From Chloroflexota bacterium (GTDB lineage Bacteria > Chloroflexota > Limnocylindria > Limnocylindrales > CSP1-4): a DNA stretch of 64,000 nucleotides. The position numbers were made by a program, and so were the translations under genes. Location: assembly GCA_026004015.1 (NCBI GenBank), contig BPIH01000004.1, forward strand, positions 1 through 64,000, given 5' to 3'. Below the pieces are notes generated by a model. It made no database searches and had not been told where the DNA came from. It saw nothing but the letters and a program-made list of their open reading frames with translations. This document shows positions 1-64,000 of this stretch, piece after piece. Numbering within the stretch: the first letter of the stretch is position 1; each line of letters opens with the position of its first letter.

Positions 1-408
1 GCGGGGCGACGTCGTCTCCGTCCAGGCCGTTCCCTTCGCCGCCGCCGACGCTCCGCCGGCCGAGGCGGATCCCCTCGCCGAGGGCGGCCTCCTCGATACC
101 GTCCTCGGGGCGGTCGGCTCGGCGGTCGGCGTCCTCGTCGCCGCTCCTCCTCCTCCTCGTCGTCTGGCGGAACCTCCGGGCCCTTCGCCGGCGGGCCGAG
201 GAGATCCAGCTGGCGGCCGCCCTCGGGGCGGGGGTGAGCGTCCGGCTCGAGGGCGCTCCCGGCCGCCGTCGCCTCCGGTGGCGGTCCGGCCCTGCCGCCG
301 GATCCGTCGGCGGCCGTCGCCGAGCGCCTCCGCCACGCCGCCGTCGATCGGCCGGAGGCCGTGGCCGGCCTCGTCGCCGGCTGGCTGACTGAGGAGTCGA
401 AGCGATGA
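1..408 (+). pseudogene. fliF: FliF (flagellar MS-ring protein) C-terminal part, cut by window edge and frameshifted
   Basis: Frame 2 gives GDVVSVQAVPF; after a ~1 bp shift near 140 the TM/cytoplasmic tail LLLLLVVWRNLRALRRRAEEIQLAAALGAG is recovered; ends ..WLTEESKR* overlapping the fliG ATG (ATGA). Confidence 0.7.
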
Positions 409-1419
409 CGTCAAGCCCGTCCGCCCTGCCCGGTGCCCGGAAGGCGGCCGCCCTCCTCATCGCCCTCGGTCGCGAGGCGGCGGCCCGGGTCCTCGCCCAG
501 CTCCCACCGGAGCACGTCGAGCGGCTCACCCTCGAGCTCCTCCGCACGCCGGCCCTCGACGCTGCCGCCCGGGATGCCGTCCTCGCCGAGGCCCACGACG
601 GCCTCTTCGCCGGGAGCGGTGCCGTCGCCGCCGGCGAGACCTTCGCCGTCGAGGTCGTCCGGGAGGCCTACGGCCCCGAGCGGGCGGAAGACGTCCTCAG
701 GCGGGTCCGGCAGGCCCAGATCCCGGCGCCCTTCGAGTTCCTCCGGGGCGCCGAGCCGAGCCAGGTTCGGGAGCTCCTCGCCACCGAGCACCCCCAGACC
801 ATCGCCCTCGTCCTCGCCCACCTCGACCCCCGGACGGCGGCCCGCATCCTGACCGAGCTCGACCCGCCCCTTCAGGTCGAGGTCGCCCGGCGCTTCGCCA
901 CCACCGACCAGGTCAGCCCCGAGACGGTCGCCGTCGTCGAGGCCCAGCTCCGGAGCCGGATGGCCGCCTTTGCCGCCGGCGCCTCGATGAGCGTCGGCGG
1001 CGCCCGACCGCTCGCCCACGTCCTGAATCAGGTCGATCGCTCCACGGAGAAGCAGATCCTGGGCGCCCTCGGCGAGGTCGGATCCCGCCCTCGCCGACGA
1101 GGTCCGCCGCTACATGTTCGTCTTCGAGGATGTCCTCCTCCTCGACGACCGGGCGATGCAGCGGGTCATCCGCGAGCTCGACACGAAGGACATCGCCCTC
1201 GCCCTCCGGGCGACGACCGAGGAGGTGAAGCAGAAGTTCTTCACGAACATGAGCCAGCGGGCGGCGGAGATGCTCCGCGAGGAGATGGAGCTCGCCGGGC
1301 AGGTTCGAATGAAGAACGTCGAGGAGGCGCAGGGTCGGATCGTCGACGTCATCAAGCGCCTGGAGGAGCAGGACGAGATCGTCATCAGCCGCGGCGGAGG
1401 CGACGATGTCCTCGCCTAG
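405..1419 (+). CDS. fliG: Flagellar motor switch protein FliG, interrupted by one frameshift near 1080
   Basis: N-part ARKAAALLIALG...TEHPQTIALVLAHLDPRTAARIL; C-part MFVFEDVLLLDDRAMQRVIRELDTKDIALALR in another frame (ORF 1114..1419). Removing one G at ~1080 restores GEVDPALADEVRRYMFVFEDV. Confidence 0.85.
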
Positions 1420-2171
1420 GCGGGTCCTCGTCGGGCGCTCGTGCGGTCCCCTCGGCCGGCCGCCTGAGGCCGGAGTCGCAGGGGGACGGGTCGAGGCGCC
1501 GTCGACCTCCGAACGACGGCCGGAAGCCGGGGTCGCCTCGGCCGGCTCGCCCTCCACCGGACGCCGGCGGACGGCCGCCGAGGAGCGGGCGGAGCGGGTC
1601 GCCGCGGCCCGGGGCTACGCCGACGGGCTTGCCCGGGGGCAGGCCGAGGTGGCCGCCGCCGTCGCCGCGGCCGGCGCCCTCGCCGCCGAACTGGAGCGCC
1701 TGGCTCCCCGGGACGCTGCCCGGGCGGCCGCAGCCATCGCCCGCCTCGCCCTCGTCGTCGCCGAGCGGATCCTCGGCGGAGCCCTCGCCCTCGATCCGGC
1801 CCTCCTCGTCTCGGTCATCGAGCGGGCGACCGCCGCCATCAACGGCTCGCCGTCGGCCCGGGTCATCCTCCATCCGACGGCACGCCCGATCGTCGAAGCG
1901 GCCTGGTTGGCCCGGTTCGGCACGGCCTACCTCGGCAAGCGGTGGGTCTTCGAAGCGGACCCGAGCCTGCCGCCGGCGGGCTGCCGCCTCGTCTACGAGC
2001 ACGGCTTCGTCGACGCCTCCCTCGAGGCCCAGATCGAGGAGATCGGCCGGGCCATCGAGCACGCCCTGCCGACCCTGCTCCGCGAGGTGGGAGTGGTTGG
2101 CCGCGAGCGCCGTGCCGAACCGCCTGCCGACGAGGGAGCCCCGGGCCGCGAACCGGGAGGTGGGCGAGTGA
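1406..2171 (+). CDS. fliH: Flagellar assembly protein FliH-like, C-terminal frame uncertain
   Basis: Position between fliG and fliI; LARGQAEVAAAVAAAGALAAELERL...ALVVAERILGGAL...VILHPTARPIVE pattern of FliH. Confidence 0.65.
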
Positions 2172-3607
2172 GCTCCTCGACGGCCCGCGCCGCCCTTGCC
2201 CCGGTCGGTCTCGACCTCGCCGCCGATCCGCGACCGGCCTCGACGGCGGATCGCTGGAGCGAGGGGGTGCGGACTCGACGTCCGCCACCTCGCCCTCGTC
2301 GAGCGCCTCGAGCGCCTCGTCCGGAGCCAGCCGACCTTCGTCTCCTTCGGGGGCCGTGACCCGGGTCGTCGGCAGCACCATCGAGGCCGCCGGCCTCCTC
2401 GTCCAGATCGGCTCCATCTGCTGGGTCGAGGCGGCGCCGGCCGGGCTCGTCAGCGCCGAGGTCGTCGGCTTCCGCGACGGGCGGATCACCCTCGTCCCCT
2501 TCGGCGACGTCGTCGGCGTTCGGCCGGGCTCGCGGGTCCGGCTCCGCGAGGACCAGTTCCGCGTCCCCGTCGGCCCGCGGGTCCTCGGCCGGGTCCTCGA
2601 CGGCTTCGGGCGACCCCTCGACGGGCGGGGCCCCCTCGGGGCTCCGACCCGCGTCATCGGCGGAACGGCGCCGCACCCGCTCACCCGGGCCCGGATCGAG
2701 ACGCCCGCTCTCGACGGGCGTCCGGGCCATCGACGGCTGCCTCACCGCCGGCAAGGGCCAGCGGCTCGGGATCTTCGCCGGTTCGGGGTCGGCAAGTCGA
2801 CGCTCCTGTCGATGATCGCCCGGAACTCGCGCCGCCTCGGTCAACGTCATCGCCCTCATCGGCGAGCGGGGTCGCGAGGTCCAGGAGTTCATCGACCACC
2901 AGCTCGGTCCCGACGGGCTCGCCCGCTCCGTCGTCGTCGTCGCCACCTCCGATCAGCCGGCCCTCCTCCGCGTCAAGGCGGCCGAGGTCGCCACGGCCAT
3001 CGCCGAGTCCTTCCGCGACGACGGCGAGGACGTCCTCCTCGTCATGGATTCCGTCACCAGGCTGGCCATGGCCCAGCGAGAGATCGCCCTCGGGGCCGGC
3101 GAGCCCCCCGCCCTCCGCGGCTATCCGCCCTCGGTCTTCGCCTATCTCGCCCGGATCCTCGAGCGGGCCGGCAACACCGACCGGGGGACCATCACCGGCT
3201 TCTACACCGTCCTCGTCGAGGGCGACGACCTCTCCGAGCCCGTCGCCGACAGCGTCCGCTCGATCCTCGACGGCCACATCGTCCTCTCGCGGCTCCTGGC
3301 CGAGCGGAACCACTACCCGGCCATCGACGTCCTCGCCTCCGTCTCGCGGGTCATGCCGGCGGTCACCGGCGAGCGCCACCGCCGCCTCGCCGCGGCCCTT
3401 CGGGCTGCCCTCGCCGTCTACGAGGAGTCGCGCGACCTCATCGAGGTCGGCGCCTACGCCGCCGGCTCGAACCCCGATGTCGACCGGGCCATCGCGCTCC
3501 GCCCGGCCATCCTCGCCTTCCTCCAGCAGCGCCCCGAACGAGCCCTCGGATCTCGCCGACGGCCGTCGCCGGCCTCGAGGCCACCGGCGTCCTGGAGGTC
3601 GCGGATG
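2168..3607 (+). pseudogene. fliI: Flagellum-specific ATPase FliI, several frameshifts
   Basis: Pieces in three frames: LALVERLERLVRSQPTFVSFG / AVTRVVGSTIEAAGLLVQIG...LVPFGDVVGVRPGSRV / [15 protein letters not shown] / [44 protein letters not shown] (ORF 3044..3775). Confidence 0.8.
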
Positions 3608-4095
3608 AGCGCGGTGCGATCCGCGACCGCGAGCGCCGCGACGGGCGACCGCCTCGCCGTCGTCCTCCGCCTCCGTCGCCTCGACGAGGACCGCGCCCGG
3701 CTCGGCCCTCGCCGCGGCCCTGGCCGCGAAGCGGACGCCCGGGAGCGCTTCGTCCGCGCTCCGGCTCGAGCATGAACGGCCTGTGCTGCGGACGCTCGCG
3801 CGCTCCTCGGGAGCCGTCGGCGACGCGGCGACCCTCGCCGGAGCGGCGGCGGACGTCGAGGTCGCCGAGCGGCGGCGGCGGCCGGCCGCCGACGAGCTGG
3901 CGGCGGCCCGGCCGGGCCGTCGAGGAGGCGCGGGCGCCGCTCGCCCTGGCCACCCGGCGACGGGAAGCCGTCGAGCGGCTCCGCCAGCGCCGGCTCGCCG
4001 AGCGCGGCGCGACGTGGAGCGCCGGACTCGAGCGGGAGCTCGACCGAGATCGCCCTCGTCCGGCATGCCCGGGCGCTCGCCGAGGCCCGGGCTGA
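3605..4095 (+). pseudogene. fliJ: FliJ-like protein remnant, frameshifted
   Basis: ATG 3605 gives [33 protein letters not shown] immediately after fliI; Arg/Glu/Ala-rich coiled-coil composition broken across frames. Confidence 0.35.
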
Positions 4096-4179
4096 GGTCG
4101 GCCGATGCGCGACACCGTTCGTCGCCGTCGCCGCCCGGGTCCGGGAGCTCGAGCGCTCCTCGAGCGCCGCGCTCGTCCC

Positions 4180-4790
4180 GCAGCCGCGGTGGCTCCGTCG
4201 CTGGTCTCGCCACGCCGGCCGCCGGCGGCTCGGTGGCCGGGACGCGCCGTGGCCTCCGGTCCGGGACGCCGGCGCCCCGCCTGGACGGCGCCCTTCGCAC
4301 GCGATCCTCCGGTCGGCCTGGCCGGCCGCGAGCCGACTGGCCCTGGCCGTGGCCGCGGCCCCTCGGAGGACGTCCGGTCGTCGAGCCCGTCCCGGCGGGC
4401 GGATCAGCCAGCCCTTCACCCTCGGCTCGGCCTCGAGCGCGTCGGGCGAAGGCCACGACGGTCTCGACATCGCCGCTCCCCTGGGAACGCCGGTCCGGGC
4501 CATGGCCGGCGGGCGTCGTTCGCTTCGCCGGGCGGCATCCCGACGGCGCGGTCGTCGTCCGGTCGAGCACGCCGACGGCAGCCAGTCCTGGTACGCGCCA
4601 CCTCGACCCGGCCTGCGCGGTCGGGTCGGCGACCGGGTGCGGCCGGTCAGGCCGTCGGGCGGATCGGCCTGACCGGCCGGACGACCGGGCCCCACCTCCA
4701 CCTGGAGATCTGTGGTCGGCGGGCGGCCCGTCGACCCCGAGCCGATCCTCCGCAGCGGGCCGCCTGCCCGGGCGCCTCGGCACGCGGCCG
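4180..4790 (+). pseudogene. M23-family peptidase (LytM-like), frameshifted
   Basis: [11 protein letters not shown]...[38 protein letters not shown], and [18 protein letters not shown] motifs in different frames. Confidence 0.65.
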
Positions 4791-4794
4791 ACTC

Positions 4795-5234
4795 CGCGCG
4801 CCGCCCTCCGCCGCTTCGAGGCCGTCGCGTCGACCATCCCCTACGCCGCCGAGATCCGCGCCGCGGCCGTGCGAGGCCGGGATCGACCCGCTCCTCCTGG
4901 CGGCCCTCGTCCGGACCGAATCGGGCTTCCGGCCCAGGCCGTGTCCCGGGCCGGGGCGATGGGCCTCACCCAGCTCATGCCGGCGACGGCCCGGAGCCTC
5001 GGCGTCGCCGATCCCTTCGATCCGGCGTCGAACCTGGACGGTGGGGCCCGCTATCTCGCCGGCAACCTCCGGATCTTCGGCCGGGTCGACCTCGCCCTGG
5101 CCGCCTACCAGGCGGGGAAGGCGGCGGTCCGGCGAGCCGGCGGGAGTGCCCGATTCGCCCGGTTACCCAGACCTACGTCGCCCGGGTTCTCGAGACCTGG
5201 GCCGGCTACCTCACGGCAGCGGAGGGCGGGCATG
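4795..5234 (+). pseudogene. Lytic transglycosylase (SLT domain), frameshifted
   Basis: [21 protein letters not shown] then [63 protein letters not shown]. Confidence 0.7.
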
Positions 5235-5680
5235 AGGCTCTCGGATCGCAACCGGCCGCATCCTCTGCCGGCGCCCTCGACGGGCTGGCGGCCCGGCAGG
5301 CGGCCATCGCCTCGAACCTGGCGAACGTCGACACGCCCGGCTATCGGCCCCTCGTCGTCGACTTCGAGACCCGCTCCGGGCCGAGCTCGAGCGGCTGCCG
5401 CGGCGCGGCGTCCCGCTCGCCCTCGCCCCGCCGACCCTGGGTCCCTCGGCCGCTCGGGCCGGCCCGGAGCGACCCCCGCCACCTGGCCGGCGTGCCCGGT
5501 CGGCCGCGAACCAGCGGCCGCTCCTCGGCCCCGGCGCGTCGAGGCCGGCCGGAACGACACCAACGCCGTCGACCTCGAGGCCGAGGTGACGGCCCTCGCC
5601 GAGACCCAGCTCCGCTACGCCGCCGTGTCGCGGCTCATCAGTCTCCGTCTCGGGATGCTCCGGGACGTCGTCGGAGGACG
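5232..5680 (+). pseudogene. flgB: Flagellar basal-body rod protein FlgB, frameshifted
   Basis: [35 protein letters not shown] and [39 protein letters not shown] in different frames. Confidence 0.65.
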
Positions 5681-5685
5681 CTGCG

Positions 5686-7413
5686 ATGCAGATCCTCTCT
5701 TCCTCGATGGAACCCGCGGGCTCCTCACCGACCCGCGCACCGTGGCCGAGCCGGGACCGAGTCCCGGCCGAGCCGCACGCGGCCGATCGGGACCGTCTCG
5801 GTCGGTTGGCGCCGACGACGCTGCGTCCGACGCCGCCCCAGGGACCGCGTCGTGCGGCCGAGCTGGCACCGGTCGAGCACGACGCCCGTGGCCGATGCGC
5901 CGGCCAGGGTCGCGCCGACGGCGGCCCCGTCCGGCCGCGGCCGGAGCGAGCCCGACGGGCACCGCGCCATCGTCGGGCCGCCCCGACTCCTGCGGAGGTC
6001 GGGCTGTTGGCCCTCCCCGGGGTCGGCACCTCGGGCTGCGACCGGCGTCCCCGCGCCATCGTCCCGGTCGAGGGAGGACAGCCCGCCCGGGGCGGTGCGT
6101 CCCGGCCGGCTCCCGGCCGGCGGCCCGACCTGGCCGATGCCCCGGACGCGCACCGCGCGCCGACGCGGCGTCTGGCAGCGGCCGACTGGTCGCCGCAGTC
6201 GGACGCGTCCCGGGCTGTCGCCGCCTGGCTCGCCGCGCTCATCGCCGAAAGCGTGCCTGATCGGCCGCCGTCTCGGGGCGCCTGCCGTCGAGCCCGCGGG
6301 CTCGGGCGGTCTCGCCGGCGTCGAGCCCGCCCCGGACAACGGCCCGCCGCAGCCGCCGGACGTGGGCGTGCGAGCCCGCATCTGGCGACCCGCTCGGGCT
6401 CGGTGGAGATCCCTCGGGTCCGAGCCCGCCGCCGGTGCGCGCGGCGGCCGCGCCGGCCGGTGTCGACCCCGCCGACAGCCGTCGTCAGTCCCCGCCCTCC
6501 CGACCGCGGCCCGCGGCCGCGGCCAGCGGCCGAGCGGGGTCGCCGGGCCGTCGGAGGATCCGCCGGCCGCACCTCGGGTTCCCTGGCGCCGGGACCCGCC
6601 GTCGCCCGTCGGCCTGCCGGGATCCGTGGCCGGGCCCCGCCGACGCGGCACCGGCCGCCGGCTCGCAACCGACCGGAGTCGCGGACAGCGTCGGCGCTCC
6701 GCCTCGATCCCTCGGCTGTGCCGCAGCCGTCGCTCCCCGAATCGCCGGCGCTGCTCCACGCCCCATCGCCTTCGGCGCGGTCCGGACGGCGACGCCGCCA
6801 GCCGCAGCGGCGCCCGCCGGTCGCCGACCGGATGCCGACCGACTGCTCGCAGCGGTCGCCGAGCGGATCCGGCTCGCCGATTCGCGACCGACTGCCGGCC
6901 CTCGAGGCGACCTTCCACGACCCGACCCTGGGTTCGGTCCGCCTGGCCGTCCGCGGCCTCCCTGACGGTCCCATCGAAGCCGTCGTCGTGGTCGCGACCG
7001 AAGCTGCCGCTCGCGGACTCGAACGGGCGGCCCGCGAGGCCGACCGGCGCTCGGCAGACCCTCTTGGGATCGAGCTCCGGATCCGGGTCGAACCTGCCTC
7101 ATCGGCCCCGGTCACGGCAGACGCTCGCCCGGAGCACCGCGCGCCGGGCCACGCTGGCGTGCACGACGGGTTGGGCCAAGGGGGACCCTCAGGCGACCAA
7201 ACCTCCGCCCGACGAGATCCGGCCGGCGCCGACGCCGGCCTCGGCGCGGACGATGGCGGGCGACAAGGCGACCCATCGACGCCGGAGGGGCCCGTCGGCC
7301 CCTCGGGGAGCGCCCGTCGCGGGCGGTCGACCGGTCCGACGACGGCCCCGCTGGCGGGCCCGAGTCGCGGCTCCGTGGCGGCTCGGAGCGGCGGCATCGA
7401 CATCCGTCTCTGA
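5686..7413 (+). CDS. Putative flagellar hook-length control protein (FliK-like)
   Basis: Pro/Ala/Arg-rich long N-part; C-part [60 protein letters not shown]; directly upstream of flgD. Confidence 0.45.
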
Positions 7414-7426
7414 AGGAGGGGCAGCC

Positions 7427-7909
7427 ATGGCCATCGACCCTCGGATCCTCGCCGCATCGAGCGGCCTCCTCGGCGATCCGATCCTCGGTTCCGGCTTCGG
7501 CCTCGGGGCGTCCAGGATCGACCGGGGCAGCGACACGAGCGACGTCTTCGGCCTGGGGCGTGACGACTTCTTCAAGCTCTTCCTCGCCCAGCTCCGGAAC
7601 CAGGACCCGACGAAGCCCCTCGAGGACCGGGACTTCGTCACCCAGCTGGCGCAGTTCAGCCTCATCGACACGATGCAGGAGGTGAAGCGGGTCCTCACCG
7701 CCGGCTCACTGGCTCAGGCGGCGGCCCTCATCGGCCGCTCCGTCGTCGCCACGACCGACGACGGCCAGCGGGTCGACGGGGTCGTCGACCACGTCGTCCA
7801 GAGCGAGGGCTCGATCGCCCTCGTCGTCAACGGACTCCTCGTTCGACCGGAGGCCGTCACGAGCGTGACGGATCCGGGGCCGGGGACCGCTACCCCCGCG
7901 TCGACCTAG
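7427..7909 (+). CDS. flgD: Flagellar hook capping protein FlgD
   Basis: DDFFKLFLAQLRNQDPTKPLEDRDFVTQLAQFSLIDTMQEVKR; RBS gaaggagggg upstream of ATG 7427. Confidence 0.9.
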   Translation: MAIDPRILAASSGLLGDPILGSGFGLGASRIDRGSDTSDVFGLGRDDFFKLFLAQLRNQDPTKPLEDRDFVTQLAQFSLIDTMQEVKRVLTAGSLAQAAALIGRSVVATTDDGQRVDGVVDHVVQSEGSIALVVNGLLVRPEAVTSVTDPGPGTATPAST

Positions 7910-7925
7910 GAAGGAGGTGATCGCG

Positions 7926-8357
7926 ACGCCCATCGATCGAATCGGCGGCCCGAACGGCCCGTCACCTCGTTCGCTCGAGGGTCCGCCCGACTCGGCGACC
8001 GAAGCCGGGACTCGGCTTGGTCGCCCGGGCTCCGCGGATCCGGCACCGTCGGATCCGGCGCCGTCGACGTCGTTCGCGGCTGCCCTCGCGGCCGAAGCCA
8101 GCGGCACCCTTCGCTGGTCGGCCCACGCCCAGCGGCGAGTCGAAGCCCGCGGGGTCGCCCTCGACGCCGAGCGCCTCGGCCGCCTCGAGCGCGCCGTCGA
8201 GGTCGCCTCGGCGCGGGGCGCCCGCTCGTCGGTCGTGTGGCTCGATCGGGTCGCCTACGTCGTCCACGTCCCCACGGCGACGGTCGTCACGGCCGTCGCC
8301 CCGAACTCCGGAAAGGAGGCGGTCTTCACGAACATCGACAGCGTCGTCATCGCCTGA
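7926..8357 (+). CDS. Flagellar operon protein (flg_new/TIGR02530-like)
   Basis: LRWSAHAQRRVEARGVALDAERLGRLERAVEVASARGARSSVVWLDRVAYVVHVPTATVVTAV...EAVFTNIDSVVIA; between flgD and flgE. Start codon uncertain (see findings). Confidence 0.75.
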   Translation, partial: TPIDRIGGPNGPSPRSLEGPPDSATEAGTRLGRPGSADPAPSDPAPSTSFAAALAAEASGTLRWSAHAQRRVEARGVALDAERLGRLERAVEVASARGARSSVVWLDRVAYVVHVPTATVVTAVAPNSGKEAVFTNIDSVVIA

Positions 8358-8536
8358 GCGACCGCCGCCCGGTGGATGCTCCGCATCAGCCGCCGGCCGT
8401 GTCGGGACCGCCCGGGCGGTCACCCATCACCAGGACCCGGAGCTCGCCGGACCTCGCGACGGGGGCGACCCGGGTCGGGCAGCGGCCCTGCCCGCCGACC
8501 AACACAACCAGCTACCACCTCGGAGGTCAGCAACCG

Positions 8537-9766
8537 ATGCTTCGATCCATGTTCTCGGCCATCAGCGGCCTGCGGAGTCACCAGGTCATGATGGACGTCA
8601 TCGGCAACAACATCGCCAACGTCAACACCGTCGGCTTCAAGGCCGGGCGGGTGAGCTTCCAGGACATCCTCTCGCAGACCGTCCGCGGCGGCGCCACTCC
8701 GAACGGTGACCTCGGCTCGATCAACCCGGCCCAGGTCGGCCTCGGGGTGACCGTTGCCGGGATCGACGTCCTCCACACCCAGGGCAATCTCCAGTCGACG
8801 GGGCGGCTGACCGACCTCGCCATTCAGGGTGACGGCTTTTTCGTCATGTCGAACGGACCGCTCACGTACTTCACCCGGGACGGTGCCTTCGACATCGGCC
8901 TCGACGGCTCCCTCGTCAACCCCGCCTCGGGGCTGCGGGTCATGGGTTGGCAGGCCGACAACGCCGGCGTCGTCGATACGACGGCACCGGTCGGCCCGCT
9001 CACGATCCCCCTCGGGCGGCGGACGACGGCCCTTGCCTCCTCGGATGCGGTCATGCAGGGCAACCTCGATGCCCGAGCCGCGCTCGGCGACACGGTCTCG
9101 ACGACCCTGAGCGTCTTCGACTCCCTCGGGACGCGGCACGCGGTCAAGATCACCTTCACGAAGACGGCCGACAACGAGTGGAGCTGGAGCGCGACCGCCG
9201 ACCCGTCCGACCCCGATGCGTCGACGACGAGCGGCGGGACGATCACCTTCACCTCCGAGGGCCAGTTCTCGAGCGTCGATACGACGACCCTCTCGATCAG
9301 CCTCTCGAACGGGGCCACGTCGCCCCTCGACGTCGACCTCGACTTCAGCCGGATGAACCAGTACGCCGGCGCCAGCCAGGTCTCGGGGGTCGCCGACGGG
9401 TTCAGTTCCGGCACCCTCGTCACCTTCTCGATCGGCTCGGGCGGCGAGATCACCGGCGTCTTCTCCAACGGCCAGACGCAGGTCCTCGGCCAGATCGCCC
9501 TCGCCACCTTCACGAATCCCGGCGGCCTCCTGCGGGCCGGTCAGAACCTCTTCCAGGCCTCGTCGGCTTCCGGTGACCCGCTCATCGGCGTTCCCGGGAC
9601 CGGCGGCAGCGGGACGGTGACGACCGGCGCTCTCGAGATGTCGAACGTCGACCTGGCGACGCAGTTCACGGGGATGATCACCGCCCAGCGCGGCTTCCAG
9701 GCGAACGGCCGGGTCATCACGACCTCCGACGAGATGCTCCAGGAGCTCGTCAACCTGAAGCGCTAG
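8537..9766 (+). CDS. flgE: Flagellar hook protein FlgE
   Basis: MLRSMFSAISGLRSHQVMMDVIGNNIANVNTVGFKAGRVSFQDILSQT ... C-term MSNVDLATQFTGMITAQRGFQANGRVITTSDEMLQELVNLKR. Confidence 0.92.
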   Translation: MLRSMFSAISGLRSHQVMMDVIGNNIANVNTVGFKAGRVSFQDILSQTVRGGATPNGDLGSINPAQVGLGVTVAGIDVLHTQGNLQSTGRLTDLAIQGDGFFVMSNGPLTYFTRDGAFDIGLDGSLVNPASGLRVMGWQADNAGVVDTTAPVGPLTIPLGRRTTALASSDAVMQGNLDARAALGDTVSTTLSVFDSLGTRHAVKITFTKTADNEWSWSATADPSDPDASTTSGGTITFTSEGQFSSVDTTTLSISLSNGATSPLDVDLDFSRMNQYAGASQVSGVADGFSSGTLVTFSIGSGGEITGVFSNGQTQVLGQIALATFTNPGGLLRAGQNLFQASSASGDPLIGVPGTGGSGTVTTGALEMSNVDLATQFTGMITAQRGFQANGRVITTSDEMLQELVNLKR

Positions 9767-9778
9767 CCACGAGCGAGC

Positions 9779-9827
9779 GGGGCCCGGATTGCTCGGACGA
9801 GCGCCGTCCGACGCAAGACCGGGCCCC
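9779..9827 (+). terminator. Long GC-rich inverted repeat, likely terminator after flgE
   Basis: GGGGCCCGG(9779-9787)...CCGGGCCCC(9819-9827) with nested CGGAC/GTCCG. Confidence 0.6.
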
Positions 9828-9877
9828 ACCTTCGTGGTCCTCCCGTCCCGGCCGCACCGTCAACGAAGGAGCCCCCG

Positions 9878-11074
9878 ATGACTCGCCGCCAAACGCCTGC
9901 CAGCCCCAAGCGCCGCCTTGGGTCGCCGCCCCGGCGGCGACCCTGGATCCGGTGCGCCGTTCGTGGTCTGTCCGGGGCCTGGCTCGCTGCCCTCCTCCTC
10001 GCCGGCCCGGTGCTCGGGCCGGATCGTGCGTCGGCGAACGGTGCCGGCGACCTCTATGTCGCCACCCGCTCCGGCGTTGCCGAGGTGCTCGTCGCCGGCG
10101 GCGAAGTCCTGGCCACAATTCCCCTCGGCGACGCCCCCCGAGCCCTGGCCTTCCGTCCGGACGGGACGACGCTCTACGCTTCGACGGGCGGCCGGGCCGT
10201 GGTTCCCATCGACATCGAGGCGCTCGAAACGACCGCGCCGGTCGCGCTGCCCGGTCTGGTCGCTACGCTGGCGCACCCGAGCGGCGCCTCGCTCGTCGTC
10301 GCCCTCGCCGCCGATCGGCGCCTCGCCCTCGTCGACCCGGCTGCAACGACCGTGCGCCGGCTCGAGGTGGATCTCCCGGGTTCGCCGGATCTCCTCGCTG
10401 CGGATCGACGCCACGACCTCGTCCTCGCCGCCGAGAGCGGCAAGTCGTGGCTGGCCCTCCTCGCCGGCGAAACCAAGCCGGTCACGAGGAGCCTCGCCGG
10501 TCGGGTCACCGCCATCTCGGTCTCCCCCGACGGCGATCTGCTCGTCGCGACCCGAGCACCGGCGAGAATCGAGCGGCTCGCCCCCACTGACCTCGGAAGC
10601 GAATGGTCGGTGGACCTGCCGGCCGCCCCCGACGCCGTCGTCGCCCTCGAGGACGGGGTCGTCGTCGCCGGCGGGCGGTCCCTCTGGCTGGTTGATCGGG
10701 CCGGGGCGCGGCTCTGGCGGTCGCTCGATGCCCCGGTCGTCGCCCTCGCCGCAAGCGACGACGGAAGCGTGCTCTACGCAGCGACGAGCTCGGGGGTCGA
10801 GGCGCTCACCGCCGACGGCGCCCGCTCGGTCCGGATCCCCGTCGACGTCGCCGACGGGTCGAGCGTCCTCGCCCCCGTCCCGCGCCGGCCGTCCCTCGGC
10901 GGTGTCGGTGGGCACGGCTCGAGTCCCACCGGCGGTCGCGTGCCGGCGACGAACACGCTCGCACCAGCCATCGCGTCGGAGCCGGGCCTCGGTCCCGCCA
11001 TCGCCGTCGCCCTCGTCGTCCTCGTGCTTGGGCTCGTCATCGCTCGCCGGGCCGTTGGTCCGGCTGGCTCTTAG
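9878..11074 (+). CDS. Secreted/anchored beta-propeller (WD40/YVTN-like) protein
   Basis: Signal-like N-terminus (LSGAWLAALLLAGPVLG), repeated ISVSPDGDLLVATR / LAASDDGSVLYAATS blades, C-terminal TM AIAVALVVLVLGLVIARRA. Confidence 0.7.
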   Translation: MTRRQTPASPKRRLGSPPRRRPWIRCAVRGLSGAWLAALLLAGPVLGPDRASANGAGDLYVATRSGVAEVLVAGGEVLATIPLGDAPRALAFRPDGTTLYASTGGRAVVPIDIEALETTAPVALPGLVATLAHPSGASLVVALAADRRLALVDPAATTVRRLEVDLPGSPDLLAADRRHDLVLAAESGKSWLALLAGETKPVTRSLAGRVTAISVSPDGDLLVATRAPARIERLAPTDLGSEWSVDLPAAPDAVVALEDGVVVAGGRSLWLVDRAGARLWRSLDAPVVALAASDDGSVLYAATSSGVEALTADGARSVRIPVDVADGSSVLAPVPRRPSLGGVGGHGSSPTGGRVPATNTLAPAIASEPGLGPAIAVALVVLVLGLVIARRAVGPAGS

Positions 11075-11589
11075 CCGGAGCGCCGGCCGACGCCGCCGAG
11101 CCCAGATCGAAGACCGAGAGGAGTTCGGCGATGTCGGGTCGGAGCGCCTCGACCTGGGCGCGGACCGCCTCCGGGTCGAGCTCCAGGGCGACGAGGGTGG
11201 CCGTCGACCGCTCGGTCGTCAGCTCGGGCGAGGCCCTCGAGGCGGTGAACCGGTCGCGAACGAGCCAGGCGGCCGCGGGCACGAGCCATAGGCTGCCGAG
11301 TTCGCCAGTCGATCGTCAGTCGCTCGGCGATTTCCCGGGTGCCGAGCCCGGCGGCGAGGAGCCGAAGCACCTCGAACTCGCGGCGTGAGAGCGGCTGGGG
11401 AACGGGTGGCACCCCCGCCGGCGGGATCGCCGTCCGGAGATGTCGCCCGGCTCGAGCCGGGAGGGTGCCGACCGGGCCGGGATCTCCGACCGGACGGAGG
11501 AGGTGGACGAGGTACGTCGGCGCCCCGGTTTCGTGGGAGCAACTCGATCGCGCGGGCTGACGGGCGGTGGGCCGCCGACCCGCTCCCAA
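11037..11589 (-). pseudogene. LuxR-type HTH regulator remnant
   Basis: Minus frame: QPLSRREFEVLRLLAAGLGTREIAERLTIDW then frame loss; a second frame (11037..11282) carries LVRDRFTASRASPELTTERSTATLVALELDPEAVRAQVEAL. N-terminal region short, ends just after the ssrA terminator. Confidence 0.45.
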
Positions 11590-11597
11590 ACGAGAAC

Positions 11598-11617
11598 GGC
11601 CCGCCGGAGGGCGGGCC
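11598..11617 (-). terminator. Hairpin downstream of ssrA
   Basis: GGCCCGCC GGAG GGCGGGCC; on the minus strand followed by GTTCTCGTTT. Confidence 0.7.
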
Positions 11618-11633
11618 GCCGCGATGATGCCGA

Positions 11634-12011
11634 TGGTGGAGATGGGGGAGAGTCGAACTCCCCGTCCAGAGCCCTTCGCCAGGGACCAGCTACGAGCGTG
11701 TCCGGTGGTTTGTCGTCGATCGGTCGGCCGGCCACCGGCAGCCTGCCGGCCGATCCAGCCACGTGTCCCGAAACTGGGCTTGGCTCCGGCCCACGCGGCG
11801 CTCGGCCGGGCTGCAGCCCCGCTTCATGACGCTTCCACGACCCGCGGGGCGGAGGTCGCTTCCACGCTCACCTAGGCGGCCTTAGGCCGCGAGGGCGAGA
11901 GCAGACTGGCGGTTGCCAGTTACTTCGATTTGCCGCCTGTTTTCCGAGGCCTGACGGCACCTCGGCTCGCGTTCCCTGACAGCCAGACCCTGTCGAGACC
12001 ACGCATCCCCA
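11634..12011 (-). ncRNA. ssrA: tmRNA (ssrA)
   Basis: 5' GGGGATGCGTGGTCTCGACAGGG pairs with 3' GGACGGGGAGTTCGACTCTCCCCCATCTCCACCA; tag ORF GGC AAC CGC CAG TCT GCT CTC GCC CTC GCG GCC TAA = (A)GNRQSALALAA preceded by AGTAACT. Confidence 0.95.
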
Positions 12012-12106
12012 GGGTCGAACGCCAGTACGGGCGTTCCAGGCCATTCTAGCCGATCGGCCTCGGCCGGCCAAGGCCCTCGTGTCGGGCTCGCGACGGGCGC
12101 CCTGCC

Positions 12107-12637
12107 TCAGCCGCGGCGCGCCTCGGCGAGCTCGCGTTCGATCTCCCGCCGGGCGTCCCGCTCGGCGATCGCCCGCCGCCGGTCGTGCTGGCGGCGGCCC
12201 CGGGCGAGGCCGAGCTCGACCTTCGCCAGGCCCCGCTCGGTCAGGTAGAGGCGGAGGGGGACGAGGGTCAGTCCCTTCGTCGCCGTCCGGCCGAGGAGGG
12301 CGTCGATCTGGGCTCGGTGGAGGAGGAGCTTCCGGTCACGCTTCGGCTCGTGGGCGAAGCGAGCGGCGCCGGGCCAGGGCCCGATGTGGGCGCCGACGAG
12401 CCACGCCTCGCCGCGCTCGATCCGGGCGTAGGCGTCGGCGAGGTTGACCCGCCCCGCCCGGATCGACTTGATCTCGCTCCCGGTGAGGACGAGGCCGGCC
12501 TCGACGGTGTCCTCGATGTCGTAGTCGTGGCGGGCCTTCCGGTTGACGGCGATCGTCTGCGACGTCGGGCCCCTTCCGGCTGCGGTCGGCCGTTGTCCCG
12601 TCGGTGGGGAGGGTCTCGAGCGTGGCGTCTTCGTCAT
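12107..12637 (-). CDS. smpB: SsrA-binding protein SmpB
   Basis: NRKARHDYDIEDTVEAGLVLTGSEIKSIRAGRVNLADAYARIERGEAWLVGAHI...RKLLLHRAQIDALLG. Confidence 0.95.
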   Translation of the reverse strand: MTKTPRSRPSPPTGQRPTAAGRGPTSQTIAVNRKARHDYDIEDTVEAGLVLTGSEIKSIRAGRVNLADAYARIERGEAWLVGAHIGPWPGAARFAHEPKRDRKLLLHRAQIDALLGRTATKGLTLVPLRLYLTERGLAKVELGLARGRRQHDRRRAIAERDARREIERELAEARRG

Positions 12638-12678
12638 CGGCTCGGGCAGCGACCGGGGTGCCCATCGCCCGGACGCAC

Positions 12679-12708
12679 GAACGCCGGCCCGCTGAGGGAC
12701 CGGCGTTC
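12679..12708 (-). terminator. Hairpin downstream of the 16-codon micro-ORF
   Basis: GAACGCCGG ... CCGGCGTTC inverted repeat. Confidence 0.5.
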
Positions 12709-12736
12709 CTGCTCCGTTCCACCCGCAGGGCGTCGC

Positions 12737-12787
12737 CTAGGCGTCGATCTCCTGCGAGGTGGTGCGGCGACTCGGACAATCGGTCAC
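12737..12787 (-). CDS. Candidate 16-aa micro-ORF MTDCPSRRTTSQEIDA
   Basis: GTG start 9 nt after AAAGGAGG (AAAGGAGGTGATGTGCA-GTG), stop TAG, downstream hairpin. Confidence 0.45.
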   Translation of the reverse strand: MTDCPSRRTTSQEIDA

Positions 12788-12980
12788 TGCACATCACCTC
12801 CTTTCGTTCGAGCGAACCGTACTCGATCGGCGCCGAATGCGCAAGCCGCCCGCCCTGCCGTGGCCGCCCATGGTCGCCCGCCCCGCCGGCCGCTCCGGGG
12901 CCGCCCTTCCTCCGCGACCGCCCACCGAGGACCTCCGTCGCCGGGCGCCCACCCCGCCGCCGGCGGGCCGGGGACGCCCG

Positions 12981-14381
12981 CTACGCCGCCCGCCGCAGGA
13001 ACGACGACTGCGACGTCGCGTCGCCGAGCAGCTCGAGGGCCTTGTCGAGGGTCGGGTCGTCGGTGGGGCTTGAGGGTGTCGCCTCCACGACGACGTCCGG
13101 CCGGAGCCCCGTGCCGTGGATCCAGCGCTTGTTCGGCGTCAGCCACTTGGCGACGGTGAGGCGGAAGCCGCCGGCGTCGTCGGAGAGGAGCGACCACTGC
13201 TGGACGGTGCCCTTGCCGAAGGTCTGCTGGCCGACGAGGGTCGCCCGGCCCGTGTCCTGGAGGGCGCCGGCGAGGATCTCGCCGGCCGAGGCCGTCCCCC
13301 GGTCGACGAGGGCGATGACCCGGATCGAAGGGTCGGTCGCCAGGCCGCCCGGCTTGGCCTCGGTGGCGATCTGATTGCCGCGGGCGTCCTCCTGCCAGAA
13401 GATGGGCCCCGAGGCGATGAGCTCGCTGGCGATGTCCCGCGCCGCGGTCGTGTAGCCGCCCGGGTTGCCCCGAAGGTCGAGGACGAGCTTCTTCACCCCG
13501 ACCCCCACGAACCGCTCCAGGGCGGCGTGGAACTGCTCGGCGCTGTTGCTCGAGAAGGCGGAGAGGCGGATGTAGCCGACGGTCCCACCGGCCAGCTCGC
13601 GGACGATGACCTCGCGCTGGACGATGACGTCGCGGACGATGGCGATGTCGCGCCGCTCGCCGCCCCGCTCGATGGTGAGGACGACCTCGGTCCCCTTCTT
13701 GCCGCGGATCCGGTCGCGAGCCTCGTCGATGGTCAGGCCGTCGACGGTCCGGCCGTCGACGGCGACCACGACGTCGCCCGGCAGGAGCCCCGCCTTCTCG
13801 GCCGGGGAGTCGGCGAGGGGCGCCACGATGACGAGTCGACAGTCGGGGCCGAGGGCGACGCAGCTGCTCGTCTGGCCGGCCGAATCGATCGTCCCGATCT
13901 CCGCCCCGATCCCCTCGAACTGACCGGACAGATCCTGGAGGCTCCGCTGGTACTCCTCGGAGGTGAGATACGAGGAGTACGGGTCGCCGAGGGCCTCGAA
14001 CATGCCCTTGATCGCCCCCTCGACGAGCTTCTTGCGGTCGACCTCGCCGCCGGCGTACTGCTCGGTGACGGCCCGGTACGCCTCCCAGAAGGGGGCGAAG
14101 AGCTCCTCCTCGGGCGGCGTGCCGGGGGTCGTCGCCAGCTGGCGACCGAGGGAGAAGCCCGAGAGGAAGAGGGCGGCCCCGGCGAGGATGGCGACGACGA
14201 CGACGGCAAGGACGAGGAATGGTCCCGACGATCTGAGAGGGGTCGGTGGCTGCTGGAAGCCGCCGGTCCCGATCCCCGGCGGGGTCGGCCCGCTGCTCGG
14301 GGCGTCGGTTGGCGGCGCCGTCGGCGGCGGGTTCGCCTCGCTCGCGGGCGGGGCGGGCTCGGGGGGCTGGAAGGCTGTCAT
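12981..14381 (-). CDS. ctpA: Carboxy-terminal processing protease (S41, PDZ)
   Basis: LGDPYSSYLTSEEYQRSLQDLSGQFEGIGAEIG, VLDLRGNPGGY, RGTASAGEILAGALQD, GKGTVQQW. Confidence 0.93.
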   Translation of the reverse strand: MTAFQPPEPAPPASEANPPPTAPPTDAPSSGPTPPGIGTGGFQQPPTPLRSSGPFLVLAVVVVAILAGAALFLSGFSLGRQLATTPGTPPEEELFAPFWEAYRAVTEQYAGGEVDRKKLVEGAIKGMFEALGDPYSSYLTSEEYQRSLQDLSGQFEGIGAEIGTIDSAGQTSSCVALGPDCRLVIVAPLADSPAEKAGLLPGDVVVAVDGRTVDGLTIDEARDRIRGKKGTEVVLTIERGGERRDIAIVRDVIVQREVIVRELAGGTVGYIRLSAFSSNSAEQFHAALERFVGVGVKKLVLDLRGNPGGYTTAARDIASELIASGPIFWQEDARGNQIATEAKPGGLATDPSIRVIALVDRGTASAGEILAGALQDTGRATLVGQQTFGKGTVQQWSLLSDDAGGFRLTVAKWLTPNKRWIHGTGLRPDVVVEATPSSPTDDPTLDKALELLGDATSQSSFLRRAA

Positions 14382-14555
14382 CGTCTCACACCACTGGCGC
14401 TCGGGAGCGGGGCCGCGTCGGGACGCGCGGTCGTTCTTCGTTCGATCCTACGCCGATCGGGCGGAGTGTGGATCCGGCGGGCCGCCGGACCCGGTGGCCG
14501 GGCTCCCGAGGGTGAGTCTGGAGCCCTCACCTCGGCGGTCGGAGCCCGTCCGAGG

Positions 14556-15476
14556 TCAGCGGAGGAGGTACGTCCGGACCGAGATCCAGGAGCCGACGGT
14601 TCCCAGCCCGAGCCCGGCGGCGAGGACGACGATGGCCACGTCCCGGGCGAGGCTGCCGAGCTGGAGCGGGAGGATGCGGAAGAAGTCGAACAGGAAGCGG
14701 CCGATGGGCTCGGCGGCGAGGCCGAGGAGCCCGAGGGTGACGAGGGAGCCGAGGAGGCCGACGAAGGCGCCCTCGAAGACGAAAGGCCAGCGGATGAAGG
14801 CGTCGGAGGCGCCGACGAGGCGCATGATCTCGATCTCGTCGGCTCGGGCGAGGACCGCGAGGCGAATGGTGTTGACGACGATGAAGAGGACGATGAGCCC
14901 GACGACGACGAGCACGACCGCCCCGGCCATCCGGAGGATGTTCGTGACCGTCAGGACCCGGTCGACGAGGTTCTCGATGTCGATGACCGATTCGACGATC
15001 CGCTCGTTCCGGAGCCGATCGGTGATCTCACCCGCCACCCGCGGATCGGCGAGCTTCACCTCGAGGCTCGCCCGGAGCGGGTTCTCGTCGAGGTAGCGGG
15101 TCAGATCCTCCTCGCCCTGGGCGGCGAGGCGCTCGCGGAAGCGGGCGAGGGCCTCCTCCTTCGAGACGTAGTCGACGGAGCGGACCCCTGGCTCGGCCAG
15201 GAGCCGGCGCCGGAGGGCATCGATCTCGGCCGCCGGGGCGTCGTCGCGGAGGTCGGCAACGACCTCGACCTTCTGCTCGACGAACTCGAGGCCGGCCAGA
15301 AGCCCGGCCTGGAGGATCCAGAAGCCGGCCAGCAGGACGAGCATGAGGGTCATCGTCGCCGTGGCGGCGAGGCTCATGAGGGCGTTCCGCCAGAAGCCCT
15401 GCCAGGCTCGACGGAGGCTGAAGGCGAGAAACCGGAGCACGACCGTCGACCGTTCAGTCGTCGTGGTGGTAGGCAC
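14556..15476 (-). CDS. ftsX: Cell division protein FtsX
   Basis: [34 protein letters not shown]...[34 protein letters not shown]; adjacent to ftsE. Confidence 0.92.
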
Positions 15477-16233
15477 CCCGGGGCTCGTCGCGGACGATCC
15501 GCCCTTCCTCGAGGGCGACGACCCGCCGCCGGAGGGCCGTCACGACCTCGGCGTTGTGGGTCGCCATGAGGACCGTCACCCCGAGCTCGTTGATCCGGAG
15601 CAGGAGCTGGATGATCTCCCAGGCGATGAGCGGGTCGAGGTTGCCAGTCGGCTCGTCGGCGATGATGAGGCGCGGATCGTGGACGAGGGCTCGAGCGATG
15701 GCCGTCCGCTGCTGCTCGCCGCCGGACAGCTGGCTCGGCAGCTGGTCCGCCTGGTTCGTCAGGCCGACGAGGGCGAGGACCCGGTCGACGGCCGGCCGGA
15801 TCCGGCGTCCCGGGGTTCCCGTCACCTCGAGGGCGAAGGCGACGTTCTCGCGGACCGTCTTGCGCGGCAGGAGCTTGAAGTCCTGGAAGACGATTCCGAT
15901 CCGCCGGCGCAGCTTCGGGACCTCGCGGCGGGGGAGGCGGGCGACGTCGAGGCCGTCGACGAAGACGCTGCCGTGGCTCGGCAGCTCGTCGCGGATGAGG
16001 AGCTTGATGAGCGTGCTCTTGCCCGCCCCCGACGGGCCGACGAGGAAGACGAAGTCGCCCTCGGGGATCGCCAGGTCGACGTCGCGGAGGGCAGTCCGTC
16101 CGTTCGGGTACGTCTTCGTGACGTCGTGGAGCCGGACGACGGCCCGTGGCTCGCCGGGCAGGGGTAGGGGGCGCCCGAGGAGGCGATCCTTCAGGGAGCG
16201 TACGCCGCTCCCGGGGCTGATGGTCATCGTCAT
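15454..16233 (-). CDS. ftsE: Cell division ATP-binding protein FtsE
   Basis: [43 protein letters not shown]...[33 protein letters not shown]. Confidence 0.95.
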
Positions 16234-16503
16234 CGAAGGCTCCGCGGACCGAGGGGCCGGCCAGGGGTACGACCGGCAGGGCGAGCTCCGTCCACGGGCA
16301 CGGCGTCGGGAGCCACGTCCCTTGGAGGCTACCATCCCCGGGCGCGCGGGACAACGCCGCCCTCTGGATCCGCACCGGCCCGGGCGCGACCGCGAGCCGG
16401 GGTCTCCCGTCGGCGACGGCCGGGCCTACACTGTCGTCGAGCGCCCCACCGACCGGCGGCCGCAGCGGCGACGGACGCGGCGAGGGCCAGTGCGGAGGGA
16501 ACC

Positions 16504-17005
16504 GTGGAGACCCTGACGATCCAGAGCGACGAGCTCGAGGTCGTCGTGCTGCCGAGCGAGGGCGCCCGCCTCCATTGCCTCCGGGCCTTCGGCCACGACC
16601 TCCTCCGCACCCCCGCCGACCCGGCCGTCCATCGGGCCGACCCCTACTTCTGGGGCGCATACGTCATGGCTCCCTGGTGCAACCGGCTGGAGGCCGTCCC
16701 CGTTCGGGTCGGGAGCCGAACGATCGACCTGCCGGCGAACTTCCCCGATGGGTCGGCCATCCACGGCCAGCTCGTCCTGGCGCCGTGGTCGATCGAGGGC
16801 GACGGCCGACTCCGGGTCCGCGGTGGCGGGGCCGGGTGGCCGTGGCCGTACGAGGCCACCCTCGACGTCGCCGTCGCCGGCCCGCGGCTCCGCGTCGTCC
16901 TGGAGCTGACGAACAGGAGTGACGAACCGATGCCGGCCGGCCTCGGCCTCCATCCCTGGTTCGTCGAGCCCGTCCTCGTCGCCGTGAGGGCTGACCGGGT
17001 CTCCA
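16504..17005 (+). pseudogene. Aldose 1-epimerase-like protein, C-terminus missing
   Basis: ARLHCLRAFGHDLLRTP...YFWGAYVMAPWCNRLEAVPVRVGSRTIDLPANFPDGSAIHGQ...GLGLHPWF; family signature stops abruptly near 17000. Confidence 0.6.
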
Positions 17006-17006
17006 C

Positions 17007-17303
17007 GTGTCGACGGTCGAGCTCCGCTCGGGAGCCTACCTCCAAGTCGACGTCATTCCCGCCACCGGGGGTCCGTACTTCACGACGAACATCGAAGATG
17101 GCGTCGCCCTCGCCGACGAATCCCTCCGAGCCGAGTTCGCCGCTCGCTTCCCGGACGCCTGGGCCCGGATCGAGGCGCGCCGTCGCTTCATGGCCGAGGC
17201 GCTCGGCATCGAGCTCCACCCCGACGTCCTGCCCTTCTCGAACCTGCCCGCCTATCTGCCGCCCTTCCTCCTCCGGCCCGAGCGGGCGATGGCGCTCGCC
17301 TGA
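17007..17303 (+). pseudogene. C-terminal fragment resembling M24/Xaa-Pro aminopeptidase-like proteins
   Basis: LQVDVIPATGGPYFTTNIEDGVALADESLRAEFAARFPDAWARIEARRRFMAEALGIELHPDVLPFSNLPAYLPPFLL; family assignment from memory of the pattern only. Confidence 0.4.
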
Positions 17304-17348
17304 TCGCGGCCGGCTCCCTGGGTCCGGCCGGCCCCTCGTGGTTCCCGG

Positions 17349-18474
17349 CTAGTCGGCCGAGGTTGCGGCGAGCGGGGCGCCGGTCGCCTGGCGCTCGAGC
17401 TCGGCGATCATGAAGGCATCGAGCTCGCCGTCCAGAACCGCCGTCGTGTTCGAGGTCTCGACGCCGGTCCGGAGGTCCTTGACGAGCTGGTAGGGGTGGA
17501 GGACGTAGCTCCGGATCTGGTTGCCCCAGCCCGCCACGACCGGCTCACCTTTGAGCTTCCGGATCTCGGCTTCCTTCTCGGCGAGGGCGCGCTCCAGGAG
17601 GCGGGCCTTCAGGACCCGGAGCGCGTTCTCCTTGTTCTGAGCCTGGCTCCGTTCGTTCTGGCTCTGGGCGACGATCCCGGTCGGGAGGTGGGTCAGCCGG
17701 ACCGCCGAATCGGTCTTGTTCACGTGCTGGCCGCCGGCCCCTTGGCTCCGGAACGTCTCGACCCGGATCTCGTCCCAGTCGATCTCGATCTCGACCTCGT
17801 CCTCGACCTCGGGCAGGACCTCGACGAGGGCGAACGTCGTCTGGCGGCGCCGCTGGGCGTCAAAGGGGCTGATCCGGACGAGCCGGTGGACGCCGTGCTC
17901 CGCCCGCAGCCAGCCGTAGGCGTAGCGGCCGTTGACGGCGACGGTGACGCTCTTGAGGCCCGTCTCCTCGCCCTCCGTCGCGTCGACGATCTCGGTCGCG
18001 AAGCGGTGCCGCTCGGCCCAGCGGAGGTACATCCGGAGGAGCATCTCCGTCCAGTCGGTGGCTTCGGTGCCGCCGGCGCCGGCCGAGATCGAGAGGAGGG
18101 CGTTCCGCTCGTCGTAGGGTCCCGAGAAGAGGAGGGCGGTCCGCTCGCGCTCGAAGTCGCGGGTGAGAGCGGCGGCCTCCCGCTCGAGCTCGGCTCGGAG
18201 CTCCTCGTCGTCCGACTCCTCGACGAGCTCGGCGAGGGTGATGAGATCGTCAGCGCGCGCTTCGAGGCCGCGCCAGGTGGCGATCTCCGAGCGGAGGTCC
18301 TCGGCCCGCCGGAGGGTCTGCTGGGCCGTCCGCTGGTCGGCCCAGAAGTCGGGGGCGAGGGTCAGGGCATCGAGGTCGGCGAGCTGACGCTCCTTCGCCC
18401 CGAGGTCAAAGACGCCCCGAGGTCGACCGGATGCGATCGGCGAGGGCGCGGGCGGCGGCGAGGTCCATCTCCAT
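17349..18474 (-). CDS. prfB: Peptide chain release factor 2 with programmed +1 frameshift
   Basis: N-part MEMDLAAARALADRIRSTSGRL-CTT TGA C (TGA at 18406-18408) then +1 frame DLGAKERQLADLDALTLAPDFW...; GAGGQHVNKTDSAVRLTHLPTG. Confidence 0.95.
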
Positions 18475-18698
18475 CAGCTCCGGGCTCGCAGATCCTGGAG
18501 CAGGAGCGGTCGCAGCTCGATGAGCCGGAGGGCCGTCTTGCTCCGGGCGACGACGGGGTTCACGCAGGGGCAGTAGCTGTTGTGGGGGCAGATGCCGCAA
18601 TTTCCGTCGCAATCGAGGGCGGCGGCGTAGCTGCAGGTCCGACAGTCTCGTTCGCAGGCGATGAGATCGACGAAAGACGCTTCCTCGGCCTGCTTCAC
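18474..18698 (-). CDS. Small cysteine-rich protein (putative metal/Fe-S binding)
   Basis: LIACERDCRTCSYAAALDCDGNCGICPHNSYCPCVN: C-x3-C-x2-C-x7-C-x3-C-x2-C-x5-C-x-C; abuts the prfB start. Confidence 0.6.
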   Translation of the reverse strand: MKQAEEASFVDLIACERDCRTCSYAAALDCDGNCGICPHNSYCPCVNPVVARSKTALRLIELRPLLLQDLRARS

Positions 18699-19034
18699 CT
18701 ATCCCTCACTGCTGCGGTGTTCGTTGACCTTCGCCCGCGAACCGGACGGGATTCGTCGGGGCGCGGGTACCGAGGGAGAGTATAGGGTGGGGATCTCCCT
18801 TCGCCAAGGGGGAACTTCGACGCCGCCCGTTATGGACCCTGATGGCCGACCGGGGTGCCCCGCGGCCGAAGTGGCCGACATCGAGGCCATCCCGTGGGAC
18901 CGCCCCGAGCCCGCCGCCGACGGTCGAGCGCGACATCACCGGCTGGTCCGTGGTCGGGTTCGATCGGCCACTGCCGCATCATTGTGGCACTTGACGGCGG
19001 TGGTTCCATTGGCTAAACGTGCGAAGGAGCCCCA

Positions 19035-19787
19035 GTGGTTGCTACGCCAACCCAACGAAGGCGTCGCGCAAGGATGGTGGTCCTCTTGGTCACCGCCGCC
19101 TTGTTGTTGGCGTCAGCGCCGAATGCGACCGGTGTCCCAACGAGTGCCTGGGCTACGGACATTGAAGCCTACGCGCGTGATTACGCCACCGATCTGGACG
19201 AAGCGAGACGACGGCTCCAGCTCCAGGCGCGGGTCGATGATGCCGGCGCGCTGATTGACGAGGCTGAACCGGAAGCATACGGTGGGCACTGGCTTGAGCA
19301 CGCCCCGACGTTCAAGCTGGTTGTCGCCGTCAAAGTCGGTCACGGGAAGGAGCTCGTAGAACGCTACTTCGCCGCCATCTCGTCTGAGGTGCCCGTAGAG
19401 GTGCGCGCTGTCGACCACTCTCTACGCGAGCTTCGTCAGTTGGTTCAGGAGCTTGTGGGCTTGCAGTCCGACGAATTCGGATTTGACGCCTACATCGATC
19501 TGGAGGGGTAACGGGGTCCAGGTCCGTGTTTTGCACACTCAGGAGTTCCTGCACGGCGTTTCCGCTCGGAACTTCTCATTACCCGGCTTCGTCCGGATCG
19601 TTGAGGTCGGTGGGGCTCGCTGCACCAACAACTGCGATGTATGGCGGGTGGACGGTCTGACAACGGCAAAGCACTGCGGCAACACGCCGCGTCTTGGGTC
19701 GAACCCTACGGCTACATCGATGCGATCTATGTCGCTTCGAACTACGTCGAAGGCGGCCTGAACGTGACCATCAAGACGACGCCATGA
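19035..19787 (+). pseudogene. S1-family (trypsin-fold) secreted protease remnant
   Basis: Signal peptide VVLLVTAALLLASAPNATG; prodomain-like region; frameshift ~19510; RCTNNCDVWRVDGLTTAKHCG (TAxHC catalytic His motif); tail YGYIDAIYVASNYVEGGLNVTIKTTP*; no Asp/Ser motifs. Confidence 0.5.
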
Positions 19788-20365
19788 CGCCCTGGAAGGC
19801 GTGCCGCTACCCGTCACGCTCCGTCGCTCGTGCTGCGAGGCCGGGGCAGCCCGCCGGTGCTCCGTCGCGGTTCAGCTACGCCGCGTCCCTCGTCGCGTTC
19901 GTGGCCGTGCTTGCGTCCTGCAGCTTCGCCGGACCGCCGGCGACTGACGGGCCGTCGTCGTTCTCGCCGGCACCCTCGACCGATGCGCGCTCCCCAGTGG
20001 ACACGGACACGGGGCGCACGACCTGGGTGCTCGTGTCCGGCACGATCCAGGGCCGCCCGATCCCGCTCCTGCCGGATCACCCGATCACCCTCGTCGTTAC
20101 CGGCAGCCAGCTCTCGGGCGCCTCGGCATGCAATTCCTACTGGGCCGACGTCGAACGGTCCGATCACGCCGTGCGGCTGACGAACATCGTGACGACGGCC
20201 ATGGACTGCGGAGACGGGGAGGTCATGGCGGCCGACGAAGCCTACCTCTCGGTGGTCCCGCTCGTGACACGGATCGACGACGCCAGCCCCGACCGCCTGG
20301 TTCTCGAGGGTCCTGGGGTTCGCCTGGAGTTCCGCCCGGCACCGCTCGAGGGGCAGGGCGGCTGA
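19784..20365 (+). CDS. META-domain (HslJ-like) putative lipoprotein
   Basis: Lipobox-like LASCSF; WVLVSGTIQGRPIPLLPDHPITLVVTGSQLSGASACNSYWADVE...AMDCGDGEVMAADEAYL. Confidence 0.6.
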   Translation: MTPWKACRYPSRSVARAARPGQPAGAPSRFSYAASLVAFVAVLASCSFAGPPATDGPSSFSPAPSTDARSPVDTDTGRTTWVLVSGTIQGRPIPLLPDHPITLVVTGSQLSGASACNSYWADVERSDHAVRLTNIVTTAMDCGDGEVMAADEAYLSVVPLVTRIDDASPDRLVLEGPGVRLEFRPAPLEGQGG

Positions 20366-20429
20366 TCCACGGTCGGATCGCTCGCCGGCTCGTCCGGTGC
20401 CGACCCGTCGGGATCGTCGCCGGCGGGCC

Positions 20430-21077
20430 TCAGTCGCTCCCTCGGGCCGCGGGTGCGTCGAGGCCTGCCGGCTCCTCATCGGCCGGCCCCGTCTGGAAGA
20501 GGAAGTAGAGGCCGAGGGCGCCGAGCTCGTGGAGCGTCGCCCGGAGCCGTCGCTCCGGGTCGCGGGCGACCGGCGAGGTCGGCGTCGGCGAGCCCCAGGC
20601 GACGAGCCCCTCGTCCCGGGCGATCCGGAGGACGCGGAGCATGTGGGTCGGATCGGAGACGAAGATGGCGTCGCGAATACCGCGCTCGCGGAGGAGGCGG
20701 GCGACGGCGCGCAGCGATTCGAGGGTCGTGCGGCCCTCGTCCTCGAAGAGGATCCGCGTCGGATCGACGCCCCGGGCGATGGCGTAGGCTCGGCCGACGG
20801 CGGCCTCCGTCGTCGTGTCGCCGGGTTGGCGGCCGCCGGTCAGGACGAGGATCGGTGCCCAGCCCTCCTGCCAGAGGCGGACGGCATGGTCGAGCCGGGC
20901 CCGAAAGACCGGCGAGGGCCGGCCGTCGTACTGGGCCGCGCCGAGGACGACGATCGCCCCGGCCGGGCGCCGTTCGTCCCGAGCCCCCTGCTCCCAGATC
21001 CGGTACGTCGCGTAGGCGGTGACGAGGCCGAGGCCGACGGCTGCAGCGAGCCCGAGCCGGAGGAGATCGCGAGCCAT
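20430..21077 (-). CDS. YdcF/SanA family (DUF218) protein
   Basis: AGAIVVLGAAQYDGRPSPVFRARLDHAVRLWQEGWAPILVLTGG...TTTEAAVGRAYAIARGVDPTRILFEDEGRTTLESLR. Confidence 0.85.
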   Translation of the reverse strand: MARDLLRLGLAAAVGLGLVTAYATYRIWEQGARDERRPAGAIVVLGAAQYDGRPSPVFRARLDHAVRLWQEGWAPILVLTGGRQPGDTTTEAAVGRAYAIARGVDPTRILFEDEGRTTLESLRAVARLLRERGIRDAIFVSDPTHMLRVLRIARDEGLVAWGSPTPTSPVARDPERRLRATLHELGALGLYFLFQTGPADEEPAGLDAPAARGSD

Positions 21078-21133
21078 TCCGCCCCCGGCGTCGTCTCAGC
21101 GGGCGCCGTCGCCGGCGCCGTGGCCCGCCGCCG

Positions 21134-24052
<2,919 letters not shown>

Positions 24053-24248
24053 CGCCCCCGCAGTATAGGGCCCGGTCGTCGACGGCCCCTACCGGCCACA
24101 GCTTCGGTCGAACCTCCGGGGTGCCGGTCGCACGGTCGGGATGGTCGTCGGCCGACCCCGGGCTACCCGGCCCGCCGCTCGCGATACCTGGCCGCCGCTG
24201 CGCCTGTCCCCGACCGGACCCGAGCGTCACCGAGCGCTGGCGTCGAGT

Positions 24249-24680
24249 TCAGGCTCCCGTTTCGGTCCGCTCGAGCCAGCTCGTGAGCGAGCCTGCCAGG
24301 CTGGCGAGGTCGTCGAGGCGGCCGAGGCTGGCCCAGATCCGCTCCGGATCGACCTCGAGGTAGGCGTGGACGAGGATGTTGCGGAGTCCGGCCGCGAGCG
24401 CCAGCCGTGCTGCCAGGGGCGCGGTCAGGACACCTCGCCGACCGAGGAGCTCGAACACCTCGCGATACGTCTGCGGGGTGTCTCCGAAATGCTCGACCAG
24501 GACCTGGTGGCCGGCGTCGATGGCGGCCTGGATGGCGACCTGAAGGTGCCGCTCTGCCTCGGCTTAAAGATGCGCGTCGGCGAGGAAGCGCTGGCGACCG
24601 GCGGCAGCGATCTCTCGGAGGGCGGTCAGCCGCTGGTCGAGGCTCCGCAGCCGAAGGTCGAAGGTCTCACGATCGACCAA
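24249..24680 (-). pseudogene. HepT-like (HEPN) toxin with in-frame TAA at codon 39
   Basis: LVDRETFDLRLRSLDQRLTALREIAAAGRQRFLADAHL*AEAERHLQVAIQAAIDAGHQVLVEHFGDTPQTYREVFELLGRRGVL...GLRNILVHAYLEVDPERIW; stop at 24564-24566. Confidence 0.75.
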
Positions 24681-25242
24681 AGGAGCCCTCCGCCAGCCGA
24701 CGCTGGAGGGCCTCGCGGGCCCGCCGGCGAAGCGGTTCGGTGTCGAGGTACTCGGTCACGGCTCGGATTCGGTGGCGGATCCTCAATGCTTCGTCCCGCG
24801 AGAGGATGAGCTGCCCGTCACGGAGGACTCGATAGGCGAGAGCGGGTGGCGCTTCGTCGAGGAGGACCACGTCGACGGCGTCGCAGCCGAGGGCGTCGAC
24901 GATCGCCCCGGTCAGCTCCAGCTGAAGGGCGAGACGATCCCCGGCCCGGGAGGGGTCGACGAGGACGGCGACATCGACGTCGGAGATCGCCGAAGCGGAC
25001 GCTCTGGCTTGAGAGCCGAAAAGGTAGGCGATGGCGACAGCGTGGTGGCGTTCGAGGACCCTCCGCAGGGTCTGGACGAGATCCGAGCGGCCGTCCGGCC
25101 GGATCGATCGGTCGCCGGCGTCAGCCCGCGTCCGCGGCTCGGGCGCCGGGGTCTCGCCTGCCAGCGGCTCCCCCGTCCGGGTCTCGCCCGCTGGCGGCTC
25201 CCTCGCCCCCGTCGATCGGCCAGGCTGCAAGCCCTCGCCCAC
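24667..25242 (-). CDS. MntA-like nucleotidyltransferase-fold antitoxin
   Basis: AIAYLFGSQARASASAISDVDVAVLVD (GSxxR...DxD); overlaps the HepT-like gene; start codon uncertain (ORF open to 25383). Confidence 0.75.
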   Translation of the reverse strand: MGEGLQPGRSTGAREPPAGETRTGEPLAGETPAPEPRTRADAGDRSIRPDGRSDLVQTLRRVLERHHAVAIAYLFGSQARASASAISDVDVAVLVDPSRAGDRLALQLELTGAIVDALGCDAVDVVLLDEAPPALAYRVLRDGQLILSRDEALRIRHRIRAVTEYLDTEPLRRRAREALQRRLAEGSFGRS

Positions 25243-25246
25243 CGCA

Positions 25247-25498
25247 TCAGCCCCAGAACCCGGACCCGTAGCCCGCGATGAGGACGACGAAGGTGAGAGC
25301 GCCGAGGGCGAGCCAGAAGAGGAGCGAGATCCGGCTCGGCGTCGGCCACGCCTCGGGGTTCTCGAGCTTGGGCAGGCGGCCACCCGGGAGGGAGGCGCCC
25401 CAGCGGCGCGAGCGGAGCTGCCGGTGCCAGTTCGCTTCGGTGACCGGGCGCGGTTCGAGGCCGCCCCGGCGGTCGGGTCGGTGGAGTTGGAGGCTCAT
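25247..25498 (-). CDS. Small single-TM protein
   Basis: MSLQLHRPDRRGGLEPRPVTEANWHRQLRSRRWGASLPGG...ISLLFWLALGALTFVVLIAGYGSGFWG*, start overlaps prs stop (ATGA). Confidence 0.5.
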   Translation of the reverse strand: MSLQLHRPDRRGGLEPRPVTEANWHRQLRSRRWGASLPGGRLPKLENPEAWPTPSRISLLFWLALGALTFVVLIAGYGSGFWG

Positions 25499-26580
25499 CG
25501 ATCTCCCTGTGCAGTGGAGCTGACTTCGAGGGGTTCCGTCCCGGAGGCGGCGCCGGCCTGATCGTCCTCGGCGCGCACGTCGAGGGTCCGGGCGACGCCA
25601 TCCTCCCAGAGGAGGAGCTCCTGGGTGAACGAGATCTCGCTGCTGAAGAGGGCGCCGACCGACTCGCCGCGGTGGATCCGCTTGATCGCCTCGCCGATGA
25701 GGGGGGCGACGGAGATGGTCGTGATCTTCGGCAGCCGCTTCGAGGGCGGGAGGGGGATGGTGTCGGTGAGGACGACCTCGACGACGTTGGCTGCCCGAAT
25801 CCGCTCGATGGCCGGGTCGGAGAGGACGCCGTGGGTGGCGCAGGCGAAGATCCGCTTCGCCCCCTCGCGCTCCAGGGCGCGCACGGTCTCGACGAGGGTC
25901 CCGGCGGTGTCGATCTCGTCGTCGACGATGATCGCCTGGCGGTCGCGGACGTCGCCGATGACGTTCAGGAGCTCGGCCCGGTCGAGGTTGCCGATCCGCC
26001 GCTTCTCGATGATGGCGAGGGGGGCGTCGAGGAGCTCGGCGAAGGTCCGGGCTCGCTTGGCAAAGCCGAGGTCGGTGACGACGACGAGGTCCTCGAGGTG
26101 CTTCTGGCGGAAGTAGTTCGAGAGGAGGTGGACGGCCGTCAGCTCGTCGACGGGGATGCTGAAGAAGCCCTGGATCTGGCCCTGGTGGAGGTCCATCGTC
26201 AGGAGCCGATCGGCCCCGGCGACGGTGATCATGTCGGCCACGAGGCGGGCCGTGATCGGGACCCGCGGCTGATCCTTCTTGTCGGAGCGGCCGTAGGCGT
26301 AGTAGGGGACGACGGCGGTGATCCGGCCGGCCGAGGCGCGCTTGAAGGCGTCGATCATGATGAGGAGCTCCATGATCGACTGGTTGACCGGGCGGCAGGT
26401 CGGCTGGACGACGAAGATGTCCTTCTCGCGGACGTTGTCGAGGATCCGAACGAAGATGTTCTCGTTGGCGAACTGGAAGACCTCGGCCCGGCCCGGCTGG
26501 ACGCCGAGGTAGGCGCAGATCTTCCGGGCGAGTTCGGGGTTGGCGTTGCCGTGGTAGATCTCGAACTGGTCGGCGTACAT
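25495..26580 (-). CDS. prs: Ribose-phosphate pyrophosphokinase
   Basis: MYADQFEIYHGNANPELARKICAYLGV...YGRSDKKDQPRVPITARLVADMI...VDDEIDTAGTLVETVRALEREGAKRIFACATHGVL. Confidence 0.95.
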   Translation of the reverse strand: MYADQFEIYHGNANPELARKICAYLGVQPGRAEVFQFANENIFVRILDNVREKDIFVVQPTCRPVNQSIMELLIMIDAFKRASAGRITAVVPYYAYGRSDKKDQPRVPITARLVADMITVAGADRLLTMDLHQGQIQGFFSIPVDELTAVHLLSNYFRQKHLEDLVVVTDLGFAKRARTFAELLDAPLAIIEKRRIGNLDRAELLNVIGDVRDRQAIIVDDEIDTAGTLVETVRALEREGAKRIFACATHGVLSDPAIERIRAANVVEVVLTDTIPLPPSKRLPKITTISVAPLIGEAIKRIHRGESVGALFSSEISFTQELLLWEDGVARTLDVRAEDDQAGAASGTEPLEVSSTAQGDR

Positions 26581-26633
26581 CGTCGTCTCCCGAACGGCGA
26601 CCGCTGCCCGAGGGGTCGGCCGGGTCGAGCGGC

Positions 26634-29231
26634 TCACCGGCTGCTGCGGCGAGCGCCGGTCGCGCGACCCGAGCCCGGGCCGCTATCGTCCGGAGCCGGC
26701 CCGGCCCCGTCGGGGCCGCCATTGTCGCCCATGACGCGGCGGGCCGCCAGTCCCGGTCGGAAGGCGGCGATCCCGACGACCCGGTCGCCCTCGTTGAGGC
26801 GCATGACGATGACGCCGCGTGCCGCGGGTGAGTAGCGGTTGATCGTCCCGAGCTGGGTCCGGACGACCTGCCCGGCGGCGCTGATGAGGAGGAGCTCCTC
26901 GTCGCTCTCGGTGACCTGCTGGACGGCGGCGACCCGACCGGTCTTGCGACCCTCGAGGGCGATGAGCTGGACGCCCTGGCCGCCGCGGTGCTTGCGTCGG
27001 AAGTCGCGGAGGGCGACCCGCTTGCCGTAGCCGGTCTCGGTCAGGACGAGGAGGTCGGCGTCGGGGGCGACGACGGACATCGAGACGACCTCGTCGTTCG
27101 CCTTGGCGAGCCGGATCCCGATGACGCCGGCTGCGTCGCGACCCATCGGGCGGACCTCGGTTTCCGAGAAGCGGGCGAGCTTGCCGAGGGCGGTGGCGAG
27201 GATGATGTCGTCGCGGCCGGTCGAGACGTCGACCCAGGCGAGCTCGTCGTCGGGAGCGATGGTGATCGCCCGGATCCCCGTCGAACGGACCCGCTCGAAC
27301 TGCTCGAGGGGGGTCTTCTTGATCATCCCCCGGCGGGTGGCGAGGACGAGGTACGTCCCCTGCTCGAAGTCGGGCAGGGTGATCGTCGCCACCGGCACCT
27401 CGCCGGCGTCGACCTGAACGCCGGGCAGGTTGACGATGGGGAGGCCCTTCGCCTGGCGGGAAGCGTCGGGGATCTGGTGGACCTTGGCCGAGAAGACCCG
27501 ACCGCGGTTCGTGAAGAAGAGGGCCCAGTCGTGGGTGTTGGCGACGAGGAGGTGTTCGACGGCGTCCTCTTCGCGGGTGACGTGTCCGATGATCCCCTTC
27601 CCGCCCCGGTGCTGGCGACGGTAGGCGGCCAGGGGCTGGCGCTTGATGTAGCCCCGCCGGGAGATGGTGATGACGACGTCCTCGTCGGCGATGAGGTCCT
27701 CGTCGGTCATCTCGCGGGTCGCCGAGTCCTCGATCCGGGTTCGCCGCTCGCCGGCGTACTTCCGCTTCAGCTCGAGGAGCTCGTCCTTGATGATCTGGAG
27801 GACCCGGGCCGGGTTGGCGAGGATGTCCTCGAGCTCGGCGATGAGCTGGATGACGGCGAGGTACTCGTCCTCGATCTTCTGGCGCTCGAGGGCGGCGAGG
27901 CGGGCGAGGCGCATGTCGAGGATCGCCTGGGCCTGAGCCTCGGAAAGGCCGAAGCGGCCCATGAGGTTCGTCCGCGCGGTCTCGACGTCGGCCGACTCGC
28001 GGATGGTCTTGATGACCGCATCGAGGTGGTCGAGGGCGATCTTCAGGCCCTCGAGGATGTGGGCCCTCGCCCTCGCCTTCTCGAGGTCGAATTCCGTTCG
28101 GCGACGGACGACTTCCCGGCGATAGTCGATGTAGTGCTGGAGGACCGCCTTCAGGGGGAGGGTCTGGGGCTGCCCGTCGACGAGGGCGAGGATGTGCATG
28201 TTGAAGGCGAGCTGCATCGGGGTGTGCTTGAACAGGTTGTTCAGCACCTTGTGCGGGTTGGCGTCCCGCTTCACCTCGATGTAGATCCGCATCCCGTCGC
28301 GGTCCGATTCGTCGCGCAGCTCGGCGATGCCGTCGATCCGCTTCTCGCGGACGAGGTCGGCGATCTTCTCGAGGAGGGCGGCCTTGTTGACCTGGTAGGG
28401 GAGCTCGGAGACGATGATGGCGATCCGGTCGTGGCGGGTCTCCTCGAAGGCGACCTGGGCCCGCATGATCACCCGCCCGTGGCCGTGGGCGTACATCTCC
28501 CGGATGGCGTCGAAGGTTTCCTGCTGGCCGGTGAGCGGGTTCCGGCGGGTGTCGAAGCGGAAGATCGTCCCCCCGGTCGGGAAGTCCGGTCCCTTGACGT
28601 AATTGCAGAGGTCGTCGGAGGTGATCTCCGGGTCGTCGATGAGGGCGATGGTGGCGTCGACGATCTCGCCGAGGTGATGGGGCGGGATGTTCGTCGCCAT
28701 GCCGACGGCGATGCCCGAGCTGCCGTTCACGAGGAGGTTCGGCAGCTTCGCCGGCAGGACGACGGGCTCCTTCTGGGTACCGTCGTAGTTGTCGACGAAG
28801 TCGACGGTCTCCCGGTCGATGTCGGCGAGCATTTCGGCGGCGATCGCCGTGAGGCGAGCCTCGGTGTAGCGCATGGCGGCCGGCGCGTCGCCGTCCACGG
28901 AGCCGAAATTGCCCTGGCCGTCGACGAGCGGGTAGCGCATCGAGAAGTCCTGGGCGAGACGGACGAGGGCGTCGTAGAGGGCGACGTCCCCGTGGGGGTG
29001 GTACTTGCCCATGACCTCGCCGACGATGGCGGCGCACTTCCGGTACGAGCTCGTGGCCGAGAGGCCCATCTCGCCCATCGTGTAGAGGATCCGGCGGTGG
29101 ACGGGCTTCAGCCCATCGCGAACGTCGGGGAGGGCACGGGCGACGATGACGCTCATGGCGTAGTCGAGGTAGGAGACCCGCATCTCCTCCTCGATCCGCA
29201 CGGGACGGACGTTCATCGGTTGCTCGGCCAT
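26634..29231 (-). CDS. gyrA: DNA gyrase subunit A
   Basis: [86 protein letters not shown]. Confidence 0.97.
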
Positions 29232-29296
29232 CGGTCAACGCCTCCCGGTAACGGCCATCGCCGGGGCCATCGGTCCGTCGGGGGTCGGGCGTTCGC

Positions 29297-33865
<4,569 letters not shown>

Positions 33866-34400
33866 TCTACCATCCAGCCCCCTTCTGACGGCCCGAGGCG
33901 GGGACCCGGGAAGCCATGGTCGCGGGGTCGACGAGTCGTGGGCTCGCGCCTGACCGCCGAGGCTCGACCATCGTGGCCCGCCTCTCTTCGCCGGATCCCA
34001 GCCCCAGGCGTGACCGTCGCCGCCCGCGGTCCCGCGCCCGAGCAGCACCACGGAAGCCGCCCACTGCCGGCCGGGGCGACCGCCGGCGTCGAGCGCGAGC
34101 GGCCTCGATCGCGCGCGGCCGCGCGAGTGCGGGCGCCTCGAACCCGCTCTGGGCAGGCGGCGGAGCCGATGGTTGGCCGGTCGCTCGAGGGAGCTCGCCG
34201 GCCCAAATCCCGACCATGCGGCCATCATCGTCGAGCCCGCGTATCAGTTACGTATTTCCGCGACGTCCGCTCGCCGACGGCTTCGAGGTGCTGCCTCCCG
34301 GGGAGGGGAGGGACGGTCGCGCAGGTCGAATGACCGGGCGGCAGGGGAGCATCGTGCCCGGGAGGCCCCGCCGCGAGGCCGAACGCAGCGACGGCAGGGA

Positions 34401-34416
34401 CGTTTCACGGGAAACA
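34401..34416. promoter_or_regulatory. parS-like site 1 (CGTTTCACGGGAAACA)
   Basis: One or two mismatches from TGTTTCACGTGAAACA. Confidence 0.8.
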
Positions 34417-34422
34417 CCGCAG

Positions 34423-34443
34423 GGCGGGCCGATTCGGCCCGCC
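34423..34443. repeat. Hairpin repeat copy 1 GGCGGGCC-GATTC-GGCCCGCC
   Basis: Perfect inverted repeat directly after parS site 1. Confidence 0.75.
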
Positions 34444-34553
34444 GCTGCCGCTGCCGGCGGTGCGGCTCCGGCCAGGCGTTGGCGACGACCACGACGAGCC
34501 GCCTCGCCGTCGTCGGTCGCGCTCGCCCGGACCGGTGCAGCGTGTCGCGGTGG

Positions 34554-34569
34554 TGTTTCACGGGAAACA
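34554..34569. promoter_or_regulatory. parS-like site 2 (TGTTTCACGGGAAACA)
   Basis: One mismatch from TGTTTCACGTGAAACA. Confidence 0.85.
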
Positions 34570-34575
34570 CCGCAG

Positions 34576-34596
34576 GGCGGGCCGATTCGGCCCGCC
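34576..34596. repeat. Hairpin repeat copy 2 GGCGGGCC-GATTC-GGCCCGCC
   Basis: Identical to copy 1, same offset from parS site 2. Confidence 0.75.
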
Positions 34597-34722
34597 GCTG
34601 CCGCTGCCGGCGGGTGCGGTCCCGTCAGGCGTCTGCGACGTCCACGACGAGCTCTCTCGGCGATGAGCCCTCTCGCCGACGTCGGTCACGCTGCCCCAGA
34701 CTGCTGCAGTGTGTCGCGTTGG

Positions 34723-34738
34723 TGTTTCACGGGAAACA
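34723..34738. promoter_or_regulatory. parS-like site 3 (TGTTTCACGGGAAACA)
   Basis: Identical 16-mer to site 2. Confidence 0.85.
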
Positions 34739-34873
34739 CATCGCTTGGCGTCCGACCATCGCCATCGCGCACTCGCGCCGCTCCGTATACTCGAAGGCCC
34801 GCGCAAGCCCTCCCGGTTCCGTCTCGACCGTGAGTGAATGCCGGCAGGGCGCCGGGTCGGGAGAACCGCCCGC

Positions 34874-35374
34874 ATGACCTACCTCGTCGGCGGGGCCGCC
34901 GCCCTACTCGCGGCGCTGCTCGAGCTGACCCTCGTGCCGTACCTCGACGTCGGGGGCGCTCATCCCCATCTCGTCCTCGTGACGGCCGTGGTCGCTACCG
35001 TCGCCCTCACCTTCGAGATCGGGCTCGTCGTCGCCGTCGCTGGAGGTCTCGCTCTCGACATCCTCGGCCCCCGCCCACTCGGCTCGTCGATCCTCGTGCT
35101 CCTTCTCGTCGTCGGTGCCGTCGGCCTCTCCTCGAGGGTGCTCGACGCCCTTCGTCTTGTGGCACCGGTCGTCCTGACCGGGATTGCCAGTCCGCTCTTC
35201 AGCCTGGGCCTCATGGTCGTTCTCGGCGTCGCCGAGGGTCGGCCCTGGGTCGACGACCCGGTTGGCGTGGTCCTTCCCGGCACCATCTACGACGTCGTCC
35301 TCGCCGCGCTGGTCGGCCCCCTCGTCGTGTCGGTCCGGGCACGGGTTCTCGAGGCGGAGCGGTTCGAATGGTGA
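34874..35374 (+). CDS. mreD: Rod shape-determining protein MreD
   Basis: MTYLVGGAAALLAALLELTLVPYLDVGGAHPHLVLVTAVVATVALTFEIGLVVAVAGGLALDILGPRPLGSS; upstream of mrdA/rodA. Confidence 0.8.
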   Translation: MTYLVGGAAALLAALLELTLVPYLDVGGAHPHLVLVTAVVATVALTFEIGLVVAVAGGLALDILGPRPLGSSILVLLLVVGAVGLSSRVLDALRLVAPVVLTGIASPLFSLGLMVVLGVAEGRPWVDDPVGVVLPGTIYDVVLAALVGPLVVSVRARVLEAERFEW

Positions 35375-35598
35375 TGCGTGGGACGGACCGGTGCGGCTGC
35401 TCCTCGACCCCGGAGCGTACGGGCCCTTCGGCTCACCGAGGCCACGTCCGTCTCCGGTGGTGACCGGGCGCGCCCGCGGCGGACCCCGACGACCAGTGGC
35501 CTCATCGAGCGACGTGGTCTACCCTAGGGAGCGACACCGGGCTCCGGTCGTCCGTCCGTCGGTCCGACGGGCCGGTTCACGGAGGTGGCGGGGCCCCG

Positions 35599-37632
35599 GT
35601 GGTGCCAGGGCGCGCTTGGCCGGGCGTGCGGTTCGCGGCTGGGCATCCGCCGGGTCGCCCGACGGCCCGAGCGACGATCGATCGGGAGATGGGAAGCGCC
35701 AGAACCGTGACCGACATCGCTCTCCGCGAACCAGCGATGGCGAGCCGCCGGCTCGCCCGCTTCGTCGCCTTCGCTCTCGTGGCGGCGGTCGTCTTCGGCG
35801 TGCTCGCGACCCGTCTCTTCTACCTTCAGATCGTCCGGGGCAACGATTTCGGCACCCTCGCCGACCGGAACAGTCGGGTCGAGGAGGCCATTCCCTCGAC
35901 CCGTGGCCTGATCTACGACCGAGCGGGCCGCCTCCTCGTCCGGAACGTGCCGACCTTCTCGGTCAAGATCCGGCCGGCCGACCTCCCGATGGAACTCCGC
36001 GACGAGACCATCGGACGGTTGGCCGCCCTCCTCGGCAAGGACCCGGCCGAGATCAAGGCGACCATCGACGCCAACCCGGGCTCGCGGTTCGAGTACATCC
36101 GAGTGGCTTCCGACGTGCCGGAGGCGACGGCCCGGCTCATCGCCGAATCCCATCTCGACCTCCCCGGCGTCCAGGTGGTCGTCGAGGCCCGACGGGAGTA
36201 CCCGTACGGCCCGCTCCTCGCCCAGATCCTCGGCTACACCGGACCCATCGACGCGACCGAGTACGCTCGCCTGCGATCGTCGGGCTACCTGCCCGACGAC
36301 CTCATCGGCAAGACCGGCGTCGAGGCCGTCTACGAGACGGCCCTCCGCGGACAGTACGGGATCCAGGTCGTCGAGCGTGACGCTCGTGGTCGCCGGCTCC
36401 AGGTGCTCCAGACGGTCCGCGAGCCTGTGGCTGGCGCCTCCCTGGAGCTCACCGTAGACACCCATGAGCAGGAGCTGGCTCAGAAGGCGCTCGAGTGGGG
36501 GATGGAGACGGCGGGCCTGAAGCGGGGCGTCGTCATCGTCATGAATCCCCAAACGGGCGAGATCCTCGCAATGGTCAGCCTCCCAACCTACGACAACAAC
36601 CTCTTCGCCCGGGGGATCAGCGCCGCCGACTTCGAACGGCTCGTCAAGGACCCGAACAAACCGCTGACGAACCACGCCATCCAGGGCCAGTACCCACCCG
36701 GGTCCACGTACAAGCTCGTCACCGCCGTGGGTGGCCTGACGGACGGGAAGATCACGGCCCGCCAACGGCTCCAGACGCGGCCGTACCTCACCCTCGGCTC
36801 GACCCGCTTCTATGAGTGGAACCGGCGTGGCTGGGGTCTCTGCGACGTCTACTGCGGCTTCGGGCATTCGAGCGACACGTACTTCTACCAGGTCGCGGGC
36901 ATGCTCGGCATCGACCGCCTTGCTGAGTGGGCGCACGCCTTCGGCTTCGGTGAGCGCACGGGCGTCGATCTCCCCGGCGAGGTGCGGGGGATCGTGCCGT
37001 CGAACCAATGGAAGCTCGACACGTTCGGGCAGCCCATCTACCCGGGCGAGGTCTACCAAGCCGGGATCGGGCAGGGTTACGACGCCGTCACCCCGCTCCA
37101 GCTCATCAACGCCTACGCGGCCCTGGCCAACGGCGGCACCCTCTACCGCCCACAGGTCGTTCGACGGATCTTGGCCCCCGACGGGACCGTCATCCGTGAC
37201 TTCGAACCCGAGGTCATCAGGAAGCTCGACGTTCCCTCGGCCGTCCTCCGGACGATGCGCCAGGCGGCCCGGACGGTGGTGACGATCCGGCACACGTACA
37301 ACCTCGTCGATCTGCCGATCGTCGTGGCCGGCAAGTCCGGGACGGCCGAGTTCGGGATCCGGGATGCGAAGGGTCGCCTCCCCTTCCATTCCTGGTTCGT
37401 CGCCTTCGTTCCGAAGGACCCCTGGAAGCGGGCCGACGATCCTGACGGGATGACAGCAGTGTCGCGGACCGACTCGGACCTCGTCGTCCTCGCCTTCGCC
37501 TATGACTCGCGCACGAAGGGCAACGCGGCCACCGAGATCGTGAAGTACTACCTCCAGCTCCACTACGGGATCACGAAGGACTACCGGAACTTCGACCTCC
37601 TGGAGCGGGGCAACTTCTACCAGAGCCCATGA
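35599..37632 (+). CDS. mrdA: Penicillin-binding protein 2 (start may be 35689 or 35737)
   Basis: RGLIYDRAGRLLVRNVPTFSV, PGSTYKLVTAVGGL (SxxK), SSDTYFYQV, KSGTAEFG. Confidence 0.93.
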   Translation: MVPGRAWPGVRFAAGHPPGRPTARATIDREMGSARTVTDIALREPAMASRRLARFVAFALVAAVVFGVLATRLFYLQIVRGNDFGTLADRNSRVEEAIPSTRGLIYDRAGRLLVRNVPTFSVKIRPADLPMELRDETIGRLAALLGKDPAEIKATIDANPGSRFEYIRVASDVPEATARLIAESHLDLPGVQVVVEARREYPYGPLLAQILGYTGPIDATEYARLRSSGYLPDDLIGKTGVEAVYETALRGQYGIQVVERDARGRRLQVLQTVREPVAGASLELTVDTHEQELAQKALEWGMETAGLKRGVVIVMNPQTGEILAMVSLPTYDNNLFARGISAADFERLVKDPNKPLTNHAIQGQYPPGSTYKLVTAVGGLTDGKITARQRLQTRPYLTLGSTRFYEWNRRGWGLCDVYCGFGHSSDTYFYQVAGMLGIDRLAEWAHAFGFGERTGVDLPGEVRGIVPSNQWKLDTFGQPIYPGEVYQAGIGQGYDAVTPLQLINAYAALANGGTLYRPQVVRRILAPDGTVIRDFEPEVIRKLDVPSAVLRTMRQAARTVVTIRHTYNLVDLPIVVAGKSGTAEFGIRDAKGRLPFHSWFVAFVPKDPWKRADDPDGMTAVSRTDSDLVVLAFAYDSRTKGNAATEIVKYYLQLHYGITKDYRNFDLLERGNFYQSP

Positions 37633-37819
37633 ACCCGCCGAGCCCGATGGCCGTCCTGACCGCAGCCAGAAGCCGCATCCCCACCGGCCGCTACCGGAGG
37701 GACGACCGACCGGCAGCCTCCGGTCGACCGACGGAGCACGCTCGGCCGTGGTCTCTCGCGGCGTGCCTGCCTTGGCTCCTGAGGAGCGGCTCCTCCGACG
37801 GGGTGGGAGGTCGCTCCTG

Positions 37820-38980
37820 ATGGGCGTTCTGCGTGCCGAACCCGCTCGCTTCGCCGATGTCGCCGGTCGGTCGGTGGCGGCCGTTTGGCGCTCGTACGAC
37901 GTTCAGCTCACGGTCTATGCCGTCCTCTTGACCGCCGTCGGGCTCATCATGGCCTACACGAACAGCGTCGAGGACGGCCGCCTCGTCCTGGGACCCGAGT
38001 CCACCTTCGCCCGGGGCCTTCTGTGGGCCGCCATTGCCGCCGTCGTTTACGTTGTCGCGACCCTCTTCGACTACCGCTGGCTCAAGACCCTCCGCTGGCC
38101 CGTCTACCTCGCCAACCTCGGTCTCCTCGTCCTGACCCTCGCCGTCGGGACCGGGGTGGGCGGCACGTCCCGGTGGGTCGTCGTCGGCCCCCTCGTCTTC
38201 CAGTTCAGTGAGCTCGCCAAGGTCCTCGTCGTCGGTGTCCTCGCCGCCTACCTCGCCGGACGCCAGGACCGCCTCGGGTCGCTCTGGACGATCCTCGGAG
38301 CGGTCGTTCTCGTCGGTCCGCCCCTCCTCCTCGTCATGCTCCAGCCCGACCTCGGGACCTCGCTCGTCTTCGGGGCGATCCTGGCCGGCATGCTCTTCCT
38401 CGGCGGAGCGAGCCTGACCTGGCTCGGCGTCCTCGGTGGCGCTTTCCTCGCTTCGCTGCCGATCATCTGGAACCACGTCCTCCTCGACTACCAGCGGGAA
38501 CGCATCCTGTCGTTCCTCGACCCGGCCTCGGATCCCCTCGGCTCGGGCTATCAGCTCTACCAGGCGCAGATCGCGGTCGGCTCGGGCGGACTGCTCGGCA
38601 AGGGCCTCACGAACGGGACGCAGAACCAGCTCGACTTCCTGCCCGTCCAAACGACGGATTTCGTCTTCGCCATCCTGGCCGAGGAGCTCGGCTTCGTCGG
38701 CGGGGTCGTCGTCCTCGTGCTCTATGCCGCCCTCGTCTGGCGTGTCCTCGTTGCCGGATGGCGGGCACGCGATCCCTTCGGCACGGCCTTCGCTGCTGGC
38801 GTCGCCTCGATCCTCCTGTTCCAGGTCCTCGTGAACATCGGCATGGTGGTGGGGATCATGCCGGTCACCGGCATCCCGCTGCCGTTCATCACCCACGGTG
38901 GTGCCTCGCTGACGAGCCTGGCTCTCGCCCTCGGCATCCTCCAGAGCGTCACCATTCGCCAGTCCCGCGCCGACTGGTGA
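37820..38980 (+). CDS. rodA: RodA/FtsW SEDS glycosyltransferase
   Basis: GGTSRWVVVGPLVFQFSELAKVLVV, MLQPDLGTSLVF, GYQLYQAQIAVGSGGLLGKGLTNGTQNQLDFLPVQTTDFVFAILAEELGF, GIPLPFITHGGAS. Confidence 0.95.
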   Translation: MGVLRAEPARFADVAGRSVAAVWRSYDVQLTVYAVLLTAVGLIMAYTNSVEDGRLVLGPESTFARGLLWAAIAAVVYVVATLFDYRWLKTLRWPVYLANLGLLVLTLAVGTGVGGTSRWVVVGPLVFQFSELAKVLVVGVLAAYLAGRQDRLGSLWTILGAVVLVGPPLLLVMLQPDLGTSLVFGAILAGMLFLGGASLTWLGVLGGAFLASLPIIWNHVLLDYQRERILSFLDPASDPLGSGYQLYQAQIAVGSGGLLGKGLTNGTQNQLDFLPVQTTDFVFAILAEELGFVGGVVVLVLYAALVWRVLVAGWRARDPFGTAFAAGVASILLFQVLVNIGMVVGIMPVTGIPLPFITHGGASLTSLALALGILQSVTIRQSRADW

Positions 38981-39103
38981 GCCGCTCCCTCCCGGCCTTC
39001 GAGCGCACCGAGACTCCGTCCCGTTACGATCTGAGCGTCCGCCACGACCGGTCCCGACGACCGGCTACGATGAGCCCCACTCGATGCACGAAGAGGAGGG
39101 CCA

Positions 39104-40831
39104 GTGCCACTCGATCTGTTCGCGGCTGTCGGCCTGCCCGGGCCGGCGTCGTTCGCTCCTCCGACGGCGGCCGAGGGCGAGACGATCAACGTCCTGGCCG
39201 GGCTGCTCGTCCTCCTCGTCGGTGCCAAGCTCGGCGAGGAGGTCGCCCGACGCCTCGGACAGCCGGCGGTCGTCGGCGAGCTCTTCGGCGGCTTCCTCGT
39301 GGGGCCGCACGCGCTCGCCCTCGTCACGCCCGGCGAGACGGCGACGGTTCTCGCCGAGATCGGCGTCGTCATCCTCCTCTTCGCCGTCGGCCTCGAGGTC
39401 CGCCTCGACGATCTCCTCGCCGTCGGGCGAACCGCGACGGCCGTCGCCGTCATCGCCATGGTCCTCCCGGTCGTCGGCGGGTTCGTCGTCGGGATCGCCG
39501 TCGGTGAACCGGCGGGCGCTGCGGCGTTCATCGGCCTCGCCCTCGCCGCGACGAGCATCGGCATCACCTCCCGGGTCCTGGCCGAGCTCCGGGTCCTGAA
39601 CCGTGCCTTCTCGCGCGTCGTCCTCGGGGCGGCCGTCATCGACGACGTCCTCGCCCTCGTCGCCATCGGCCTCGTCGTCGGGGCCGTCCAGGGGGACCTC
39701 GGGGCGTCGACCCTCTTCGTCGCCCTCGCGGCCGTCGGTCTCATCGTCCTTGGCTTCGCCGCCGCCCGCCGAGCCCGGGGGCTCCGCCGGGAGGTCTTCA
39801 CCTGGCCCCTCTTCGCCGAGACCCCCCTCGTGCCCGCCTTCATCCTCATGCTCGGCCTCGCCATCGTTGCCGGCTCCATCGGCCTGGCGGCGATCATCGG
39901 CGCCTTCGTGGCCGGCCTCATCGTGGCCGAGACGGAGGCCCGCCACGAGCTCGAGGAGGAGATCCGTCCCCTCGGGCAGATCTTCACCCCCTTCTTCTTC
40001 GCCGTCACGGGCTCCCAGGTCGACCTAGCTGCCCTCGTCGACCCGACCGTCGCCGGACTCGCCCTCGTGCTCTTCGGCGTCGGGATGGTCACGAAGGCGG
40101 CGGGCGGCTTCGTCGGGGCGCGCCGCCTCGGCAGCTGGTCGGCGGCCACCGTCGGCTTCGGGATGATCCCCCGGGGCGAGGTCGGCATCGTCGTCGCCAA
40201 CCTCGGCCTCGGATCAGGGCTCTTCAGTTCCGGCGTCTTCGCGGCGGTCGTCGTCGCCGTTGTCCTGACGACCGTCGTGGCGCCCTATCTGCTGACCTGG
40301 TCGATCCCTCGGGCCATCGAGCAGGGGGCGCCCGGGCGCTCCGGAGGGCGTTCCACGGCCGAGTCCGAGGCACGAGGGGAGCTGGGGTCACGGGAGCACG
40401 GGCTGGCGGATCCAGGCAAGCGGTGTCCCACGTCGACGATTGATCGGGATACCGCGGCCTTGGCCGGTGGCAGAGCCTCGTCCGGGTTGCGACGGCTTCG
40501 GCTCGACCGCCGACCGCTCGCCGGAGCAGATCCCGTCGCTCGCGCAGCCGGGCTCGCCGGAGGGCGGCCGGCTCCGCCGACCGCCGCATCCCCGATCGTC
40601 CCTCGGCCTATCCGCCCTCCCCCGAACCGTGGGGCCCGTCCGCCGGCGCCGGAGCCTGCATTCCCCTCCGGCCGACGACGGTGGCGAGGGCGTCGTCCGC
40701 CCCCACGGGCGGATCGCCAAGCCGAGCGAAGAGATATCGGTAGACGTTGCGAGCCGTGGCCGCGATGGGCAGGGCGAGGACCGCCCCGAGCAGACCGCCC
40801 ACGGCCGCGCCGACGACGATGGCAAAGATGA
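39104..40831 (+). CDS. Cation:proton antiporter (CPA2/KefB-like); true C-terminus uncertain
   Basis: LAGLLVLLVGAKLGEEVARRLGQPAVVGELFGGFLVGP...VILLFAVGLEVRLDDLL...IGAFVAGLIVAETEARHELEEEIRPLGQIFTPFFFAVTG; ORF runs past the membrane domain (~40340) into the convergent gene. Confidence 0.85.
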   Translation: MPLDLFAAVGLPGPASFAPPTAAEGETINVLAGLLVLLVGAKLGEEVARRLGQPAVVGELFGGFLVGPHALALVTPGETATVLAEIGVVILLFAVGLEVRLDDLLAVGRTATAVAVIAMVLPVVGGFVVGIAVGEPAGAAAFIGLALAATSIGITSRVLAELRVLNRAFSRVVLGAAVIDDVLALVAIGLVVGAVQGDLGASTLFVALAAVGLIVLGFAAARRARGLRREVFTWPLFAETPLVPAFILMLGLAIVAGSIGLAAIIGAFVAGLIVAETEARHELEEEIRPLGQIFTPFFFAVTGSQVDLAALVDPTVAGLALVLFGVGMVTKAAGGFVGARRLGSWSAATVGFGMIPRGEVGIVVANLGLGSGLFSSGVFAAVVVAVVLTTVVAPYLLTWSIPRAIEQGAPGRSGGRSTAESEARGELGSREHGLADPGKRCPTSTIDRDTAALAGGRASSGLRRLRLDRRPLAGADPVARAAGLAGGRPAPPTAASPIVPRPIRPPPNRGARPPAPEPAFPSGRRRWRGRRPPPRADRQAERRDIGRRCEPWPRWAGRGPPRADRPRPRRRRWQR

Positions 40832-41954
40832 CGACCCCGGGATGGAGCTCCACGGCATCGCCCTGGATCTTCGGCACGAGGAGATGGTTCTCGACCTGCT
40901 GCACGGCAAGGTAGAGGAGCAACACCGCGACCATCGGCTCGAGCCCAGCCGTCGCCGCGACGAGGATGGCCGGAACGGCCGAGATGATCGGGCCGATGAC
41001 CGGCAGGAGTTCGAGGACCCCGGCCACGATCGCCAGGAGGAGGGCGTAGCGGGCGAGGATGGGATCGACGAACGCCCCGAGGGCGAGGAGGCCAACGTAC
41101 GTCGCCACGCCCACGATCCCGCCGAGGAGGACCTGTGCCCGAACCCACTGGCCGAAGACCCGACGAACGATCTCGCCGAGGGCCGTCGCGTCTTCCCGCC
41201 AGGCCGGCGGCAGGGCGAGCCGGATCCCGTCGGTGAGGCGCCGGGGGTCGAGGAGGACGTAGAAGACCCAGACGGGGATGACCAGGTAGCCGAAGAGGGA
41301 CGCCACGAACGAGGCGAGGGAGCCGAAGACGGGGGCGAGGACGCTCGGATCGAGTCGCAGGAGGGCGTCCGCCAGGTCCGCGAGCGCGGCATCGATGGCA
41401 CGACGGAGATCGGCCGGGATGTCGAGGCCACGGTAGACGTCGCCGAGGCGCCGAAGTTGCTCGTCCAGGGCGGCGAGGAGTCCGGGTAGCTCGCGCCCGA
41501 AGCTCTGGGCCTGCTCGACGAGGGGCGTCAGGGTGAGGCTGAGGGCCTCGAAGAGGACGAAGACGACGACCCCGTAGACGACGGGAATGGCGACGATGCG
41601 CGGCAACCCGAGTCGACCCAGGGCGGCGACCGGTCGATCGAGGAGGTAGACGAGCAGGAGCCCGACGACAAAGGGGCTCAGGGCACCCCGGGCGAGGTAG
41701 AGGACGACGCCGAGGGCGGCCGCGAAGACGAGGAAGAGGACGGCCTGGCGCGGGACCTCGATCGACCGGTGCGGCGGACTCGCGCTCGCGGCAGGCCCCT
41801 CCAGCGCCGCAGCCGGTGCCGCTGGCCGGTCCGTCACCTCGCTCGACATGTCCTGTGCGGCGGCGCTCCGCCCGGGCAGGCGATCCACGGGCGCCTCTGC
41901 TCCCTGGCGCTTCGCTGGCGTCTCGCCCTCGGCGGGAGTGGCACGCTCGTCCAT
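40608..41954 (-). CDS. AI-2E family transporter/permease
   Basis: LFLVFAAALGVVLYLARGALSPFVVGLLLVYLLDRPVAAL...LLPVIGPIISAVPAILVAATAG...QQVENHLLVPKIQGDAVELHPGVVIFAIVVGAAVGGLLGAVLALPIAA. Confidence 0.9.
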   Translation of the reverse strand: MDERATPAEGETPAKRQGAEAPVDRLPGRSAAAQDMSSEVTDRPAAPAAALEGPAASASPPHRSIEVPRQAVLFLVFAAALGVVLYLARGALSPFVVGLLLVYLLDRPVAALGRLGLPRIVAIPVVYGVVVFVLFEALSLTLTPLVEQAQSFGRELPGLLAALDEQLRRLGDVYRGLDIPADLRRAIDAALADLADALLRLDPSVLAPVFGSLASFVASLFGYLVIPVWVFYVLLDPRRLTDGIRLALPPAWREDATALGEIVRRVFGQWVRAQVLLGGIVGVATYVGLLALGAFVDPILARYALLLAIVAGVLELLPVIGPIISAVPAILVAATAGLEPMVAVLLLYLAVQQVENHLLVPKIQGDAVELHPGVVIFAIVVGAAVGGLLGAVLALPIAATARNVYRYLFARLGDPPVGADDALATVVGRRGMQAPAPADGPHGSGEGG

Positions 41955-41977
41955 CGTCCCGCAGACTAGCAGACGTC

Positions 41978-43177
41978 ATGGACCCGAACGGGAGCCCCGA
42001 GTCCCCGCCGACGGCCGTCCGTCAGCGCTGGCGGATCGTCTATCGGCGGCTCGCTGCGGCCGCAGGGCTCTCGCAGCGAGCCCTCGAAGGGGCCTGGCTG
42101 GCGGCCCTCGAGACGAGCAGCCTCCCCCTCGCCCCGACCGGTCCCGCCAGCCGACGATGGAAGGTCGTCTTCGGACCGCCGCTCCCGCTCGGGGCCCTCG
42201 GCGAACGGGAGCTCCTCGACGTCTACCTTCGCGAGCGGGTCTCCCTCGCCGAGCTCCGGGCTCGCCTCGGACCGGTCGTGCCGGCCGGTTTCGAGCTCGT
42301 CGACGCCTACGACGTCTGGGTCGGTGCTCCGGCCCTGCCGGCGGTCGTCGCTGCCGTCGACTACCGGATCGAGCTCCCCGTCGGCCCTGACGAGGCGGCA
42401 CCCGTGCTCGAGGGTCTCCGGACCGCGATCCAGCGGCTCCTCGCGGCCGAGACGCTGCCACGGAGCCGAGCTCGGGGCCACCGGACCCGCGACTACGACC
42501 TCCGACCCTTCCTCGTCGCTCTCGGCGTGGCCCCGAGCGACGAGGGCGGGGTTCGCCTCGAGATGCGCCTCCGGGTCGATCCGGCCGCCGGGTCGGGTCG
42601 CCCCGACGAGGTCCTGCGGGCGCTCCTCGACGCGGGCGACGACGGCGAGGCGCTGGCCGTCGTGCGGTCGCTGGCGGGGAGCTGGCTCGAGCGACCGGGA
42701 CTCGACGTCCTCCGGGCCGAAAGGCGACCGGACGCCGAGGCTTCCGACGCGCCAGCCTCGGGCGAGGCCGGCCGGGAGCTAGAAGCGCCGTGGTCGCCCT
42801 CCCGACCGGAGCTTCCGACGGCGGCGCCGCCCCTCGATCGTCTTCCGGGCCGGGTGGGGCTGCCGGCGGTCGCACAGGGAGGGAGCGCCGGTTCGTCCGC
42901 ACCCTCCATCGTCGTCGTGCGCGAGCGGCTCGTCACCGCCGACGAGCTCGTCGGGGAGGCCGGCCCGGGTGTTCCGCCGACCTCGCCCGGGGAACCCGAT
43001 CCGCCGCCCGCCGACCCGGCGACCCCGACCACCGAGCTCGGGTCGGGCTCGGGCGGCTTCCCGCCGTCGACGCTAGAATCGGCGGACCGTGGCCGCCGCC
43101 CTGGGACGCCGTCCCTACCTCGCCTGGCTCGTCCGGCTCGCCCTCCTGGCACCGGTCGCGGATCTCCTCGCCCATGA
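41978..43177 (+). CDS. DUF2344/TIGR03936-type radical SAM-linked protein
   Basis: RQRWRIVYRRLAAAAGLSQRALEGAWLAALETSSLPLAPT...FGPPLPLGALGERELLDVYLRERVSLAELRARLGPVVPAGFELVDAYDV. Confidence 0.65.
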   Translation: MDPNGSPESPPTAVRQRWRIVYRRLAAAAGLSQRALEGAWLAALETSSLPLAPTGPASRRWKVVFGPPLPLGALGERELLDVYLRERVSLAELRARLGPVVPAGFELVDAYDVWVGAPALPAVVAAVDYRIELPVGPDEAAPVLEGLRTAIQRLLAAETLPRSRARGHRTRDYDLRPFLVALGVAPSDEGGVRLEMRLRVDPAAGSGRPDEVLRALLDAGDDGEALAVVRSLAGSWLERPGLDVLRAERRPDAEASDAPASGEAGRELEAPWSPSRPELPTAAPPLDRLPGRVGLPAVAQGGSAGSSAPSIVVVRERLVTADELVGEAGPGVPPTSPGEPDPPPADPATPTTELGSGSGGFPPSTLESADRGRRPGTPSLPRLARPARPPGTGRGSPRP

Positions 43178-43787
43178 CGCTGTCTACCGCTCCCTGGCCA
43201 CCGAGCCCGCGCCGTCCGGGACGCAGCCCCTCACCGAGCATGGCTACTGGCCGCTCTTCGTCGCCGTCGCCCTCGCCGTCGCCGGCGTGGCCGTTTTGGA
43301 GACCCTCCGCCGGCTCGCACGGCTCGATCGGGCCCTCCGGGTCGAGCCATCGACGGCATGTCGCCGGAAGCTGCGCTCGGATCGGGGTCGGGGGCCTCGG
43401 ATTCCGAGATACCACCGCGAGCTCCTCACTCTGTGGCCTGCCCTGAGCTCGGTCACGGCGCTCCTCTTCCTTGTTCAGGAGAACGTCGAGCACCTCGCCG
43501 CCACGGGCTCGTGGTCCGGGCTGGAGCCGCTCGACGGGCGGCTCCACCCCGACGCCCTGGCCTACGTGATCGGCGCGAGCTTCGTCGTCGCCGCTGCCGG
43601 TGCCTTGCTTCGCTGGCGGGTCCGGGTCCTCGAACATCGGGTCGAGGTCGCCGCTCGTTCCCACTCGTTTCCCCGTCCCGCCCCCGAGCGAGCGGGCAGG
43701 ACGTGGTGGCTCGTCGCCGCCGTTGGCCGGCACCAGCGGATGCTCGTCCGCCGAGATGCCGGCCGTGCTCCGCCCCTCGCCGCCTGA
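43089..43787 (+). CDS. Putative multi-TM membrane protein
   Basis: Several hydrophobic helices (LVRLALLAPVADLLAHDA, LFVAVALAVAGVAVLETL, LTLWPALSSVTALLFLVQE, YVIGASFVVAAAGALL); upstream of SCO1. Confidence 0.5.
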   Translation: MAAALGRRPYLAWLVRLALLAPVADLLAHDAVYRSLATEPAPSGTQPLTEHGYWPLFVAVALAVAGVAVLETLRRLARLDRALRVEPSTACRRKLRSDRGRGPRIPRYHRELLTLWPALSSVTALLFLVQENVEHLAATGSWSGLEPLDGRLHPDALAYVIGASFVVAAAGALLRWRVRVLEHRVEVAARSHSFPRPAPERAGRTWWLVAAVGRHQRMLVRRDAGRAPPLAA

Positions 43788-44028
43788 CGATCTCGACGAC
43801 GGGCTCCCGAGGGTACGGTCGGCGATCGGCTCCACCCGCTGCCGGCGTCCGCGCCGCTCCCTCGCACTCCTGCCCGCTGGAGGCGTCCGCGCCGTTCGTT
43901 CGCCGTCGGCAGCGTTCGTTCGCGATCCGCGCCGTTCGCCCCGCGATGGCGGACCGACCCGAACGCCTCGTCGTCGAACGACCCGAACGGGAGCCACCCT
44001 CGTTCTCGCTGCCATCCGGAGATCAGCC

Positions 44029-44697
44029 GTGGGCTTTCCCTCGGAACGCCAATTACCCTCCGCCCAACCGCCGCGGCGCGTCGGCGGTTCGCTCGCCGTC
44101 GTCGCCGCCCTCCTCGTCCTCACCGGCTGTGTCGCCGCCCCCGACGGAACCGAGAACCGGTCGTTACCGCCGGGCGACGATCCGACCGCATTCGAGCCGG
44201 CGGTCTACGATCCGCCGTCGCCGGCACCGACCCTGGACGGTCTCGTCGATAGCGCCGGTCGGCGCTTCTCGCTCGACGACCTCCGGGGCCGGGTCGTCCT
44301 CGTCAGCTTCGGCTACACCCACTGTCCGGACGTCTGCCCGACGACCCTGGCCGTCGCCCGTGAGGTTCTCCGGGCCCGGCCGGACGCCGCTCGGGTCGTC
44401 TTCGTGACCGTCGACCCGGAGCGGGACACGGCCGACGCCCTGGCCGGCTACCTCCGCTACTTCGAGGCGCCCATCGTCGGGCTGACGGGGGATCCGGCGA
44501 CGGTCGAGGCGGTCGCCCGGGCGTGGGGCGTGACGGTCGTCTTCGGCGAGCGAGACGCTGTCGGCAACTACCCGGTCATCCACTCGGCCGGGACGTACGT
44601 CGTCGACGGGGATGGCCGCCTTCGCCTCCTCTATCCGTACGGCACGCCGGCCGACGTTCTCGTGGCCGCCGTGGACCGCCTCACCGCCGAGCCCTGA
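44029..44697 (+). CDS. SCO1/SenC family copper-dependent assembly protein
   Basis: VVLVSFGYTHCPDVCPTTLAVAREVL...VVFVTVDPERDTADALAGYLRYF...YPVIHSAGTYVVDGDGRLRLLYPYG. Confidence 0.9.
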   Translation: MGFPSERQLPSAQPPRRVGGSLAVVAALLVLTGCVAAPDGTENRSLPPGDDPTAFEPAVYDPPSPAPTLDGLVDSAGRRFSLDDLRGRVVLVSFGYTHCPDVCPTTLAVAREVLRARPDAARVVFVTVDPERDTADALAGYLRYFEAPIVGLTGDPATVEAVARAWGVTVVFGERDAVGNYPVIHSAGTYVVDGDGRLRLLYPYGTPADVLVAAVDRLTAEP

Positions 44698-44771
44698 CTG
44701 CCCGGCGAACGTTCCCCACGCTCGATGGACCGGTTCGAGGCCCTCGGACCATCACCCTGGAGGTATTGCCC

Positions 44772-45413
44772 ATGTTCACAGCGACGATTTCTCTGCCAGA
44801 ACGGTCGCCGAACGGCCGCTCGGCCACCCGGCTGCGTTCGAGACGGACGCGTCGAGATCGGCGCCTTTGTGCTCGGTTCGTCGCTCTCGGGCGGCTTCTC
44901 ATCACGGTCGCCTCCATCGCCGTCGGCACCGCCGTAACCATCGCTGCCTGCAGTCCCGGGGGTGACATCAGCGTCCGGGATCCCTGGATCCGTCTAACCG
45001 ATCCGAGTCGTCCGCTCGGGGGCTTCATGACCATCGTCAACGCGGGTCCCACCGACGACGCCGTCATCGCTGCCGAGAGCCCGGCCTTCGGCTCCATCGA
45101 GCTCCACGAGACGGCACCGATGGCCAGCGGGGAGAGTCCGACGCCAGTCGACCATGGAATGGCGAGCCCGATGCCCTCCGACCACGGGATGATGAGCCCC
45201 ACGCCCTCCGGCTCGGGGATGGCGATGACGATGCGCCCCGTCGCGGAGATCCCGATCCCGGCCGGGGGCGAGCAGGTTCTTCAACCCGGCGGCTATCACC
45301 TCATGCTCATGGATCCCAAGGGGTCACTCACCGTCGGTGATAGCGTCGAGCTCACCCTTCGTTTCAAGAGCGGCCGCTCGCTCACGCTCGAGGTGCCGCT
45401 GCGGGCCCCCTGA
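44772..45413 (+). CDS. PCu(A)C-type periplasmic copper chaperone with Met/His-rich insertion
   Basis: ISVRDPWIRLTDPSRPLGGFMTIVNAG...SIELHETAPM...MTMRPVAEIPIPAGGEQVLQPGGYHLMLMDPKGSLTVGDSVELTL. Confidence 0.88.
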   Translation: MFTATISLPERSPNGRSATRLRSRRTRRDRRLCARFVALGRLLITVASIAVGTAVTIAACSPGGDISVRDPWIRLTDPSRPLGGFMTIVNAGPTDDAVIAAESPAFGSIELHETAPMASGESPTPVDHGMASPMPSDHGMMSPTPSGSGMAMTMRPVAEIPIPAGGEQVLQPGGYHLMLMDPKGSLTVGDSVELTLRFKSGRSLTLEVPLRAP

Positions 45414-46211
45414 GCTCCACGCTGCTGGCCGGGCGGTCCGGCGCGGTCCAATTGGGCGTCGACCGACCCGATCGCTCCGAACGGCCGAGCCCGTGGTTCG
45501 GGGAGGGCCGTCCCGTCACTCCTGTGCGCGTCTCGGAGCGCGGCGGGCCCCAACGGGATGGCCCCCCTTCGCCCACCGGTCGGATCCGTGACTGCCAACG
45601 GATCCTCCCCACGCCGAGGTGTTGCTGCTCGGTGATTCCGGCAGCCCCGGGCCCGGGATGCCGGGGGAGGCTCTGTCGCCAGGGGTGATCGGGGGTCGTG
45701 GAGTGCCGGGTCGCTCCGACCACCGGACGCCGGTCGGAAGCCGTCGGGCGTCAGGACCCGAACCTCTCGGAGCCGCCAGTCTGGGCAGAGCCGGCACGAC
45801 GATCAGCGGCCGTGCGGCCTCCGACCGCGCCTCGGCAAGGCGTGCGCGCCGAACACCAAGCCGGCCGCACCCACCGCACCGGCAGCCCTCGTTCCCGGCC
45901 GTTGGTGTTCGCTCCGCGCCGAAGGGGCCGAACGGGCGCAGCGTGCGATCCCCCACGCCTCCGCTTTGGTGTTCCCTGCGCACAGCGATCTGGACGGTTG
46001 CCTGCCGGACCGGTCCGTTTCGGATCGCCCAGACATTCCGATCCGTCACGACCATCGACAGCTTCGTTGACGCCTTCGCCGGCTCGCCGTACACTCACCC
46101 TTCGCGCCGCGGGCCGCCGGCGAATGGCCCCGGCGATCCCCGACGCCCGCCCAGCCGGTCGCCCACCATGGCCGCTGGCCGCGGCCGATCAGCGACCGAA
46201 ACAGAGGATCC

Positions 46212-46979
46212 ATGTACGCAGTCATCGAGACCGGCGGCAAGCAGTACCGCGTCGAGCTCGGGAGCCTGCTCGAGGTCGAGCGCCTCGACGCCGAGCAGGG
46301 AGCCACCGTCACCCTCGACCGCGTCCTGCTCGTCGCCGACGAGGCCGAGACGGCCATCGGCCGACCCGTCGTCCCCGACGCGACCGTGGAGGCGGAGGTC
46401 GTCCGTCAGACCCGCGGCGAGAAGATCGACGTCTTCAAGTACCGCCCGAAGGCGCGCCGCCGGGTGAAGAAGGGGCATCGCCAGGAGCTGACGGTGCTCC
46501 GGATCGCCGACATCCGGTTCAACGGCCGGAGCGCGGCGGAGCTCGCTCGCCAGGCCGAAGAGGCGGCCAAGACGGAGCGGCAGCGCCTCGAGGAGGCCGC
46601 CGCCCGCCAGGCAGCCGCTGACCGGGAGCTGGCGGCTCGGCTCGCTGCCCGGCGCGCCCAGGCGGCCCCGGCTCGGGAGGCGACCGAACCTCCGGCGAGC
46701 AGCGAGGCCGCGGGGAGCGGCCGAGGCGACGCCGGCAGCGGCCCCTCCGGCGGAGGCGAGCGCTCCTGCGGAGGCGAGCACGGGCCGGAGCCGGGCCCGC
46801 GGCGGACGGGCGGCCCGAGCGGCGGCCGAGGCACCGCCCACCGAGACCATCGCCGAGCCGGAAGAGGACGCGGCCGGTGCCGCGCCGAGCCGGATTCGGC
46901 GACCGCCACCGCGGGCGAGCCGACCGAGCCCGATCGGCCCCGGGCGCGCCGCAGCCGAACGACGAAGAAGGACGAATAA
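46212..46979 (+). CDS. rplU: Ribosomal protein bL21 with long C-terminal extension
   Basis: MYAVIETGGKQYRVELGSLLEVERLDAEQGATVTLDRVLLV...DVFKYRPKARRRVKKGHRQELTVLRI. Confidence 0.93.
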   Translation: MYAVIETGGKQYRVELGSLLEVERLDAEQGATVTLDRVLLVADEAETAIGRPVVPDATVEAEVVRQTRGEKIDVFKYRPKARRRVKKGHRQELTVLRIADIRFNGRSAAELARQAEEAAKTERQRLEEAAARQAAADRELAARLAARRAQAAPAREATEPPASSEAAGSGRGDAGSGPSGGGERSCGGEHGPEPGPRRTGGPSGGRGTAHRDHRRAGRGRGRCRAEPDSATATAGEPTEPDRPRARRSRTTKKDE

Positions 46980-46982
46980 GCG

Positions 46983-47297
46983 ATGGCCCACAAGAAGGCA
47001 GGTTCCAGCTCGAAGAACGGCCGCGATTCCGTCGGCCAGCGCCTCGGCGTCAAGGTCGGCGACGGGCAGTTCGTGCCGGCCGGCTCCATCCTCGTGCGCC
47101 AGCGGGGGATGACCTTCCTCGCCGGCAGCGGGGCAGGCCTCGGTCGCGACTACACGGTCTTCGCGACGGTGAGCGGGCGGGTCCGCTTCGAATACGCCCG
47201 AAAGGACAAGAAGCGCGTCCGGGTCGTGCCGGAGCCGGCGCCTGAAGCGCCGCAACCGGCCCCCGAGGCGCCGCAGCCGGCGCCCGCGGGCGCCTGA
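46983..47297 (+). CDS. rpmA: Ribosomal protein bL27
   Basis: [45 protein letters not shown]. Confidence 0.95.
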
Positions 47298-47392
47298 GGC
47301 CGTCTGCGGCCGAACGTCTGCGCCCTGGCCCGCTCGCGCTGCTTTCGTTGCCCGGTAGCAGCCGCGCCGCCGCCCGCAGCTCTGGAGAGACC

Positions 47393-47611
47393 ATGAAGCC
47401 CGACATCCACCCGAAGTACTACGAGGCCCGGGTCCATTGCGGGACCTGCGGAACCGAGTTCGTCGTCGGGAGCACCCGGCCCGAGCTCCGGGTCGACGTC
47501 TGCAGCAACTGCCATCCCTTCTACACCGGCAAGCAGACGATCATCGACACGGCCGGCCAGGTCGAGCGCTTCCAGCGTCGGCTCGAGCGGCAGGTCCGGG
47601 CCGGCGGCTGA
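47393..47611 (+). CDS. rpmE: Ribosomal protein bL31 (zinc-type)
   Basis: MKPDIHPKYYEARVHCGTCGTEFVVGSTRPELRVDVCSNCHPFYTGKQTIIDTAGQVERFQRR. Confidence 0.95.
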   Translation: MKPDIHPKYYEARVHCGTCGTEFVVGSTRPELRVDVCSNCHPFYTGKQTIIDTAGQVERFQRRLERQVRAGG

Positions 47612-47835
47612 GCTCCGGAGCGACGCCGTAGCGCCGGCGGTGGCCCCGCCAGCGCGCTGCCGCCACAGCCCGATCGTCGGACTGCCGTCCTCTCTCGGCG
47701 GCGGACGTCGCCCTCCCCGCCGCCCCGCCCGCCTCCCCGCCCCGCCGGCCCCCTCGGCTCCTCGCGCGGCCGGAACCCACCTCCGGCGCCGCGCCCGGCG
47801 AGTTCGACGCAGCCGACCGATAGACTCATGGCAGG

Positions 47836-48897
47836 ATGAATCGTCCCTCCTACGGCGGACAGGCCCTCATCGAAGGCGTCCTCATGCGGGGCCGGGATGC
47901 CATCGCCGTCGCCCTTCGTCACCCCGACGGCCAGATCGTCTGGGCGACGGAGCGCCTCGACTCCGGCTTCCACGGCAGCCGCTGGGCGCGCCTGCCCTTC
48001 GTCCGGGGCCTCGTCGTCCTCTACGAGACCCTCGTCGTCGGGACCCGCTGGCTCGTCCGCTCGGCGAACGTCGCCGCCTCCGCCGAGGGAGTCGAGCTCG
48101 GCCGCGGCTCCATCGCCATCATGCTCCTGGTGACCCTCGCCGCGGGCATCGGCATCTTCCTCCTCTTCCCCCTCCTCGTGGCGAGCGTGACGGCCGGCGG
48201 CCAGACGAACGACCTCCTCCAGCACCTCGTCGAGGGGCTCGTCCGGGTCGCCGTCTTCCTCGGTTACCTCGCCCTCATCGCCCAGGCCCCGGACATCCGG
48301 CGGGTCTTCCAGTACCACGGCGCCGAGCACATGACGATCCACGCCCTCGAAGCGGGGGACCCCTTCGAACCGGCCGCCATCCGGCGCCATCCGACCGCCC
48401 ATCCTCGCTGCGGGACGGAGTTTCTCGTCGTCGTCATCATCCTGTCCATCATCGCCTTTAGCCTCGTCGGCCGCCAGGAGGCCCACGTCATGGTCGGCAG
48501 CCGACTCCTCCTCATCCCGATCATCGCCGCCGTCGGCTACGAGCTCCTCCGCTTCGGCGCTCGGCACCGGGCGAACCCGCTGGTCCGGCTGGCCATGGCG
48601 CCGGGGATCCTCGTCCAGCGGATCACGACCCGCCAGCCGACGGACGACATGATCGAAGTCGCCATCGTGGCCATGGAGGAGGCCCTCCGGGCCGACGGCC
48701 AGCCGCTCCCCGCTCGGCGCCGGCCGCCTCGATCGCGAGCCCCTCGCCATCCGAGGAAGGGAGCGAGGGCCACCGCCGGCGGTCCGCCGGCCGAGCTCGG
48801 GTCGCCGACGGCCGGGGCGGCGTCACCCCGGCGCCTGGGCCGACCCGAAGCGACCGGCCCGGGACCCTGCCGATCGCTCCGTCGAGGGGAGCGAACC
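47836..48897 (+). CDS. DUF1385 membrane protein, no stop before prfA
   Basis: [32 protein letters not shown]...[19 protein letters not shown]...[27 protein letters not shown]. Confidence 0.88.
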
Positions 48898-50286
48898 ATG
48901 AGCGGCTTCGAGGCGACCCTTGCCGACGTCGCCGACCAGTACGACGCCCTCCAGGCCGAGCTCGCTCGGCCCGAGACGGCCGCCGACCCGGCCGCCATCC
49001 GCCGGATCGGCCGCGAGCTCGCCCGCCTCGAGCCCGTCGTCGACGCCTACCGACGCCTCGAGCGGGTCCGCGACGACCTCCGGGAGGCCCGCCGCCTCCG
49101 GGACGAGGAGGCCGACGAGGAGCTCCGGGACCTCGCTCGGGACGAGGTCGAGCGGCTCGAGCGGGCCGAGGCGAGCCTCCTCGAGGAGCTCCGGCTCCTT
49201 CTCCTGCCCCGCGATCCGAACGACGAGCGGAACGTCATCATGGAGATCCGGGCCGGCGCCGGCGGCGAGGAGGCGGCCCTCTTCGCCGCCGACCTCCTGC
49301 GGATGTACCTCCGCTACGCCGAGCGCCGCCGCTGGCGGGCCGAGCTCATGTCGCTCAACGAGACCGGCATCGGCGGCGTCAAGGAGGCGATCGTCCGGAT
49401 CGACGGCGAGGGCGCCTACTCGCGCCTGAAGTTCGAGGGCGGCGTCCACCGCGTCCAGCGAGTCCCGGTCACCGAATCCTCGGGCCGGATCCACACCTCG
49501 ACGGCGACGGTCGTCGTCATGCCCGAGCCCGAGGAGATCGACGTCGAGATCGACGAGGAGCGCGACCTCCGGATCGACGTCAAGCGATCGTCGGGACCGG
49601 GCGGGCAGTCGGTGAACACGACCGATTCGGCGGTCCGGATCACCCACCTGCCGACCGGCCTCGTCGTCGAGATCCAGGACGAGAAGAGCCAGCACAAGAA
49701 CAAGGCGAAGGCCCTCGCCGTCCTCCGGGCCCGGCTCTACGAGCGCGAGCTCGAGCGGCAGCGGGCGGCCGAATCGGCGACGCGCCGGAGCATGGTCGGC
49801 GGCGGCGAGCGGGCCGAGAAGATCCGGACGTACAACTTCCCCCAGGACCGGGTCACCGACCACCGGATCGGTCTCGACCTCCACAACCTGCCGGCGATCC
49901 TCGACGGCGACCTCGACCGGATCATCGACCCCCTGGTCACGACCGATCAGGCCGAACGCCTCCGGAGCCTCGGCGAGGATGACGGCGCGGAAGGGGGGCG
50001 GTGGGAATGGCACCCGCTGATCGAGGGACGGCCATCCGCTTCGTGCCGGCGCCGCCGGTCGAGGTCGTCGTCGCCACCGACCTCGGCTCGGTCGCCGTCC
50101 TCAAGCACGGCAACCTCTACCTCCTCACCGACCAGTTCGGGGACATCCACCCCGACACCCGCGGCCTCGGGCTCTACGAGGGCGACACTCGCCTCCTCTC
50201 CTGCGCCCTCCTCCGGGTCAACGGCTACCGGCCGGCGATCCTCCAGGCCCCCGTCGGCGGGGCCTACGAGGACGCCATCGAGCTGA
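48898..50286 (+). CDS. prfA: Peptide chain release factor 1; true C-terminus probably near 50000
   Basis: Own SD (GTCGAGGGGAGCGAACC-ATG); [24 protein letters not shown]...[24 protein letters not shown] (GGQ). Confidence 0.93.
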
Positions 50287-52444
50287 CGAACCCCGAGCCT
50301 CGGCGCGACCTCGGCGCCAAGCTCGATCCCCTCGCCCTCGTCCACCGCTCCATCGGCATCCGTCGTGAACGGGTCGTCGCCGGGCTCCTCCGAGAACGGG
50401 TTCGGCTCGTCAACTACGCCGAGGGGCGGGCCCGGGTCGAGCTCACCCTCGACCTCGCCGCCGACCTGGCCGACATCTTCGAGGTCCGGGGCTGGCCACG
50501 GTCCCGACGCGGCACCCATCTCCCGATCGCCCTCCACGAGGGGCTCGGGCGGGTCGTCTTCCGGTACGACGGCCTCGACGGGGTCCGCCGCCTCGTCCAC
50601 GTCGCCCTCGACGGGAATCCCTCCCTCGCTCCCACCGACGACGGCACGATCCGGGCCACCTGGCGCTGGTCGATCCCCTCGGGCGGAGAACGCCAGGTCG
50701 AGTGGCACGTCTGGTCGGAGCGGCAGCAGCTCGGCGGGGAGGCGCCCGGGGCGGTCGCGGGAGCGGCCACCGCCGGAGCGGAGCCGAGCAGGGCCTTCGG
50801 GGCGCGGGCGGCGGCGAGTTCGGGCGGCCGCCGACCCCTGAGCCCGGCCAGGCCCTCGTGCCGGAGGCCAGGGGAGGGGTCGCCCTGGCCGAGGTGGTCG
50901 ACGAAGCGCTCGGCGAACCCGTCGCCGAAGCCGGCGCCGCCGAGGCGGCAGCCGTCCTCCCGCTCTTCACCCCCGTTCCGCGGGTTCGCGACGACGAAGC
51001 CGGTGCCGCCTACCGAGCCTGGTGGCGAGGAGCGACGGAGGTCGAATCCGACAACGAGCTCTTCAACCTCACCCTCCAGCGCTCGACGACCGACCTCCGC
51101 CTCCTCGTCAACGACGGCCCCGGTCGCCGCGAGTGGTACCTGGCGGCCGGAATCCCCTGGTTCGTCACCCTCTTCGGCCGCGATTCGATCATCACCGCCC
51201 TCCAGGTCCTCGCCTTCCGGCCCCAGATCGCCTACGCGACCCTCGACGTCCTCGCCGCTCGCCAGGCGACGGCCCTCGACCCGGAGCGGGACGCCGAACC
51301 GGGCAAGATCCTCCACGAGCTCCGGACCGGGGAACTGGCCGCCATCGGCGAGCTCCCCCACACCCCGTACTACGGCTCCGTCGACTCGACGCCCCTCTGG
51401 CTCATCCTCCTCGGCGCCACCTTCGACTGGACCGGCGACCGGGCCCTCCTCGACCGGCTCTGGCCGCACGCCCTCGCCGCCCTCGAGTGGATCGACCGCT
51501 GGGGGGATCGCGACGGCGACGGCTTCGTCGAGTACGAGCGCCGGAACCCGACGGGGCTTCTGAACCAGGGCTGGAAGGATTCGTCCGACGCCGTCCGCGA
51601 CCGCCACGGGCGCCTCGTCCCGACGCCCATCGCCCTCGTCGAGGTCCAGGGCTACGTCTACGACGCCAAGCGGCGGATGGCGCACCTGGCCGAGGTCCGG
51701 GGGGAGACGGAGCTCGCCGCCCGCCTCGAGCGGGAGGCGGCCGCCCTCCGGGAGCGCTTCGAGGCGGCCTTCTGGGTTCCCGACCTTCGCTACTACGCCA
51801 TGGCCCTCGACGGCGAGAAGCGGCAGGCGGACGCCATCACCTCGAACCCGGGCCAGGCGCTCTGGACCGGCATCGTCTCGCCGGAGCGAGCCCGGTCCGT
51901 CGCCGATCGCCTCCTGGGACCCGGCCTCTACTCGGGCTGGGGCGTCCGGACGTATGCCGCCGGCCAGCCCGGCTACAACCCGATCGGCTACCACACCGGA
52001 ACGGTCTGGCCCCACGACACGTCCCTCATCGCCGCCGGGCTGAAGCGGTACGGCCTCGAGGACGAGGCGAACGAGCTCATCAGCCGGGTCTTCGAGGCGG
52101 CCCAGTCCTTCCCGGCCTACCGCCTCCCCGAGCTCTTCTGCGGCTTCGAGCGCGACTCGGCGACCTCGCCGGTGCCGTACCCCGTCGCCTGCTCGCCCCA
52201 GGCCTGGGCGGCCGGGGCACCCTTCCTCTTCCTCGAGACGATGCTCGGCCTCCGACCGCACGCCGAGCGGGGCGAGCTCGAGCTCCTTCACCCCCATCTC
52301 CCCTCCTGGCTCCGGAGCGTCCGGGTCCGGAATCTCAGGGTCGGAACGGCCCTCGTCGATCTCCTCTTCCACTCCTGGCGCGGCACCACGAGCGCCGAGG
52401 TCCTCCGGAAGGAAGGGGACGTCGCCGTCACGATCCGGCTGTGA
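50001..52444 (+). CDS. Glycogen debranching enzyme-like (GDE) protein, one frameshift near 50820
   Basis: N-domain [36 protein letters not shown]-domain [23 protein letters not shown]...[38 protein letters not shown]...[11 protein letters not shown] in a -1 frame. Confidence 0.85.
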
Positions 52445-53420
52445 GGCCGGTGTCGGTGCCGCCCGCCTCCTCCGTCGCCGAGGAGCTCCGACTCGGGGTC
52501 GATCGACTCCGGGCGGCCGGCTCCGAGACGGCTCGCCTCGACGCGGAGGTCCTCCTCGCCTGGGCCCTCGGGGTCGACCGCTCGACGATCCTCGCCCATC
52601 CCGAGGCGCCCGTGGCCGGGGAGGCCCTGGCGACGTATCGAGCCGCCATCGAGCGGAGGGCGACCGGGGAGCCGGTCGCCTACATCCGGGGCCTGAAGGA
52701 GTTCTTCGGTCTCGCCTTCGCCGTCGACCGTCGGGCCCTCATCCCCCGGCCCGAGACCGAGCGCCTCGTCGAGCTCGCCCTCGCCCACCTCGAGGCGCGG
52801 CTCACGACGGCGCCGCGGCCCGTCGGCTCGCCTCGCCTCCGGGTCGTCGACGTCGGGACGGGCGCCGGACCGATCGTCGTCGCCCTCGCCGTCACCCTCC
52901 GCCGACGAGGGATGCTCGGCGAGGTCGAGCTCTGGGCGACGGATGCCGACCCCGAGGCCCTCGATCTCGCCCGGGAGAACGCCGTCGCCCACGCCGTCGC
53001 CGATGCCGTGAGCTTCGTCCTGGCCGACCTCCTCCCCGACGACGCCTGCGCTCCTGGGACCTCGTCTGCGCCAACCTGCCGTACGTCCGCTCGGCCGCCG
53101 TCGACGAGCTCCCCGTCGCCGCCTCCTTCGAGCCGCGGCGGGCCCTCGACGGCGGTCCCGACGGCCTCGCGGTCGTCCGCCGCCTCGTGGCGCGGCTGCC
53201 CGACGTCCTGGCGCCCGACGGCCTCGCCCTCCTCGAGATCGGTGCCGACCAGAAGGACGCCGTCGTCGACCTTGCCCGCGAGCTCCTACCGGGCTGGTCG
53301 TGCCGGGTCGAGACCGACCTGGCCGGCCTGCCCCGGGTCGCCCGCCTCGAGCGGCCGGAGGTCCCACCGCTGCCCGCCCCCGGCGGCGAGCCCCGCTCGC
53401 CCTTCCGCTTCGGCCGATGA
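52441..53420 (+). CDS. prmC: Release factor glutamine methyltransferase PrmC, frameshift near 53050
   Basis: GEPVAYIRGLKEFFGLAFAVDRRALIPRPETERLVELAL...VVDVGTGAGPIVVALAV; CANLPYVRSAAVDELPVAASFEPRRALDGGPDGLAVVRRLV in the shifted frame. Confidence 0.88.
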
Positions 53421-54466
53421 CGAGCCCCGCCTCCACCCCTTCCCCGACGAGGGATCGGCGGCCCGAGCCGCGCTTCCCGATCCGGCTCGTCGCCCTCGAT
53501 ATCGACGGCACCCTCCTCGACCACGATCTCATCCTCCGGGACCGGACGCGGGCGGCCGTCCGGAGCGCCGTCGCCCGCGGCGCCGTGGTCGTCCTCGCCA
53601 CCGGCCGCATGGCCTCGAGCGTCCGGCCCCTGGCCGAGGCGATCGGGCTTCGGGGACCCCTCATCGCCTACCAGGGGGCCCTCGTTCGCGAGCTGCCGGC
53701 CCCCGGCGAGCCGGGTCCCGGGCGCCTCCTCCACCACGATCCGCTGCCGGCCGAGGTCGCTCGGGCCGCCGTCCGCTGGTCGTACGCCCAGGGTCTGCGG
53801 CCCCACCTCAACCACCTCGAGCGGTTCATCGTCCCCACCGACGACCCGAACGCCGAGGACTACTCGCTCTTCCTCGGGGCCCGGGCCGAGCTCGTCGACG
53901 ACCTCGAAGCGGCCATCGAGCACCCGATCACGAAGGTCATCGCCGTCGCCGAGGAACCCCTCCCCGAGGGAATCCTCGCCGCCGCCCGGGAGGCCTTCGC
54001 CGGGCGGGCCGCGCCGACGATCAGCCATCCCCGGTTCCTCGAGTTCGTCGCTCCGGGGGTCTCGAAGGGCCGGGCCGTCCGCTGGCTCGCTCGACGGCTG
54101 GGGATCCCCCTCGAGCAGACCCTCGCCATCGGCGACCAGCACAACGACGTCGAGATGCTGCGGGCCGTCGGCCACGGGGTCGCCATGGCCGGGGCGCCGC
54201 CGGACGTCCTCGCCGCGGCCCGCTATCTCGCCCCGCCGGTCGGGGAGGAGGGGGCGGCGCAGATCCTCGAAGCCCTCGTCGTCCCGAGCCCGGCCGCGGC
54301 CGAACGGAACGCCCGGCGCTTCCGGATCGACGTCGGGCATCGGGCGGAGGTCGGGCTTCGGGCGGACGTCGGGATGGACGAGCCCCGCATGTGCGACGAT
54401 GGACGGCGGCGCAGCGAAGGCGAGCGCAGCGAACACGTAGCGAAGGCGAGTAGGGAAGGAGCGTGA
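53417..54466 (+). CDS. HAD superfamily (Cof-like) hydrolase
   Basis: [43 protein letters not shown]...[44 protein letters not shown]. Confidence 0.9.
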
Positions 54467-54470
54467 GCCG

Positions 54471-55799
54471 ATGACGATGACCCCGACCTCCCGCCTGGCC
54501 TGGGCGAGCCTCGCCGAGGTCGACCCGGAGCTCTGGGCGGCCATGCTCGGCGAGCGGGCCCGACAGCGGGACAAGATCGAGCTCATCGCCTCGGAGAACT
54601 ACACGGCCGCGGCGGTCATGGAGGCCCAGGGCTCCTGGCTGACGAACAAGTACGCCGAGGGGCTCCCCGGGCGCCGCTACTACGGCGGCTGCGAGTACGT
54701 CGACGTCGCCGAGACCCTCGCCATCGAACGCGCCCTCGCCCTCTTCCCCGGGGCCGAGCACGTCAACGTCCAGCCCCACTCCGGCGCCCAGGCGAACATG
54801 GCCGCCTACTTCGCCGTCCTCGAACCGGGCGACCGGATCCTCGGCATGAACCTCGCCCATGGCGGTCACCTGACCCACGGCTCGCCGGTGAACTTCTCGG
54901 GGCGGCTCTTCGAGGTCCACGCCTACGGCGTCGATCGCGAAACCGAGCAGCTCGACTACGACGCCCTGGAAGCCCAGGCGAAGGCCGTCCGGCCGAAGCT
55001 CGTCGTGGCCGGCGCCTCGGCCTACCCACGCCTCTGGGACTTCGAGCGCCTCGCCGCCATCGCCCACGGGGTCGGCGCCCTCCTCATGGTCGACATGGCC
55101 CACGTCGCCGGCCTCGTCGCGGCGGGGCTCCACCCCTCGCCGTTCCCCCATGCCGATCTCGTGACGACGACGACCCACAAGACCCTCCGCGGGCCGCGGG
55201 GTGGTCTCGTCTTCGCCCGCCGCGAGCTGCCCGACGGGGTCGACCCCGCCGACTTCCCGACGGTCCGCGGCTCCCTCGCCGCGACCGTCGACCGAACCGT
55301 CTTCCCGGGCTTCCAGGGCGGGCCGCTCATGCACGTCATCGCTGCCAAGGCCGTCGCCTTCAAGCTGGCCATGACCGACGAGTTCCGGCGGGACCAGGAG
55401 CGGACCCTCGAGAACGCCCGGGCCCTCGCCGAGGCCCTCGCCGAGCGGGGGGCACGGATCGTCTCCGGCGGCACCGACAACCACCTCATCCTCATCGACG
55501 TCTCGCCCCTCGGGGTGACGGGCCGCGAGGCGGAGCGCCTCCTCGACGAGATCGGGATCACCGTCAACAAGAACGCCATCCCCTTCGACCCGCAGCCGCC
55601 GAACATCGCCTCGGGGATCCGGGTCGGCACGCCGGCCGTGACCTCGCGCGGCTTCGGGCCCGACGAGATGCGGGTCCTCGGCCGGATCATCGTCGAGGCC
55701 ATCGAGACCCGGGCCGAGCCGGCCGAGCAGGCTCGCCTGGCGGCCGAAGTTCGCGCCATGGCGGCTCGCTTCCCGGTCCCGGGTCTGCCGGCCGACTGA
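54471..55799 (+). CDS. glyA: Serine hydroxymethyltransferase
   Basis: [54 protein letters not shown]...[17 protein letters not shown]. Confidence 0.97.
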
Positions 55800-55817
55800 C
55801 GGTCGGCGCGCGAGGCC

Positions 55818-57602
55818 GTGCGGTTCATCCCCGAGCTCGGTAGCGTCCTCCCCTGGCTCGCCGTCGCGGCCGTCGCCGCGGCCGTCGTCGCTTTCGTCGG
55901 GACGCCGATCGTCCGAGCCGTCGCCCTTCAGGCCGGCCTCCTCGACCTCCCGGACCGTCGGCGGGTGAACACCCGGCCCGTCCCGAGGGCCGGTGGGCTC
56001 GCCGTTGCCGTCGCCTTTCTCGCCGTCGCCGCCGGCTTCGTCGTCGTCGATGCCGCCGCGGGGAGCGTGCCGACCCCGCGCTTCCTCGAACCGGGCCAGC
56101 TCGTCGCCCTCCTGGCGGGCGGTGCCGCAGCGGCGGTCCTCGGCCTCCTCGACGACGCCCTCCAGCTCCGCGCCCGCTGGCAGCTCGCCGGCCAGCTCGC
56201 CCTGGCCGCCTTCGCCATCGGGCTCGGGATCGGCGTCGAGGCGATCAACGTCCCTTTCGTGGATCGGCCGGTCGTCCTCGACGGGGCGCTCGGGATCGCC
56301 TTCACGGCCTTCTGGATCGTGGGCATGATCAACTCGATCAATTTCATCGACGGCCTCGACGGGCTGTCGGCCGGCATCGGCTGCATCGCCGCCGTCACCC
56401 TCGGCCTCATCAGCCTGACGACGACCATCGGCCAGCCGTACATCGCCATCCTCTGCTTCGCCCTCGCCGGCGCCCTCCTCGGCTTCCTGCGCTGGAACTT
56501 CCACCCGGCCGTCGTCTTCGCCGGGACGAGCGGGACGATGTTCCTCGGCTACGTCCTCGCCGTCCTCGCCGTCCTCGGCTCGGCCAAGGTGGCGGTCGCT
56601 CTCCTCGTCCTCGGGGTCCCGATCATCGACACCTTCTGGATCATCGTCCGCCGGCTGGCCACGGGCCGGATGCCCTTCAGCCCCGACCGGGGTCACATCC
56701 ACCACCGGCTCCTCGACCTCGGCCTCGGGCACCGGGAGGTGGTCCTCCTCATCTACGGCATCTGCACCGTCCTCGCCGTCCTCTCGCTCCTCCTCTCGGG
56801 GACGGGGCAGATCTACGCCTTCCTCGGGCTCTTCGTCGGCCTCGGTCTCGTCCTCTTCGTCCTGACCCGCCGCGGCCTCGTCGCCGACGAGCTCGTGGCG
56901 GCGACGTACGATGCGGCGGACGCCGACGGCGGGCCGGACCGTCCCGCCGGCCCGGACGGAGCGGTCGAGCGACGGATAAGGGAGCCGGGGATCGGGAGGC
57001 GGTGCGGGCCTGATGTCGACGGAGGGGTTTCTGGCGGTCGTCGGGGTCCTCGCGTTCGTGCTCGTGGGTGCGGGCGGGGTCGCCTTCCTCGGGCGACGAC
57101 GGGCGCGACGCCGTCGGGCCCGCCCCGGCGAACCGACCCCCCGGTCGGTCGTCAGCTCCGAGGCGTGGCCGATGCGGGCGGCCGGACCACCGCGAGACCT
57201 CGCCCGAACCGAGACGGGCGTCCGGTTGCCTCTCGAACCCGCGATCCGGGCCCCCGACGAGCCGACCCGAATCGTGCCCCGGCGTCTGGCCGTGAGCGGC
57301 GCCCTCGAGGCTCGGCGCCGCGCGGCGGCAGGGAATCAGCCGGCCGACGTCTGGGAGCCGGAGGTCGTCGAGGAGCCCGTGGCGGCGCTCGCCGAGCGGC
57401 GGCTCGTCCGGCGCCTCCGTCTCGTCCGGGACACCGCCCTCCTCATCTTCGCCGGCTCGGTCGTCGCCCTCCTCGTCCTCCTCCAGCGCCCCGGCAACAC
57501 CGGGGTGGCGTCGCTGACGGGCACGCCGCCGACGAACGCGAGCGGCCCGGCCGCCTCGGCCGGGGGCGGGGCCCCGGACGCATCGGCCGGACCGACCGGT
57601 AG
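55818..57602 (+). CDS. WecA/TagO-type undecaprenyl-phosphate glycosyl-1-phosphate transferase; C-terminal extension beyond ~56950 doubtful
   Basis: LPDRRRVNTRPVPRAGGLAVAVAF...WIVGMINSINFIDGLDGLSAGIG...GTSGTMFLGYVLAVLAVLGSAK...FSPDRGHIHHRLLDLGL. Confidence 0.9.
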   Translation: MRFIPELGSVLPWLAVAAVAAAVVAFVGTPIVRAVALQAGLLDLPDRRRVNTRPVPRAGGLAVAVAFLAVAAGFVVVDAAAGSVPTPRFLEPGQLVALLAGGAAAAVLGLLDDALQLRARWQLAGQLALAAFAIGLGIGVEAINVPFVDRPVVLDGALGIAFTAFWIVGMINSINFIDGLDGLSAGIGCIAAVTLGLISLTTTIGQPYIAILCFALAGALLGFLRWNFHPAVVFAGTSGTMFLGYVLAVLAVLGSAKVAVALLVLGVPIIDTFWIIVRRLATGRMPFSPDRGHIHHRLLDLGLGHREVVLLIYGICTVLAVLSLLLSGTGQIYAFLGLFVGLGLVLFVLTRRGLVADELVAATYDAADADGGPDRPAGPDGAVERRIREPGIGRRCGPDVDGGVSGGRRGPRVRARGCGRGRLPRATTGATPSGPPRRTDPPVGRQLRGVADAGGRTTARPRPNRDGRPVASRTRDPGPRRADPNRAPASGRERRPRGSAPRGGRESAGRRLGAGGRRGARGGARRAAARPAPPSRPGHRPPHLRRLGRRPPRPPPAPRQHRGGVADGHAADERERPGRLGRGRGPGRIGRTDR

Positions 57603-57963
57603 CCTCGTCCCGCCCGCCACGGGCCGACCTTCGGGCGCGACGCCCTCACCAGGCGTCTCGTCGACGGCGACGCCTCGTGCAACGATCCGCCCGACGGCCA
57701 CGCCGGGACCGACGGCGCCACCCACGGCTCGACCGACGACGCCCCGCCCGACCGCGACGCCTGCCGCGACCGGGACCGCGGCGCCGACACTGCCGACGAG
57801 CACGCCGAGCCCCACCGCGACGGCGACGCCGGCCCCGACGCCCACCGCCACGCTCGAGCCGTCGCCCTCACCCTCGCCGACGCCGGAGCCACCGAGTCCC
57901 ACCCCGACGCCCGGGCCGTCGCCATCACCCAGCCCGACCCCGGAACCGAGCCCCTCATCCTGA
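57013..57963 (+). CDS. Membrane protein with Pro/Thr/Ser-rich low-complexity tail
   Basis: Two TM segments (FLAVVGVLAFVLVGAGGVAFL; TALLIFAGSVVALLVLL) followed by ~150 aa of PTATPxPT / PSPSPTPEP repeats. Confidence 0.6.
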   Translation: MSTEGFLAVVGVLAFVLVGAGGVAFLGRRRARRRRARPGEPTPRSVVSSEAWPMRAAGPPRDLARTETGVRLPLEPAIRAPDEPTRIVPRRLAVSGALEARRRAAAGNQPADVWEPEVVEEPVAALAERRLVRRLRLVRDTALLIFAGSVVALLVLLQRPGNTGVASLTGTPPTNASGPAASAGGGAPDASAGPTGSLVPPATGRPSGATPSPGVSSTATPRATIRPTATPGPTAPPTARPTTPRPTATPAATGTAAPTLPTSTPSPTATATPAPTPTATLEPSPSPSPTPEPPSPTPTPGPSPSPSPTPEPSPSS

Positions 57964-58818
57964 GTTCCGCGTTCGCCCGTTCAGGCGGTGGCAGCGCCTC
58001 GTCGAGTCCCTCCGGACTGGGCCATGCCGTGAAGCGCGTGCTCAGGGTTGCCGATCGGGACGTTACTGCGGTCCGCAACCGGATCCTTCCGAGCGACTGT
58101 CGTAGACCGTAGAGAACGCTCGCCGAGGGCTTCGGGCGCCGTCACTTCAAGGGGCTGCACGGGCCAACAACGCCGAGGTCGTGGGACTCGTTCGCCCGGG
58201 ACCGCCCCTGACGTCACCAGCTCTGGCCGCCGACGCGGATCGCCGCCGTGGAGGTGACGAGCGCCCACGGCCTCCGCGGGAGCCTCGCCCACCCGACCTT
58301 GCCCTTGTTCCCGTGAGGCGCGCGTTATCCAGGGCCCGGGCGGGCGGGAGGGCCGGTTGCGGCGTCGGCACCGCACGCCCCACGCTCGGCCGAGCGGTCG
58401 GAGCGGCCGGGATCGGGGCCTCCCCGGCCGGTTGGCCGGTCGTACGCTCGTGGCACGGTCGTTTGTCCGTGACGGTGCCCCGGACGGGGGTCGGGACGCC
58501 CTCGGTGCCGCCCTCGCCACGCTCGGGCAGCACTTCGTCCGGGGTCGCCACCGTGCCCAAACCGGCCCCGGCCGCCGATCCGGGCCACAGAAGGTGCGCC
58601 TGATGAGAAGATGACCAGAATCCGGGGGCGAGCGTGGATGGATGCCGTCCCGGGTCGGGAGCGAGGGGCATCGCCGTTCGGGAGAGAGGCGGTCGGCGTC
58701 CGGGGGTCGTCCGGACGCCCGGCGACCAAGAACCGGACAGATTCACTTGGCTACGAGAAGCGGCGGCCACGCCGGCGGTCGCACCTGCTACACTTACGCC
58801 CGCCTTGCCAGGTCGCCC

Positions 58819-59043
58819 ATGATCGAGCCCGGACGAGCCTGGGCCTACTTCGCCCTCTTCTCGGAGATCGGAATCGTCCTGCTGGTCACCACCCTGGGCG
58901 GTGTCCTGGCAGGGTACTGGCTGGACCAGCAGCTCGGGTCGGTCCCGATCTTCGCCCTCGCCGGCCTCTTCGTCGGCCTGGCGGTGGGCGCCCGGGCGGT
59001 CTACCGGCTCATCACCCGGTTCCTGGCCACATTCGAAGACTGA
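58819..59043 (+). CDS. AtpI/AtpZ-like ATP synthase accessory protein
   Basis: WAYFALFSEIGIVLLVTTLGGVLAGYWLDQQLGSVPIFALAGLFVGLAVGARAVYRLI; immediately upstream of atpB. Confidence 0.75.
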   Translation: MIEPGRAWAYFALFSEIGIVLLVTTLGGVLAGYWLDQQLGSVPIFALAGLFVGLAVGARAVYRLITRFLATFED

Positions 59044-59063
59044 CGATCGAGAGCGCGGCGACG

Positions 59064-60176
59064 ATGCCGCGCTCTCCGCACGGAGCGAGCGTGCCGGACG
59101 AGCGCCATCACCCAGATCCCATCGCCAGCCCCGCCGTCCCCGCGGTCGGGGCCGCCCCGGCCGGCGTCGGAGCGGCGGAGGACGCCGCCGTCGAGCGCCC
59201 GCGCGGCTCGAGGCTCGTTCGGAACCTCGGGCTCCTCATCGCGGCCGTCATCGCCATCGACATCCTCGCCGTCCTCTTCGTCCCGCCCTTCCCGCCCGGC
59301 GAGCCCGGCGCCGCCTGCGAGTTCCCGGTCTGCTTCATCGCCGGCAACCTCGAGCTGCCGGCACCCCACGTCGTCTTCGACCTCGACCCATCGACCTCGC
59401 TCCCCGAGGGCCCGCTGGCGATCGGCTTCGACGCCTCGATCAGCTCCTCCCTCTTCACCATGTGGATCGTCATGGCCGTCGTCCTCGGGCTCGCCGTCCT
59501 CGCCACCCGCCGGATGCGCGAGGTCCCGAGCGGGATCCAGAACGTCGTCGAGTTCGCCTACGAGCAGCTCTCGAACTTCGCCACCTCCATCGGCGGCCCC
59601 GGGGCGCGCGCCCACGTCCCCTTCTACGCCGCCTTCTTCCTCCTCATCCTCTTCTCGAACTGGAGCGGTCTCGTGCCGCCGGTCGGCAAGGTCCACGAGC
59701 TCCGGGCGCCGACGAGCGACGTCAACGTCACCATCGGCCTCGCCCTCGTCGCCTTCGCCTACTTCGAGTTCCAGGGGCTGCGAGCGAACGGCGTCCTCGG
59801 CTACCTCGCCAAGTTCTTCCCCGTCGGCGAGTTCCGGAAGGGGGTCGGGGCCGGCCTCATCGCCCTCTTCGTCGGCCTCATCGAGCTCATGCTCGAGTTC
59901 GTGAAACCGGTCACCCTCTCGATGCGACTTTTTGGCAACATCTACGGCGGCGAAGTCGCCCTCGGGGTCCTGACGGCCCTCACCATCGCCGTCATCCCCG
60001 TGGCGCTCTTCGCCCTCGAGCTCATGCTGAACTTCGTCCAGGCCTTGATCTTCAGCGTCCTCATGCTCATCTTCACCCTCGTGGCGGTCGAGAGCCACCA
60101 CGAGGAGGAAGGCCACGCCGAGCCGGCCGACGCGCCGGCCGGCGATCGGGCACCGGCCCCGGCGCCCGCCCACTAG
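59064..60176 (+). CDS. atpB: ATP synthase F0 subunit a
   Basis: LILFSNWSGLVPPVGKVHELRAPTSDVNVTIGLALVAF...EFVKPVTLSMRLFGNIYGGEVALGVL. Confidence 0.95.
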   Translation: MPRSPHGASVPDERHHPDPIASPAVPAVGAAPAGVGAAEDAAVERPRGSRLVRNLGLLIAAVIAIDILAVLFVPPFPPGEPGAACEFPVCFIAGNLELPAPHVVFDLDPSTSLPEGPLAIGFDASISSSLFTMWIVMAVVLGLAVLATRRMREVPSGIQNVVEFAYEQLSNFATSIGGPGARAHVPFYAAFFLLILFSNWSGLVPPVGKVHELRAPTSDVNVTIGLALVAFAYFEFQGLRANGVLGYLAKFFPVGEFRKGVGAGLIALFVGLIELMLEFVKPVTLSMRLFGNIYGGEVALGVLTALTIAVIPVALFALELMLNFVQALIFSVLMLIFTLVAVESHHEEEGHAEPADAPAGDRAPAPAPAH

Positions 60177-60314
60177 CCGGTCGGCGCCTCCGGACGGGCA
60201 GCGACGGCCCGCCGAGACGCCGGGCACGTCCGCACCGATCGAGTCGCCGACGCCCCAACATCGGTCCCAGCAATCGCCGGGCTCGCCCCGGCTCCACAGG
60301 AGGAAGAAACGACC

Positions 60315-60527
60315 ATGGAGAACCTCGGCGCAGGGATCGCCGCCCTCGGCGTCATCGGTCCCGGCATCGGCATCGGCATCCTGGCCGGCATGTCGAGCGC
60401 GGCCATCGGCCGCAACCCGGACGCGGGTGGCCAGATCCGCGGCCTGGCGATCATCCTCGCCGCCTTCGCCGAAGGGCTCGGGGTGCTCGCCATCGTCGTC
60501 GGCCTGCTCTCGATCTTCATCAAGTAG
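60315..60527 (+). CDS. atpE: ATP synthase F0 subunit c
   Basis: MENLGAGIAALGVIGPGIGIGILAGMSSAAIGRNPDAGGQIRGLAIILAAFAEGLGVLAIVVGLLSIFIK. Confidence 0.97.
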   Translation: MENLGAGIAALGVIGPGIGIGILAGMSSAAIGRNPDAGGQIRGLAIILAAFAEGLGVLAIVVGLLSIFIK

Positions 60528-60560
60528 GCCGGCTCGGCCGCCCCGAAGGGAGCACGACAG

Positions 60561-61145
60561 GTGGACCTGCTGGCGATCGCCGACGCCGTCGCCGAGGCGG
60601 CCGTCGCGCCGAGCGCCGAGGCGGGTGCCGAGGCGGGCCTGGCGATCAACCTCTTCTGGATCATCGTCAGCGCCCTCAACTTCCTCGTCTTCCTCGCCCT
60701 CATCTGGGCCTTCGCCTTCCGGCGGATCGCCGCCATGCTCGATGAGCGGCGGGCCCGCATCGAGCAAGGCCTTCGCGACGCCGAACAGGCCCGCCGCGAC
60801 CGTGAGCAGGCCGCGGCCGAGCGCCTGGCGGCGATCCAGGAGGCGCGGAAGGAGGCGACCGAGATCATCAACCGGGCCCAGCGGGCCGCCCAGGAGGCAC
60901 GCGAGGCGGACATGGCGGCGACCCGGGCCGAGCTCGAGCAGCTCCGAGCGGCCGCCCAGGCCGAAATCGAGGCCGAAAAGCAGCGGGCCATCGCCGACCT
61001 GCGGGCCGAGGTCGCCGACCTCGCCCTCGCGGCGGCGGCGAAGGTCGTCGGCGAGACGATGACCGACGCCCGGCACCGGCGGATCGTCGAGGAGTTCCTC
61101 GCCGAGACGGCCGCCGGCCAGCCCGACGGAACCGGCCGCGGCTGA
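60561..61145 (+). CDS. atpF: ATP synthase F0 subunit b
   Basis: LFWIIVSALNFLVFLALIWAFAFRRIAAMLDERRARIEQGLRDAEQARRDREQAAAER. Confidence 0.95.
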   Translation: MDLLAIADAVAEAAVAPSAEAGAEAGLAINLFWIIVSALNFLVFLALIWAFAFRRIAAMLDERRARIEQGLRDAEQARRDREQAAAERLAAIQEARKEATEIINRAQRAAQEAREADMAATRAELEQLRAAAQAEIEAEKQRAIADLRAEVADLALAAAAKVVGETMTDARHRRIVEEFLAETAAGQPDGTGRG

Positions 61146-61154
61146 GGAGGATCG

Positions 61155-61826
61155 ATGGCACGCCGCCCGACGACCGCCGCCCGCCGCTACGCGGAGGCGG
61201 CCTTCGACCTCGCCGACCGGGATCGAACCCACGACGCCTGGCTCGCTGCCCTGACCGCGGCCGCCGAGGCCCTCGCCGTCGAGGAGGTCCTCCGGATCGT
61301 CGACAACCCGGCCGTCCCGATCCGGGAGCGGCAGGCGGCGGCCGAGGCGATCCTCGCCGGCCAGGCCTTCGCCCGGCTCGTCGACGCTGCCGTCGAGCGG
61401 CTGCCGAAGCCCGAGGTCGAGGCGGAGGCCGTCCGGCGCCAGGTCGCCGAGCGGGTCGGCCGCCAGGTCGCCCGCCTCGTCGCCCTCCTCGTCGAGCGGC
61501 GCCGGGTCGACACGCTGCCCCGGGTCGCCGAGGCGTTCCGGCAGCTCCTCCTCGCCCGCCGCGGTATCGTCGAGGCGGAAGTCGTGAGCGCGGCCCCCCT
61601 GACGGCGGCCGAGGCGACGGCCCTCCGCGAGCGGCTCGAGGGGCTCGTCGGGCGGAGCGTCGAGCTCCGGACGAGGGTCGATCCGGGGCTCCTCGGCGGC
61701 CTCATGGTCCGGATCGGCGATCGGCTCTACGATGCGTCCGTCCGGGGACGCCTCGAGCGCCTTCGGACGCAGCTCGTGGCTGCCGGCCGCGGCTGGGCCG
61801 CCGGTGCCGCCCCGGCGGGCGGGTAG
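61155..61826 (+). CDS. atpH: ATP synthase F1 subunit delta
   Basis: TAARRYAEAAFDLADRD...VVSAAPLTAAEATALRERLEGLVGRSVELRTRVDPGLLGGLMVRIGDRLYDASVRGRLERLR. Confidence 0.94.
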   Translation: MARRPTTAARRYAEAAFDLADRDRTHDAWLAALTAAAEALAVEEVLRIVDNPAVPIRERQAAAEAILAGQAFARLVDAAVERLPKPEVEAEAVRRQVAERVGRQVARLVALLVERRRVDTLPRVAEAFRQLLLARRGIVEAEVVSAAPLTAAEATALRERLEGLVGRSVELRTRVDPGLLGGLMVRIGDRLYDASVRGRLERLRTQLVAAGRGWAAGAAPAGG

Positions 61827-61867
61827 GCTGGACGGTGCGAGACGTGGCGGGAAGCTGAGGAACAAGC

Positions 61868-63400
61868 ATGGCCATTCGATCGGACGAAATCATCACCATC
61901 ATCAAGTCGGAGATCGACCGCTTCGAGCAGGCGGTCGAGACCCGAAGCGTCGGGACCGTCGTCGAGGTCGGCGATGGCATCGCCCAGGTCTACGGCCTCG
62001 ACGCCGCCGTCGCCTCGGAGCTCATCGAGTTCCCGAACGGGGTCATGGGCCTCGCCCTGAACCTCGAGGAGGAGACCGTCGGCTGCGTCATCCTCGGCGA
62101 CGCCCGGGCGATTAAGGAAGGCGACACGGCGAAGACGACGGGCCGGGTCGTCGAGGTCCCCGTCGGCCAGGCCCTCGTCGGCCGGGTCGTCGATCCCCTC
62201 GGCCGGCCCCTCGACGACAAGGGGCCCATCCAGACCGACCGCTTCCGGCCCGTCGAGCGGATCGCCCCCGGCGTCATCACCCGCCAGCCCGTCGACACCC
62301 CGGTCCAGACGGGGATCAAGGCCATCGACGCCCTCATCCCCATCGGCCGCGGCCAGCGGGAGCTCATCATCGGCGATCGCCAGACCGGGAAGACGGCCCT
62401 CGCCATCGACACGATCATCAACCAGAAGGGCCAAGGCCTCGTCTGCATCTACGTGGCCATCGGTCAGAAGCTGTCGACCGTGGCCAACACCGTCGCCACC
62501 CTCGAGAAGTACGGGGCGATGGAGCACACCATCGTCGTCGTCGCTGGCGCCGAGGATCCGGCGCCCCTCCAGTACCTCGCTCCCTACGCCGGGGCCGCCA
62601 TCGGCGAGGAGGTCATGGAGAACGGGGTCGAGGTCGGCGGCCGCCTCGTCAAGGACGCCCTCTGCGTCTACGACGACCTCTCGAAGCACGCCTGGGCGTA
62701 CCGCGAGATGGCCCTCCTCCTCCGCCGTCCGCCCGGCCGCGAGGCGTACCCCGGCGACGTCTTCTACCTCCACAGCCGGCTTCTCGAGCGGGCGGCCCGC
62801 CTGAACGCCGAGCACGGCGGCGGCTCCCTGACCGCCCTGCCGATCATCGAGACCCAGGCGAACGACGTCTCGGCCTACATCCCGACGAACGTCATCAGCA
62901 TCACCGACGGCCAGATCTTCCTGGAGACCGACCTCTTCAACGCCGGCCAGCGACCGGCCCTCAACATCGGCATCTCCGTCAGCCGGGTCGGCTCGGCCGC
63001 CCAGACGAAGGCGATGAAGAAGGTCGCCGCCCCGCTCAAGCTCGACCTCGCCCAGTACCGGGCCCTGGCCGCCTTCGCCCAGTTCGCCTCGGACCTCGAC
63101 AAGGCGACCCGCGACCAGCTCACCCGGGGCGAGAAGCTCTCCGAGGTCATCAAGCAGCCCCAGTACCAGCCGCTCCCGGTCGAGAAGCAGGTCGCCATCC
63201 TCTACGCGGCGACGAAGGGCTACCTCGACGACGTGCCGACCCCGAAGGTGAAGGAGTTCGAGGCCCAGTTCTACCGCTTCCTCGAGCACGAGCGACCGGC
63301 GATCCTCCGCGAGCTCGGCGAGAAGAAGGACCTCACCGACGAGCTGGCAGCCGCCCTCGACGAGGCCATCGCCACCTTCCGGAGCCAGTTCCTTGCCTGA
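61868..63400 (+). CDS. atpA: ATP synthase F1 subunit alpha
   Basis: [28 protein letters not shown]...[29 protein letters not shown]. Confidence 0.98.
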
Positions 63401-63438
63401 TCGAGGCCGTCCTCGACCCCGCCGCCCAGGTCTGACCG

Positions 63439-64000
63439 ATGCCGAGTCAGCGTGAGATCCGGCGCCGGATCGGCGCCGTCCGGAACATCAAGCAGATCAC
63501 CCGGGCGATGCAGTTCGTCGCGGCGTCGAAGCTCAAGCGAGCCCAGGACGCGACCCTCGCCGCCCGGCCCTACAGCGACAAGATCGACGAGGTCCTCGCC
63601 GATCTGGCCGCCGTCCTCAGCGGCGAGGACCATCCCCTCCTCGCCCGCCGGGAGGGCGGCAAGCGCTGCATCGTCCTCATCACCACCGACCGCGGCCTGG
63701 CCGGGCCCCTGAACACGAACACGATCCGGTTCGCGGCCCGGGTCATCACCGAGCATCCCGGCGATCTCGCCGTCATCACCGTCGGCCGGAAGGGCCGCGA
63801 CGCCATGCGCCGGGCGCGGGTCCCGATCGAGGCCCACTTCCCGGGCTTCGGCGACCGCCCGACCTTCGCCGACGTCCTCCCCCTGGCCCGCCTCGTCACC
63901 GACGACTACGTCGGTGGCGTCTACGACCAGGTCGACATCATCTACTCCCACTTCGTGTCGACCCTCGTCCAGCGGCCGACCCTCGCCCCCCTCCTGCCCG
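63439..64000 (+). CDS. atpG: ATP synthase F1 subunit gamma, truncated by window end
   Basis: MPSQREIRRRIGAVRNIKQITRAMQFVAASKLKRAQD...TTDRGLAGPLNTN. Confidence 0.96.
   Translation, partial: MPSQREIRRRIGAVRNIKQITRAMQFVAASKLKRAQDATLAARPYSDKIDEVLADLAAVLSGEDHPLLARREGGKRCIVLITTDRGLAGPLNTNTIRFAARVITEHPGDLAVITVGRKGRDAMRRARVPIEAHFPGFGDRPTFADVLPLARLVTDDYVGGVYDQVDIIYSHFVSTLVQRPTLAPLLP

Follow-up and report, generated by a model that had tools for sequence, protein, structure and literature searches.

The window, by which we mean the whole 64,000-nucleotide stretch of DNA that was analyzed, contains a parAB locus whose genes lie on the minus strand. These are parB (31871..32783, with Pfam ParB_N and HTH_ParB domains) and parA (32780..33865, encoding a 361 aa ParA/Soj-type ATPase, Pfam AAA_31 5e-65), with gyrB on the same strand as part of a conserved context (29871..31874, 71–85% identity to same-class relatives outside families f3 and f5). 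Divergent from parA, on the plus strand, is mreD (34874..35374, Pfam MreD 1.4e-6 and synteny). The parB reading frame is broken by a frameshift near 32110 (window 32080–32140, minus strand) between the HTH and C-terminal dimerization domains, which puts the dimerization part in another frame; the gene is intact in relatives, and the ParB protein as assembled may be nonfunctional. The nearest named matches to ParB were Chloroflexi MAGs, with Candidatus Aquidulcis less similar; on these names, the window would come from a Chloroflexota bacterium of the class Limnocylindria. The order gyrA-gyrB-parB-parA-[parS]-PBP2-rodA is common to relatives in families f1–f5 of the Limnocylindria; in most f1 genomes, mreD was also found to separate parS from PBP2, and the parA–mreD/PBP2 interval holds a parS site in the f1, f2, and f4 loci that we read. 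In five relatives, the parAB locus lies 20–37 kb from dnaA. Elsewhere in the window is a tmRNA gene (11634–12010, minus strand) with the tag GNRQSALALAA.

Three predicted parS sites, identified by sequence match, lie between parA and mreD on the plus strand: S1 (34401..34416, CGTTTCACGGGAAACA), S2 (34554..34569, TGTTTCACGGGAAACA), and S3 (34723..34738, TGTTTCACGGGAAACA). The original prediction had described three near-identical 16-mers here, spaced by 153 and 169 bp and sharing a T-to-G change in one half-site, and each of these details held. The sites differ from the canonical 16-bp parS (TGTTNCACGTGAAACA) at one or two positions. In every site, one half is changed at position 6, which is C in place of A (GTTTCCC vs GTTTCAC), and S1, S2, and S3 are all in the same orientation. 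Scanning the window with TGTTTCACGNGAAACA at up to three mismatches gave six matches (the three sites on both strands) against 0.15 expected, a number that none of the shuffles reached. The array begins 536 bp upstream of parA, the position next to parAB that is typical of parS. A whole-genome scan for the 16-mer had also been proposed; at up to two mismatches it returned no scattered copies, only these three, across an assembly of 1.37 Mb in nine contigs that is 54.75% complete, and more parS sites may lie in the missing part. Three copies in one interval is the few-and-clustered pattern of chromosomal parS. The syntenic loci of relatives place the interval near the origin, dnaA itself being absent from the incomplete assembly. 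Under the scheme of PMC7383237, the adjacent ParB has the contact residues of a cognate, parS-type protein (R173, T179, D184, and G201), and its best PDB match is the Spo0J structure 1vz0 (E 1e-60), which has the same recognition helix and which we take to be the Thermus protein. We conclude that the neighboring parAB almost certainly has its parS sites in the three 16-mers.

Since the sites occupy a divergent promoter region, with S3 136 bp upstream of mreD, and 45% of the genome is missing, they might instead act mainly as ParB operators that autoregulate the parA and mreD promoters, leaving partition to parS in the missing part. We regard this as improbable: The same interval in relatives holds parS, often the only sites in the genome within one mismatch of the consensus, and a sigma-70 consensus scan of the parA–mreD interval gave no promoter-like match.

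The array consists of two units, each made up of a site, a hairpin block, a spacer, and a tail, followed by the third site. Unit 1 (34401..34553, plus strand) and unit 2 (34554..34722, plus strand) align end to end, with an extra ~15 bp in the spacer of unit 2, and the sequence downstream of S3 is unrelated to the units and runs into mreD (34874). The tails, counted with the site that follows, span ~79 nt at 85% identity. They contain the block shared by the sequences preceding S2 (TGCAGCGTGTCGCGGTGG, 34536..34553, plus strand) and S3 (TGCAGTGTGTCGCGTTGG, 34705..34722, plus strand), which had already been pointed out. The proposed duplication of a ~155–170 bp composite unit is thus borne out and is larger than described, because units 1 and 2 align over their full length. 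A stretch of this size that already held the variant would have been tandemly duplicated to give three like-oriented copies, and this is why all three sites share both the variant and the orientation. An independent tandem triplication is present upstream of parA in another genome (G064, L140, about 3690–3900), where a canonical parS unit is repeated at 94 and 96 bp, and G017 and G080 show weaker signs of tandem parS multiplication.

Within the units, S1 and S2 are each followed at a fixed offset by the same block with a perfect hairpin, as predicted. Copy 1 (34423..34443) and the identical copy 2 (34576..34596) read GGCGGGCC GATTC GGCCCGCC, with a 9-bp stem and a 3-nt loop, and a looser second stem comes after. 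An intrinsic (rho-independent) terminator was considered and rejected, as this is a GC hairpin lacking a U run: No T run adjoins either copy on either strand, and no terminator-like site was found on either strand between 33600 and 35100. The original prediction held instead that the hairpin might be part of the centromere, in which case the hairpin, a cruciform, or a bound protein would aid ParB loading or block ParB sliding and would owe its retention to that role. What speaks for such a composite is that units 1 and 2 share an identical 57-nt run (the site, the hairpin, and the next 15 nt), with 19 differences elsewhere (P about 0.004 if the differences were placed at random), and that folding of the block is more favorable than that of shuffled sequence (z −2.2 to −4.0), a difference that is suggestive but, at 72% GC, weak. 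However, gene conversion would yield the same run, which fits either selection on the block or a conversion tract; S3 has no hairpin; and such hairpins are frequent in sequence of this composition, with 36 of stem ≥8 bp in the 64-kb window, about one per 2 kb, vs 19–34 in simulated sequence. Comparison of the parA intergenic regions of relatives recovered parS but no conserved hairpin module: In none was a hairpin seen at a set distance from parS, the closest relative compared being from another genus, and most hairpins near their sites simply extend the parS palindrome. We therefore give the composite reading only a slim chance. Searching the genome for the block as a repeat element produced only short partial matches. 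The hairpin was most likely copied along as a passenger of the duplication. Separately, we noted three loci of relatives in which parS sits inside a far longer perfect palindrome, with stems of 11–15 bp (L029, L142, and L147).

We next consider how widespread the variant is. Of 46 further genomes checked from the same family, every one has one to three sites upstream of parA, at least one of them with a CACGTG core, and G006 alone adds a weaker CCCGTG site; beside this set, the window genome is unusual as the only one with CACGGG at all of its sites. The canonical sites of these relatives resemble those of the window in interval, gene order, and copy number and are sometimes tandemly multiplied, but they keep CACGTG and have no fixed-place hairpin beside the site. 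A search of 177 genomes from the class for the 14-mer GTTTCACGGGAAAC found it, besides the window genome, only in G056, where the core again lies upstream of parA, with looser forms of the same base change in G131, G143, G154, and G060. Across 400 genomes of the phylum, 17 carried it, with 26 matches listed vs 6 for the reversed control. Among them, six species of genus g71 have two copies apiece, G507 and G511 each have one copy upstream of parA, and G378 is described below. The named genome collection yielded no congener of the window's organism, and none of its 30 parS-like sites had a CACGGG core. In family f3 (L158–L178), parS sits a short distance upstream of where parA starts, and many loci have a half-degenerate form (TGTTTCACGTGTGACA) with only one good half.

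A close counterpart to the array is in G378 (Chloroflexota family f9), which likewise has three T-to-G-type sites, two of them exact, in the same orientation and within a repeated block upstream of parA. There, however, the sites are only 50 and 55 bp apart, the block preceding each site (TGTTTCACCGTCA) holds an extra parS half-site, and a hairpin block of the kind seen in the window was not noted. The threefold block of that locus (L223, 7540–7680) reads TGTTTCACCGTCATGTTTCCCGTG(A/G)AAC and has the extra half-site 13 bp ahead of every asymmetric one. The sequence GTGTCGC, 13 bp before S2 and S3, resembles this spacing, and we considered an extra half-site at a fixed offset and rejected it; no enrichment of GTTTCAC was found at any offset in 75 parS flanks (best z 2.5).

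The departure from the palindrome pointed out in the original prediction is not unique to this array. In Thermus thermophilus HB27, the chromosomal parS is TGTTTCCCGTGAAACA, the reverse complement of the variant 16-mer. It differs from the consensus at one position, and T. thermophilus ParB binds it specifically in electrophoretic mobility shift assays with competitors (PMC4409726); the same sequence also appears in Table 1 of PMC7022226. As in the window, the Thermus site, identical but on the other strand, lies beside parAB near oriC, and the ParB that binds it shares its recognition helix with the window ParB. Unlike the window's three copies, it is a single copy inside gidB with neither tandem units nor a hairpin. 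Judged by this precedent, the T-to-G form is a rare but recurrent and experimentally supported form of parS, not a new one.

It had further been suggested that the non-palindromic half-site could give ParB loading, or sliding, a preferred direction. All three sites are indeed oriented alike, and Chloroflexota often have asymmetric sites, but tandem duplication alone is expected to give uniform orientation, and orientation varies among lineages. The variant half is the one farther from parA in the window genome, G378, and G507 and the one nearer to it in G056 and G511, and sites that are asymmetric at position 5 occur in both orientations within a single locus (L143 and L145). In genus g71, the second of the paired sites has a CCCGTG core in four species and a CACGGG core in the other two, and its flanks, taaa...tttaggc, are unchanged. 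We thus consider a directional role very unlikely. Members of this genus (L218–L222 and L232) carry two asymmetric parS 264–270 bp apart, a DnaA-box-like TTATCCAC adjoins the first, and point changes have reversed the core of the second between species. Genus g71 thus shows orientation to be free and asymmetry to be kept. A speculative reading of the asymmetry kept despite the flip is that a pair of unlike half-sites tunes ParB loading or release.

The least credible alternative is that the sites are parS/NBS hybrids for a Noc-like protein. At position 6, GGGAAA is a half of the NBS type, and parS and Noc sites differ at just two bases, this being one (PMC7383237). However, NBS (ATTTCCCGGGAAAT) combine A at position 1 with C at position 6 in each half, are scattered, and go with Q173/R201, whereas the window's sites share the position-6 C in one half only, have the parS-type G at position 1 in both halves, are clustered beside parA, and adjoin a ParB with R173/G201. 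The helix of the genome's second ParB (GKDKGYLEN) is unrelated, and that protein has a palindromic site of its own.

Turning to the residues of ParB, we found Ala at position 170 of the window protein and Gly in every other ParB compared. Residues 184 and 179 were tried as determinants of the variant and rejected, D184 being present also in relatives with CACGTG sites. R173 has been called absolutely conserved in ParB (PMC7383237); we observed two ParBs with Noc-type Q173 (L185 of G060 and L181 of G149), whose parS bear an A at the first position of one half or of both (TATTTCCCGTGAAATG; TATTTCACGTGGAACG). In G496 and G302 (L253 and L254), paired, fully symmetric TGTTTCCCGGGAAACA palindromes lie 26–29 bp apart and away from parAB. 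The ParBs of these two genomes, and those of G507 and G511 (L226 and L227), which have one-half variants, carry A201 instead of G201. Residue 201 may be connected with the identity of base 6.

A second ParABS was also found. In the window genome, parA2-parB2, with the helix GKDKGYLENRLRL, lies at 7010–8789 of L034 (G000:C3:114000-130000), and relatives have it as well (L036, L038, and L045–L052). An 18-bp palindrome with the consensus [TC]GTCTTTGCGCAAAGAC[GA] accompanies it, at about −1.9 kb and often at −0.2 to −0.4 kb relative to the ParA2 P-loop and, in 11 of 14 loci, at +1.29 kb, inside parB2. The window genome has one perfect copy, at C3:118913. We put forward TGTCTTTGCGCAAAGACA as the candidate ParB2 site sequence; the 14-mer of the palindrome had no match in the literature that we searched.

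Established ParB biology suggests how the original array would work. A ParB dimer would load with CTP on each site, close as a clamp, and slide onto the flanking DNA, and ParA would then move the ParB–DNA complex together with the origin region. The C at position 6 in one half would be tolerated by ParBs of this kind, as it is in T. thermophilus, and the hairpin, lying inside the duplicated stretch, would most likely have been copied along. We consider this account as a whole, in which the sites are parS of the adjacent chromosomal ParABS, the variant is tolerated, the array was tripled by local duplication, and the hairpin was carried with it, to be highly probable. By comparison, we think it quite unlikely that the hairpin block functions in the centromere unit of this lineage and that the one-half variant was also selected as such.

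The lopsided site is thus best seen as a recurrent, precedented form of parS and not as a new directional centromere. The arrays show that parS clusters expand by short tandem duplications, which happened independently at least twice in this family. Symmetric sites, one-half variants, and both-half variants at position 6, together with their ParBs, would form a natural series for examining how far ParB tolerates change at the base by which parS and Noc sites are told apart. Finally, the second ParABS, with its own palindrome and its conservation in part of the Limnocylindria, may merit more attention than the array from which this analysis began.
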